A stretch of DNA of 45,760 bases from Polaromonas sp. (GTDB lineage: Bacteria; Pseudomonadota; Gammaproteobacteria; Burkholderiales; Burkholderiaceae_C). The stretch is from NCBI GenBank assembly GCA_025363315.1, contig JANYED010000283.1:1-45760 (forward strand). The letters run 5' to 3'. Numbering within the stretch: position 1 is the first letter of the stretch; every line of letters begins with the position of its first letter. A program made the translations under genes and the position numbers. The notes under the pieces are model-generated. The model ran no database searches. It had not been told where the DNA came from and worked only from the letters and a program-made list of their open reading frames with translations. This document shows, piece by piece, positions 1 to 45,760 of this stretch.

Positions 1-978
1 GGCAAACCGCAGGTGGACATCAGCTTTCCCGAAATCGAGAAATTCGACCATTTGCCGCCAGCTCGCGTCGACGACGCCAGTGCTTTCGTCAGCATCATGG
101 AAGGCTGCTCGAAATACTGCAGCTATTGCGTCGTGCCCTACACCCGCGGCGAAGAAGTTTCGCGGCCGTTTGAAGACGTGCTGGTGGAAGTTGCCGGCTT
201 GGCTGACCAGGGGGTCAAGGAAATCACACTGCTTGGCCAGAACGTCAATGCCTACCGCGGCAAGATGGGTGATACGGCCGACATCGCCGACTTTGCCACC
301 CTGCTGGAATACGTTCACGAGATTCCCGGCATCGCCCGCATCCGTTATGTCACCAGCCACCCCAACGAGTTCACGCAAAGCCTGATCGACGCCTACGCGA
401 AACTGCCCAAGCTGGTCAACCACCTGCACCTGCCGGTACAGCACGGTTCGGACCGCATCCTGATGGCGATGAAGCGCGGCTACACCGCCATGGAATACAA
501 ATCCACCATCCGCAAGCTGCGCGCCATCCGCCCTGATTTGGCCATGAGCAGCGATTTCATCGTTGGCTTCCCGGGTGAAACCGAGGACGACTTCAACAAG
601 ATGATGAAGCTGATCGACGACATCGGCTACGACACCTCCTTCAGCTTTATCTACAGCCCACGTCCCGGCACGCCAGCGGCCAATATCAAAGACGACACGC
701 CGCACAGCGTCAAGCTGGCACGCCTGCAGCGCCTGCAGGCAGCGATCGACCAGAGTGTGGAAGCTATCAGCGCCAGCCGGCTCGGCACCATCCAGCGCGT
801 GCTGGTCGAGGGCGCGGCGCGCAAGACACCCAATGCGCTGTTTGGCCGTACTGAATGCAATCGGCCGGTGGTATTCAGCGGTCCAGACCGCCTGATCGGG
901 CAACTGGTGGACATCCGGATTACCGAAGCGCCCATGCGTTCACTGCGCGGTGAGGTGGTGACAAAAGAGATGGCCTAA
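1..978 (+). CDS. miaB: tRNA-2-methylthio-N6-dimethylallyladenosine synthase MiaB, C-terminal part
   Basis: Radical-SAM methylthiotransferase that turns i6A37 into ms2i6A37 in tRNAs reading UNN codons. The reading frame is open from base 1, so the gene starts outside the window and the N-terminal UPF0004 domain with its three cluster cysteines is missing. The radical-SAM motif is seen as CSKYCSYC (CxxxCxxC) near base 106, followed by [16 protein letters not shown] and the [12 protein letters not shown] segment typical of MiaB. A C-terminal TRAM domain begins around the residues [10 protein letters not shown]. The gene ends 111 bp before the convergently transcribed ffh. Assignment to MiaB rather than RimO rests on the motif wording and is secure; only the 5' end is unknown. 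Confidence 0.96.
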
Positions 979-1011
979 GCAGCTTCGTACACGGCAGCCA
1001 GTAGCTCTGCT

Positions 1012-1060
1012 CAGTTTTTGATAGCTGGCAGCGCCGGTATTGTCTGGGTTGGAGCCGGTT
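1012..1060. repeat. Degenerate copy of dispersed repeat family 1
   Basis: The convergent gap between miaB and ffh holds a stretch containing GATAGCTGGCAGCGC followed by GGGTTGGAGCC. It resembles the family whose better copies lie at 20841-21047, 25497-25541, 28148-28203 and 32337-32398 (core AGCTGCTnnCGC...TTGGGCTAGAGGC). It is the weakest member, so its edges and membership are uncertain. I see no hairpin with a T run here that would serve as a terminator for either gene. Confidence 0.4.
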
Positions 1061-1089
1061 TTATTGCCGAAATATGCCCGAACAGACTA

Positions 1090-2448
1090 TCAAAATTTGG
1101 GCATGCCCTTCATGCCGCCCATCTTTTTCATCATCTTCATCATGCCGCTGCCCTTGAGCTTTTTCATCATCCCCTGCATTTGCTCGAATTCGTTGAGCAG
1201 GCGGTTGACTTCCTGAACGTGCACGCCGGAGCCCGCAGCGATGCGGCGCTTGCGGGTGGCCTTGATCAGTTCGGGCTTGCGGCGCTCCAGTGGCGTCATG
1301 CTTTGAATGATGCCTTCCTTGCGCTTGATGTCTTTTTCAGCTTTGCCCATGTCGACCTGGCCGGCTTTTGCGGCCATTTGCGCGGGTAGTTTTTCCATCA
1401 GACTGGCCAAGCCGCCCATGTTTTTCATTTGCTGCAATTGACTTAAAAAATCGTCCAAGTCAAAGCCACTGCCTGACTTCAGCTTGGCCGCCAGCTTTTG
1501 GGCGGCGGCTACGTCAACGCCTGCGGTGACCTGCTCGACCAGCGCGACGATGTCGCCCATGCCCAAAATACGCCCGGCGTGGCGCTCTGCATCAAATACT
1601 TCCAGACCGTCGAGCTTTTCGCTCGTGCCCGCAAACTTGATGGGCGCGCCAGTGATTTGCCGCACGCTCAGCGCCGCGCCGCCGCGTGAGTCGCCGTCGA
1701 GCTTGGTCAGAATAATGCCAGTCAGCGGCAGCGCGTCTTTGAAGGCTTTGGCGGTGTTGACCGCGTCCTGGCCCTGCATGGCGTCAACCACAAACAGCGT
1801 TTCGACCGGGTTGAGAGTAGCGTGCAGCTCCTTGATTTCGGCCATCAGCGCTTCGTCAATCGCCAAGCGACCTGCGGTGTCGACCAGCAGCACGTCAAAG
1901 AAATGGCGCTTGGCGTAGTCAACGGCAGCCCGTGCAATATCGACTGGCTTTTGGTCGGGCGTGCTGGGGAACCACTCGGCTCCGGCTTGCGCAGTGACAG
2001 TCTTGAGCTGCTCGATGGCTGCAGGGCGGTACACGTCGCCAGAGACCGTTAACACCTTTTTTTTGCGCTTTTCAATCAGGTGTTTGGCCAGCTTGGCCGT
2101 GGTCGTGGTTTTACCGGCGCCTTGCAAGCCCGCCATCAAAATCACAGCAGGTGGTTGCGCGGCCAGATTGATGTCACTCACGCCCTCGCCCATCGTGGCG
2201 GCCAGCTCTTTGCTAACGATGCTGACCAGCACCTGGCCGGGCTGCAGGGAGCCCATGACTTCGGCGCCCAACGCTTTGTCTTTGACCCTGGCAATGAAGT
2301 CGCGCACCACAGGTAGCGCCACGTCGGCCTCCAGCAGGGCCATGCGCACCTCGCGCAACATGTCCTGCACGTTGGTTTCGGTGATGCGGGCCTGACCACG
2401 CATTTCCTTGACGAGGCGGGATAATTTGTCGGTAAGGGCTGAGGCCAT
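1090..2448 (-). CDS. ffh: Signal recognition particle GTPase Ffh
   Basis: Protein subunit of the bacterial SRP. It binds 4.5S RNA and signal sequences of nascent inner-membrane proteins and delivers ribosomes to FtsY. The 452 residues are the usual length. An N-domain helical bundle (about 1-90) precedes the G domain with P-loop GLQGAGKT (107-114), the DTAGR G3 motif and the TKLDG G4 motif. The M domain ends in a methionine/lysine-rich tail with repeated MMKK and GGMKGM. It is divergent from the YpjD-like gene at 2547, a neighbour pair frequent in proteobacteria. No 4.5S RNA gene is seen nearby. Confidence 0.98.
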   Translation of the reverse strand: MASALTDKLSRLVKEMRGQARITETNVQDMLREVRMALLEADVALPVVRDFIARVKDKALGAEVMGSLQPGQVLVSIVSKELAATMGEGVSDINLAAQPPAVILMAGLQGAGKTTTTAKLAKHLIEKRKKKVLTVSGDVYRPAAIEQLKTVTAQAGAEWFPSTPDQKPVDIARAAVDYAKRHFFDVLLVDTAGRLAIDEALMAEIKELHATLNPVETLFVVDAMQGQDAVNTAKAFKDALPLTGIILTKLDGDSRGGAALSVRQITGAPIKFAGTSEKLDGLEVFDAERHAGRILGMGDIVALVEQVTAGVDVAAAQKLAAKLKSGSGFDLDDFLSQLQQMKNMGGLASLMEKLPAQMAAKAGQVDMGKAEKDIKRKEGIIQSMTPLERRKPELIKATRKRRIAAGSGVHVQEVNRLLNEFEQMQGMMKKLKGSGMMKMMKKMGGMKGMPKF

Positions 2449-2546
2449 TGCGTTGGCTCCGGTGCGGTGGAGCAGTTGGGTGAGTAGGACAAGCGGGCCG
2501 ACGAAAAAGGCGGCAGAACCAGCAGCACAAAGGCTAAACTGTAGTC

Positions 2547-3347
2547 ATGATTTTAACGACGAGTCAATGGTGGGGTGAAGTGCTGGCCGCAGGCGCGTTT
2601 GTCTCGTATCTGGTGACCGTGGTATCCCACAGGCGCATGGCACCCGACATGCTGCGCCTGATGCTGTTTGCGGGCTGGGTCCTGCACGGCCTGATGCTTG
2701 CCGAAGGCTTGCTGGGAGAGCCACCACGCTTTGGCTTTGCACCCGCTTTGTCTACCACGGTCTGGCTGGTGCTGACGGTATACGCGATCGAAAGCCGACT
2801 GCTGCCGCAACTGCAGGCGCAGTGGACACTGGCCGGCTTGGGGGCAGTGGCAGTAGCGCTGGCCGAGATTTTTCAAGGCTCCAGTTATTCGCATGTTGCT
2901 TCCATTTGGCTGCCACTTCATTGGGCGCTGGGTATTGCGTCTTATGGCCTGTTTGCAGCGGCTGTGGTGCATGGCTGGTTGATGCAGCGCTCTGAGCAGG
3001 CCATGCGGCTGGCCTCGCAAAGCGCCGCTGGGGTACCGTTGATGACGCTAGAGCGTTTGACCTTTCGCTTCGTTGAAGCTGGCTTTGTGCTGTTGTCGGC
3101 CACGCTGCTGGTCGGCTGGCTGTTTGCAGAGCAGCTGTATGGGGCTGGCCTGGCCTGGAAGTGGAACCACAAAACCATTTTTTCGGTCCTCGCCTGGCTG
3201 ACGTTTGCGATGCTGCTGGCTGGTCGTGCGCGTATGGGCTTGCGCGGGCTGCGTGCAGTACGCGTGTTGTACCTGGGCAGCGGTTTGCTGCTTTTGGGGT
3301 ACGCAGGCTCCCGCTTTGTGCTTGAGGTTGTTTTGCAACGACCATGA
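2547..3347 (+). CDS. CcsA/YpjD-family inner membrane protein
   Basis: A 266-residue polytopic membrane protein with about eight hydrophobic segments, belonging to the cytochrome c assembly protein (CcsA/HemX/YpjD) superfamily. The family signature is visible near the C-terminal third as WKWNHKTIFSVLAWLTF, corresponding to the tryptophan-rich heme-handling loop of CcsA proteins. YpjD members are usually found next to ffh, as here, and their exact function is not settled, so a direct role in cytochrome c maturation is not claimed. It starts 98 bp from the divergent ffh and is followed after 7 bp by a small gene on the same strand, suggesting co-transcription. Confidence 0.88.
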   Translation: MILTTSQWWGEVLAAGAFVSYLVTVVSHRRMAPDMLRLMLFAGWVLHGLMLAEGLLGEPPRFGFAPALSTTVWLVLTVYAIESRLLPQLQAQWTLAGLGAVAVALAEIFQGSSYSHVASIWLPLHWALGIASYGLFAAAVVHGWLMQRSEQAMRLASQSAAGVPLMTLERLTFRFVEAGFVLLSATLLVGWLFAEQLYGAGLAWKWNHKTIFSVLAWLTFAMLLAGRARMGLRGLRAVRVLYLGSGLLLLGYAGSRFVLEVVLQRP

Positions 3348-3354
3348 CCCACCC

Positions 3355-3582
3355 ATGAAGTACGCTTTGATTTTCGGCTTGCTGCTGGTTGTTTTCTGGC
3401 TGTGGCGCAACAACCAAAAAAGGGCAGTGCGCGCACCTGGTGGGGCGAACGCCGAGCGTGGGCGAGTCACCGAAGTTGTTGCCTGCAGTGTCTGCAGTGT
3501 TCACTTGCCGCGCGCCGAAGCTTTGGCGGGCAAAGGCGGCTTGTATTGCTGCGATGAACACCTACAACAGGCAGATCGATAA
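3355..3582 (+). CDS. Small PP0621-type membrane-anchored protein with cysteine/histidine motif
   Basis: A 75-residue protein with one N-terminal hydrophobic helix (YALIFGLLLVVFWLW), then a short basic stretch, then a cysteine/histidine cluster CSVCSVHLPR...GGLYCCDEH that could hold a metal ion. This matches my memory of the conserved PP0621 family found beside pilS in beta- and gamma-proteobacteria; its function is unknown. The ATG at 3355 is chosen because it sits 7 bp after the preceding gene and gives the hydrophobic N-terminus directly; a longer in-frame extension would overlap the upstream gene. The pilS start follows 9 bp after its stop. Confidence 0.78.
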   Translation: MKYALIFGLLLVVFWLWRNNQKRAVRAPGGANAERGRVTEVVACSVCSVHLPRAEALAGKGGLYCCDEHLQQADR

Positions 3583-3591
3583 GGTGCATTG

Positions 3592-5337
3592 ATGCGCTTC
3601 ACGCAGCACGCCAAATCTGTCCAAAACCCGCCGCATTCGTGGCTTGGCGATCTTGAAAACCAGGCCGGCAGCCGGGAAACAAGGCCCCGGCAAAGCGCAT
3701 TTGGCAGGCTGTGGCGCGCCTTCATGACAGCACGCATCACCATCGCCAGCGTGCTGGTGGTGTTGCAGGCGTTTGTTTATGCACTGGGCAATGTCAACAA
3801 TGGCTGGTCGATCGCAGTTTGCGGTGCCTATCTTTGCGCCACGATTGTGGTACGGCTGGTGGCGCGGCCCAAACCGCCCAGCAGCACGTTTGATGCCCAG
3901 TGGGTGCTGACCGTCGGCGTAGACGTGGTCACTTTTACCACGCTGAACTTTTTGCAGTCCAGCAACATCAACTACACGCCGCTGTTTGCACTGCCTGTGC
4001 TGCTGGCGTCAGTTCTCGGGCCCATTTTGCTGGCTTTGGGCACAGCCGCCAGCGTAACCTTACTGCTTTTGGCGGATGCGTGGTCGACATCCCTGCATCT
4101 GACGGGTGATTCAGCTGCGCGGTTTTTGCAGGCTGGTTTAAGCGGTTCAGGTTTTTTTGCAGTGGCATTGCTGGCAAATCAGCTGGCCCTGCGGCTGGCG
4201 CGGGAAGAACAGTTGGTCAAGACCAGCCAACAGGTAGCCCGCATTCAAACCCAGGTCAACGAGCTGGTGATTGAAACGCTCAGCGATGGCGTCTTGGTGA
4301 TTGATGCCAAAGGCATTGTGCGTTCGGCAAATCCGGCAGCGCAGCGCCTGCTGGCAACAGGGTCGACCGTCAGGGCGGTGCCGTTTGTACTGGCAACGCA
4401 GGCCGCTTGGCAGCCGCTGGCAGACATCACGCGCCAGACTTTCGCTGACCAGTTGCCAAAGCAGGCAGATGTTCGGTTGAATGACACCGGACATGACGCT
4501 CGCCATCTGCATTTACGCACACGCCTGGCAGTCACCAGGGGAAGCGCTGAAGAGGCGCTATGTGTGGTGTTTCTGGAAGACCTGCGCGAGATGGAAGCGC
4601 GCGTACGGGTGGAAAAAATGGCCGCTATGGGCCGTATGTCTGCTGCTGTGGCGCATGAAATCAGGAACCCGCTCGCGGCGATCGCGCAGGCCAACGCTCT
4701 TTTGGAAGAAGACCTGCAAGACCCGGCGCACAAGCAGCTGACAGCAATGGTCAGGCAAAACGCCCAGCGACTGGCCAAAATTGTGGACGACGTTTTGAAT
4801 ATTTCCCGGGTGCAGGTGCCGACTGCTGAAGCGCACGGCACCACCGTGATGCTCGACGACGTGGTGGCTCGCATTGCCTTGGACTGGACGCAACAAACGG
4901 GATCATCCAGCCGCACGCGCACAACACTGGCGGCTGGCACGGCATGCATTGCCTTTGACCCTGAGCATTTGCGGCGCCTGATGATCAACCTGCTTGACAA
5001 TGCCCTGCGATACGCCAGCCAGTCCCCCGGTGCAATTGACATCACCACGGTGATGCGGCCTGACGGCCAGGCCCGCTTATCGGTCTGGAGCGACGGCGCG
5101 CCGCTTGAAAAAACAGTGCAAATGCATTTGTTTGAACCCTTTTTTACCTCGGAGAGTCGCTCCAGCGGTTTGGGCCTGTATATTTGTCGCGAGCTGTGTG
5201 AGCGTTACGGGGCGTTGATCAGCTACCAGCGAACGACCAGAAACTTCAAAGCAGGCAACGAATTTTTCGTGATCTTCAAGTTAAACACTGACACGCAAAA
5301 CCGTGCACACCCAGCACGTGATGATCTGTTTGCCTGA
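3592..5337 (+). CDS. pilS: Sensor histidine kinase PilS
   Basis: Membrane sensor kinase of the PilS-PilR pair, which in Pseudomonas and relatives controls type IV pilin transcription through sigma-54. The 581 residues comprise an N-terminal membrane part with about six hydrophobic segments (about 40-200), a PAS-like domain (LVIETLSDGVLVIDAKGIVRSANPAA), a HisKA domain with phosphoacceptor His355 in AVAHEIRNPLAAIA, and a HATPase domain with NLLDNALRYA (N box) and SSGLGLYICRELCERYGA (G box). ATG 3592 is preferred to the TTG codon immediately before it. It ends 17 bp before pilR. No pilA target gene is in the window. Confidence 0.93.
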   Translation: MRFTQHAKSVQNPPHSWLGDLENQAGSRETRPRQSAFGRLWRAFMTARITIASVLVVLQAFVYALGNVNNGWSIAVCGAYLCATIVVRLVARPKPPSSTFDAQWVLTVGVDVVTFTTLNFLQSSNINYTPLFALPVLLASVLGPILLALGTAASVTLLLLADAWSTSLHLTGDSAARFLQAGLSGSGFFAVALLANQLALRLAREEQLVKTSQQVARIQTQVNELVIETLSDGVLVIDAKGIVRSANPAAQRLLATGSTVRAVPFVLATQAAWQPLADITRQTFADQLPKQADVRLNDTGHDARHLHLRTRLAVTRGSAEEALCVVFLEDLREMEARVRVEKMAAMGRMSAAVAHEIRNPLAAIAQANALLEEDLQDPAHKQLTAMVRQNAQRLAKIVDDVLNISRVQVPTAEAHGTTVMLDDVVARIALDWTQQTGSSSRTRTTLAAGTACIAFDPEHLRRLMINLLDNALRYASQSPGAIDITTVMRPDGQARLSVWSDGAPLEKTVQMHLFEPFFTSESRSSGLGLYICRELCERYGALISYQRTTRNFKAGNEFFVIFKLNTDTQNRAHPARDDLFA

Positions 5338-5354
5338 GCAGCCACTACCTCGAC

Positions 5355-6887
5355 ATGCCACCAAACGCTAACCCGAACCCCGGCTACGTTCGCCAGCAAC
5401 CTGCTCACATTCTGGTGATCGACGACGAGCCCGACCTGCGCACGCTGTATGAACTGACCTTGCTGCGCGAGGGCTATCGGGTCGAGGCTGCCGGTGATTT
5501 GGCTCAGGCCCGCCAGCTTCTGGGAGATAGCCAGTTCGATGCCATCATCACCGACATGCGTTTGCCTGATGGCCTGGGACTGGAGCTGCTGCGCGACATG
5601 GTGATGCAGCAACGGCCCGAACGCTGCGTGGTGATCACTGCACACGGCTCTGCTGAAAATGCAGTGGAGGCCCTTAAAGCGGGCGCATTTGACTACCTGA
5701 CCAAGCCGGTTGACTTAAAACAGTTTCGCAGCGTGGTAGCGTCCGCCATACAGGGTTCCAGATCGGCCGCTTTGCATGCCGCCACTGAGCCCACAGCAGC
5801 ATCTAACGGCAGCACCAAGCGAACGCCAGTGTCAACAAAAGGCAAGCCAGGTGGTGCTCCTTTTGCGCTGGAGCAGCTGGTCGGGCAGTCAGCGAGCATG
5901 CTGGCCGTGAAGTCACGTATTGAAAAGGTGGCCGGCAGCATGGCACCAGTGCTGATACAGGGCGAGTCCGGCACTGGCAAAGAACTGGTTGCGCGAGCTG
6001 TGCATGATTGCAGCCACCGCGCCAGCGGCCCGTTTGTGGCAGTTAACTGTGGCGCCATCCCCGAAAATTTGCTGGAGGCTGAATTTTTTGGGGCACGCAA
6101 AGGCGCCTACACCGGCGCCACGCAAGACCGCCTGGGCTACTTCCAGGCGGCGCAGGGGGGCACGTTGTTTTTAGACGAGATCGGTGACTTGCCGTTCATC
6201 ATGCAGTCCAAGTTGCTTCGGGCAATTCAAGAGCGGGTGGTCAGGCCGCTGGGTTCATCGCAAGAAGATTCGGTCGACGTACGCATCGTTAGCGCGTCGC
6301 ACAAAGTCCTGGACGAGGAAGTCGCCGCCAAACGCTTTCGCCAGGATTTGTACTATCGACTCAACGTGATCGTGATTGACATTCCTCCGCTGCGCGAACG
6401 GCTTGATGACCTGCCCGAACTGTGCGAGTCGCTGCTGGCGAGAATTTGCAAGGAATCCGACGTGACGACGCCGCCTCTGACAGCGTCTGTGCTCGACCAG
6501 CTTCGGGCGCATGCGTTCAATGGCAATGTTCGCGAACTTGAAAACATTCTGCATCGCGCGGTCGCCCTTAGCGACAGTGGGACCCTGCTTTTAGATACAC
6601 CGGGCCAGCCCCCGCCTCTTGGCGCGCCGCAAACATCCGCCGTCCCGCAAGGTCGCAAGCCTCAGCCAGTGGAGCCGCCCGATAACTTGCAGGAGTATCT
6701 GGACGCACAAGAACGTGAGATCTTGTGCCAGGTGCTTGAGAGCACGCGCTACAACCGAACCACTGCCGCCAGCAAATTGGGCATGAGCCTGCGCCAGATG
6801 CGTTATCGCATTGCGCGGCTAAACATCGCCATGCCTGATGGCGATAGCCTGGAAATGGGCATTGACAGCACTGATGACGCTGCCTGA
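5355..6887 (+). CDS. pilR: Sigma-54-dependent response regulator PilR
   Basis: NtrC-family transcription activator and partner of PilS. The 510 residues show a receiver domain (about 16-130) with phosphoacceptor Asp67 in IITDMRLPDG, a proline/serine-rich linker, and an AAA+ domain with Walker A GESGTGKE (203-210). The sigma-54 contacting loop GAYTGA lies at 250-255, and the Walker B region reads GGTLFLDEIGDLP. A C-terminal Fis-type helix-turn-helix (NRTTAASKLGMSLRQMRYRI) closes the protein. Its last 14 bp overlap the start of ampD, so the three genes are probably one transcript. Confidence 0.95.
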   Translation: MPPNANPNPGYVRQQPAHILVIDDEPDLRTLYELTLLREGYRVEAAGDLAQARQLLGDSQFDAIITDMRLPDGLGLELLRDMVMQQRPERCVVITAHGSAENAVEALKAGAFDYLTKPVDLKQFRSVVASAIQGSRSAALHAATEPTAASNGSTKRTPVSTKGKPGGAPFALEQLVGQSASMLAVKSRIEKVAGSMAPVLIQGESGTGKELVARAVHDCSHRASGPFVAVNCGAIPENLLEAEFFGARKGAYTGATQDRLGYFQAAQGGTLFLDEIGDLPFIMQSKLLRAIQERVVRPLGSSQEDSVDVRIVSASHKVLDEEVAAKRFRQDLYYRLNVIVIDIPPLRERLDDLPELCESLLARICKESDVTTPPLTASVLDQLRAHAFNGNVRELENILHRAVALSDSGTLLLDTPGQPPPLGAPQTSAVPQGRKPQPVEPPDNLQEYLDAQEREILCQVLESTRYNRTTAASKLGMSLRQMRYRIARLNIAMPDGDSLEMGIDSTDDAA

Positions 6888-7521
6888 AGCCGCCCCGGCC
6901 GCAACACAGTGGCAAGGCGGCTGGTACCGCTGTGCCAGACCGCTCGAATCACCGAATTTTGGGCCAAGGCCGAAGCAGGCACAAATTGACCTGATCGTTG
7001 TTCACTCCATCAGTCTGCCGCCAGGCGACTTTGGCAACGCCAACGTGCAGCGTCTTTTTACCAACCAGCTGGACTGGGAAGCACATCCATATTTTCAAAG
7101 CATACGCGGGTTACAGGTCTCGTCACACTTTTTTATCAGCCGCAGTGGCGATTTGTGGCAATTTGTGAGTTGCGATTCACGCGCATGGCATGCCGGGCAG
7201 TCAAGCTACCGTGGCCGCGGCAGCTGCAACGACGACTCCATTGGTATTGAGCTGGAAGGGCTTGAAGGGCTCTACTTTGAAGAGCAACAATACGACACCT
7301 TGAGCGCGTTGTGCAGTGCGCTGATGACGCAGTACCCAATTGCACACATTGCCGGACATGAGCACATCGCGCCTGGCCGCAAAAAAGACCCAGGTGCCGG
7401 TTTTGATTGGTCGCTACTGCAACGAACCCTAGCGCTTTCTGATAAATTTTTACCGGCAAGCTCACCTGCTTCATCGAAAAGCCATGCGGGGCAAGCGCAA
7501 GATCAGCAAAGAGCACCGTAA
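6874..7521 (+). CDS. ampD: 1,6-anhydro-N-acetylmuramyl-L-alanine amidase AmpD
   Basis: Cytoplasmic zinc amidase of peptidoglycan recycling that removes the stem peptide from anhydro-muropeptides; in many bacteria its loss derepresses AmpC beta-lactamase. The 215 residues (from ATG 6874, inside the pilR end) show the amidase_2 fold with zinc ligands in LIVVHSISLPPG (His) and GHEHIAPGRKKDPGAGFDW (His and Asp), plus SHFFISRSGDLWQFV and the ORF core SIGIELEG. Longer starts exist upstream in frame, but they lie deeper inside pilR. Mpl and MurF in this window act downstream of it in the recycling and biosynthetic routes. Confidence 0.95.
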   Translation: MTLPEAAPAATQWQGGWYRCARPLESPNFGPRPKQAQIDLIVVHSISLPPGDFGNANVQRLFTNQLDWEAHPYFQSIRGLQVSSHFFISRSGDLWQFVSCDSRAWHAGQSSYRGRGSCNDDSIGIELEGLEGLYFEEQQYDTLSALCSALMTQYPIAHIAGHEHIAPGRKKDPGAGFDWSLLQRTLALSDKFLPASSPASSKSHAGQAQDQQRAP

Positions 7522-7657
7522 CCCGCATGGATGCTGGTTTTTTGCCTGGCATGCAGCGCGTTATAAGGGCTCCAGACGTATGTTGAGCTGTCAAGGTTTA
7601 ATGCATGTTGGCAACGCGAAAGTGCTGCAAATGCTTTTTATGAAAATTCACACGAAA

Positions 7658-7673
7658 ACACTACCGGTAGTGC
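7658..7673 (+). promoter_or_regulatory. NrdR box 1 upstream of nrdA
   Basis: The 16-bp near-palindrome ACACTACCGGTAGTGC fits the NrdR operator pattern ACAcwAtATaTwGTGT at its outer arms. It ends directly against the -35 element at 7674. NrdR is the zinc/ATP-cone repressor of ribonucleotide reductase genes; its boxes usually occur in pairs about three helical turns apart, as here. Confidence 0.8.
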
Positions 7674-7702
7674 TTGAATTTCGTCCAGACCCTAGGTATA
7701 GT
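7674..7702 (+). promoter_or_regulatory. Sigma-70 promoter of nrdAB
   Basis: A -35 element TTGAAT (7674-7679) and a -10 element TATAGT (7697-7702) are separated by exactly 17 bp. The -35 abuts NrdR box 1 and the -10 lies inside box 2, an arrangement in which bound NrdR would block RNA polymerase. Transcription would start near 7709, leaving a leader of about 200 nt before the chosen nrdA start. That leader contains an AT-rich stem-loop at 7736-7758 (GCTTTTTTCA paired with TGAAAAAGC). The rest of 7522-7657 shows nothing I can name. Confidence 0.65.
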
Positions 7703-7704
7703 GT
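7689..7704 (+). promoter_or_regulatory. NrdR box 2 overlapping the nrdA -10 element
   Basis: ACCCTAGGTATAGTGT is the second NrdR-like 16-mer; its start lies 31 bp after that of box 1, i.e. on the same face of the helix. Its right arm TATAGTGT contains the predicted -10 hexamer. The left arm is weaker (ACCCTA rather than ACACTA). Confidence 0.75.
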
Positions 7705-7910
7705 CTTGTGTATCTGCAAATAGATGCTTTGTAGAGCTTTTTTCAGTGTTGAAAAAGCGCCGTGGGTTAATGCAAAAATTGATGTTTGCAGCGGCATCAG
7801 GTCAATAGTTGTAACTGCAAACCATACTAACCTGACCACTTGAGAGTTTCATCAAATTGATTGAACCTGCAACGCCAAAAAAATCGACAAAACAAGCCAA
7901 GAGGATCCCA

Positions 7911-10856
7911 ATGCAAACAGCGCAAAACACCAGCCCCGCCAGTTCAACGACCGCCAGCGTTTCAAGTCTCGCCTCAACTCACCCCGGCATTTCTGGTCAC
8001 CAGGCTACGCAAGCCAATACCTTCAGCAATTACCAGATCATCCGGCGCAACGGCGCAGTGGTGCCGTTTGAGCCGAACAAAATTGCGGTGGCCATGATGA
8101 AAGCCTTTTTGGCTGTACATGGCACACAGGGCGCAGCCTCAGCAAGCGTGCGGCAAACTGTTGATGAACTAACTCAGGCCGTCATGCGCGCCATGATGCG
8201 CTCACGCCCGGGCGGCGGCACTTTTCATATCGAGGATGTGCAAGACCAGGTCGAGCTGGGCCTTATGAGGGGCGGCCACCACGAAATTGCACGTGCTTAC
8301 GTGCTTTACCGGGAAAAGCGTACGCAAGAGCGTGCGCGCCAGCCGCAAGTACCGGTGCCAGCAGCGCCTTTGATTCACGTGATGGATGGTGGCAAAAAAG
8401 TAGCGCTGGACATTCGCAACCTGCAAGCGCTGATTGAAGCGTCTTGTGCCAACTTAGGTGCTGACGTCAAGCCGGATCCCATCGTGTCTGAGACCATGCG
8501 CAACCTGTATGACGGCGTGCCTATTGATGAGGTCTATAAAGCGTCCATCCTGGCGGCGCGCACCCTGATCGAAAAAGACCCAGACTACACCTACGCCACA
8601 GCGCGCCTGCTGATGCACACCATTCGCCGTGAAGTGCTCGGCGAAGAAGTGGCGCATGAAGAGATGCAAACCCGTTACGCCGAGTACTTTCCGGGCTTCA
8701 TTGCGAAGGGTGTACAAAACGAACTGCTTGACGAGAAGCTGCAGCAGTTTGACCTTACGCGCCTGGGCGCAGCCTTGAAACCGGAACGCGATTTGCAGTT
8801 TGACTACCTTGGTCTGCAAACTTTGTTTGACCGCTACTTCCTGCACGTGCGCAAGCATCGCATTGAGCTGCCGCAGGCTTTCTTCATGCGTGTGGCAATG
8901 GGCTTGTCGCTCAACGAAATCAACCGCGAAGAGCGCGCGATTGAGTTTTATGAGATTTTATCGTCGTTTGACTTCATGTCCAGCACGCCAACATTGTTCA
9001 ATGCCGGAACACTGCGCTCCCAGTTGTCATCGTGCTACCTGACCACCGTTGCGGACGACCTGGGCGGCATTTACGACGCCATCAAAGAAAACGCGCTGCT
9101 GTCGAAATTTGCAGGCGGCCTGGGTAATGACTGGACGCCTGTGCGAGCATTGGGTGCTCATATCAAGGGCACCAACGGCGAATCACAAGGCGTAGTGCCT
9201 TTCCTGAAAGTGGTTAACGATACCGCCGTGGCTGTGAATCAAGGCGGCAAGCGCAAGGGCGCGGTGTGCGCCTACCTCGAAACTTGGCATCTGGACATTG
9301 AGGAGTTTCTGGAGCTGCGTAAAAATACTGGGGATGACCGCCGGCGCACGCACGACATGAACACCGCCAACTGGATTCCTGACCTCTTCATGCGCCGCGT
9401 GATGGAAAAAGGCAGCTGGACGCTGTTTTCGCCAAACGACACGCCAGACCTCCACGACAAGTTTGGTAAGGACTTTGAGACAGCCTACACCGCCTACGAA
9501 GTTATGGCTGAGCGCGGTGAGATCAAACCGTCCCGCAAATTGCAAGCCACCGATATGTGGCGCAAGATGCTGTCAATGTTGTTTGAAACTGGTCACCCAT
9601 GGATCACCTTCAAGGATGCCTGCAACGTACGCTCACCGCAGCAGCATGCGGGTGTCGTGCATTCGTCCAACCTGTGTACCGAGATCACATTGAATACCAG
9701 CGACACCGAAACTGCAGTGTGCAACTTAGGCTCCGTCAACCTGGTTCAGCATCTGAAAACGCTTCCAGACGGCGCCAAGGTGCTGGACCAAGACAAGCTC
9801 CAAAAAACCATCACCACAGCTATGCGTATGCTGGACAACGTGATTGACATCAATTACTACGCGGTGAAAAAAGCACGTGATTCCAACATGCGCCACCGCC
9901 CAGTGGGGTTGGGCATCATGGGTTTTCAGGACTGTCTGTATGAGCTGCGGGTGCCATATGCCTCGCAAGAGGCGGTTGAATTTGCCGACAAGTCAATGGA
10001 AGCCGTGTGCTACCACGCTTACTGGGCATCCACGGAGCTGGCCAAAGAGCGCGGTAAATACGGCAGCTACACCGGGTCGCTTTGGGACAAAGGCATCCTG
10101 CCACTCGACACGCTGGATATGCTGTTGAAAGCGCGGGGAGGCTACGTTGAAGTTGACCGTTCAGTCACGCTGGACTGGGAAGCTTTGCGCAAGAAGGTCG
10201 CGCTGGACGGCATGCGCAACTCCAATTGCGTGGCTATTGCTCCGACAGCAACCATTTCCAACATCATTGGCGTTGATGCCTGCATTGAGCCATGCTTTGG
10301 CAACCTGTCAGTCAAGTCAAACCTGTCCGGCGAGTTCACGGTCATCAACCATTACCTGGTACGAGACCTGAAACGTTTGGGTCTGTGGGACGATGTGATG
10401 GTGGTGGACCTGAAACACTTTGATGGATCACTGCGCCCTATTGACCGTGTTCCGCAAGACATCAAAGCGTTGTATGCCACCGCGTTTGAAGTGGAAACAA
10501 CGTGGATTGTGGAGGCAGCTTCCCGTCGTCAAAAATGGATTGATCAGGCTCAGTCGCTCAACATCTACATGGCGGGTGCATCAGGTAAAAAATTAGACGA
10601 GACTTATAAGCTCGCATGGTTGCGCGGCTTGAAGACCACCTACTACCTGCGCACCCAAAGCGCTACGCACGTTGAAAAGTCAACCGTCACTGCCGGCAAG
10701 ATGAATTCAGTTGCATCAAGCACCGCCACTGCATCCAGCAGCACGAGCGCGATTGACAGAGCGGCCGCAGCTGCACAAATGCAGATGGATACAACGCCAG
10801 CAACCGACATCAAGTTTTGCGCGATTGATGATCCTGGTTGCGAAGCCTGTCAATAA
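7911..10856 (+). CDS. nrdA: Ribonucleoside-diphosphate reductase class Ia, alpha subunit
   Basis: Large, catalytic and allosteric subunit that reduces NDPs to dNDPs with NrdB. The 981 residues begin with a low-complexity Ser/Thr/Ala leader, followed by an ATP-cone (NYQIIRRNGAVVPFEPNKIAVAM) that sets overall activity. Then comes the ten-stranded barrel with redox Cys375 (SSCYLTT), radical site N587-x-C589-x-E591 in NLCTEI, and the C-terminal shuttle pair CEAC (977-980). ATG 7911 is chosen because GAGGA sits 5 bp upstream; an in-frame TTG at 7857 adds 18 residues. nrdB follows 125 bp downstream. Paired NrdR boxes mark the promoter. The glutamates and cysteines expected for activity are all present. 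Confidence 0.96.
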   Translation: MQTAQNTSPASSTTASVSSLASTHPGISGHQATQANTFSNYQIIRRNGAVVPFEPNKIAVAMMKAFLAVHGTQGAASASVRQTVDELTQAVMRAMMRSRPGGGTFHIEDVQDQVELGLMRGGHHEIARAYVLYREKRTQERARQPQVPVPAAPLIHVMDGGKKVALDIRNLQALIEASCANLGADVKPDPIVSETMRNLYDGVPIDEVYKASILAARTLIEKDPDYTYATARLLMHTIRREVLGEEVAHEEMQTRYAEYFPGFIAKGVQNELLDEKLQQFDLTRLGAALKPERDLQFDYLGLQTLFDRYFLHVRKHRIELPQAFFMRVAMGLSLNEINREERAIEFYEILSSFDFMSSTPTLFNAGTLRSQLSSCYLTTVADDLGGIYDAIKENALLSKFAGGLGNDWTPVRALGAHIKGTNGESQGVVPFLKVVNDTAVAVNQGGKRKGAVCAYLETWHLDIEEFLELRKNTGDDRRRTHDMNTANWIPDLFMRRVMEKGSWTLFSPNDTPDLHDKFGKDFETAYTAYEVMAERGEIKPSRKLQATDMWRKMLSMLFETGHPWITFKDACNVRSPQQHAGVVHSSNLCTEITLNTSDTETAVCNLGSVNLVQHLKTLPDGAKVLDQDKLQKTITTAMRMLDNVIDINYYAVKKARDSNMRHRPVGLGIMGFQDCLYELRVPYASQEAVEFADKSMEAVCYHAYWASTELAKERGKYGSYTGSLWDKGILPLDTLDMLLKARGGYVEVDRSVTLDWEALRKKVALDGMRNSNCVAIAPTATISNIIGVDACIEPCFGNLSVKSNLSGEFTVINHYLVRDLKRLGLWDDVMVVDLKHFDGSLRPIDRVPQDIKALYATAFEVETTWIVEAASRRQKWIDQAQSLNIYMAGASGKKLDETYKLAWLRGLKTTYYLRTQSATHVEKSTVTAGKMNSVASSTATASSSTSAIDRAAAAAQMQMDTTPATDIKFCAIDDPGCEACQ

Positions 10857-10981
10857 AAACAAATGGCATGCGAATAAAGCAAGTTTCGATGTAATTGAGC
10901 AACACAAATGCGCAGCGGTATGAATGAACACTTTTCATTTTTTACTGCTGCTTTGATAATCATGAAGTATTGGAAACCTCT

Positions 10982-12217
10982 ATGTTGACCTGGGACGAAG
11001 AAGTCACACCATCACAGCAAAACTCTTCAGCCAGCGGCATGCATGACAGCCGTTCGGTAGAGTTTCTGCAACTTTCTTCCGATGAGCTTTCGCAGCAGTA
11101 TCAACCCGCTATCCGCGTGCTGAACGACGGCGCTGTCGTGGCAGCTACACCGACAAACACCGAAGCCGTGACGGCAGCAGTCGCTGTACCTGCAGTGATG
11201 AAACGCGTCAAAGCCTCAGACAAGCGCATCATCAACGGACAGACCGACGTCAACCAGCTGGTGCCGTTTAAATACAAATGGGCTTGGGAAAAATATTTGG
11301 CAACTTGCGCCAATCACTGGATGCCGCAAGAAGTCAACATGACACGCGATATCGCTCTTTGGAAAGATCCGAACGGCCTGACAGAAGACGAACGCCGCTT
11401 GGTCAAGCGCAATCTGGGCTTTTTCGTGACGGCGGATTCGTTAGCCGCCAACAACATTGTGCTCGGCACATACCGCCATATCACTGCCCCAGAGTGCCGC
11501 CAGTTCTTGCTGCGTCAGGCGTTTGAAGAAGCCATCCACACCCACGCTTATCAGTACATTACCGAGTCGCTGGGTCTGGACGAAGCTGAAATTTTCAACG
11601 CCTATAACGAAGTGCAATCGATCAAGGACAAAGACCAGTTTCTCATTCCGTTCATTGAGGTCATCTCTAACCCTAACTTCAAGACAGGCACCCACGAGGC
11701 AGACCAGACCTTGCTCAAGTCTTTAATCGTATTTGCCTGCCTGATGGAAGGGCTGTTCTTTTACGTCGGTTTCACGCAGATTCTCGCGCTGGGCCGTCAA
11801 AACAAAATGACCGGTGCTGCCGAGCAGTATCAGTACATCTTGCGTGACGAGTCCATGCACTGCAATTTTGGCATTGACTTGATCAATCAGCTCAAACTGG
11901 AAAACCCTCGCCTTTGGACCGCTGAGTTCAAAGCCGAGATCAAAGCACTGTTCATGCAGGCCGTTGAACTTGAATATCGTTATGCCGAAGACACCATGCC
12001 GCGTGGTGTGCTCGGCCTGAATGCATCCATGTTCAAAGGCTATTTGCGCTACATTGCCAATCGTCGAGCCACACAAATTGGTCTGGAAACACTGTTCCCG
12101 AACGAAGAGAACCCTTTCCCCTGGATGAGCGAAATGATTGATCTGAAGAAGGAACGCAACTTTTTTGAAACCCGCGTGATTGAATACCAGTCGGGTGGTG
12201 CTTTGTCGTGGGACTGA
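10982..12217 (+). CDS. nrdB: Ribonucleoside-diphosphate reductase class Ia, beta subunit
   Basis: Di-iron/tyrosyl-radical subunit that supplies the radical to NrdA. In the 411 residues the metal ligands and radical tyrosine are recognisable as E183, H186 and Y190 in [10 protein letters not shown], then E in EGLFFYVGF and E/H in [10 protein letters not shown]. The tyrosine marks a class Ia enzyme rather than the Tyr-less Ic type. ATG 10982 is chosen over an in-frame TTG at 10970 because it is the first ATG and has GGAAA upstream. The N-terminal 70 residues are a poorly conserved, Ser/Thr/Val-rich extension. A weak AT-rich hairpin followed by T residues (10923-10943) lies in the nrdA-nrdB gap and may be a processing or partial termination site. 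Confidence 0.96.
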
Positions 12218-12346
12218 TGTTTCACCAGATTGAGTTGTTTAGGAACTAAATTCATCAGTATGTTTTTTAGAATTGCGATGACCAGTAGCGACACCACAGA
12301 GTGTGCGTTGGGCATTGCTCCGGTGTTCGCAGCGCTGGGCCCGGTT

Positions 12347-12370
12347 ATCCGCTGGCCCAACACAGCGGAT
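12347..12370 (+). other. Stem-loop in the leader of the histone H1-like gene
   Basis: ATCCGCTG (12347-12354) and CAGCGGAT (12363-12370) form a perfect 8-bp stem with an 8-nt loop. It ends 43 bp before the AAGGAG ribosome binding site of the next gene. There is no T run, so it is not a terminator. The remainder of the 208-bp gap between nrdB and this gene shows no recognisable promoter or RNA. Confidence 0.4.
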
Positions 12371-12425
12371 CGCTTTGCGTACTCCAAACGTGAAGTGCTC
12401 TTTGCAACGTAAGAAGGAGAAAACT

Positions 12426-12780
12426 ATGGCAACTGCGAAAAAACCTGCGGCTAAAAAAGCTGCACCAGCGAAGAAAGCCCCTGCAAAAAAAGTAGCCGCG
12501 AAAAAAGCGCCTGCCAAAAAAGCACCGGCTAAAAAGGCGCCCGCTAAAAAAGTAGCCGCTAAAAAAGCACCGGCTAAAAAAGCTGCTGCCAAAAAAGTAC
12601 CAGCGAAAAAAGCGCCAGCGAAAAAAGTAGCTGCTAAAAAAGCACCGGCTAAAAAAGCTGCTGCAAAAAAAGCACCAGCGAAAAAGGCCGCAGCCAAGAA
12701 AGTAGCGAAGAAACCCGCTGCGAAGAAAGCCGCGAAAAAACCTGCTGCCAAAAAAGCCGCGAAAAAACCCGCTGCCAAAG
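12426..12780 (+). repeat. Tandem lysine/alanine codon repeats inside the H1-like gene
   Basis: Imperfect repeats of about 12-27 bp (units such as GCTAAAAAAGCACCG and GCCAAAAAAGTAGCC) fill the gene from its start to about 12780. Unit boundaries vary, so the array seems to have grown by unequal copying of codon blocks encoding A-K-K-A-P and A-K-K-V-A-A. All units keep the reading frame. Confidence 0.85.
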
Positions 12781-12866
12781 CACCCGCTGCACCGGCTGCT
12801 TCTGCGGCTCAGACAACTCTGAACCCGCAAGCTGCCTGGCCGTTTCCAACAGCCAGCAAGCCGTAA
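12426..12866 (+). CDS. Histone H1-like, lysine/alanine-rich DNA-binding protein
   Basis: A 146-residue protein made almost entirely of tandem [18 protein letters not shown] units, the pattern of bacterial H1-like proteins (BpH1, HctB, AlgP C-terminus) that bind and condense DNA. The last 22 residues are different ([15 protein letters not shown]), a tail I recall as shared among Burkholderiales homologues. A strong ribosome binding site AAGGAG at 12414-12419 fixes ATG 12426; the frame is open further upstream but without composition typical of the family. The codon-level repetition (AAAAAAGC/GCC units) makes the gene prone to in-frame length change. A rho-independent terminator follows 22 bp after the stop. 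Confidence 0.9.
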
Positions 12867-12888
12867 GCAGTAAGGTACTTCTGCTTGG

Positions 12889-12921
12889 AAAGCCCAGCAT
12901 CCCAGATGCCGGGCTTTTTTT
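12889..12921 (+). terminator. Rho-independent terminator of the H1-like gene
   Basis: AAAGCCC-A-GCAT, a five-base loop (CCCAG), then ATGC-C-GGGCTTT form a stem of about 11 pairs with one A/C mismatch, followed by further T residues to 12921. The T run is on the plus strand only, so it ends the H1-like transcript rather than the convergent kinase gene, whose stop lies about 90 bp further on. Confidence 0.88.
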
Positions 12922-13014
12922 ATGTGCTGTTAAAAATCTACTGTGAGATTATTGCTATTAAAAAATGAGCTCCTCGCGCCCGTATTCATTGGGCTACAGT
13001 CGTATTCTATGTTT

Positions 13015-13914
13015 TTAGGTGATTTTCAACGCGTCAAGCGTGTAATTCTGGCCGCCACGGTGAGCAATCTTGTGTGCACCTACGCGGTTGCCCAGTTCAG
13101 CGCAACGCACCAGCGGCCAGCCTTGCTCGAGGCCAAACAACAGCGCACCGCGAAAAGCATCGCCACAACCCGTTGGGTCAACTACCTCAGCGGCTTTGAC
13201 GGGTGAAACCAGCGTTTTTTCGCCGCCTAGCCACACCTCGCAGCCCTCAGCGCCCAGCGTAACGATCAATCCTTCGACCTGGCCCGACAGCTCGGCACAT
13301 GACAAACCGGTTCGGTCACACAGCAGTTTGGCTTCATAGTCGTTTACTGTGACCCAGGTTGCCAGATCAATGAAATGCGCCAGCTCTTTTCCGTCAAACA
13401 TCGGCAGGCCTTGGCCGGGGTCAAAAACAAAAGGAATGTTGGCGGCCTTGAATTGCTCGGCATGCTGCAGCATCGCGTCGCGCCCGTCCGGCGACACAAT
13501 GCCCAGCTTGATGTCGCTACGCGACTCGATCTGCGTCACGTGAGCCTGCATCATCGCGCCAGGATGAAACGCCGTGATCTGGTTGTTGTCACGGTCGGTC
13601 ATGATCATCGCCTGCGCGGTGTAATTGTTGGCAACTTCCCGGACAAACTCCGTGCTGATACCCATAGCCTTCAAGCGTGCAGCGTAATCCATGCCGTCAT
13701 TGCCAATGGTGGCCATGGGTAATGGCGTACCGCCCAATTGTTTGAGGGCATAGGCAATGTTGCCCGCGCAGCCGCCAAACTCACGGCGCAGGCTGGGCAC
13801 CAGAAAAGAAACGTTCAAAATATGCAACTGCTCAGGCAAAATTTGCTCGGCAAAGCGACCCTCGAAGGTCATGATGGTGTCAAAGGCCAAGGATCCACAA
13901 ATTACAGCAGGCAT
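13015..13914 (-). CDS. PfkB-family carbohydrate/nucleoside kinase
   Basis: A 299-residue ribokinase-fold kinase. The family signatures are an N-terminal glycine motif region (SLRREFGGCAGNIAYALKQLGG, about residues 47-68) and the C-terminal catalytic motif DPTGCGDAFRGALLFG with the base aspartate. The substrate is not evident; annotations of close relatives vary between adenosine kinase-like and ribokinase-like. ATG at 13914 is chosen; an upstream in-frame start would overlap the DUF3426 gene. It follows that gene by 19 bp and is the last member of the accB-to-kinase minus-strand series. Confidence 0.85.
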   Translation of the reverse strand: MPAVICGSLAFDTIMTFEGRFAEQILPEQLHILNVSFLVPSLRREFGGCAGNIAYALKQLGGTPLPMATIGNDGMDYAARLKAMGISTEFVREVANNYTAQAMIMTDRDNNQITAFHPGAMMQAHVTQIESRSDIKLGIVSPDGRDAMLQHAEQFKAANIPFVFDPGQGLPMFDGKELAHFIDLATWVTVNDYEAKLLCDRTGLSCAELSGQVEGLIVTLGAEGCEVWLGGEKTLVSPVKAAEVVDPTGCGDAFRGALLFGLEQGWPLVRCAELGNRVGAHKIAHRGGQNYTLDALKIT

Positions 13915-13933
13915 AGCGTTCAGTTTGTTAAGG

Positions 13934-14920
13934 TTAGGGGTAAAAAGCAAGGAGGCGATAACCAGCAACCTGGCCCACCACGCCAGGCGATGCATTGTCA
14001 GGCGACGACGGATTGGCGGCCACCTGCAGGCTTACCGCGCCAGACCAGTCGCTGCCAGGCGCTAGCATGCTGCTGGCGGAGCCTAGCTGCGCTGGACTGA
14101 ATACCCGCCGCAGCACAGGCTGGTCTTGTGTGTCGGTCAATGTGACTTCCAGTGAAGGCATCGCAACCGGTGCAGCGCCAGTGTTTTTAACGACAAAGCT
14201 CAAGCGGTAGTTGCCGGTATCGTTGACTTTGTTGAAGGAAGAGTTGTCGATCACGATGGCCTCAATTTGCCGCACAGGGCCGACCGTGCACACCAGTCGC
14301 TCGCAAAGCATTTGCAGCCCTGGTTTAAGGCGGGGTTCCGCGGCGGCCAAACTGTCGCGCTGCGCCACGGCATATTGCGCAGCCAGCAAACCAATCAGCA
14401 ACACGGCCACCAGTCCCAAGCCAACGCGCACCGCGGGTTTGCGCCAAAAAGCTTGTTGGCGAGCCTGGCGAACAAACGAAACATCGTTTACAGCATCGCT
14501 CGGTCTGTCGCCGGATGCATCGCCCGGTATATCTGTCGCCACTTGAGTCGAGATATCGTCCCGGTCATCATCAAGAGACAGCGCCTTGACATCTTCAGCT
14601 TCTGTCGCTAATGGCAAGTCCGCCCGCGCATCAATATTGGATGCGGCACTTTTATCTGGCGTTTTCAATGCGGCAGCGACGTCTTGTGCATAAGAGTCAT
14701 GGCTCGCATCATCGGCCGCGACGACCGGTGGCGGTGATTCAGACGCCAGCAATTGAGCGGCTAAAGCCTCACGTGCGGCACGTTCATTTTGCAAATGTAA
14801 CGTTGCGTCAAACACATCAGCGCATTGTCCACATCGCACCCAGCCTTGGGAGACTTTTAGTTGGTCGGCGACCATGTTGAACAGGGTGCCGCAGGCGGGG
14901 CAGCGCGTAATCAGGCTCAT
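13934..14920 (-). CDS. Zinc-ribbon and DUF3426 domain membrane protein
   Basis: A 328-residue protein with an N-terminal MJ0042-type zinc ribbon (CPACGTLF at about 8-15 and CGQCADVF at about 31-38), a long acidic, low-complexity middle, a single membrane segment (VGLGLVAVLLIGLLAAQYAV) and a C-terminal DUF3426 domain that would lie in the periplasm (CERLVCTVGPVRQIEAIVIDNSSF...). Function unknown; the family sits after prmA across Burkholderiales, as it does here with a 56-bp gap. Confidence 0.85.
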   Translation of the reverse strand: MSLITRCPACGTLFNMVADQLKVSQGWVRCGQCADVFDATLHLQNERAAREALAAQLLASESPPPVVAADDASHDSYAQDVAAALKTPDKSAASNIDARADLPLATEAEDVKALSLDDDRDDISTQVATDIPGDASGDRPSDAVNDVSFVRQARQQAFWRKPAVRVGLGLVAVLLIGLLAAQYAVAQRDSLAAAEPRLKPGLQMLCERLVCTVGPVRQIEAIVIDNSSFNKVNDTGNYRLSFVVKNTGAAPVAMPSLEVTLTDTQDQPVLRRVFSPAQLGSASSMLAPGSDWSGAVSLQVAANPSSPDNASPGVVGQVAGYRLLAFYP

Positions 14921-14976
14921 TTAGCGCTGTATTGTAGGTGGGCGCTAGCGCAGAAACGCAAGTGCTTAGTCGCCCA

Positions 14977-15939
14977 TCAAAAGCGGGCGGTCATCAGTAT
15001 CCAGCCGTCGTCGCTGTCGGCCACATGCAGCTCACACCAAGGCGCGTAAGCCGCTTTGAGTTCATCGGCTTGGCGCGCCAAAATACCCGCTAGTACCAAT
15101 TGCCCGCCGGACGCAACGTGGCTGCACAGCAGCGGCGCCAATACCTTCAGTGGCGTGGCTAAAATATTGGCCAGCACGGTTTGGTAACGCCCAACAGCCT
15201 TGTCGGGCAGCCCGGCATTTAGCTGCACACCGTTGGCATTGGCGTTGGCGCGGGTGGACTGAACAGCGGCTTCGTCGATGTCTACCGCATCAATGTCAAG
15301 CGAACCAAACTTGGCAGCGCCGATGGCCAAAATACCAGAGCCGCAGCCGTAGTCAAGAACCCGACCCAAGCCACTATAGAAATTTTTCGACCGTCGCGCT
15401 TCCAAAGAAAAATTAGCCCCCTCGGGGGGCAGCGCCGTGCGCGAAGCGACCAGCGTGGGGGCTTGTGAAATCCATTTCAGGCACATTCGGGTTGTCGGAT
15501 GCGTGCCGGTGCCAAAAGCCAAGCCTGGGTCCAGTCGAATGACCTGAACGGCCTGCGCCGGCGGTTCGTGCCAGGTCGGCACAATCCAAAATTCAGGCGT
15601 GATCTCAACCGGCGCAAATTGCGACTGCGTCAGGCGCACCCAATCCTGCTCGGGCACGTTTTGAATCGCGACCACCGCGCAACCTGCAAAGAAATCTTGC
15701 GCTTTGAGCAGCTGCGCCGCATCAACAGCCAGCGACTCGGTCGCAAACAAAGACAGCACGCGTGAACGGTTCCAGCCCGCTTTTGGCGGCGGCATGTCGG
15801 GCTCGCCAAACAGCGCTTGCTCGTAGTCGGTCTGCGCATCAGCGTCTTCGACCGACACGCTTAGTGCGTCCAGCGCGTCAAGCGCATCACTGACGCCTTC
15901 AACACCGCTTTCAGGAACCAACAAGATCAACTCAAACAT
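14977..15939 (-). CDS. prmA: Ribosomal protein L11 methyltransferase PrmA, with a repeat-derived insertion
   Basis: SAM-dependent enzyme that trimethylates lysines and the N-terminus of ribosomal protein L11. The N-terminal substrate domain is followed by the hallmark GLAFGTGTHPTTRMCLKW and the SAM motif VLDYGCGSGILAIGAAKFG. In E. coli PrmA these two motifs are separated by about ten residues; here about 37 intervene, and the total of 320 residues exceeds the usual 293 by the same amount. The extra part (about residues 160-187, bases 15380-15462) is encoded by a dispersed repeat, kept in frame. It lies on a surface loop before the first SAM-binding strand, so activity may survive; I infer this from position only. 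Confidence 0.94.
   Translation of the reverse strand: MFELILLVPESGVEGVSDALDALDALSVSVEDADAQTDYEQALFGEPDMPPPKAGWNRSRVLSLFATESLAVDAAQLLKAQDFFAGCAVVAIQNVPEQDWVRLTQSQFAPVEITPEFWIVPTWHEPPAQAVQVIRLDPGLAFGTGTHPTTRMCLKWISQAPTLVASRTALPPEGANFSLEARRSKNFYSGLGRVLDYGCGSGILAIGAAKFGSLDIDAVDIDEAAVQSTRANANANGVQLNAGLPDKAVGRYQTVLANILATPLKVLAPLLCSHVASGGQLVLAGILARQADELKAAYAPWCELHVADSDDGWILMTARF
15380..15462. repeat. Dispersed repeat family 2, copy inside prmA
   Basis: About 83 bp reading AATTTTTCGACC...GCGCTTCCAAAGAAAAATTAG, then CCCCCTCGGGGGGCAG and GCGAAGCG. It aligns along its length with the reverse complement of 25681-25757; the identical core is CGCTTCCAAAGAAAAATTAG. The C-rich/G-rich part (CCCCCTCGGGGGGCAG) recurs at 16000-16015. 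It interrupts prmA without breaking the frame. Confidence 0.85.
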
Positions 15940-15962
15940 GGCTATTTCTTTTCAAGCAGAGG

Positions 15963-16050
15963 CTGCGGATCTGGCTTTGCCAGTCCGCAGGCGTAGCGGC
16001 CCCCTCGGGGGGCAGGGAGCACACGCAATGAGCGACCGTGGGGACCACCT
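15963..16050. repeat. Dispersed repeat family 2, intergenic copy between accC and prmA, with double hairpin
   Basis: Two strong stem-loops: CTGCGGA-(T)-CTGGC, loop TTT, GCCAG-TCCGCAG (15963-15990, 12 pairs with one bulged T), then GCCCCC-TCG-GGGGGC (15999-16013). The second hairpin and the following GCAG...GAGCGACCGTGGGG match the right half of the prmA copy. No T run follows, so attenuation between accC and prmA is possible but not shown. Confidence 0.7.
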
Positions 16051-16051
16051 T

Positions 16052-17401
16052 TTAGCGGACACGCTTGCTAAGCCATTCTTCTAAATAATGGATATTGGTG
16101 CCACCATCCATGAACTTGGCGTCCACCATCAGCTCGCGGTGCAGCGCAATATTGGTGTTGATGCCTTCAACCACCGTCTCGGCCAGTGCCGTGCGCATGC
16201 GCGCCAAGGCTTGTTCGCGGTTATCGCCATGCACGATGATTTTGCCGATCATGGAGTCATAGTTAGGCGGTACAAAATAATTGGCGTAAATGTGCGAATC
16301 AACCCGCACGCCAGGCCCGCCCGGGGTGTGCCAGGTGGTGATGCGGCCTGGTGACGGCGTGAATTTGTAAGGGTCTTCCGCATTGATGCGGCATTCAATC
16401 GAGTGGCCCTTGATCTGGATGTCACGCTGCACAAACGGCAGGCGCTCGCCCGCAGCCACCATGATTTGCGTACGTACCACGTCAACGCCTGTAACCCATT
16501 CCGTGACCGGGTGCTCCACCTGCACGCGGGTGTTCATCTCGATGAAGTAAAACTCGCCGTTTTCAAACAAAAACTCAAACGTACCCGCACCGCGGTAGCC
16601 AATTTTCTTAACTGCGGTCACGCAACGCTCTCCAATACGCTCAATCAGCTTGCGCGGAATTCCCGGAGCGGGTGCTTCTTCAATAACTTTTTGGTGGCGG
16701 CGCTGCATTGAGCAATCACGCTCACCGAGCCAGACCGCATTTTTATGCTGATCGGCCATGATTTGAATTTCAATGTGCCGCGGGTTCTGGAGAAACTTCT
16801 CCATGTACACCTCAGGGTTGCCAAATGCAGCACCCGCTTCGGCCTTGGTGGTTTGCACCGCGTGCAGCAGTGCTGCCTCGGTGTGTACCACGCGCATGCC
16901 GCGCCCACCACCGCCTCCGGCGGCTTTGATGATGACCGGATAACCAACCTGTTTGGCGGTGCGTTTGATGATGGCCGCGTCATCAGGCAGCGCCCCTTCG
17001 GAGCCAGGCACACAGGGCACGCCTGCCTTGATCATGGTTTGTTTGGCCGACACCTTGTCGCCCATGATGCGAATTGACTCTGGCGTGGGACCAATAAATT
17101 TGAAACCGCTTTTTTCAACCCGTTCGGCAAAATCAGCGTTTTCGCTCAAAAAACCATAACCAGGGTGAATCGCCTCGGCATCGGTCACTTCAGCCGCCGA
17201 AATAATAGCCGGCATGTTCAGGTAGCTGTCTTTGGACGGCGCTGGGCCAATGCACACCGACTCATCGGCCAGCTTGATGTATTTGGCGTCGCGGTCGGCT
17301 TCTGAATACACCATCACCGCCTTGATGCCCAGTTCACGGCAAGCGCGCTGGATGCGCAGGGCGATCTCGCCGCGGTTTGCTATCAGTATTTTTTTAAACA
17401 T
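16052..17401 (-). CDS. accC: Acetyl-CoA carboxylase biotin carboxylase subunit
   Basis: ATP-dependent carboxylation of the biotin on AccB, the first half-reaction of acetyl-CoA carboxylase. The 449 residues match the E. coli length. Motifs include the N-terminal [17 protein letters not shown], the glycine-rich ATP-grasp loop [28 protein letters not shown], and the catalytic region [30 protein letters not shown] 17401 is preferred because MFKKIL is the conserved N-terminus; an upstream in-frame start would overlap the accB stop. It begins 20 bp after accB ends. Confidence 0.98.
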
Positions 17402-17421
17402 GCCCACATCCGGTTTGCGGA

Positions 17422-17871
17422 TCAATCGATCAGGAACAACGGCTGTCCATATTCGACTGCCTGACCGTTTTCACACTGTATCTTGCTGACCGTTCCGGAC
17501 TTGTCGGCTTCGATTTCATTGAGGATTTTCATCGCTTCAATGATGCAGATGGTGTCGCCCTCCTTCACAACATCACCGACCTCAACGAACGGTTTGGCCC
17601 CTGGGCTGGCCGAGCGGTAAAAGGTACCGACCATTGGCGATTTGACAGCGTGCCGGGTGTCTGCGACTAACGCCGCTTCTGCCAATGGCGCCGCTGACAG
17701 GGGTGCAGCAATTGGCAGAGGCGCTATCGCCACAGCAGGCTGCTGGGTGACAAGCGGTGCACCGCTGGCCTTCACGATGCGTACCTTGCCCTCGGCTTCA
17801 GTGATTTCGAGTTCAGACACATTGGAGTCCGACACCAGATCAATCAGGGTTTTGAGTTTTCTTAAGTCCAT
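17422..17871 (-). CDS. accB: Biotin carboxyl carrier protein of acetyl-CoA carboxylase
   Basis: Carries biotin between AccC and the AccAD carboxyltransferase. The 149 residues have an N-terminal dimer/assembly region ([23 protein letters not shown]), an Ala/Pro-rich flexible linker (about 38-70) and a biotinyl domain with the modified Lys115 in EAMKILNEI. The ribosome binding site GCAGGAG lies just upstream of the ATG on the minus strand. Upstream, 281 bp separate it from the tlpA-like gene. Confidence 0.98.
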
Positions 17872-18152
17872 GTGTGTCTCCTGCGAGGATGAAGGTGAAA
17901 CACCGAGCAGTGCATGCTATCTGCCTGCTTTGTACGTTTACTCTGCTCTTTCGAGCTTTAAAGCAGATAAAAGAGGCTTTTTTTCTAATGCACTCACCGT
18001 TCGCTTACCCAATAAAAACGCTGAGTGTACTCCAAGCTGAAACGTATTCCAGCATCAAAAGTGATTTAAAACCAGCGAAAAGCTTTGGGAAATAACCCGA
18101 ATTAACAGCAAAAAGTAAATTTTAAGCCTTATTTAGCTACAAATACCGGATG
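17872..18152. other. 281-bp gap between the tlpA-like gene and accB
   Basis: AT-richer than its surroundings and without a convincing ORF, RNA or repeat on either strand. It must contain the accB promoter, but no -35/-10 pair stands out. In several Burkholderiales I recall aroQ (3-dehydroquinate dehydratase) lying directly before accB; it is absent here. Confidence 0.5.
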
Positions 18153-18686
18153 TTACTTGGATTGCACCCACTGCAACAGATCTTCTTTCGACACTTTTCC
18201 GGTTTTGCGGTGCAGCAGCGCATCAGATGCGCTGAATACGGCGGTGAATGGCAGGCTGCCAGACAGGTTGCCCAGCGATTTGCTCAACTCAGTACCGTTC
18301 AGCCCGGCCATACCGACTGCAAGGCTCAACGGCTTGGCCTGCAGCCACTTGCGCACAGCGCTCGGCTGGTCAACTGCCAAGCCCAGCACCTGCCAGCCTT
18401 TGGTTTTTTGCTGCTGATAAAACGCATCCAGCAACGGCAGCTCCTCAACACAAGGGGGGCACCAGGTGGCCCAAAAGTTCAGCAACAACGGCTTGCCGCG
18501 AAAACTGCTCATGGGCTGGGGTTGGCCGTCAGGTGTGTCAAAACTCATCGCCCACAGTGCGTCCTGGGCAGCGCTGGTTTGCCCAGCCGTGAGTTTCTGC
18601 GGCTCGTGCTTGAACCACGCGGCGCCCACGCCCGCCAACCCAGCGGCGGCGGCTGCACCTATATAAAGTAAGTTTCTTCTGTCCAT
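18153..18686 (-). CDS. TlpA/ResA-type thioredoxin-fold reductase
   Basis: A 177-residue protein with a twin-arginine-free N-terminal hydrophobic anchor (LLYIGAAAAAGLAGVGAAWF), so probably membrane-tethered and facing the periplasm. The thioredoxin active site is WCPPC (Cys76, Cys79) within GKPLLLNFWATWCPPCVEELPLL, and the cis-proline region is LPFTAVF. TlpA/ResA proteins keep periplasmic thiols reduced, often for cytochrome c maturation. It lies 3 bp after the unknown gene upstream, so the two are probably co-transcribed. Confidence 0.9.
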   Translation of the reverse strand: MDRRNLLYIGAAAAAGLAGVGAAWFKHEPQKLTAGQTSAAQDALWAMSFDTPDGQPQPMSSFRGKPLLLNFWATWCPPCVEELPLLDAFYQQQKTKGWQVLGLAVDQPSAVRKWLQAKPLSLAVGMAGLNGTELSKSLGNLSGSLPFTAVFSASDALLHRKTGKVSKEDLLQWVQSK

Positions 18687-18689
18687 AAT

Positions 18690-19286
18690 TCAGACTTTAG
18701 CTTCTTTGACCACGAGCTTTTCAACCGCTGCAACATCCCCACGCGGCTTGCGGCCCTTGGCATCTGGCTTGAGTGCACCGCGCAGATCGTCATGGTCGTA
18801 CACCATGAAGTGCACACCGATGTTTTCATTAAGCGGCTTGCAAAGGCCGCTCAAGCTCAGCGCCTCGACTTTGCCGCCGGTAAACCCGGTCACCGTGCGC
18901 GGTTCGTAGTCCACGTTGTGTTCAATCAGCGCGATTTCAGCCGATTTCGGGTCGTCGCAGAACAGCTGGATGTAAATGTCAGACAGCCGCGTTGCGGTGC
19001 CGTGCCACACCGCCCCAGCCAAATGCGGCCTGAAGTTCACCATGCGCTGCATCCAAACCAGCGCCAGCGCGCGTAGCGCCGCCAGCTCGGTCGGCTGGGT
19101 ATCGGCGCAAAACACCGAAATATATTCAATGACGGCGTCTTCAAGTTCCGCGTTGTCAGGCAGCTCGGCGCGAGCAGGCAACCCCATCTGCTTGACGGCC
19201 CGCCGCTTGGCCGGGCCATATTCAAGGCCTTCTTCAACCACCAGGGCTGCGGCGGTGGCGGCTATTTCAGATTTGAGGGTGGTCAT
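18690..19286 (-). CDS. Conserved protein of unknown function
   Basis: A 198-residue soluble protein with no signal peptide, membrane segment or catalytic motif that I recognise. Composition is mixed alpha/beta, with notable segments LEDAVIEYISVFCADTQPTELAALRALALVWMQ and IALIEHNVDYEPRTVTGF, and a basic C-terminal tail. ATG 19286 is chosen. It is divergent from mpl (77 bp apart) and followed by the tlpA-like gene after 3 bp. I would not assign a function; a link to mpl is suggested only by the shared promoter region. Confidence 0.75.
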   Translation of the reverse strand: MTTLKSEIAATAAALVVEEGLEYGPAKRRAVKQMGLPARAELPDNAELEDAVIEYISVFCADTQPTELAALRALALVWMQRMVNFRPHLAGAVWHGTATRLSDIYIQLFCDDPKSAEIALIEHNVDYEPRTVTGFTGGKVEALSLSGLCKPLNENIGVHFMVYDHDDLRGALKPDAKGRKPRGDVAAVEKLVVKEAKV

Positions 19287-19363
19287 CCTGGGGTGCGTAC
19301 AAAAGCGATGTGTACAGTTTAGGTGAGTCGCCAAACCCGCCCATTGACTCCTAGAATAAGCCG

Positions 19364-20812
19364 ATGCACATACACATACTCGGAATTTGCGGCACCTTCA
19401 TGGGCGGCTTGGCTGCGCTGGCGGTGGAGGCTGGGCACAAAGTGACGGGCTGCGACACGGGGGTGTACCCGCCGATGAGTGACCAGCTTCGCGCCTTGGG
19501 CATTGACTTGGTGGAGGGTTATGGCGCGGATCAATTGGCTTTTAATCCTGATGTGTTTGTGGTGGGCAATGTGGTGTCGCGCGCGCATCTGGCTGATGGA
19601 ACACCCAAATACCCATTAATGGAAGCGATTTTGAACGCTGGCCTGCCCTACACCAGCGGTCCGCAGTGGCTCAGCGGCCATGTGCTGCACCACCCGACGC
19701 ACCATGCCACCGGACCGCGCCACGTGCTGGCGGTAGCGGGCACACACGGCAAAACCACCACCACGGCGATGCTGACCTGGGTTCTGGAGTGCGCAGGCTT
19801 GCAACCCGGCTTTCTGGTCGGCGGCGTACCGCTGAATTTCGGCGTGTCGGCTCGTTTAGGCGCGGGCAACACGTTTGTGATCGAAGCAGACGAATACGAC
19901 ACCGCGTTTTTCGACAAGCGCAGCAAGTTTGTGCACTACCGCCCGCGCACGGCGATTTTGAACAACCTGGAATTCGACCACGCCGATATTTTTGACAACC
20001 TGGCAGCGATTGAACGGCAGTTTCACCACCTGGTGCGCACCGTGCCATCAACAGGCCGGGTGGTGGTCAATGCGACTGAAGAAAGCCTGGAGCGGGTGCT
20101 GGCCCAGGGCTGCTGGAGTGAGCAGGTACTCTTTGGCAAAGCGTGGGCCAATAAAGCGGGGTTTACGGCCAACGGCGAGCCGGGCGACTTCACCGTGCTC
20201 AAAGCGGGCAAGGTTGTGGCGCGCGTTCAATGGGGCGTGAGCGGCGTGCACAATCAGCTCAATGCGCTTGCAGCGATAGCCGCTGCCGAGCATGTCGGCG
20301 TTGACCCGCAAACCGCTGCCGACGCATTGGCCAGCTTTCAAAACGTCAAGCGCCGGATGGAAGTCAGGGGCGTCGTCAGCAAAAGCGGCGGCGACATCAC
20401 CCATGGCGACTCTGGCGCCATCACTATTTACGACGACTTTGCCCACCACCCGACCGCCATTCACACCACGATAGACGGCCTGCGCCGGCAGCTTAATGCC
20501 GCGGGTAAAGCGGCAGACCGGATACTGGCCGTGTTTGAGCCGCGCAGCAACACCATGAAGCTGGGCAGCATGACGGCCCAGCTGCCGCGCGCCCTGGAGG
20601 CGGCCGACATTGCGTTTTGCCACGCCGGCGGCCTGGACTGGGACGCGCGCGAGGCTCTAGCCCCGATGGTGGACCGGGCACATGTGGCCGACACGATTGA
20701 AGAGCTGGTCAAACATGTGAAAGCCGCAGCCAGGGGCGGCGACCACATCCTCTGTATGAGCAACGGCGGCTTTGGCGGCGTGCATGCCAAGTTGCTGGCA
20801 GCGCTGGCCTGA
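19364..20812 (+). CDS. mpl: UDP-N-acetylmuramate:L-alanyl-gamma-D-glutamyl-meso-diaminopimelate ligase
   Basis: Murein peptide ligase: it joins the recycled tripeptide to UDP-MurNAc, bypassing MurC, MurD and MurE. The 482 residues show the Mur ligase order: N-terminal Rossmann-like domain starting MHIHILGICGTFMGGLA (the CGTFM variant separates Mpl from MurC), ATP-binding loop GTHGKTT (126-132), VIEADEYDTAFFDKRSKFVHY, LNNLEFDHADIF, and the C-terminal domain with YDDFAHHPTAI. It works in the same recycling route as AmpD in this window. Confidence 0.96.
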   Translation: MHIHILGICGTFMGGLAALAVEAGHKVTGCDTGVYPPMSDQLRALGIDLVEGYGADQLAFNPDVFVVGNVVSRAHLADGTPKYPLMEAILNAGLPYTSGPQWLSGHVLHHPTHHATGPRHVLAVAGTHGKTTTTAMLTWVLECAGLQPGFLVGGVPLNFGVSARLGAGNTFVIEADEYDTAFFDKRSKFVHYRPRTAILNNLEFDHADIFDNLAAIERQFHHLVRTVPSTGRVVVNATEESLERVLAQGCWSEQVLFGKAWANKAGFTANGEPGDFTVLKAGKVVARVQWGVSGVHNQLNALAAIAAAEHVGVDPQTAADALASFQNVKRRMEVRGVVSKSGGDITHGDSGAITIYDDFAHHPTAIHTTIDGLRRQLNAAGKAADRILAVFEPRSNTMKLGSMTAQLPRALEAADIAFCHAGGLDWDAREALAPMVDRAHVADTIEELVKHVKAAARGGDHILCMSNGGFGGVHAKLLAALA

Positions 20813-20840
20813 ACCGAACTGACTTGGCACCCTGCAGCCG

Positions 20841-20887
20841 CTATTAATTCAGGAGCTGCTCGCGCAAGTATCTACTGGCCTGAAGGC
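20841..20887 (-). repeat. Dispersed repeat family 1, left copy of an inverted pair
   Basis: The 26 bp at 20841-20866 (CTATTAATTCAGGAGCTGCT then CGCGCA) match the reverse complement of 21022-21047 at 25 of 26 positions; weaker similarity extends inward to about 20887. With its partner it makes a large imperfect palindrome just after mpl. Confidence 0.85.
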
Positions 20888-21000
20888 CATTTTGATAGGT
20901 AAAAACGGCCCGAAAAGCGCAAACATTGCCGTTTCAGGCTGACGGTGCTTCTAAAACACTTTCAACACTTCAAAAACCGGTGTTTTCAGGTGCTAAATCT

Positions 21001-21047
21001 GGCTCTAACCCAATAGATGCCTGCGCGAGCAGCTCCTGAAATAATAG
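21001..21047 (+). repeat. Dispersed repeat family 1, right copy of an inverted pair
   Basis: Reads GGCTCTAACCCAATAGATGC, then CTGCGCGAGCAGCTCCTGAA and ATAATAG. The same unit, in the same orientation, is found at 32341-32388 (identical GAGCAGCTCCTGAA). The 113 bp between the two arms (20888-21000) contains further short inverted stretches but no ORF. Confidence 0.85.
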
Positions 21048-21056
21048 CATTCAGGC

Positions 21057-21368
21057 TCAGTAACTGATGCTCAACGCCGCCACATCCACATGCACCACCA
21101 GCTTGCCCAACGCCGCGCTGGCGGCCCGGGCAAACTCGAGGGCAAACTTGGGCTCCGCAAACCTGGCTGGCCCGGCGGCTTGCGCCACCACCACAACTTT
21201 GTCAGCCGTCAGCAGTTTGCCGGTGGGCCGCAGCGGCTCGCAGCCCATTTGGGTGAACAGGTCGTCCAGCCACCAGCGGGCCACGTCAATTGGCATGGAC
21301 TGCACTTCGTTCAGGTCAATTCGCAATGGTGATGCGCCCTTAAAGGTAATGCTGACTTCGCTGCGCAT
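21057..21368 (-). CDS. Small protein of unknown function downstream of aroG
   Basis: A 103-residue soluble protein (MRSEVSITFKGASPLRIDLNEVQSMPIDVARWWLDDLFTQMG... split here for brevity of motif) with a C-terminal half rich in alanine (FALEFARAASAALGKLVVHVDV). No known domain is recognised. It lies 93 bp downstream of aroG on the same strand and ends only 10 bp from the inverted repeat pair. The start is supported by ATG at 21368; no strong ribosome binding site is visible. Coding status rests on the open frame and even composition. Confidence 0.6.
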   Translation of the reverse strand: MRSEVSITFKGASPLRIDLNEVQSMPIDVARWWLDDLFTQMGCEPLRPTGKLLTADKVVVVAQAAGPARFAEPKFALEFARAASAALGKLVVHVDVAALSISY

Positions 21369-21461
21369 GATGACTCCAGACTGTTGGGCTCCATTGATGG
21401 TCTGCGAAACAGCCCCTGGCGGGCAATTCTCGCAAACCCTCTGAAGGACGGACGGTAATTG

Positions 21462-22574
21462 CTAGCCCGCCCGCCTTGCCTCGACAGCTTTGGACAGCAC
21501 GTCCAGCACCTGAAGCGAATCGTCCCACGACAGGCACGCATCGGTGATGCTTTTGCCGTATTCGAGCGCCTTGGCGTCGTCTTTGCCAGGGGTGAATTTT
21601 TGCGCGCCGGCGTTCAGGTGGCTTTCCACCATCAGGCCAAACACCTGTTTGGACCCGCCGCTGACCTGCCCTGCGATGTCGCGTGCCACTTCCAGCTGCT
21701 TTTCATGCTGTTTTGAAGAGTTGGCGTGGCTGCAGTCGACCATCAGCGTGGCGGGCAGCTTGGCGGCAGCCAGCTCTTTGCAGGCAGCTGCGACGCTGGA
21801 TGCGTCGTAGTTGGGCGTTTTGCCGCCGCGCAAAATCACGTGGCAGTCGGGGTTGCCGTTGGTCTGCACCACCGCGACCTGGCCGTTTTTATGCACCGAC
21901 AAAAAGTGATGACCGCGCGATGCGGACTGAATCGCGTCGGTGGCGATGCGGATATTGCCGTCGGTGCCGTTTTTAAAGCCAATCGGCGCAGACAGGCCAG
22001 AGGCCAGCTCGCGGTGCACCTGACTTTCCGTCGTGCGCGCGCCAATCGCGCCCCAAGCAATCAAATCGCCAATGTACTGAGGCGAGATCACGTCTAAAAA
22101 CTCACTGCCCGCAGGCAAGCCCAGGCGGTTGATGTCGATCAAAAGTTGCCGTGCCATACGAAGGCCTTCGTCGATGCGGTAGGTTTCGTCCAGGTAGGGG
22201 TCATTGATCAAGCCCTTCCAGCCGACGGTGGTGCGGGGCTTTTCAAAGTACACGCGCATCACGATCTCTAACGTACCAGCGTACTTTTTGCGCTGCTCCA
22301 CCAGGCGGCGCGCGTACTCTAGCGCAGCGGCAGGGTCGTGTATCGAACACGGCCCAATTACCACCAGCAGCCGGTCGTCTGTACCCGCGATGATGTTGTG
22401 AACGTTTTTGCGAGTGTTGGTGATCAGCGACTCAACGGGCGTGCCCTGAATCGGGAAAAAACGGATCAGATGCTCTGGCGGTGGTAACACGGTGATGTCC
22501 TTGATGCGTTCGTCGTCGGTTTGGCTGGTTTTATCGACGGGCGCATACCAGGTGGTAGTGGCTGAATTGGGCAT
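21462..22574 (-). CDS. aroG: 3-deoxy-7-phosphoheptulonate (DAHP) synthase, class I
   Basis: Condenses phosphoenolpyruvate and erythrose 4-phosphate in the first step of the shikimate pathway to Phe, Tyr and Trp. The 370 residues fit the AroF/G/H class. Motifs seen: LLVVIGPCSIHDPAAALEYA, MRVYFEKPRTTVGWKGLINDP (PEP and phosphate site), GARTTESQVHRELASGLSAPIGFKNGTDG, and MVDCSHANSSK with a metal-site cysteine and histidine. ATG 22574 is used; a GTG lies one codon earlier. AAGGAAA on the minus strand serves as ribosome binding site. Its 177-nt leader carries an aromatic-rich leader peptide and an intrinsic terminator, so expression is probably set by attenuation. Which amino acid inhibits the enzyme cannot be read from sequence; the symbol aroG is by similarity. 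Confidence 0.95.
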   Translation of the reverse strand: MPNSATTTWYAPVDKTSQTDDERIKDITVLPPPEHLIRFFPIQGTPVESLITNTRKNVHNIIAGTDDRLLVVIGPCSIHDPAAALEYARRLVEQRKKYAGTLEIVMRVYFEKPRTTVGWKGLINDPYLDETYRIDEGLRMARQLLIDINRLGLPAGSEFLDVISPQYIGDLIAWGAIGARTTESQVHRELASGLSAPIGFKNGTDGNIRIATDAIQSASRGHHFLSVHKNGQVAVVQTNGNPDCHVILRGGKTPNYDASSVAAACKELAAAKLPATLMVDCSHANSSKQHEKQLEVARDIAGQVSGGSKQVFGLMVESHLNAGAQKFTPGKDDAKALEYGKSITDACLSWDDSLQVLDVLSKAVEARRAG

Positions 22575-22621
22575 CACGGGTTTCCTTTTTTATAAAACTG
22601 AAAATCAAAAGTTAATGAGGC

Positions 22622-22652
22622 AAAAAAAAACCGCCGGGTGTCCGGCGGTTTT
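22622..22652 (-). terminator. Intrinsic terminator in the aroG leader (attenuator)
   Basis: On the minus strand, AAAACCGCCGG, loop ACAC, CCGGCGGTTTT: a perfect 11-bp stem followed by a run of nine U in all. It lies after the leader peptide ORF and 48 bp before the aroG start. Its 5' arm ACCGCCGG (22649 to 22642) can instead pair with CTGGCGGU at 22702 to 22695 inside the leader ORF, giving an 8-bp antiterminator with one G-U pair. It may also act as the end of tldD transcripts. Confidence 0.9.
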
Positions 22653-22676
22653 AAAGATTTGAGCGTTTTTTAGAAG

Positions 22677-22751
22677 TTACGCAAAATTTTCTCTACCGCC
22701 AGGGGCGCTTGAGAACCAGAAGTAACCGAAATAAAACGATGCTTTGTGCAT
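22677..22751 (-). CDS. Aromatic amino acid leader peptide of aroG
   Basis: A 24-codon ORF with ATG at 22751 and stop TAA at 22679-22677. Codons 6-13 are Phe-Tyr-Phe-Gly-Tyr-Phe-Trp-Phe: seven aromatic residues in eight, covering all three products of the pathway that aroG opens. The remaining codons (S-S-A-P-G-G-R-E-N-F-A) are ordinary; the CCT-GGC-GGT block just after the aromatic run forms the antiterminator strand. A ribosome stalled on the aromatic codons would leave that block free. No strong Shine-Dalgarno sequence precedes the ATG, the one weak point. Too short for routine gene finders. Confidence 0.82.
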   Translation of the reverse strand: MHKASFYFGYFWFSSAPGGRENFA

Positions 22752-22784
22752 GAGACGGAATGTAGCACAGGTTAAAAAGTAGTC

Positions 22785-22812
22785 AGTATTAAGCCGTACC
22801 GCCCACCGTCAA
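22785..22812 (-). promoter_or_regulatory. Candidate promoter of the aroG leader
   Basis: Minus-strand -35 TTGACG (22812-22807) and -10 AATACT (22790-22785) with a 16-bp spacer, overlapping the tldD stop codon. Transcription would begin near 22778, about 27 nt before the leader ATG. The -10 matches the consensus at four of six positions, so this is only a candidate. Confidence 0.4.
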
Positions 22813-24312
22813 GCCATCAATCCGCAGCGTTGGCTGGCCCACGCCCACAGGCACGCTCTGGCCTTCTTTGCCGCAGGTGCCGACGCCGCTGTCCAGCGCC
22901 ATATCATTGGCAATCATGCTGACTTTTTTCAGGCACTCGGGGCCGCTGCCGACGATAGTGGCGCCTTTGACGGGGTACAAAATTTTGCCGTTTTCCACCC
23001 AATAGGCTTCGCTGGCTGAAAACACAAACTTGCCCGACGTGATGTCGACTTGGCCACCTGCAAAGTTGGTGGCGTACAGGCCTTTTTTGATGCTGGCAAC
23101 GATTTCCTGTGGGTCTTTGTCTCCGCCAAGCATGTAGGTGTTGGTCATGCGCGGCATCGGCGTATGGGCGTAGCTTTCGCGGCGGCCATTGCCGGTGGGC
23201 TTGACGTTCATCAGGCGCGCATTCAATGAATCTTGAATGTAGCCCTTCAAGATGCCGTCTTCAATCAACACATTGCGCTGGCTGGCGTTGCCTTCGTCGT
23301 CCACGTTGAGCGAGCCGCGGCGGTCGGCAATCGTGCCGTCGTCCAGCACCGTCACGCCTTTAGCGGCCACGCGCTGACCAATCTTGCCTGCAAAAGCGCT
23401 GGAGCCTTTGCGGTTGAAGTCGCCTTCCAGCCCGTGGCCAATGGCTTCGTGTAGCAGAATGCCGGGCCAGCCCGAGCCTAAAACCACCGTCATCTCTCCA
23501 GCGGGTGCGGGGCGCGCTTCGAGGTTGGTCAGCGCAGCCTTAACGGCTTCATCCACATATTGGCCGATTTGCGCGTCGTCAAAGTACGCCAGGCCAAAAC
23601 GGCCACCGCCACCAGCTGAGCCGGTCTCGCGCCGACCTTTTTGCTCGGCAATCACAGAGACAGACAAACGCACCAGCGGCCGCACATCAGCGGCCAGCGT
23701 GCCGTCGGCACGTGCCACCATCACCACATCGTATTCACTGGCCAGGCCGGCCATCACCTGCACGATGCGCGGGTCTTTGGCTTTGGCGAGTTTTTCAACC
23801 TTCTCCAACAGCTTGACCTTGGCCGTGCTGCCCAGTGTCGCTATCGGGTCGCCGCCTTCGTACAGCGAGCGGCTGTTGGCGATTTTGCGGCTGGGCGTTT
23901 TGATTTTGGCCGACTTGCCTGCGCCTGAAATGCTGCGCACGGTGCGCGCTGCGTCCATCAATGAGGCTTCAGAAATATCGTCTGAATAAGCAAACGCGGT
24001 TTTCTCACCACTCACGGCCCGCACGCCCACGCCTTGGTCAATGCTGAAGGAGCCGGTTTTGACGATGCCCTCTTCCAGACTCCAGCCTTCGCTGCGGGTG
24101 TATTGAAAGTACAGGTCGGCGTCGTCAGCGCCTTTGGAGGTGATCTCAGCCAGGGCTTTGGCCAAGTGCGCTTCTGTCAAGCCGAACGGCGTTAGAAGCA
24201 GCTTTTGCGCAACTTCCAGACGCCCTGATGTCGATGCCGCAGTGGGCTTGACGGTAGATGAGGTGATCGAAGCGTTGGTGACAGATGTTGAGGAGGAGCG
24301 CAGTGTGGTCAT
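22789..24312 (-). CDS. tldD: Metalloprotease TldD
   Basis: Subunit of the TldD/TldE zinc protease, which degrades unfolded peptides, matures microcin B17 and acts on antitoxins such as CcdA. The 507 residues carry the zinc motif HEAIGHGLEGD, with the ligand cysteine expected in the C-terminal GVGTCGKEGQ segment (both seen). ATG 24312 is chosen; the first 30 residues are Ser/Thr-rich and not conserved. The partner gene tldE/pmbA is not in the window. The stop codon overlaps the -10 of the candidate aroG promoter. Confidence 0.96.
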   Translation of the reverse strand: MTTLRSSSTSVTNASITSSTVKPTAASTSGRLEVAQKLLLTPFGLTEAHLAKALAEITSKGADDADLYFQYTRSEGWSLEEGIVKTGSFSIDQGVGVRAVSGEKTAFAYSDDISEASLMDAARTVRSISGAGKSAKIKTPSRKIANSRSLYEGGDPIATLGSTAKVKLLEKVEKLAKAKDPRIVQVMAGLASEYDVVMVARADGTLAADVRPLVRLSVSVIAEQKGRRETGSAGGGGRFGLAYFDDAQIGQYVDEAVKAALTNLEARPAPAGEMTVVLGSGWPGILLHEAIGHGLEGDFNRKGSSAFAGKIGQRVAAKGVTVLDDGTIADRRGSLNVDDEGNASQRNVLIEDGILKGYIQDSLNARLMNVKPTGNGRRESYAHTPMPRMTNTYMLGGDKDPQEIVASIKKGLYATNFAGGQVDITSGKFVFSASEAYWVENGKILYPVKGATIVGSGPECLKKVSMIANDMALDSGVGTCGKEGQSVPVGVGQPTLRIDGLTVGGTA

Positions 24313-24359
24313 GCCATGATTGTAGGCAGCTGACCACACCTGCGCTTGAACCCGTCAAT

Positions 24360-24692
24360 TCAGGTCTGGTCGTCAACCTTGGCCGTCGGGCCATTGGTTT
24401 TGCAGGACGCAATGCCGTTGTCGCGGCTGGAATCGCTGGCGTACATCTGGCTGTTGCCAATCACCTGGTGGTTACCAGCTTTCAGCACAAAATACGGCGC
24501 ATCGTTTTTACCGGTCAGCCGGTCATAGCGTGCATCGTCAGGTGAGTTTTTCTTGACCGATTCAATGCCGTTGACGGCGCTGGCTTTGGACTCATACATT
24601 TCGCTGGTCAGAATGATTTGCCCATTACCCGCCAGCAGAGAGAAAAAGTATTTGTCGTTTTTGGATTTTTTGAGTTCGAATTTTCCGGCCAT
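24360..24692 (-). CDS. YegP-family (DUF1508) protein
   Basis: A 110-residue protein composed of two tandem copies of the DUF1508 unit: FELKKSKNDKYFFSLLAGNGQIILTSEMYESKASAVNGIESVKKN and YFVLKAGNHQVIGNSQMYASDSSRDNGIASCKTN (given as family landmarks: FSLLAGNGQ, EMYESKASA, VLKAGNHQ, QMYASDSS). Function unknown; members are small, soluble and often stress-related. ATG 24692 is chosen because the conserved N-terminus MAGKFELKKS starts there. It stands alone between tldD (47 bp) and the dehydrogenase. A 7-bp AT hairpin (ACTTATT/AATAAGT, 24775-24793) lies in its upstream region. Confidence 0.88.
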   Translation of the reverse strand: MAGKFELKKSKNDKYFFSLLAGNGQIILTSEMYESKASAVNGIESVKKNSPDDARYDRLTGKNDAPYFVLKAGNHQVIGNSQMYASDSSRDNGIASCKTNGPTAKVDDQT

Positions 24693-24806
24693 GGCGCACA
24701 CCTTTTTGAGTTGTAAGGATGTACTTTTAAGCGTTCGCCTAGAAAAATACAAGGCTGGTTTTACCAACTGATGCACTTATTTGCACAATAAGTCATACGG
24801 CACAGC

Positions 24807-25772
24807 TTATTTACCACTCAGCAGCTTGAATATCGCACCGTCGTCCTGCTCTGCAAACCCTGCGGCATGGGCTCTAGCGAACACATTGCTGGCAGCTGCT
24901 CCCAGCGGCCCCTCAAATCCAGCAGCTAAAGCACATTCCACCGCCAGCCGGGTGTCTTTTTCAAGCAGCGTAACGTGGGCGCGCGGCACGTAGTCGCCAG
25001 CAATCGCTCGGCGCATCCGGTCCGAGCCTATCCAGCTCTGCCCGCTGGACTGCTCCATCACGTCCAGGGTTTTTTCAATGTTCAAGCCCAGCCGCTGCGC
25101 CAGCGCCAGTGCCTCTGCCGCCCCCACCAGGTTGATGCCGGCCAGCAAGTTGTTAACCAGCTTGGTACGCGCCGCATCGCCCGGCTTTTCGCTGATGTGG
25201 AACACCTTGCTGGACAACGCATTGAGCAGCACCGCTTGCTGATTGAAGACCGCTTGAGGGCAAGCCACCATCAGACTCATCGTACCGTCGGCGGCGCGGG
25301 CTGGCCCGCCAGACATGGGCGCATCGATGGTGTGAATGCCGCGCTCGGCCAGCCGGTTGGCGAACGATTCAACGTCCTGCGGCGAGATGGTAGGGCACAG
25401 GATGACGGTGTGGCCCGCCTGCAAATTGTCGGCCAGCCCATGCTCGCCAAACAGCACGTCTTCGGTCTGCAAGGCATCTACCACGCAAATGATGATTGCT
25501 ATCGAATCAGTAGCTGCTTGCGCCCGATTCGATTGGTCGTTAAGAGATTTAGCTCCTTTTGAGACCCAAAACTTGACCTTTTGCGCGTCAGTGTCGCTTA
25601 CCACCACTTTCCAGCCCTTGGCAAGCAAATTGGCAGCCATGCCGCCGCCCATATTGCCGATACCGACTATTAAGACCCCCACGCTTTTCACTTCGTGTAA
25701 TACGCTGCCCCGCGAGGAGGCTAATTTTTCTTTGGAAGCGTGCCCGTCGAAAAATTGACCGCTCGAGATCAC
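24807..25772 (-). CDS. NAD(P)-dependent beta-hydroxyacid dehydrogenase, with repeat-derived segments
   Basis: Member of the 3-hydroxyisobutyrate/tartronate semialdehyde reductase/L-threonate dehydrogenase family; the substrate cannot be told. The Rossmann motif is VLIVGIGNMGGGMAANLLAKG (residues 33-53 if GTG 25772 starts), the substrate loop DAPMSGGPARAADGTMSLMV and the catalytic lysine region TKLVNNLLAGINLV. Residues 1-29 come from dispersed repeat family 2, and residues about 73-93 (KSLNDQSNRAQAATDS region) are encoded by family 1 in reverse orientation. The start GTG overlaps the rodA stop (GTGA), suggesting coupling; alternative GTG starts at 25691 and 25682 would leave out the repeat part. 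The total of 321 is about 20-30 longer than usual. Confidence 0.88.
   Translation of the reverse strand: MISSGQFFDGHASKEKLASSRGSVLHEVKSVGVLIVGIGNMGGGMAANLLAKGWKVVVSDTDAQKVKFWVSKGAKSLNDQSNRAQAATDSIAIIICVVDALQTEDVLFGEHGLADNLQAGHTVILCPTISPQDVESFANRLAERGIHTIDAPMSGGPARAADGTMSLMVACPQAVFNQQAVLLNALSSKVFHISEKPGDAARTKLVNNLLAGINLVGAAEALALAQRLGLNIEKTLDVMEQSSGQSWIGSDRMRRAIAGDYVPRAHVTLLEKDTRLAVECALAAGFEGPLGAAASNVFARAHAAGFAEQDDGAIFKLLSGK
25497..25541 (+). repeat. Dispersed repeat family 1, copy inside the dehydrogenase gene
   Basis: TGCTATCGAATCAG followed by TAGCTGCTTGCGCCCGATT (25511-25529), 19 bases identical to 28162-28180 in the RNB ribonuclease, then GATTGG. It is antisense to the dehydrogenase frame and stays open in it. 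Confidence 0.85.
25681..25757. repeat. Dispersed repeat family 2, copy at the 5' end of the dehydrogenase gene
   Basis: The reverse complement aligns with the prmA copy at 15380-15462: AATTTTTCGAC..., the shared CGCTTCCAAAGAAAAATTAG, then CTCCTCGCGGGGCAGCG and ACGAAG. It lies between the rodA stop and the Rossmann fold codons and supplies the first 29 codons of the frame. Confidence 0.85.
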
Positions 25773-26923
25773 GACTGCACCAGCCGCTTGGCTTTGGCAA
25801 TTGACATCAGCATCCCAATGGCCAGGCCCAACGTGACCATCGCGGTGCCGCCGTAGCTAATAAACGGCAGCGGCACACCCACCACCGGCAAGATGCCGCT
25901 GACCATGCCCATGTTCACAAAGGCGTAGGTAAAAAATATCATCGTCAGGGCACCGGCCAGCAGGCGGGCGAACAATGTCGGCGCATCCATGGCAATGGCC
26001 ATGCCGCGCAATATCAAAAAGACGAAACCAGCAATCAACATCAGGTTGCCAGCCAGACCAAACTCTTCTGAAAACGCCGCAAAAATGAAGTCGGTGGTCC
26101 GCTCAGGGATGAACTCCAGATGCGTTTGCGTACCCGCCATAAACCCCTTGCCAAACACGCCGCCCGAGCCAATCGCAATCATGCCCTGAATGATGTGAAA
26201 GCCCTTGCCCAGCGGATCGCGGGACGGGTCTAGCAGCGTGCAAATACGTTGCTGCTGGTAGTCGTGCAGTACTGGCCAGCGCATGCCGTCGGCGCACAGC
26301 GTCGGCTCAAACCAGACGATCAAGAACACGCCCAGCAGGCCCAACACCACAGGTGGCGCAATGAGCTTCCAGCTCAGCCCGGCAAAGAAAATAACCGCCA
26401 TGCCCGCGGCTAAAACCAGTAACGACGTGCCTAGGTCGGGTTGCTTCATGATCAACCCGACCGGCACCACCAGCAGCAGCGCAGCCACCAAAAAGTCGAG
26501 TGGCCGCAACTGGCCCTCGCGCTTTTGAAACCACCAGGCCAGCATCAGCGGCATGGCGATTTTCAAAATCTCGCTGGGTTGAATCACCACGCCCACGTTC
26601 AGCCAGCGCCGAGCACCCTTTTTGGTGACACCGAAAATCGCCACGGCAACCAGCAGCGCCACGCCAACAAGATACAGCGGCACCGCCAGAGCCATCAAGC
26701 GCTGCGGCGGGATTTGCGCAACGACAAACATGATGAAACCAGCAATCAGCATGTTGCGGCCATGGTCGACAAACCGGCTGCCGTGGTCATAACCAGACGA
26801 ATACATGATGAGCAAGCCCGCGCAGGCCAGCAAAAACACCGCAAACGCGAGCGGGCCGTCAAAGCCTTTGAGGAGCGGTACCGCACGTTTGAAAAGCGTG
26901 GGTTTGTCGAAAACTGCAGCCAT
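25769..26923 (-). CDS. rodA: Rod shape-determining protein RodA (SEDS glycosyltransferase)
   Basis: Peptidoglycan polymerase of the elongasome, acting with PBP2 in lateral wall growth. The 384 residues contain about ten membrane segments and the SEDS landmarks GARRWLNVGVVIQPSEILKIAMPLMLAW, IMKQPDLGTSLLVLAAG, and TTDFIFAAFSEEFGLAGN. The C-terminus SYGGTAMVTLGLAIGMLMSI is typical. It is separated from the divergent ribonuclease gene by 85 bp. The related division enzyme FtsW is encoded at 41037-42323. In many relatives mrdA and mreBCD precede rodA; they are not here, the upstream neighbour being divergent. Confidence 0.96.
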   Translation of the reverse strand: MAAVFDKPTLFKRAVPLLKGFDGPLAFAVFLLACAGLLIMYSSGYDHGSRFVDHGRNMLIAGFIMFVVAQIPPQRLMALAVPLYLVGVALLVAVAIFGVTKKGARRWLNVGVVIQPSEILKIAMPLMLAWWFQKREGQLRPLDFLVAALLLVVPVGLIMKQPDLGTSLLVLAAGMAVIFFAGLSWKLIAPPVVLGLLGVFLIVWFEPTLCADGMRWPVLHDYQQQRICTLLDPSRDPLGKGFHIIQGMIAIGSGGVFGKGFMAGTQTHLEFIPERTTDFIFAAFSEEFGLAGNLMLIAGFVFLILRGMAIAMDAPTLFARLLAGALTMIFFTYAFVNMGMVSGILPVVGVPLPFISYGGTAMVTLGLAIGMLMSIAKAKRLVQS

Positions 26924-27008
26924 GTGGGATTATCGGTCAGTCCAGCGCGCCCACCGCCTGATTACACTTGCTTGCTACCGAAGATTTAAAGACGAAAAGG
27001 CGCTCATT

Positions 27009-29087
27009 TTGTTTGTATTGTTTGAAGAGGCCGGAAAGCATTTGGCCGGCCGCATTTTGTCTGAAGCAGACAGCTCGCTGCAAGTTGAGCTGGACTCAGG
27101 CAAGCGCGTGAAGGTCAAAGCCGTCAATGCACTTTTGAAGTTCGAAAAGCCCGCACCCGCCGAGTTTGTCGCCGCGGCACAAAAGTTAAGCGCTGACATC
27201 GAACTGGAACTGGCCTGGGAGTTTGCCAGCGACGAGGAGTTTGGCTTTGCTGAACTGGCGCGCGACTATTTCAGCGCAGACCCAAGCAAGCCCGCCACTG
27301 TCGAGCAGCAAGCCGCCGCGCTGTTAAGGCTGTTCGATGCGCCGCATTACTTTCGCCGCGCGGGCAAAGGGCGGTTTAAAAAAGCACCGCTGGAGATTTT
27401 GCAACTGGCCCTGGCCGCGATTGAAAAGAAAAAGCAGGTTGCCCTGCAAATCACGGCGTGGGCCGAATCGCTGGGGCAAGGCGAATGCCCCGAGCCAATA
27501 CGCGAGCAACTCTACAAAATTTTGTTCAAACCCGACAAAAATAGCGCCGAGTACAAAGCCGTCGTTGAAGCATCAAAAACCACCCACATTGCGCCGCTGG
27601 ACTTGCTGCAAAAGTCTGGCGCGATTGCCTCGCCCTACCAGTTTCATTACAAACGGTTTTTGTTTGAAAATTTCCCCAAGGGCACGAGCTTCCCGGCGGT
27701 TCAAGCGCCAACGCACACTGAAGAATTGCCGCTGGCCAACGTGCAGGCGTTTTCGATTGATGACTCCGCCACCACCGAGATTGACGATGCCTTATCAGTT
27801 CAGGGCATTGGCACGGGTACGGTCATGCTCGGCATTCATATCGCCGCGCCGGGTTTGGCCGTGCAGCCGGGCAGCGCGGTTGATTTGCTGGGCCGCGCCC
27901 GCCTGTCAACCGTCTACATGCCGGGTTACAAGCTCACCATGCTGCCCGATGACGTGGTGCAAAACTATACGCTGATGGCTGGGCGCAACTGCCCCGCAGT
28001 GTCGCTGTACGTCACGATGGATGAGGCGACGTTCGACATCAAAGAAACCGCGACCAGACTGGAGCTAGTGCCGATTGCCGCCAACTTGCGGCACGATATG
28101 CTGGACAGCACTTTTACTGAAGCATTCTTTGAAGAAGCTTCTTTAAATGCTATAGATAACATAGCTGCTTGCGCCCGATTTGATTGGGCTACAGAGCTTT
28201 TTTATCTCCACAAGCTGGCGAAACACCTTAAATCGCAGCGCGAAGTAGCACGCGGCAAGCCAGAGAACTTCAACCGCCCCGACTACAACTTCAAACTTGA
28301 CAACCCGAGCGGTCAAGAACCCGTGGGCAACGAGCAGGTCACCATCACCACGCGCCAGCGGGGTGCGCCGCTGGACCTGATCGTCGCCGAGGCGATGATT
28401 TTGGCCAACAGCACCTGGGGCAATTGGCTAGCCGACCACGGCGTGCCGGGGATTTACCGCAGCCAGGCCAGCCTGGCACCTGGCGTGAAGGTACGCATGG
28501 GCACTAAGGCACTGCCGCATGCGGGGCTGGGCGTCAAGAGCTATGCGTGGTCAACCTCGCCGCTGCGCCGCTACACCGATCTGGTCAACCAGTGGCAAAT
28601 CATTGCTTGTGTCAAAAATGGGCATACCGCCGCGCTGGTGGCACCCTTCAAAGCGAAAGACGCAGAGCTGTTTTCCATCATTTCGGGTTTTGACGCGGCT
28701 TACAGCGCCTATAACGCCTACCAAAACGGCATCGAGCGCTACTGGACGCTGAAGTATTTGCAGCAAAACGGCATCACCGAGCTGGTCGCAACGGCCTTCA
28801 AAGATAATCTGGTGCGCGCCGACGAGCTGCCGCTGGTGCTGCCCGCCACCGGCGCACTGGGCTTGCCACGCGGTGCGAGGGTGCGCGTCAAACTCGGCGA
28901 AATTGACGAAATCACACTCGACATCACGGGCGCTGTTGTTGAACGGCTGGATATTGTGGGGGGCGACGTGACCCAGGCCGATCTGGAGGAAGACGACCAG
29001 GCGCAAGACGATCTGGGCGCGGGCCCGATTGCGATTGCGGTTGATGTGAACGAAACGCCGCAAGACGCTGCAGAGACAAGCAGCTGA
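27009..29087 (+). CDS. RNB-domain exoribonuclease (RNase II/R family), with repeat-derived segment
   Basis: 3'-5' exoribonuclease. The 692 residues have an N-terminal domain (MFVLFEEAGKHLAGRILSEADSS start), the RNB catalytic core with the acidic cluster SIDDSATTEIDDALSV, the YMPGYKLTMLPDDVVQNYTLM segment and the signature SPLRRYTDLVNQWQI, and a short beta-rich C-terminus. TTG 27009 is used because it gives the N-terminus I recall for relatives and follows AAAAGG; the frame is open upstream but there it overlaps rodA antisense. Residues about 381-399 (NAIDNIAACARFDWATELF) are encoded by dispersed repeat family 1, inside a region between the catalytic motifs that varies among homologues. Confidence 0.9.
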   Translation: MFVLFEEAGKHLAGRILSEADSSLQVELDSGKRVKVKAVNALLKFEKPAPAEFVAAAQKLSADIELELAWEFASDEEFGFAELARDYFSADPSKPATVEQQAAALLRLFDAPHYFRRAGKGRFKKAPLEILQLALAAIEKKKQVALQITAWAESLGQGECPEPIREQLYKILFKPDKNSAEYKAVVEASKTTHIAPLDLLQKSGAIASPYQFHYKRFLFENFPKGTSFPAVQAPTHTEELPLANVQAFSIDDSATTEIDDALSVQGIGTGTVMLGIHIAAPGLAVQPGSAVDLLGRARLSTVYMPGYKLTMLPDDVVQNYTLMAGRNCPAVSLYVTMDEATFDIKETATRLELVPIAANLRHDMLDSTFTEAFFEEASLNAIDNIAACARFDWATELFYLHKLAKHLKSQREVARGKPENFNRPDYNFKLDNPSGQEPVGNEQVTITTRQRGAPLDLIVAEAMILANSTWGNWLADHGVPGIYRSQASLAPGVKVRMGTKALPHAGLGVKSYAWSTSPLRRYTDLVNQWQIIACVKNGHTAALVAPFKAKDAELFSIISGFDAAYSAYNAYQNGIERYWTLKYLQQNGITELVATAFKDNLVRADELPLVLPATGALGLPRGARVRVKLGEIDEITLDITGAVVERLDIVGGDVTQADLEEDDQAQDDLGAGPIAIAVDVNETPQDAAETSS
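28148..28203 (+). repeat. Dispersed repeat family 1, copy inside the RNB ribonuclease gene
   Basis: TGCTATAGATAACA then TAGCTGCTTGCGCCCGATT (28162-28180), TGATTGGGCTACAGAGC and a run of T. It is the best match to the copy at 25497-25541 and in sense with the ribonuclease frame. All codons remain open. Confidence 0.85.
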
Positions 29088-29141
29088 CCGGGGCGGTAGA
29101 AAGGCAGCTTTAAAGCGACATTTAACCCCGATAATTTGGCT

Positions 29142-29990
29142 GTGAAAAACTTCAGCACACTGCAAATCGCCTTGGGAGCATCGGCTTTGGTGCATGCTGT
29201 CGTCCTGACGACGCGGTTTGTCGACCCGCAGAGCTTTAACCGCGTTTTCAAGGACACGCCGCTAGAAGTGATTTTGGTCAACGCCAAGTCCAATGAAAAG
29301 CCCGACTTTGCCAAAGCCATTGCACAAAGCAGTCTGGCAGGCGGCGGGCAGCTTGAAAAAGGCCGCGCCACATCACCACTGCCGCCATCGGCGCTGACCG
29401 ACCTGGGCGACGCCGCCGAAGACGCGCAAAAGAAAGTCGAGGCGATGCAGGAGCAGCAAACGCAGTTGCTCGCGCAAATCAAAAAGCAGCTGGCCACCAT
29501 GCCGCCGCCTGACCCGAAAGCGCCCACCAACGACCCGGTACAGGCCCAGCGCGAAGAAAAACGCAAGCAGCTGATCAAAATCCTGGCGGAAATTGAAAAG
29601 CGCATCAACGAAGAAAATGCCCGCCCCAAAAAACGTTACATCAGCCCAGCTACCCGCGAAGAGGTGTATGCGATTTACTACGACAGCCTGCGCCGCAAAA
29701 TTGAAGACAAGGGCACGACCAACTTCCCCGAGCTAGCGGGCAAAAAGCTTTACGGCGAGCTGACCATGATCGTGACGGTGAATTTTGATGGGCGCATATT
29801 GGCCACCGAGGTGGTCGTGACATCTGGCAACCTGACGCTAGACCGCCGCGCGCAGACCATCGTCAAAGGCACCGGGCCGTTCGACCGGTTCACCGACGCC
29901 ATGCGGCGCAAGGCAGACCAGATTGTGGTGGTGTCGCGCTTCAAGTTCACTCGGGACGAAACCCTTGAAACCAAATTGACCGATCGCTGA
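29142..29990 (+). CDS. TonB-like energy transducer protein
   Basis: About 282 residues with an N-terminal membrane anchor (STLQIALGASALVHAVVL), a long charged coiled-coil-like middle (AEDAQKKVEAMQEQQTQLLAQIKKQL; EEKRKQLIKILAEIEKRINEEN) with a PPPDPKAP stretch, and a C-terminal TonB-type domain (YGELTMIVTVNFDGRILATEVVVTSGN...). No exbB or exbD is near, so whether it drives outer-membrane transport is open. The start is uncertain between TTG 29136 and GTG 29142; neither has a good ribosome binding site. mtgA starts 5 bp after its stop. Confidence 0.83.
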   Translation: MKNFSTLQIALGASALVHAVVLTTRFVDPQSFNRVFKDTPLEVILVNAKSNEKPDFAKAIAQSSLAGGGQLEKGRATSPLPPSALTDLGDAAEDAQKKVEAMQEQQTQLLAQIKKQLATMPPPDPKAPTNDPVQAQREEKRKQLIKILAEIEKRINEENARPKKRYISPATREEVYAIYYDSLRRKIEDKGTTNFPELAGKKLYGELTMIVTVNFDGRILATEVVVTSGNLTLDRRAQTIVKGTGPFDRFTDAMRRKADQIVVVSRFKFTRDETLETKLTDR

Positions 29991-29995
29991 ACACC

Positions 29996-30748
29996 ATGAA
30001 AGCTGTTGCCCGCTTGCTGCTTTTAGTGCTTTTGGCGGGCTTGTCACTGCAGCTTTATTTTGTTGGCCGCATTGCCCTGATGGCGGCGCTGGACCCGGAA
30101 TCCACCGCCTTTGAGCGCTCTGCCGTTTACAGCGTGGCCACCGCCACAGGCAGCCTGAAATGGCGTCAGCACTGGCTGCCGTACAGCGAGATGTCAGACA
30201 ACCTGAAGCGCGCGGTGATTGCGTCTGAAGACGCCAGCTTCACTGAGCACGACGGCGTGGACATTGAAGCGCTGGAAAAAGCGTGGGACAAGAACGCGAA
30301 GGCCGAAAAACAGGCCAGTCAAAGCTTGCAGCAGTCCGCCAGCCGGCCAGGCAACAGCAAGGCGACTGCCAGAGTCCCCAAAGTCGTGGGCGGCTCTACC
30401 ATCACCCAGCAGCTGGCCAAAAATCTGTTTTTGTCGGGAGAGCGCACGCTGCTGCGCAAAGGCCAGGAACTGCTGCTGACGCTGATGCTGGAGCGGCTGC
30501 TGAGCAAAGAACGCATCCTCGAGATTTACTTGAACAGCGTTGAATGGGGCGAAGGCGTGTACGGCGCTGAAGCCGCCGCGCAGCACTACTGCCGCAAGAG
30601 CGCCTCCAGATTAAGCGCTTATGAAGCAGCCCGCTTGGCCGTGATGCTGCCGCGCCCCAAGTATTTTGAAACCCGGCCAGGTTCAGGATATTTGTCGTCT
30701 CGCGCCGGCACGATTGTGGCGCGAATGGGCGGGGTGGACCTGCCATGA
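29996..30748 (+). CDS. mtgA: Monofunctional peptidoglycan glycosyltransferase MtgA
   Basis: Polymerises lipid II into glycan strands. The 250 residues have one N-terminal membrane helix and the GT51 motifs AVIASEDASFTEHDGVD (catalytic Glu in motif 1), GGSTITQQLAKNLFLSGERTLLRKGQE (motif 2), ERLLSKERILEIYLNSVEWGEGVYGAEAAAQ (motif 3 with catalytic Glu) and AARLAVMLPRPKYF. A 30-residue Gln/Ser/Ala-rich stretch between motifs 1 and 2 is longer than in E. coli. Its stop overlaps the next start. Confidence 0.95.
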   Translation: MKAVARLLLLVLLAGLSLQLYFVGRIALMAALDPESTAFERSAVYSVATATGSLKWRQHWLPYSEMSDNLKRAVIASEDASFTEHDGVDIEALEKAWDKNAKAEKQASQSLQQSASRPGNSKATARVPKVVGGSTITQQLAKNLFLSGERTLLRKGQELLLTLMLERLLSKERILEIYLNSVEWGEGVYGAEAAAQHYCRKSASRLSAYEAARLAVMLPRPKYFETRPGSGYLSSRAGTIVARMGGVDLP

Positions 30749-31356
30749 TGGCAAAAATCATGAGCCTTCTTCTGCTCGGACTGATTCGGGCCTTGACGGG
30801 CGCGCAAGCGCGTTGGCAAGGCTGCCCGCCCAAGGCCGAGCAACGCATATATTTTGCCAATCACCAAAGCCACGCTGACCTGGTGTTGATGTGGGCCGCG
30901 CTGCCCAAAGAGCTGCGCAGCATCACGCGGCCGATAGCTGCCAAAGACTACTGGACCAAAACGCAGTTCAAACAATGGATCACCACCGCTGTGTTCAACG
31001 CCATTTATGTGGATCGCGTCAAAACGGGCGAACAGGACCCACTGGAGCCCTTGATTGACGCACTGGCCAGCGGCGACTCGATCATCCTGTTCCCCGAAGG
31101 CACGCGCGGCAACCAGGAAGAACCGCAAAAGTTCAAGTCAGGTCTGTACAACCTGGCCCAAAAATTCCCGGATGTGGTGCTGGTGCCGGCGTGGATCAAC
31201 AACGTGCAACGCGTGATGCCCAAGGGCGAAGTAGTACCCGTGCCGATTCTGTGTTCAGTGACTTTTGGTGCGCCGATTGCCTTGAGGCTTGATGAAAGTC
31301 GGACTGATTTTCTGACCCGAGCGCGCGATGCAGTGATAGGGCTTCGCCAGTCATGA
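30745..31356 (+). CDS. Lysophospholipid acyltransferase (PlsC-like)
   Basis: Member of the 1-acylglycerol-3-phosphate acyltransferase family, forming phosphatidic acid or related lipids. In 203 residues the HX4D motif is seen in FANHQSHADLVLMW and the FPEGTRG motif in SIILFPEGTRGNQEEP. An N-terminal hydrophobic helix anchors it. The start overlaps the mtgA stop (ATGA), and its own stop overlaps the start of the CdsA-like gene, whose product uses phosphatidic acid; the pair is functionally coherent. Confidence 0.88.
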   Translation: MMAKIMSLLLLGLIRALTGAQARWQGCPPKAEQRIYFANHQSHADLVLMWAALPKELRSITRPIAAKDYWTKTQFKQWITTAVFNAIYVDRVKTGEQDPLEPLIDALASGDSIILFPEGTRGNQEEPQKFKSGLYNLAQKFPDVVLVPAWINNVQRVMPKGEVVPVPILCSVTFGAPIALRLDESRTDFLTRARDAVIGLRQS

Positions 31357-32336
31357 TCAACACGTTCCTGCTCAGCCTGCGGCCCTCGCAACAAGTTGGC
31401 TTATTGTTCGTATTGCTGTTCGGCATGCTGACCGCCGCCAGTGTTTATGCCCTGACCGCTTCTCTGCGCGAAAATTCTGATGATGACTCGCGCAGTCAGA
31501 TGTTGAAAGAATTCAACGGAGTGCTGCAAACATCGTGGGTCATGGCAACGGTGTTCTGGGTAGGCTGGGCGCTGGGCGAGACGGTGGCCACCGTGCTGTT
31601 TGGCTTTGTGGCCTTTTTTGCGCTGCGTGAATTCATCACGCTGTCGCCCACACGCCAGGGTGATCACCGCAGCCTGGTGCTGGCTTTTTTCATAGTGCTG
31701 CCGGTTCAGTTTGCTTTGGTGATTTATCGAAACTTTGACCTGGTCACCGTGTTTATTCCGGTGTATGTCTTCCTGGCTATCCCGGTCGTCAGTGCGCTGG
31801 CCAATGACCCGGAGCGCTTTTTGGAGCGTAACGCCAAGCTGCAGTGGGGCATCATGGTGTGTGTCTACGGTATCAGCCATGTGCCTGCGCTGCTGCTGCT
31901 CAAGTTCCCCAACTATCAAGGCAAGAACGCGTTTTTGGTGTTTTTTTTGGTGTTTGTGGTGCAAAGCTGCATGCTGGTTCAGTACCTGGTGGACAACAAG
32001 CTCAAACGTGCACCAATTGCGCCCAAAATCAGCCAAACCTTTAACTGGACAGGCTGGTTCATCGCCGTGGTGGTGGCCAGCCTGATGGGTGGCTTAATGT
32101 CTGCACTGACGCCTTTCAAGCCTGCGCAAGCAGTGGCCATGGCTTTGATAGCCTGCATCGCGGGCTCTCTCGGTCATCTCGTCATGAAGGCCCTCAAGCG
32201 GGACCGGGGCATCACCAACTGGGGCAGTGAGGGCAGATCCGTCACCGGGGCCAGCGGCCTGCTGGACCGGGTCGATGCGCTGTGTTTTGCAGCGCCGGTG
32301 TTTTTTCATTCGGTGCGGTGGTATTTTGGACTCTAA
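31353..32336 (+). CDS. CdsA-type phosphatidate cytidylyltransferase
   Basis: A 327-residue polytopic membrane protein with about eight hydrophobic segments. The C-terminal CTP transferase signature is recognisable as GSLGHLVMKALKRDRGITNWGSEGRSVTGASGLLDRVDALCFAAPVFFH (key residues S, K, R-D, D-R-x-D), making CDP-diacylglycerol from phosphatidate and CTP. It is likely the YnbB-type second copy rather than the main CdsA, which normally sits with uppS and dxr. The stop is followed at once by a repeat and then ruvC. Confidence 0.87.
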   Translation: MINTFLLSLRPSQQVGLLFVLLFGMLTAASVYALTASLRENSDDDSRSQMLKEFNGVLQTSWVMATVFWVGWALGETVATVLFGFVAFFALREFITLSPTRQGDHRSLVLAFFIVLPVQFALVIYRNFDLVTVFIPVYVFLAIPVVSALANDPERFLERNAKLQWGIMVCVYGISHVPALLLLKFPNYQGKNAFLVFFLVFVVQSCMLVQYLVDNKLKRAPIAPKISQTFNWTGWFIAVVVASLMGGLMSALTPFKPAQAVAMALIACIAGSLGHLVMKALKRDRGITNWGSEGRSVTGASGLLDRVDALCFAAPVFFHSVRWYFGL

Positions 32337-32398
32337 ATTAGCCTCTAGCCCAATAAATCCGGGCGTGAGCAGCTCCTGAAGTAATATCAATTCTATTA
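32337..32398 (+). repeat. Dispersed repeat family 1, copy upstream of ruvC
   Basis: Reads GCCTCTAGCCCAATAAATCC then GGGCGTGAGCAGCTCCTGAA and GTAATATCAATTC. It has the same orientation as 21001-21047 and fills nearly the whole 74-bp gap, so the leader and ribosome binding region of ruvC are repeat-derived. Confidence 0.82.
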
Positions 32399-32410
32399 TC
32401 GCCTCGCCTC

Positions 32411-32920
32411 ATGCGTATTCTTGGTATTGACCCCGGTTTGCAGATCACTGGCTTTGGCGTGGTCGATGCGCAAGGCCAGCAGCTGAGCTACGTGGCCAGC
32501 GGCACGATCAAAACGGCGCATCTGGACAAAAAAGATTTGCCCGGTCGACTCAAAGTTTTGTTTGACGGTGTGCGTGAAGTGACCGAGCGCTATCAGCCTG
32601 ACTGTTCGTCCGTCGAGATCGTGTTTGTCAACGTCAACCCGCAGTCCACGCTATTGCTCGGCCAGGCGCGCGGTGCGTGCATCACGGCGCTGGTGTCGCT
32701 TGATTTACCGGTGGCTGAATACACGGCACTGCAGCTCAAACAGGCCGTGGCCGGCTATGGAAAGGCTGGCAAGGCAGAGGTGCAGCTGATGGTGATGCGC
32801 CTCTTGAGGCTGCCCACGCTGCCTGGCAAAGACGCCGCAGATGCTTTAGGCTTGGCCATCACCCACGCGCATGCGGGCAAGGCGCGGGCTGTGCTGGCCG
32901 CGGCACTTAAAAAGGCTTGA
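32411..32920 (+). CDS. ruvC: Holliday junction resolvase RuvC
   Basis: Endonuclease that resolves four-way junctions with RuvAB. The 169 residues are near the usual 173. The catalytic carboxylates are all visible: Asp7 in ILGIDPGL, Glu69 in SSVEIVFVN, and Asp141/Asp144 in [12 protein letters not shown]. The GRGAC-like [10 protein letters not shown] segment is also typical. ruvA and ruvB are not in the window. It ends 6 bp from the convergent 58-residue gene. Confidence 0.96.
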
Positions 32921-32926
32921 GCCACT

Positions 32927-33103
32927 TCAAGCCAGCCGCTCGAAAATAAGCACGGCGAAAAAACCGAACCCCGCTACCAGCGTCCATTTCAGGACAATCA
33001 GTCCCAATCTTTTAAACCGCGCTTGGCCTGTTACCGCATAGGCCAAAAATAGACCTGCGCAGACCAGCAATAGCAACAGGAAAAGCGCGCGAACAAACGG
33101 CAT
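32927..33103 (-). CDS. 58-residue membrane protein downstream of lpxC
   Basis: A minus-strand ORF with ATG at 33103 and stop TGA at 32929-32927. Two hydrophobic helices (FVRALFLLLLLVCAGLFLAY and LIVLKWTLVAGFGFFAVLIF) flank a basic hinge TGQARFKRLG, the pattern of a small inner-membrane hairpin protein. It starts 18 bp after the lpxC stop on the same strand, with AAGGG upstream, so it is probably in the same transcript. No family is recognised. It fills the gap between lpxC and the convergent ruvC almost completely, which supports it being a gene. Confidence 0.68.
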   Translation of the reverse strand: MPFVRALFLLLLLVCAGLFLAYAVTGQARFKRLGLIVLKWTLVAGFGFFAVLIFERLA

Positions 33104-33121
33104 GACGTTGCTCAGCCCTTA

Positions 33122-34045
33122 TTACCAGGCAGGCGCCAATGTTGCAAAACCTTGCGGCGCCAGCTTCTCGTCGTCAAACGTGACCACCTCGTAAGCCTCG
33201 GGGTGCGCCAGCAGTTCGCGGAGCAACTTGTTGTTCAGCGCGTGGCCCGACCGAAACGCGCTGTACGCTGCCAGCAATGGTTTGCCCAGCAGATGCAGAT
33301 CACCCATCGCGTCAAGAATTTTGTGCTTCACAAACTCGTCGTTGTAACGCAAGCCGTCGCTGTTCAGCACCTTGTAGTCGTCCATCACAATGGCGTTGTC
33401 CAGCCCACCGCCCATGGCCAGGCCATTGGCGCGCATCATTTCAACGTCTTTGGTAAAACCGAAGGTTCGGGCTCTGGCGATATCACGCGTGTACGAGCCT
33501 GAGCTCATGTCGAACTCCACCCGCTGGCCCGTCGAGTCGACTGCTGGGTGGTCAAAGTCAATTTCAAAACTTAATTTATAGCCTTCATAAGGCGCCAGGT
33601 GGGCCCATTTGGCGCTTGGGCCTTCTCCTTCGCGCACCTCAACAGTCTTCAGCACGCGTACAAAACGCTTGGGCACGTTTTGCAGCTCAATCCCGGCAGA
33701 TTGCAGTAAAAATACAAACGAGGAGGCAGACCCATCCAGAATCGGCACTTCCTCAGCGGTAATGTCGACATACATGTTGTCCAGCCCCAAACCAGCGCAG
33801 GCGGACATCAAATGCTCCACCGTGAACACCTTGGCGTGGCCATTTGAGATGGTGGATGCCAGGCGCGTGTCCGTGACGGCCAACGCTGAAATTGGAATGT
33901 CGACAGGCTGCGGCAAATCTACCCTGCGAAACACAATCCCGGTGTCGGGCGCTGCGGGCCTCAGTGTCAGCTCAACCCGCTGTCCACTGTGCAGGCCCAC
34001 ACCGACGGCTTTGGTCAAGGATTTGAGGGTTCTTTGCGCGAGCAT
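33122..34045 (-). CDS. lpxC: UDP-3-O-acyl-N-acetylglucosamine deacetylase
   Basis: Zinc deacetylase catalysing the committed step of lipid A synthesis. The 307 residues begin [21 protein letters not shown] as in the family. Zinc ligands are His78 in VEHLMSA and the His and Asp of [15 protein letters not shown]; the FGF(TKDVE) lipid-binding segment is also seen. It closes the cell division cluster as in most proteobacteria, 75 bp after ftsZ. The intergenic stem-loop at 34084-34110 lies between them. Confidence 0.98.
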
Positions 34046-34083
34046 GCTGTATTTTAAGTTTTTGTGAATGCCCGATATGTCAT

Positions 34084-34110
34084 GCGCTCTCTGCTTTCAA
34101 CAGAGAGCGC
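34084..34110. other. Perfect 10-bp stem-loop between ftsZ and lpxC
   Basis: GCGCTCTCTG, loop CTTTCAA, CAGAGAGCGC. It begins 10 bp after the ftsZ stop on the minus strand and is not followed by a T run on either strand. It could protect the ftsZ 3' end or reduce read-through into lpxC; no assignment is made. Confidence 0.6.
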
Positions 34111-34120
34111 GAGAGAAATA

Positions 34121-35350
34121 TCAATCAGCCTGCTTGCGCAAAAAAGCTGGAATCTCGAAATCGTCCATGCCGCCCGACGCCAACGCATCAACTTTGGCTG
34201 CCGCCTGCGTGCGGTTGGTACGCCACACGCTTGGCACAGTCATGTTGCCGTAGTCAGGCTGGGCAGAGCCCATCGATGATGGCGTAGAGCCGCCCATGCC
34301 GGCTACGGCGTTTAGCGTTGGCACATTGAAAGGGACGTTGTCAGTCCCTGTGCGCAGCACCTGAAGCGGCGGCGCGTGGCGGCGTACGCCCTGGCGGCTG
34401 AGGCCTGTGGCCACCACGGTCACGCGGATATCGTCACCCAGCTTGTCGTCATACGCTGCGCCGTAAATCACATGTGCGTCTGCCGAGGCATAGGCACGGA
34501 TGGTGTTCATCGCCAGTTTGGACTCGCTCAGCTTGAGGGAACCTTTGGCAGCGGTCACCAACACCAAAACGCCCTTGGCGCCTGACAGATCAATGCCTTC
34601 AAGCAATGGGCAGGCCACGGCCTGTTCGGCGGCAATACGTGCGCGGTCGGGGCCATTGGCCACTGCGGTGCCCATCATGGCTTTGCCGGGTTCGCCCATC
34701 ACGGTGCGCACATCTTCAAAGTCAACGTTAACGTTGCCGTATTCGTTGATGATCTCGGCAATACCGCCTACCGCGTTCTTCAGCACGTCATTGGCGTGGG
34801 CGAAGGCTTCGTCTTGCGTCACGTCGTCACCCAGCACTTCCAGCAGCTTTTCGTTAAGCACCACAATCAGTGAATCGACGTTAGCCTCGAGCTCAGCCAA
34901 GCCCAAATCAGCATTGGTCATGCGGCGGCCGCCTTCAAACTCGAACGGTTTGGTCACCACACCGACCGTCAAAATGCCCATCTCTTTGGCAATGCGGGCA
35001 ATCACCGGCGCAGCACCCGTGCCAGTACCGCCGCCCATGCCAGCCGTGATAAACAACATGTGCGCGCCGTCGATCGCACTGCGAATGTCGTCCACTGCCA
35101 GCTCAGCCGCATCGCGGCCCTTGTCAGGCTTGCTGCCCGCACCCAATCCGCTGCCGCCTAGCTGAATCGTCTTGTGGGCATTGCCACGGCTAAGTGCCTG
35201 CGCGTCCGTGTTGGCGCAGATGAATTCCACGCCCTGCACGCCGCATGCCATCATGTGGCCTACCGCGTTGCCGCCACCACCACCGACACCAATCACCTTG
35301 ATTTGTGTGCCTTGGTTAAACTCTTCGATTTCAATCATTTCGATGCTCAT
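34121..35350 (-). CDS. ftsZ: Cell division GTPase FtsZ
   Basis: Tubulin homologue forming the division ring. The 409 residues contain the tubulin signature GGGTGTG (106-112) within ITAGMGGGTGTGAAPV, the NVDFEDVRTVM segment with synergy-loop acidic residues, a variable linker and the conserved C-terminal peptide DDFEIPAFLRKQAD that binds FtsA and ZipA. A strong AGGAGG ribosome binding site precedes the ATG. It lies 143 bp after ftsA, where a separate promoter is plausible but not identified. Confidence 0.99.
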   Translation of the reverse strand: MSIEMIEIEEFNQGTQIKVIGVGGGGGNAVGHMMACGVQGVEFICANTDAQALSRGNAHKTIQLGGSGLGAGSKPDKGRDAAELAVDDIRSAIDGAHMLFITAGMGGGTGTGAAPVIARIAKEMGILTVGVVTKPFEFEGGRRMTNADLGLAELEANVDSLIVVLNEKLLEVLGDDVTQDEAFAHANDVLKNAVGGIAEIINEYGNVNVDFEDVRTVMGEPGKAMMGTAVANGPDRARIAAEQAVACPLLEGIDLSGAKGVLVLVTAAKGSLKLSESKLAMNTIRAYASADAHVIYGAAYDDKLGDDIRVTVVATGLSRQGVRRHAPPLQVLRTGTDNVPFNVPTLNAVAGMGGSTPSSMGSAQPDYGNMTVPSVWRTNRTQAAAKVDALASGGMDDFEIPAFLRKQAD

Positions 35351-35493
35351 GGTGAGCCTCCTGTTTCATTAAATTGCAGTTGCCAAAAATTTATATCTGT
35401 TGTGTGGGTTGAGTATTTGTCATGAAGGCGGATCAGCGCCTCCTGACCTTGTGTGGGGTGGCGCGGTTGGGATAAATGCAGGATAGTGTTTCA

Positions 35494-36723
35494 TCAGAAG
35501 TTCCCCACAAACCAGTCTTTAACCCGACCAAATGCGTTGTGCACACTGCCTGCTTTTTGCGCTACCTTGTAGCCGCGCATGCGGCCCAAGCGGGCTTCTT
35601 CCAGCAAGCCCATGACTGTCGCAGCGCGCGCTTGCGCGACCATGTCGTACAGCGAGCTTGAATAACGTGGAATACCGCGCCGCACAGGTTTTAAGAAGAT
35701 ATCTTCACCCAGTTCAACCATACCTGGCATGACTGCGCTGCCGCCAGTGATGACAATGCCGGACGACAGCACTTCCTCGTAACCCGACTCTCGAATGACT
35801 TGCTGCACCAGTGAATAAATTTCTTCAATACGCGGCTCAATCACACCTGCCAGCGCCTGCTTGCTTAGCATGCGTGGTGCGCGGTCACCCAGGCCTGGCA
35901 CTTCCACCTGCGTGTCGGGGTCAGCCAGCAACTGCTTGGCGTAACCGCTTTCAACCTTGATGTCTTCTGCGTCTTTGGTCGGCGTGCGCAGCGCCATGGC
36001 GATGTCGCTGGTGATCAAATCGCCTGCAATTGGAATGACTGCCGTGTGGCGAATCGCACCGCCGGTAAAAATAGCGACGTCGGTTGTGCCCGCACCGATG
36101 TCGACCAGCGCTACGCCCAGTTCCTGCTCGTCCTGAGTCAATACGGCCAGGCTGGATGCCAGGGGGTTAAGCATCAACTGATCGACCTCCAACCCACAAC
36201 GGCGCACACACTTGATGATGTTTTCCGCAGCGCTTTGCGCGCCGGTGACGATGTGCACCTTGGCCTCCAACCGAATGCCGCTCATGCCAATCGGCTCACG
36301 TACATCCTGCCCGTCAATGACAAATTCTTGCGGCTCGACCAGCAACAAGCGCTGGTCGGTTGAAATGTTGATCGCCTTGGCGGTTTCTATCACGCGGGCC
36401 ACATCAGCCTGCGTAACTTCCTTGTCTTTGACGGCCACCATGCCACTGGAATTGATGCCGCGTATGTGGCTGCCAGTGATACCCGTGTAGACACGCGCGA
36501 TTTTGCAGTCGGCCATCAACTCGGCTTCTTTCAAGGCTTGCTGGATGCTCTGCACGGTGGCATCAATATTGACCACGACACCGCGCTTGAGGCCGTTGCT
36601 GGCGGCAATGCCCAGACCGGCCAGCTTGAGCTCACCACCCGGCATCACCTCAGCGACAACCACCATGACCTTGCTGGTTCCAATGTCCAGCCCCACCACC
36701 AAGTCTTTGTATTCTTTGGCCAT
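35494..36723 (-). CDS. ftsA: Cell division protein FtsA
   Basis: Actin-like ATPase that ties FtsZ filaments to the membrane. The 409 residues have the phosphate loop DLVVGLDIGTSKVMVVV, the ALVDIGAGTTDVAIF phosphate 2 motif, IVITGGSAVMPGMVELGE adenosine motif, and a C-terminal amphipathic helix ending KDWFVGNF. It follows ftsQ by 3 bp. Confidence 0.98.
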   Translation of the reverse strand: MAKEYKDLVVGLDIGTSKVMVVVAEVMPGGELKLAGLGIAASNGLKRGVVVNIDATVQSIQQALKEAELMADCKIARVYTGITGSHIRGINSSGMVAVKDKEVTQADVARVIETAKAINISTDQRLLLVEPQEFVIDGQDVREPIGMSGIRLEAKVHIVTGAQSAAENIIKCVRRCGLEVDQLMLNPLASSLAVLTQDEQELGVALVDIGAGTTDVAIFTGGAIRHTAVIPIAGDLITSDIAMALRTPTKDAEDIKVESGYAKQLLADPDTQVEVPGLGDRAPRMLSKQALAGVIEPRIEEIYSLVQQVIRESGYEEVLSSGIVITGGSAVMPGMVELGEDIFLKPVRRGIPRYSSSLYDMVAQARAATVMGLLEEARLGRMRGYKVAQKAGSVHNAFGRVKDWFVGNF

Positions 36724-36726
36724 GCT

Positions 36727-37539
36727 TTACCTTTTTACTTTCTTATCGTCTTTGTCACCCGGGTTGAGCGTTGTGACGCCCCGCAGCTTGAGCGCATAGC
36801 CGTTGCTGTAGCGCAAATCGGCTGATTCCAGATTTCTGCCGTAGCGTGAAGATGCCTGGCTCAGCGTGGCAACAAAGCGCTGGGTCCGGCTTTCAATTTC
36901 GGGCGGCGAACCGTGGCCCAGCTCTATCGCCGCGCCGCTCTCCAGACGGGCACGCCAGCTGCCTTGCCCCGTCAGCTCAAGGCGTTCCACCTGCATGTCG
37001 AGCTTGTCAAACAATGCCGACACCAGGCGATAGGTTTGAAGCACCAGCGGCGCAAGACCGGCCGGACCGTTGAGCTGCGGCAAGTCGGACGCTTCGAGCT
37101 CTGCCTGATTGGCTTCGAACACCTCACCAAAGCTGTTGACCAGCCGGGTATCGCCCTCCGGCCCCCAAAAGGCTACCGCCTGATGCTCTTGCAACACCAC
37201 CTTCAGACGATCAGGAAACTGGCGCTGCGCCACAGCCCTGCGAACCCAGGGAACAGACTCGAAAACGGCACGGGTTTGAACAAGATTGACCGTAAAAAAA
37301 TTACCGGTCAAGCGCGGGGCAACGTTCGCCCGCAGAGTGACTGTGTTGCTGTGTGTCACATCGCCTTGCACTGCGATGGCGCTAAGGTTAAACCGCGGCA
37401 GCCGGGAAAGCCACGCCAGCGCGAGCGCCAACACCATCAAAACAAACACCAGCCCAAACACCATCGTCACCGCTTTCATAAAACGGATGTCCGCAGGTAG
37501 CGCAGCTGCAGGTGCGGGTGATAGCGTGGCGCGTCTCAA
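36727..37539 (-). CDS. ftsQ: Cell division protein FtsQ
   Basis: Bitopic divisome protein that bridges early and late division proteins with FtsB and FtsL. The 270 residues show a short cytoplasmic part, a membrane helix ([21 protein letters not shown]), a POTRA domain ([37 protein letters not shown] region) and the beta domain with [32 protein letters not shown]. The start overlaps the ddl stop by 4 bp. Confidence 0.96.
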
Positions 37540-38525
37540 GCGGCAGCCCTCCGTGTCAGGTCATAGTCCAGCGCCGCAGTCTTCAAGATTTCAATGCACA
37601 GCTCTTCATAAGAAATACCCACCGCCCGCGCCGACATAGGGACTAGCGAATGCCCGGTCATGCCCGGTGACGTGTTGACCTCAAGCACATAGGGCCTGCG
37701 CGTCAGCTTGTCAATCATCACGTCAGCTCGTGCCCAGCCTCGGCAACTAAGCGTGCGGTACGTTTGCAAAACCAATTCTTGAATGGCCTTTTCTTCGCCT
37801 GCGGGCAAGCCGCACGGCACCAAGTACTGAGTGGTATCTGTGAAATATTTGTTTTGGTAGTCGTAGTTACCGTCTTCAGCCGCAATGCGGATAACAGGCA
37901 GTGCATAAGCATTGCTGCCGGTACCCAAAACAGGGCAGGTAACCTCGTCGCCATCAATGAACTGCTCGCACAGGACATCAGCGTCTAGCAGCCCGGCTTG
38001 CTCAACTGCAGCCAGCATTTGCGATGGATGAATGACTTTGGTCAATCCGATCGACGAGCCCTCGCGTGCGGGCTTGACGATCAGCGGCAAACCCAGCTTG
38101 GCCGCTGCGGCCGCAACATCTTGTGGCTTGTAAGCCCCACGCCTGAGCAGCACGTGCCGCGGCGTTGGCAGTCCCTCGGCCACCAACACTCGCTTGGTCA
38201 TGACCTTGTCAATCGCAATGCTGGACGCCATCACTCCAGACCCGGTGTAGGGAATTCCCAGCAATTCAAGCGCACCCTGCACCGTGCCGTCTTCACCAAA
38301 TCGGCCATGCAGCGTGATGAAGCAGCAATCAAAACCAGCGGCCTTCAGCTCGCCCATGTCGCGCTCGGCGGGGTCAAATGCATGCGCATCCACGCCGCGC
38401 CCCGAAAGTGCGCCCAGGACTCCTCGGCCAGACATGAGCGAAATCTCACGCTCGGCAGACTGGCCACCCATCAGCACGGCCACCCTGCCGAAATTAGCGA
38501 CGCTTTGATCTTGTATTTGGCTCAT
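37536..38525 (-). CDS. ddl: D-alanine--D-alanine ligase
   Basis: ATP-grasp ligase making the D-Ala-D-Ala dipeptide used by MurF. The 329 residues carry [53 protein letters not shown], the glycine-rich ATP loop [14 protein letters not shown], and [24 protein letters not shown] with metal-binding Glu and Asn. The DdlB form is the one located in this cluster. It overlaps murC and ftsQ by 4 bp each. Confidence 0.98.
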
Positions 38526-39964
38526 AACGCACTGCTTTCCGGCGCAAACAGCTCATTTTTTTGTAGCATATGAAGCACTTTTTGCGGCACTGCGCCAATC
38601 GAGCCCGCTCCCATGCAAAGCACCACATCACCCGCTTGTGCGTTGTCGATGATGGCTTGCGGCATGGCTTCAATGGCATCAACAAATACGGGGTCGACCT
38701 TGCCTGCAATGCGCAAGGCTCGGCTCAACGCGCGGCCATCTGCGGCAACGAGAGGCGCTTCACCAGCGGCGTAAACCTCGGACAGGAGCACCACATCAGC
38801 CAAGCCCATGACTTTGACAAAATCCTCAAAACAATCCCGCGTGCGGGTGTAGCGGTGTGGCTGAAATGCCAGCACCAGCCGCCTGTCCGGAAACGCGCCG
38901 CGAGCAGCTGACAAAGTGGCAGCCATTTCAACCGGGTGATGACCGTAATCTTCAATCATCGTGAAAACGCCACTCTCGTCTGCATTGATGGCTGGCACAT
39001 CGCCATAGCTTTGAAAACGCCGACTCACGCCTTTGAATTCAGCCAACGCCTTCAGCACCGCAGCGTCAGGCACATTCAATTCGACCGCGACCGCAATTGC
39101 CGACAGGGCATTAAGCACGTTGTGCTCTCCCGCTAAATTGAGCACAACGTCCAGATCGGGCAGCGTGACGCCATTGCGACGCAGCGCGGTGAAATGCATT
39201 TGAGGGCCGACTGGCCTGACGTTGACAGCACGCACCTGGGCATCGGTGTTAAAACCATAGCTGGTGATCGGGCACGTCACCGACGGGGCGATGCTTCGCA
39301 CAGCAGCATCATCGGTACATAAAATCGCGGTTCCATAAAAAGGCATGCGATGCAGAAAATCGACAAAGGCTTTTTTCAAGTTCTCAAAATCGTGGCCATA
39401 CGTTTCCATGTGGTCGGCATCAATGTTGGTTACCACGGCCATCACCGGCAACAAATTTAAAAACGACGCATCAGACTCATCAGCCTCAACCACGATGTAG
39501 TCCCCAAAACCGAGCTTTGCATTGGCACCAGCACTGTTTAGCCGGCCACCGATCACGTAGGTCGGATCCAGCCCACCTTCAGCCAATATGCTCGCGACCA
39601 GGCTGGTGGTGGTGGTTTTTCCGTGTGTGCCAGCAATCGCGATGCCCTGTTTGAGGCGCATCAGTTCGGCCAGCATCAAGGCGCGCGGCACGACAGGAAT
39701 GCGCTTTTCGCGCGCGGCGAGCACCTCAGGGTTATCAACTTGCACGGCTGTTGAGGTGACGACTGCATCGGCAAGGGTCAGGTTCTTTGCAGCGTGACCC
39801 ACAAAAGTCTTGATGCCCATGCTGGACAAACGCTGCAGCGTGCTGCTGTCCGACAAATCAGAACCCGAAATCACGTAACCGAGGTTATGCAACACTTCGG
39901 CGATGCCCGACATGCCCGAGCCGCCCACGCCGATGAAGTGAATGTTTTTAATGGCGTGTTTCAT
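38522..39964 (-). CDS. murC: UDP-N-acetylmuramate--L-alanine ligase
   Basis: Adds L-Ala to UDP-MurNAc, the first amino acid of the stem peptide. The 480 residues show the N-terminal [20 protein letters not shown] loop GTHGKTT (112-118), [26 protein letters not shown], and [14 protein letters not shown] in the C-terminal domain. Unlike Mpl at 19364 it has GVGGSGM rather than CGTFM at the N-terminus. The start and stop overlap murG and ddl by 4 bp. Confidence 0.98.
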
Positions 39965-41040
39965 ACCGCCAACTCTTCACATGCAGCCACCATGCGCGCC
40001 GTAGCTTCTGTTTTTTGCATTGTTTTAGCCTTTTGCCCAATATCGACGAGCGCAGCACGCTCTGTTTTTTGTAGCACATTTGCCAGTATTTGGGGTGTCA
40101 GTTCGTCCTGTGCGATTTGCCAGCCAGCGCCTTGCGCAACCAAAAACCGGGCATTGCGGGTTTGATGGTCATCAACAGCTGAAGGAAATGGCACAAAAAG
40201 TGCTGCAGCGCCGACCGCTGCGATCTCCGTGACGGTGCTGGCACCAGCCCGACAAATAATCAGGTCTGCATCAGCAAACGCAGTGGCAGTGTCATCAATA
40301 AATGGCGCGAGCGTGGCATCAACACCTGCCGCACTGTAGTTGGCGCGCAGTTCATTAATTTGCGTGGCGCCGCTTTGATGTGTGACAACTGGGCGCTTGT
40401 CAGTTGCCATCAGCGCCAACGCTTGCGGCACGACGGTGTTTAATGCTTTAGCGCCCAGGCTGCCGCCCACCACCAGCAAGCGCAGCGGGCCACTGCGGCC
40501 CGCAAAACGCACACCAGGCTCAGCTTGCTGGGTGAACGCCGTGCGAAGCGGGTTGCCAATCCACTCTGCGGTTTTAATCACATCGGGAAAGGCCGTGAAC
40601 ACCCGGTCAGCTACATGCGCCAGAATTTTATTGACCATGCCCGCCACTGAGTTTTGCTCATGCAAAACCAAAGGCTTACCAAGCAAAACAGCCATCATTC
40701 CGGCTGGAAAAGCAATGTAGCCACCGAAGCCAATCACAACGTTCGGTTTGATGCGTCTTATCACCTGAATGCTTTGCCAGAACGCCTTGAGCAGACGCAG
40801 CGGCAGGAAAACCAACGTGACAACACCCTTGCCGCGCACGCCTGAAAAATCAATCGTTTCAAACGCGAAACCGCGCGGCGGCACGAGCTGGCTCTCCATG
40901 CTAGGGTTGCTCGGGCTGCCCTTGCCGCCCAGCCAATGCACACGCCAGCCTTTGTCGCTCAATGCTTCAGCCAGAGCCAAGCCAGGGAAAATATGGCCGC
41001 CCGTACCGCCAGCCATGATGAGCGCACGGCGTTGCGTCAT
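39961..41040 (-). CDS. murG: Lipid II synthase MurG
   Basis: UDP-GlcNAc transferase that converts lipid I to lipid II on the inner face of the membrane. The 359 residues have [16 protein letters not shown] (GxGGH loop), [43 protein letters not shown] and the donor-site [24 protein letters not shown]. It overlaps ftsW and murC by 4 bp each. Confidence 0.98.
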
Positions 41041-42323
41041 GTGCGGCCTCCTCGCATGAGCAAGCGGTTCTCGTAGTCAATCCGCAGCACGACAGCCAAT
41101 GAAATCAGATTCATCAAAATCGCCGACCCTCCGTAACTCATCAAAGGCAAGGTCAAGCCTTTGGTGGGCAACGCACCTAAATTAACGCCAATATTGATGA
41201 AGGTTTGAAAGCCAAACCAGATCGCAATACCCTGAGCCGTCAGGCCGGCAAAAAGCCGGTCAAGTGCAATCGACTGGCGACCAACGTGCATGATGCGCCT
41301 GACCATCCACATGAACAACCCAATCACGACCAGCACACCGACCAGACCAAACTCTTCACCAATCACCGCCATCAAAAAATCTGTATGCGCTTCAGGGAGC
41401 CAGTGCAGCTTTTCAACACTGCCGCCCAAGCCCACACCAAAAATTTCACCGCGGCCAAAAGCAATGAGTGAATGGGATAACTGGTAACCCTTGCCCATTG
41501 AATATTTTTCACTCCACGGATCCAGATAGGCAAAAATCCGCTCACGCCGCCAGTCACTAAGCATGACCATTAACCCGAAAGCCACCACCACCACCAGCGC
41601 AATCACGAAAAACATTCGGGCGTTGACCCCGCCCAAAAAGAGGATGCCCATGGCAATCACCGAGATCACCATGAAAGCGCCCATGTCGGGCTCAGCCAGT
41701 AGAAGTAGACCAACCACCGCAATGGCCATCGCCATCGGCATTACGGCGCGAAAAAAGCGTTCCTTGACGTCCATCTTGCGCACCATATAGTCTGCCGCGT
41801 ACAACAACACCGCAAACTTGGCAAGCTCTGAGGGTTGAAAGTTCATGAAGCCTAGAGATATCCAGCGGCGTGCACCGTTGACGCCCTTGCCAATGAAAGG
41901 CACCAAAACGAGTATCAACAAAATGAGCGAAGCCACAAAAAGCCACGGTGCCATCTTTTCCCAGATCGCTATCGGTACCTGAAACGCCAGCAAAGCAACG
42001 ACGAAAGCCACTACCAGTGACAGCACATGGCGAAACAGAAAATGCGTATGCGCGTAGCGGGCAAATTTTGGATTGTCAGGCATCGCAACCGATGCCGAAT
42101 ACACCATCACAAGACCGAACATCAGCAACGCAACGGTGACCCATACCAATGCTTGATCGAAACCCGCCAAGCTGACTGGCGCTGAACGCACCCCACTCAG
42201 GCTTTGTCCGCTCAGGCGCACCGGCAAAACATCGGATGCAGTTTTGCCAAATGCAGAAAAGCTGGAGATTCTGCTGAATAAACGTGGGGCCGACTTTGCG
42301 GCCGTGGTCGAACTGGCTGTCAC
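41037..42323 (-). CDS. ftsW: Septal peptidoglycan polymerase FtsW
   Basis: SEDS glycosyltransferase working with FtsI at the septum. The 428 residues start with a poorly conserved cytoplasmic tail of about 55 residues, then ten membrane segments. Landmarks are [73 protein letters not shown] and [15 protein letters not shown]. The alternative start used by shorter homologues cannot be excluded, but the 4-bp overlap with murD favours this one. Confidence 0.97.
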
Positions 42324-43822
42324 AGCACCACTCCTTCTTCGAGAGCCAGCGATTGCACAGATTCACGAAACACGCGCGCCCGGTGCTCGTAGTTGTCAAA
42401 CATGTCAAAACTGGCACAGGCTGGAGACATCAACACAGCGTCGCCTGTTTGGGCCTGCCCCGCGGCCATGGTGACTGCTTCTTGCATGGAGTCAGCGCTG
42501 AGCACAACGACAGAGCTGTTGCCCAATGCGGACATGATGAGCGGCGCATCCCGCCCTATCAAAATAACTGCCCTGGCAAAACGCGATACGGGTCCCACCA
42601 AGGGCGAAAAGTCTTGGTCCTTGCCAACACCCCCCAGAACAACTACCAGCTTTCGTTGCGCGCCCAAACCAGAAAGCGCAGCCACTGCGGCACCTACGTT
42701 TGTGCCTTTGCTATCGTCGAAGTATTCCACGCCGTTGATAACCGCGACCGATTCGACCCGATGCGGCTCGCCCCGGTATTCCCGCAGGCCATGCAACATT
42801 GGGCCTAGCGCGCAGCCAGTCGCGTGAGCCAGCGCCAGCGCCGCCAGCGCATTCGTGGCGTTGTGCAGGCCGCGAATACGCAGCGCATCAACCGGCATCA
42901 GGCGCTGAACGTACAACTCAACAGCATCATTTTTGTCAACGCGTTTGCGCTTGATGGTTTCATCGGCTTCTGCGGCGCGCACCAGCCAGGCCATGCCATT
43001 CACATTTTCAATCCCGTAGTCACCGGGCCTATGGGGTTCATCATGGCCGTAAGTCACGTAACTGCGAATGGGTTTTCCCTTGACCTGAACAGGAACAGCG
43101 GCCATCACCTGGGGATCATTGCGATTGAGCAACATAACGCCACTTGCGCCGTAGACATTCTTCTTCGCAGCAGCATAAGCTTGAAGGGTTTCGTGCCAGT
43201 CCAAGTGATCCTGCGTGATGTTCAAAACCGTCGCAACGGTAGGTTCAAAGTTCTTGATATCGTCCAACTGAAAGCTGGACAGCTCCAGCGCCCAGACCTC
43301 AGGCAGGCTGTCAGTGTCCAGTTTTTCGGCCAGAGTGTCGAGCAGCGTCGGCCCGATATTGCCAGCGACTGCCACGGTTTTTCCCGCGCGCTCTATCAAC
43401 TGCCCGGCCAGCGATGTCACCGTTGTTTTGCCGTTGGTGCCGGTGATGCCGATCACCTGCGGTGTGTAATTCTGGCTTTGGTTCAAGTCAACAAGAGCTT
43501 GCGCAAAAAGACTGAGTTCATTGCCGACAATCAGACCCCTCGAGATTGCAGCTGTCAGCACGCCAGAAACAGCGGCAGGACTCAAACCCGGACTTTTGAG
43601 CACCATCGCAACCGGCGTTCCGTCAAGTAGTGCGGCGTTCATTTCAGCGTGCACAAACTGAACGACCAGTCCGCTGGCGCGTAACGCAGCAAGACCGGGT
43701 GGGTCGACCCGGGTATCAGCCACCGTAACTTGCGCGCCGTACCTGGCACACCAGCGCGCGAGCGCCAAGCCGGAGCTACCGAGGCCAAGGACCAGAACGT
43801 GTTTGTCTGTCAGGAGTTTCAT
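42320..43822 (-). CDS. murD: UDP-N-acetylmuramoyl-L-alanine--D-glutamate ligase
   Basis: Adds D-Glu to UDP-MurNAc-L-Ala. The 500 residues (from ATG 43822) begin [21 protein letters not shown], with ATP loop GTNGKTT (128-134), [31 protein letters not shown] and the C-terminal [19 protein letters not shown]. It is about 60 residues longer than E. coli MurD; the extra part ([36 protein letters not shown] region) lies after the central domain and is usual in this order. The start overlaps the mraY stop by 4 bp; a longer in-frame start would extend into mraY. Confidence 0.97.
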
Positions 43823-44997
43823 CGGAGCTTTAAGGTCGAAAGGCCAACCAGACACAACAACATGGTGATGATCCAGAAACGCACCACAACCTGTGTTTCC
43901 TTCCAGCCACTTTTTTCAAAATGATGGTGCAAGGGCGCCATCTTTAAAATACGGCGTCCTGCGCCGAACCGTTTTTTGGTGTATTTAAAGTAGGTGACCT
44001 GCAGCATTACCGACAAGGCCTCCACTACGAAAATACCGCCCATGATGGCTAGCACAATTTCTTGCCGAACAATGACGGCTATCGTGCCCAAGGCAGCGCC
44101 CAACGCAAGAGCCCCTACGTCACCCATGAAAACTTGCGCAGGATGTGTGTTGAACCATAAAAACGCCAAGCCACTACCGGCCATCGCGGCGCAGAAAATC
44201 ATCAGTTCGCCCGACCCCGGGATATACGGGAAGAAGAGATATTTCGAATAAACCGAGCTACCTGTCACGTAAGCAAACACGCCCAATGCAGAACCCACCA
44301 GCACGACCGGCATGATGGCCAGGCCATCCAGGCCATCGGTCAAGTTCACGGCGTTGCTGGACCCAACAATTACGAGATAGGTCAGAATCACAAAACCAAA
44401 AACGCCCAACGGGTAGCTGACTTCCTTGACAAACGGTACCAGCAGGCCTGCTTTGGGCGGCAGGTTGACGTCAAAACCTGATTGCACCCAGCTGATAAAA
44501 AGCCCAATGACACGAAGGTTAGAGCTCTCTGAAATACTGAACACAAGATACAGCGCCGCTATCAAGCCAACGGCCGATTGCCACAGGTATTTTTCACGCG
44601 AGCGCATACCCTCAGGATCCTTGTGAACCACCTTGCGCCAATCGTCCACCCAGCCAATGGCGCCGAAACCCAAGGTGACAATTAGCACAATCCAGACAAA
44701 GCGGTTACTCCAATCGAACCAGAGCAAAGTGGACACGGTAATGGCCATCAAGATCAGCACCCCGCCCATGGTGGGCGTGCCTTGCTTGGCCAAATGGCTT
44801 TCCATGCCGTAGCCCCGAATAGGCTGGCCAATTTTGAGGGCTGTGAGGCGGCGAATCACCGCCGGGCCTGCGAGCAGGCCGATCATCAACGCTGTTAATG
44901 CGGCCATCACAGCGCGGAAGGTGAGGTACTGGAACACGCGGAAAAACCCGAAATCGGGTGACAACGTGGTGAGCCATTGGGCAAGGCTGACTAGCAT
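43819..44997 (-). CDS. mraY: Phospho-N-acetylmuramoyl-pentapeptide transferase
   Basis: Transfers phospho-MurNAc-pentapeptide to undecaprenyl phosphate, giving lipid I. The 392 residues have about ten membrane segments; visible motifs are [28 protein letters not shown] with the Asp-Asp pair, [16 protein letters not shown], and the [20 protein letters not shown] histidine motif near the end. It overlaps the murF stop by 7 bp. Confidence 0.98.
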
Positions 44998-45760
44998 GGG
45001 GAAACCTTTGACTGGAGGGCAGCAATCACCCGCTCCATCTTCATAAAACGAGAACCTTTGACGACAATGCTGCAGGCTTGTACGCTGGCACAGTTGAGAA
45101 CAGCCGCATTCAAAACGTCAATGTGGTTGAAATGTTGACCAGCACCGCTTGATGCTGTGTTGAACGCGTTCACTGCGTGCTGCGTCAAATCGCCCAAAGC
45201 GAGCAAAGTACCAATGCCGCGCTCTTGGGCATAGCGGCCCACTTCGGCATGAAACTGGGGACCCAGGTCGCCTACTTCGCCCATGTCACCCAGCACCAGC
45301 AGGCGCGGGCCAGGCAACTCGGCCAGCACGTCGATGGCAGCGCGCACGGAATCGGGATTGGCGTTGTAAGTATCGTCCACGAGAGTGAGGCTGCGTGCAC
45401 CCCAGTTCAGGCTCAATGCACGGGAACGGCCTTTAACGGGCTCAAATGCACCCAGACCTTCAGCTGCCGCATCCAAGCTCACCCCTACCGCCAGCGCACA
45501 GGCCAGCGCAGCAAGGGAATTTTTGACATTATGGCGACCGGCAATGTGCAGGCGGTAGCTGATGCTGCCTTGCGGCGTATGGGCGCGCACGGCCCAGGCG
45601 CCGTCACGCCATTCGGGCTCGTCACAATGCAGCGCGCCAGCAGTTAGACCAAATTGCAATGTTTTGTGCTGCGAAGCCAATGCTGTCCACACGCCGGTAT
45701 GCTCATCGTCTGCCGGAAACACAGCCACGCCATCAGCAGGCAGCGAGGCCATCACCGCGC
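44991..45760 (-). CDS. murF: UDP-N-acetylmuramoyl-tripeptide--D-alanyl-D-alanine ligase, C-terminal part
   Basis: Adds D-Ala-D-Ala to the stem peptide. The frame is open to the window edge, so the N-terminal and ATP-loop regions lie outside. Seen are [18 protein letters not shown] (as [16 protein letters not shown]), the loop [25 protein letters not shown] and [23 protein letters not shown], all typical of MurF. The stop overlaps the start of mraY, continuing the chain of tightly overlapping genes to ftsQ. murE, ftsI and ftsL would be expected beyond the edge. Confidence 0.96.

Follow-up and report, generated by a model that had tools for sequence, protein, structure and literature searches.

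A candidate transcription attenuator with Phe, Tyr, and Trp codons in its leader peptide upstream of aroG in Polaromonas and related Burkholderiales

Introduction

Bacteria control entry into the shikimate pathway in different ways. In E. coli, TrpR is reported to act on aroH and TyrR on aroF-tyrA (PMC5343134). Attenuators of the pheL-pheA and trpL-trpE type are described for enterobacteria (PMC11802643), and in C. glutamicum a leader peptide containing Phe-Tyr-Phe has been placed before the DAHP synthase gene aroF (PMC4046766). Regulatory RNAs have also been predicted in front of aroF and aroH in a Shewanella study (PMC2659441). The window, by which we mean the whole 45,760-nucleotide stretch of Polaromonas sp. 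DNA that we analyzed, contains a short open reading frame (ORF) rich in codons for aromatic amino acids in front of a DAHP synthase gene, aroG. This arrangement raises the question of whether aroG is governed by ribosome-mediated transcription attenuation and, if so, which of the aromatic amino acids are sensed.

Results

A leader ORF with an aromatic run lies in front of aroG

The minus-strand gap between aroG and an ORF ending at 22789, which from an earlier reading we take to be tldD, contains a leader ORF of 24 codons (22677 to 22751, minus strand; MHKASFYFGYFWFSSAPGGRENFA followed by a stop). Codons 6 to 13 encode the aromatic run FYFGYFWF (22713 to 22736, minus strand), the predicted stall region with Y-F-W-F as its core. 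The original prediction had described a 24-codon minus-strand ORF with this run at these codons, lying directly upstream of a DAHP synthase gene and followed by a terminator, and we recovered all of these elements. The downstream gene, aroG (21462 to 22577, minus strand), encodes a class I DAHP synthase matching PF00793 (DAHP_synth_1) with 314.7 bits, and a terminator-like hairpin with a T run is present at 22652 to 22627, so that the order on the minus strand is leader ORF, terminator hairpin, and aroG. Translation of aroG may begin at GTG 22577 or at ATG 22574 behind AAGGA, the ATG being the more likely start. The window's own assembly has one AroG match, and among the named relatives listed, the nearest are Polaromonas, with AroG 91% identical.

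At least six aromatic residues in eight were also reached, in some frame, at two other places in the window, both of them antisense to larger ORFs on the opposite strand. One of these ORFs, recognized by eye, is presumably murC. The other (12303 to 12866, plus strand) is rich in Lys, Ala, and Pro with AKKAPAKK repeats, and we assume by eye that it is histone H1-like; the aromatic-rich runs antisense to it are due to its composition.

The aromatic run is conserved throughout the window's family

Of 60 same-family genomes, counting that of the window, 59 have a close AroG match. We scored a gap as passing if it contained an ORF with at least four aromatic residues in eight and a terminator arm between 30 nt before and 90 nt after the ORF end, a criterion chosen after the data had been seen and by which the controls were scored as well. 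An ORF equivalent to that in the window, with an aromatic run and a terminator, was present in the aroG gap of all 59 same-family loci, window included, and none of 590 dinucleotide shuffles of these gaps passed. When the best ORF was required to have at least six aromatic residues in eight, 53/59 real gaps qualified versus 0/590 shuffles. These results bear out the original estimate that such a run followed by a terminator had a very low chance of arising by accident. Alignment of the gaps, which had been called for to see whether the run is kept while the rest drifts, was likewise positive, with the run retained in 59/59 same-family loci and the peptide outside it drifting among relatives. 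Together with the covarying antiterminator described below, these 59 loci support the main line of that prediction, an attenuator-type leader peptide.

Relative to the Trp position, the 59 leaders encode Tyr at -2 in 46, Phe at -1 in all 59, Trp at 0 in 52, and Phe at +1 in 54. The Tyr codon at -2 varies between synonyms (TAC in 32, TAT in 14), as do the Phe codons at -6 to -4; for Phe there is a strong preference for TTT at -1 (54) and for TTC at +1 (50). On the strength of the aligned codons, the aromatic run is kept at the amino acid level. All three aromatic residues occur in 114 of the 142 loci that passed overall, which represent 139 distinct leaders, when the whole peptide is counted.

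Depending on the locus, a downstream stretch containing GGCGG and GAGAG encodes PGGRE, TGGGE, APAVER, PAVGE, or PLAEG, and in some loci an early stop codon following GGCGGA truncates it. A five-base core complementary to the terminator arm was clear in 133 of the 142 passing loci; the remaining nine were left out of the frame count (seven with a weak core and two without a recognizable arm core). The core was in codon frame 0, 1, or 2 in 73, 5, and 55 of the 133 loci, and in 47, 1, and 7 of the 55 same-family loci counted. Because its core occurs in all three codon frames, the GGCGG..GAGAG stretch is constrained as RNA across clades, although by these counts the frame argument loses some weight within the window's family. 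A strict motif, TGGTTCTC..GGCGGNNGAGAG, was found once each in 33 of 60 same-family genomes, in every case 118 to 176 nt before the AroG match and on the same strand, and a control with the reversed pattern gave no matches in the same 60 genomes. The window's own leader lacks a strict match because it has GAGAA.

A second DAHP synthase occurs in many same-family genomes and is 51 to 58% identical in the 11 examined. The gaps before these 11 genes (L060 to L070; 11 of 35 listed matches) yielded no pass in the leader and terminator test.

A covarying antiterminator is predicted to compete with the terminator

Four RNA segments can be assigned to the window's leader. Segment 1, UUCUC (22711 to 22715, minus strand), is the proximal strand of a 1:2 hairpin and overlaps two codons, the final Phe of the run and a Ser; it derives from a predicted fold and is strongly conserved in an alignment of the 59 sequences (alignment A2). 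Segment 2 (22689 to 22702, minus strand), consisting of CUGGCGGU and then AGAGAA, has two alternative partners, segments 1 and 3. Segment 3, ACCGCCGG (22642 to 22649, minus strand), serves as both the 5' arm of the terminator and the antiterminator partner of segment 2. Segments 3 and 4 form the intrinsic terminator (22622 to 22652, minus strand; hairpin 22652 to 22627 plus T run), a kind of site of which our terminator scan expected 0.9 by chance in that stretch. The eight core pairs of the terminator are 96.4% paired across the 59 sequences, with almost no covariation.

For the 2:3 antiterminator, 81.9% of positions in the 59-sequence alignment form standard pairs, seven cells are changed on both sides, and the covariation score is 0.085; each of these three values was reached by 0/500 shuffles. 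The number of pairs changed on both sides was reached by 3/500 shuffles, and the number of further pair types was not significant (133/500). Sliding the segment 3 partner by one to three columns lowered pairing from 81.9% to 16 to 51%; at +2 and +3, the cells changed on both sides equaled or exceeded those in the true register (8 and 12 versus 7). Five of the 59 rows (L035, L049, L052, L053, and L055) are 1 nt out of register in this alignment. A register-free count over 140 of the 142 loci, which takes the best-pairing partner and is therefore biased towards pairing, found the five core 2:3 pairs to be Watson-Crick in 134 to 139 loci and the next pair to be C-G in 80, U-A in 29, and unpaired in 19. 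This count contains few covariation events because much of it is between clades. The best complementary run had a mean score of 19.7, compared to 12.75 with the leader segment shuffled, and compensatory examples include GACGG/CCGUC (L017 and L038) and AGCGG/CCGCU (L054 and L059). On this comparative evidence, the predicted 2:3 antiterminator is covarying and mutually exclusive with the terminator.

The 1:2 hairpin, also from a predicted fold, pairs UUCUC with GAGAA and overlaps the stall codons. Its region folds at a median of -11.5 kcal/mol but with little covariation; since the sequence is strongly conserved, covariation neither supports nor refutes this hairpin. Folded separately, the window's regions gave -12.0 (1:2), -18.4 (2:3), and -18.4 kcal/mol (3:4). 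At equilibrium, the full leader folded into the terminator whichever ribosome position was tried, whereas an RNA ending at segment 3 folded into the antiterminator, not 1:2, even without a ribosome. A switch would therefore have to arise from the sequence in which the RNA is synthesized and folds.

A second helix, pairing GAGAG with CUC just before the terminator, was also suggested. At least 3 nt could pair in 42/59 sequences versus 18.9 expected and at least 4 nt in 11 versus 3.0, counts that carry little weight, as the motif was mis-picked in at least two rows.

Sequence features suggest a leaderless leader mRNA in the window's family

We observed three features that had not been part of the original prediction, namely the antiterminator, an extended -10 element near the leader ATG, and a missing Shine-Dalgarno sequence. 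The extended -10 element, TGTGCTACATT (22759 to 22769, minus strand), was read in the sequence and ends 7 nt before the leader ATG; its usual distance from the ATG in the window's family is 6 to 8 nt. A TGCTACATT-like element (at least 7 of 9 positions) ending 6 to 10 nt before the chosen start was present in 49/59 same-family leaders, and a stricter extended -10 pattern was present in 43/59. Two others also fit by eye, one with an in-frame ATG two codons upstream (L005) and one with a GTG start (L032). The pattern GTGCTACATTN{5,9}ATG has a single match in the window's own 3.57-Mb assembly, at this leader. A Shine-Dalgarno core at -20 to -4 was found in 1/59 same-family leaders versus 48/58 aroG starts, with any in-frame ATG or GTG candidate allowed in the aroG count. 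Given the lack of a Shine-Dalgarno sequence and the closeness of the extended -10 element to the ATG, the leader mRNA is probably leaderless, or nearly so, in the window's family. A simple sigma-70 scan picked a different pair, with a -35 element at 22812 and a -10 element ending at 22785 (0.5 expected by chance), which would place the start about 25 to 30 nt before the leader ATG.

Among leaders of other types, 11 of the Burkholderia sensu lato type have a TATAAA box 36 to 47 nt before the start and eight of the Massilia/Rugamonas type have a TATAGT box 22 to 39 nt before it, none with a Shine-Dalgarno core; both sets of boxes were picked by eye. Judged by these spacings, the leaderless arrangement is not general beyond the window's family. 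Leaders of Burkholderia sensu lato and Cupriavidus type, typically MSAKFYFYFFWHLKPLADREG, have a -10-like box 36 to 57 nt upstream and no Shine-Dalgarno core (L088, L109, L177 to L179, L185 to L187, L192, L194, L195, L197, and L206). For B. cenocepacia in general, leaderless transcripts have been reported that carry a TA-rich motif immediately upstream (PMC4603805); the term aroG is absent from the main text of that report.

The leader extends to other Burkholderiales families and to Xanthomonas-type genomes

At the order level, 25 of 69 AroG loci passed, three of them in the window's family; the 69 comprise most, not all, of the higher-scoring matches. Besides the window's family, the passing loci represent ten further families (f3, f4, f7, f9, f10, f11, f12, f22, f31, and f39), and at least f7 and f31 are mixed, with some loci that lack a leader. 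Among named genomes, 58/80 passed, including Polaromonas, Variovorax, Acidovorax, Hydrogenophaga, Comamonas, Rhizobacter, Burkholderia, Caballeronia, Paraburkholderia, Massilia, Rugamonas, Janthinobacterium, and Dyella, together with one of three Cupriavidus. No such element was found in 44/69 order-level loci or in 22/80 named loci, although one of the 22 has it by eye; one locus (L110) was cut at a contig end. Xanthomonas (L217) also has the leader when judged by eye, its terminator falling inside the matched stretch. The named loci in which no leader was found included all three Polynucleobacter, two of three Cupriavidus, all four Methylotenera, and Thauera, Azoarcus, Rhodocyclus, Chitinimonas, Undibacterium, and others.

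The three Polynucleobacter and two Cupriavidus loci (L160 to L162, L164, and L169) encode a close AroG with neither leader nor terminator in front of it, a pattern that suggests loss. A class-wide search from the Xanthomonas protein revealed the leader by eye in 2 of the 30 matches listed, six of which were cut, so that the upstream coordinate may be off there. Both leader loci belong to one family, and their AroG proteins share 82% and 77% identity with the Xanthomonas protein. These Xanthomonas-type genomes (L217, L233, and L234), which lie outside the Burkholderiales, share the leader along with the GGCGG/CCGCC pairing, which may reflect either old inheritance or transfer.

Discussion

What we observed comprises the leader ORF, the terminator, and the alternative pairing, the conservation and covariation of these elements, and, as features of the sequence, the promoter and the missing Shine-Dalgarno sequence. 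On this basis, the aroG leader is very probably a ribosome-mediated transcription attenuator of the trpL/pheL kind that carries codons for the aromatic amino acids together. Translation of the leader, ribosome stalling, the transcription start site, and a starvation response are parts that we infer. In the model that we propose, transcription probably starts at or beside the leader ATG. When charged Phe-, Tyr-, and Trp-tRNAs are plentiful, the ribosome would pass the aromatic codons, segment 2 would be covered or paired with segment 1, and the 3:4 terminator would form and stop transcription before aroG. If one of these tRNAs is uncharged, a ribosome would stall on the Y-F-W-F codons and cover segment 1, leaving segment 2 to pair with segment 3 (CUGGCGGU with ACCGCCGG), which would block the terminator and allow aroG to be transcribed. 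Given the usual ribosome footprint, UUCUC would be covered and GGCGG left free by a ribosome stalled with any codon from Tyr10 to Phe13 in its A site, but not by one stalled earlier.

The mechanism class is already known, and one close analogue exists in aroR of C. glutamicum. According to a review, Neshat 2014 found stalling-dependent transcription under limitation for Phe, not Tyr (PMC11802643). Like the window leader, aroR places an aromatic run (Phe-Tyr-Phe) before a DAHP synthase gene; unlike it, aroR belongs to a different phylum, and its quoted motif lacks Trp. The aroR transcript itself is reportedly leaderless, a finding credited to Neshat. The pheL and trpL leaders share with the window leader the 1:2, 2:3, and 3:4 logic and stall codons that match the pathway product, but each serves one amino acid from an ordinary ribosome binding site, and their targets are terminal branches, whereas that of the window leader is the common entry step. 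A single leader with codons for several end products is also found before ilvGMEDA (ilvL), in that case for branched-chain amino acids. In S. meliloti, the 5' end of the trpL leader RNA (rnTrpL/peTrpL) is reported to be the ATG of the leader ORF (PMC7298713); that leader differs in serving Trp only, in preceding trpE(G), and in its reported trans functions. Predicted attenuators near tyrA, including a Bordetella parapertussis tyrA cluster, are taken from Merino's database in Table 7 of PMC1173090; like ours, these concern attenuation of aromatic genes, but in tyrA-linked operons, and the text of that tyrA table gives no leader before a Burkholderiales aroG. The words "aromatic" and "DAHP" are absent from the main text of a premature-terminator survey (PMC2965389). 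Rfam covariance models gave no matches at the gathering threshold in the window, and neither NCBIfam, with four leader peptides, nor Pfam, with three, gave a match. In titles and abstract beginnings of the open-licence literature, we found no description of an aroG leader peptide in Burkholderiales or Xanthomonadaceae; subscription journals may hold predictions.

From its codons, the leader would sense all three of Phe, Tyr, and Trp. In its most specific form, this reading makes a single leaderless leader a three-input sensor, in which shortage of any of Phe, Tyr, and Trp, stalling the ribosome at its own codon in Y-F-W-F, opens the entry step; we consider this form nearly an even call. A real possibility, if one falling somewhat short of even, is that the same attenuator responds mainly to Phe, perhaps with Trp, and that Tyr and Trp add little. 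Phe is indeed the commonest residue and occupies the most constant positions (means of 4.47 Phe, 1.76 Tyr, and 0.87 Trp per leader), Trp is missing from 25/142 leaders and Tyr from 4/142 when the whole peptide is counted, and the F-Y-F leader of C. glutamicum aroR is described as responding to Phe and not to Tyr (PMC11802643). A mainly Phe signal fits less well with the retention in the window's family of Trp at 0 (52/59 leaders) and Tyr at -2 (46/59), positions at which stalling should be most effective in freeing segment 2.

The remaining explanations depart from attenuation by codon-specific stalling. TnaC offers a precedent for a nascent-peptide arrest element, in which the peptide and a free aromatic amino acid would together stall the ribosome, and the C terminus does look conserved in many same-family leaders (SVPGGREA and HRTGGGEA), with the GG codons in one frame in 47/55. 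We regard such arrest as quite improbable, since 8/55 same-family and 52/78 other leaders translate this RNA in a different frame, and the peptides of L002, L010, L034, and L042 end right after GG while the RNA continues unchanged. Even less probable is a stable peptide, or a terminated leader RNA, that acts in trans like peTrpL/rnTrpL of S. meliloti and makes attenuation secondary. The likely leaderless small mRNA and terminated leader are built alike in the two cases, and the precedent is reported (PMC7298713), but residues outside the aromatic run drift. That a chance aromatic run happens to lie beside a terminator of tldD is scarcely credible: the terminator is also downstream of tldD, but the run is kept in 59/59 same-family loci, 0/590 shuffles reproduce it with a terminator, and the antiterminator covaries.

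Attenuation at a leader with codons for the aromatic amino acids remains our preferred reading. If its three-input form is true, this leader would be a main control on the shikimate pathway across much of the Burkholderiales and in Xanthomonadaceae. Attenuation of aroG would explain how a large bacterial group controls shikimate entry by means other than the TyrR and TrpR of E. coli. The collected leaders would also provide a large natural data set for separating amino acid-level from RNA-level constraint on neighboring codons, and the missing Shine-Dalgarno sequence with a -10 element beside the ATG may make this leader a good case for leaderless translation coupled to transcription.
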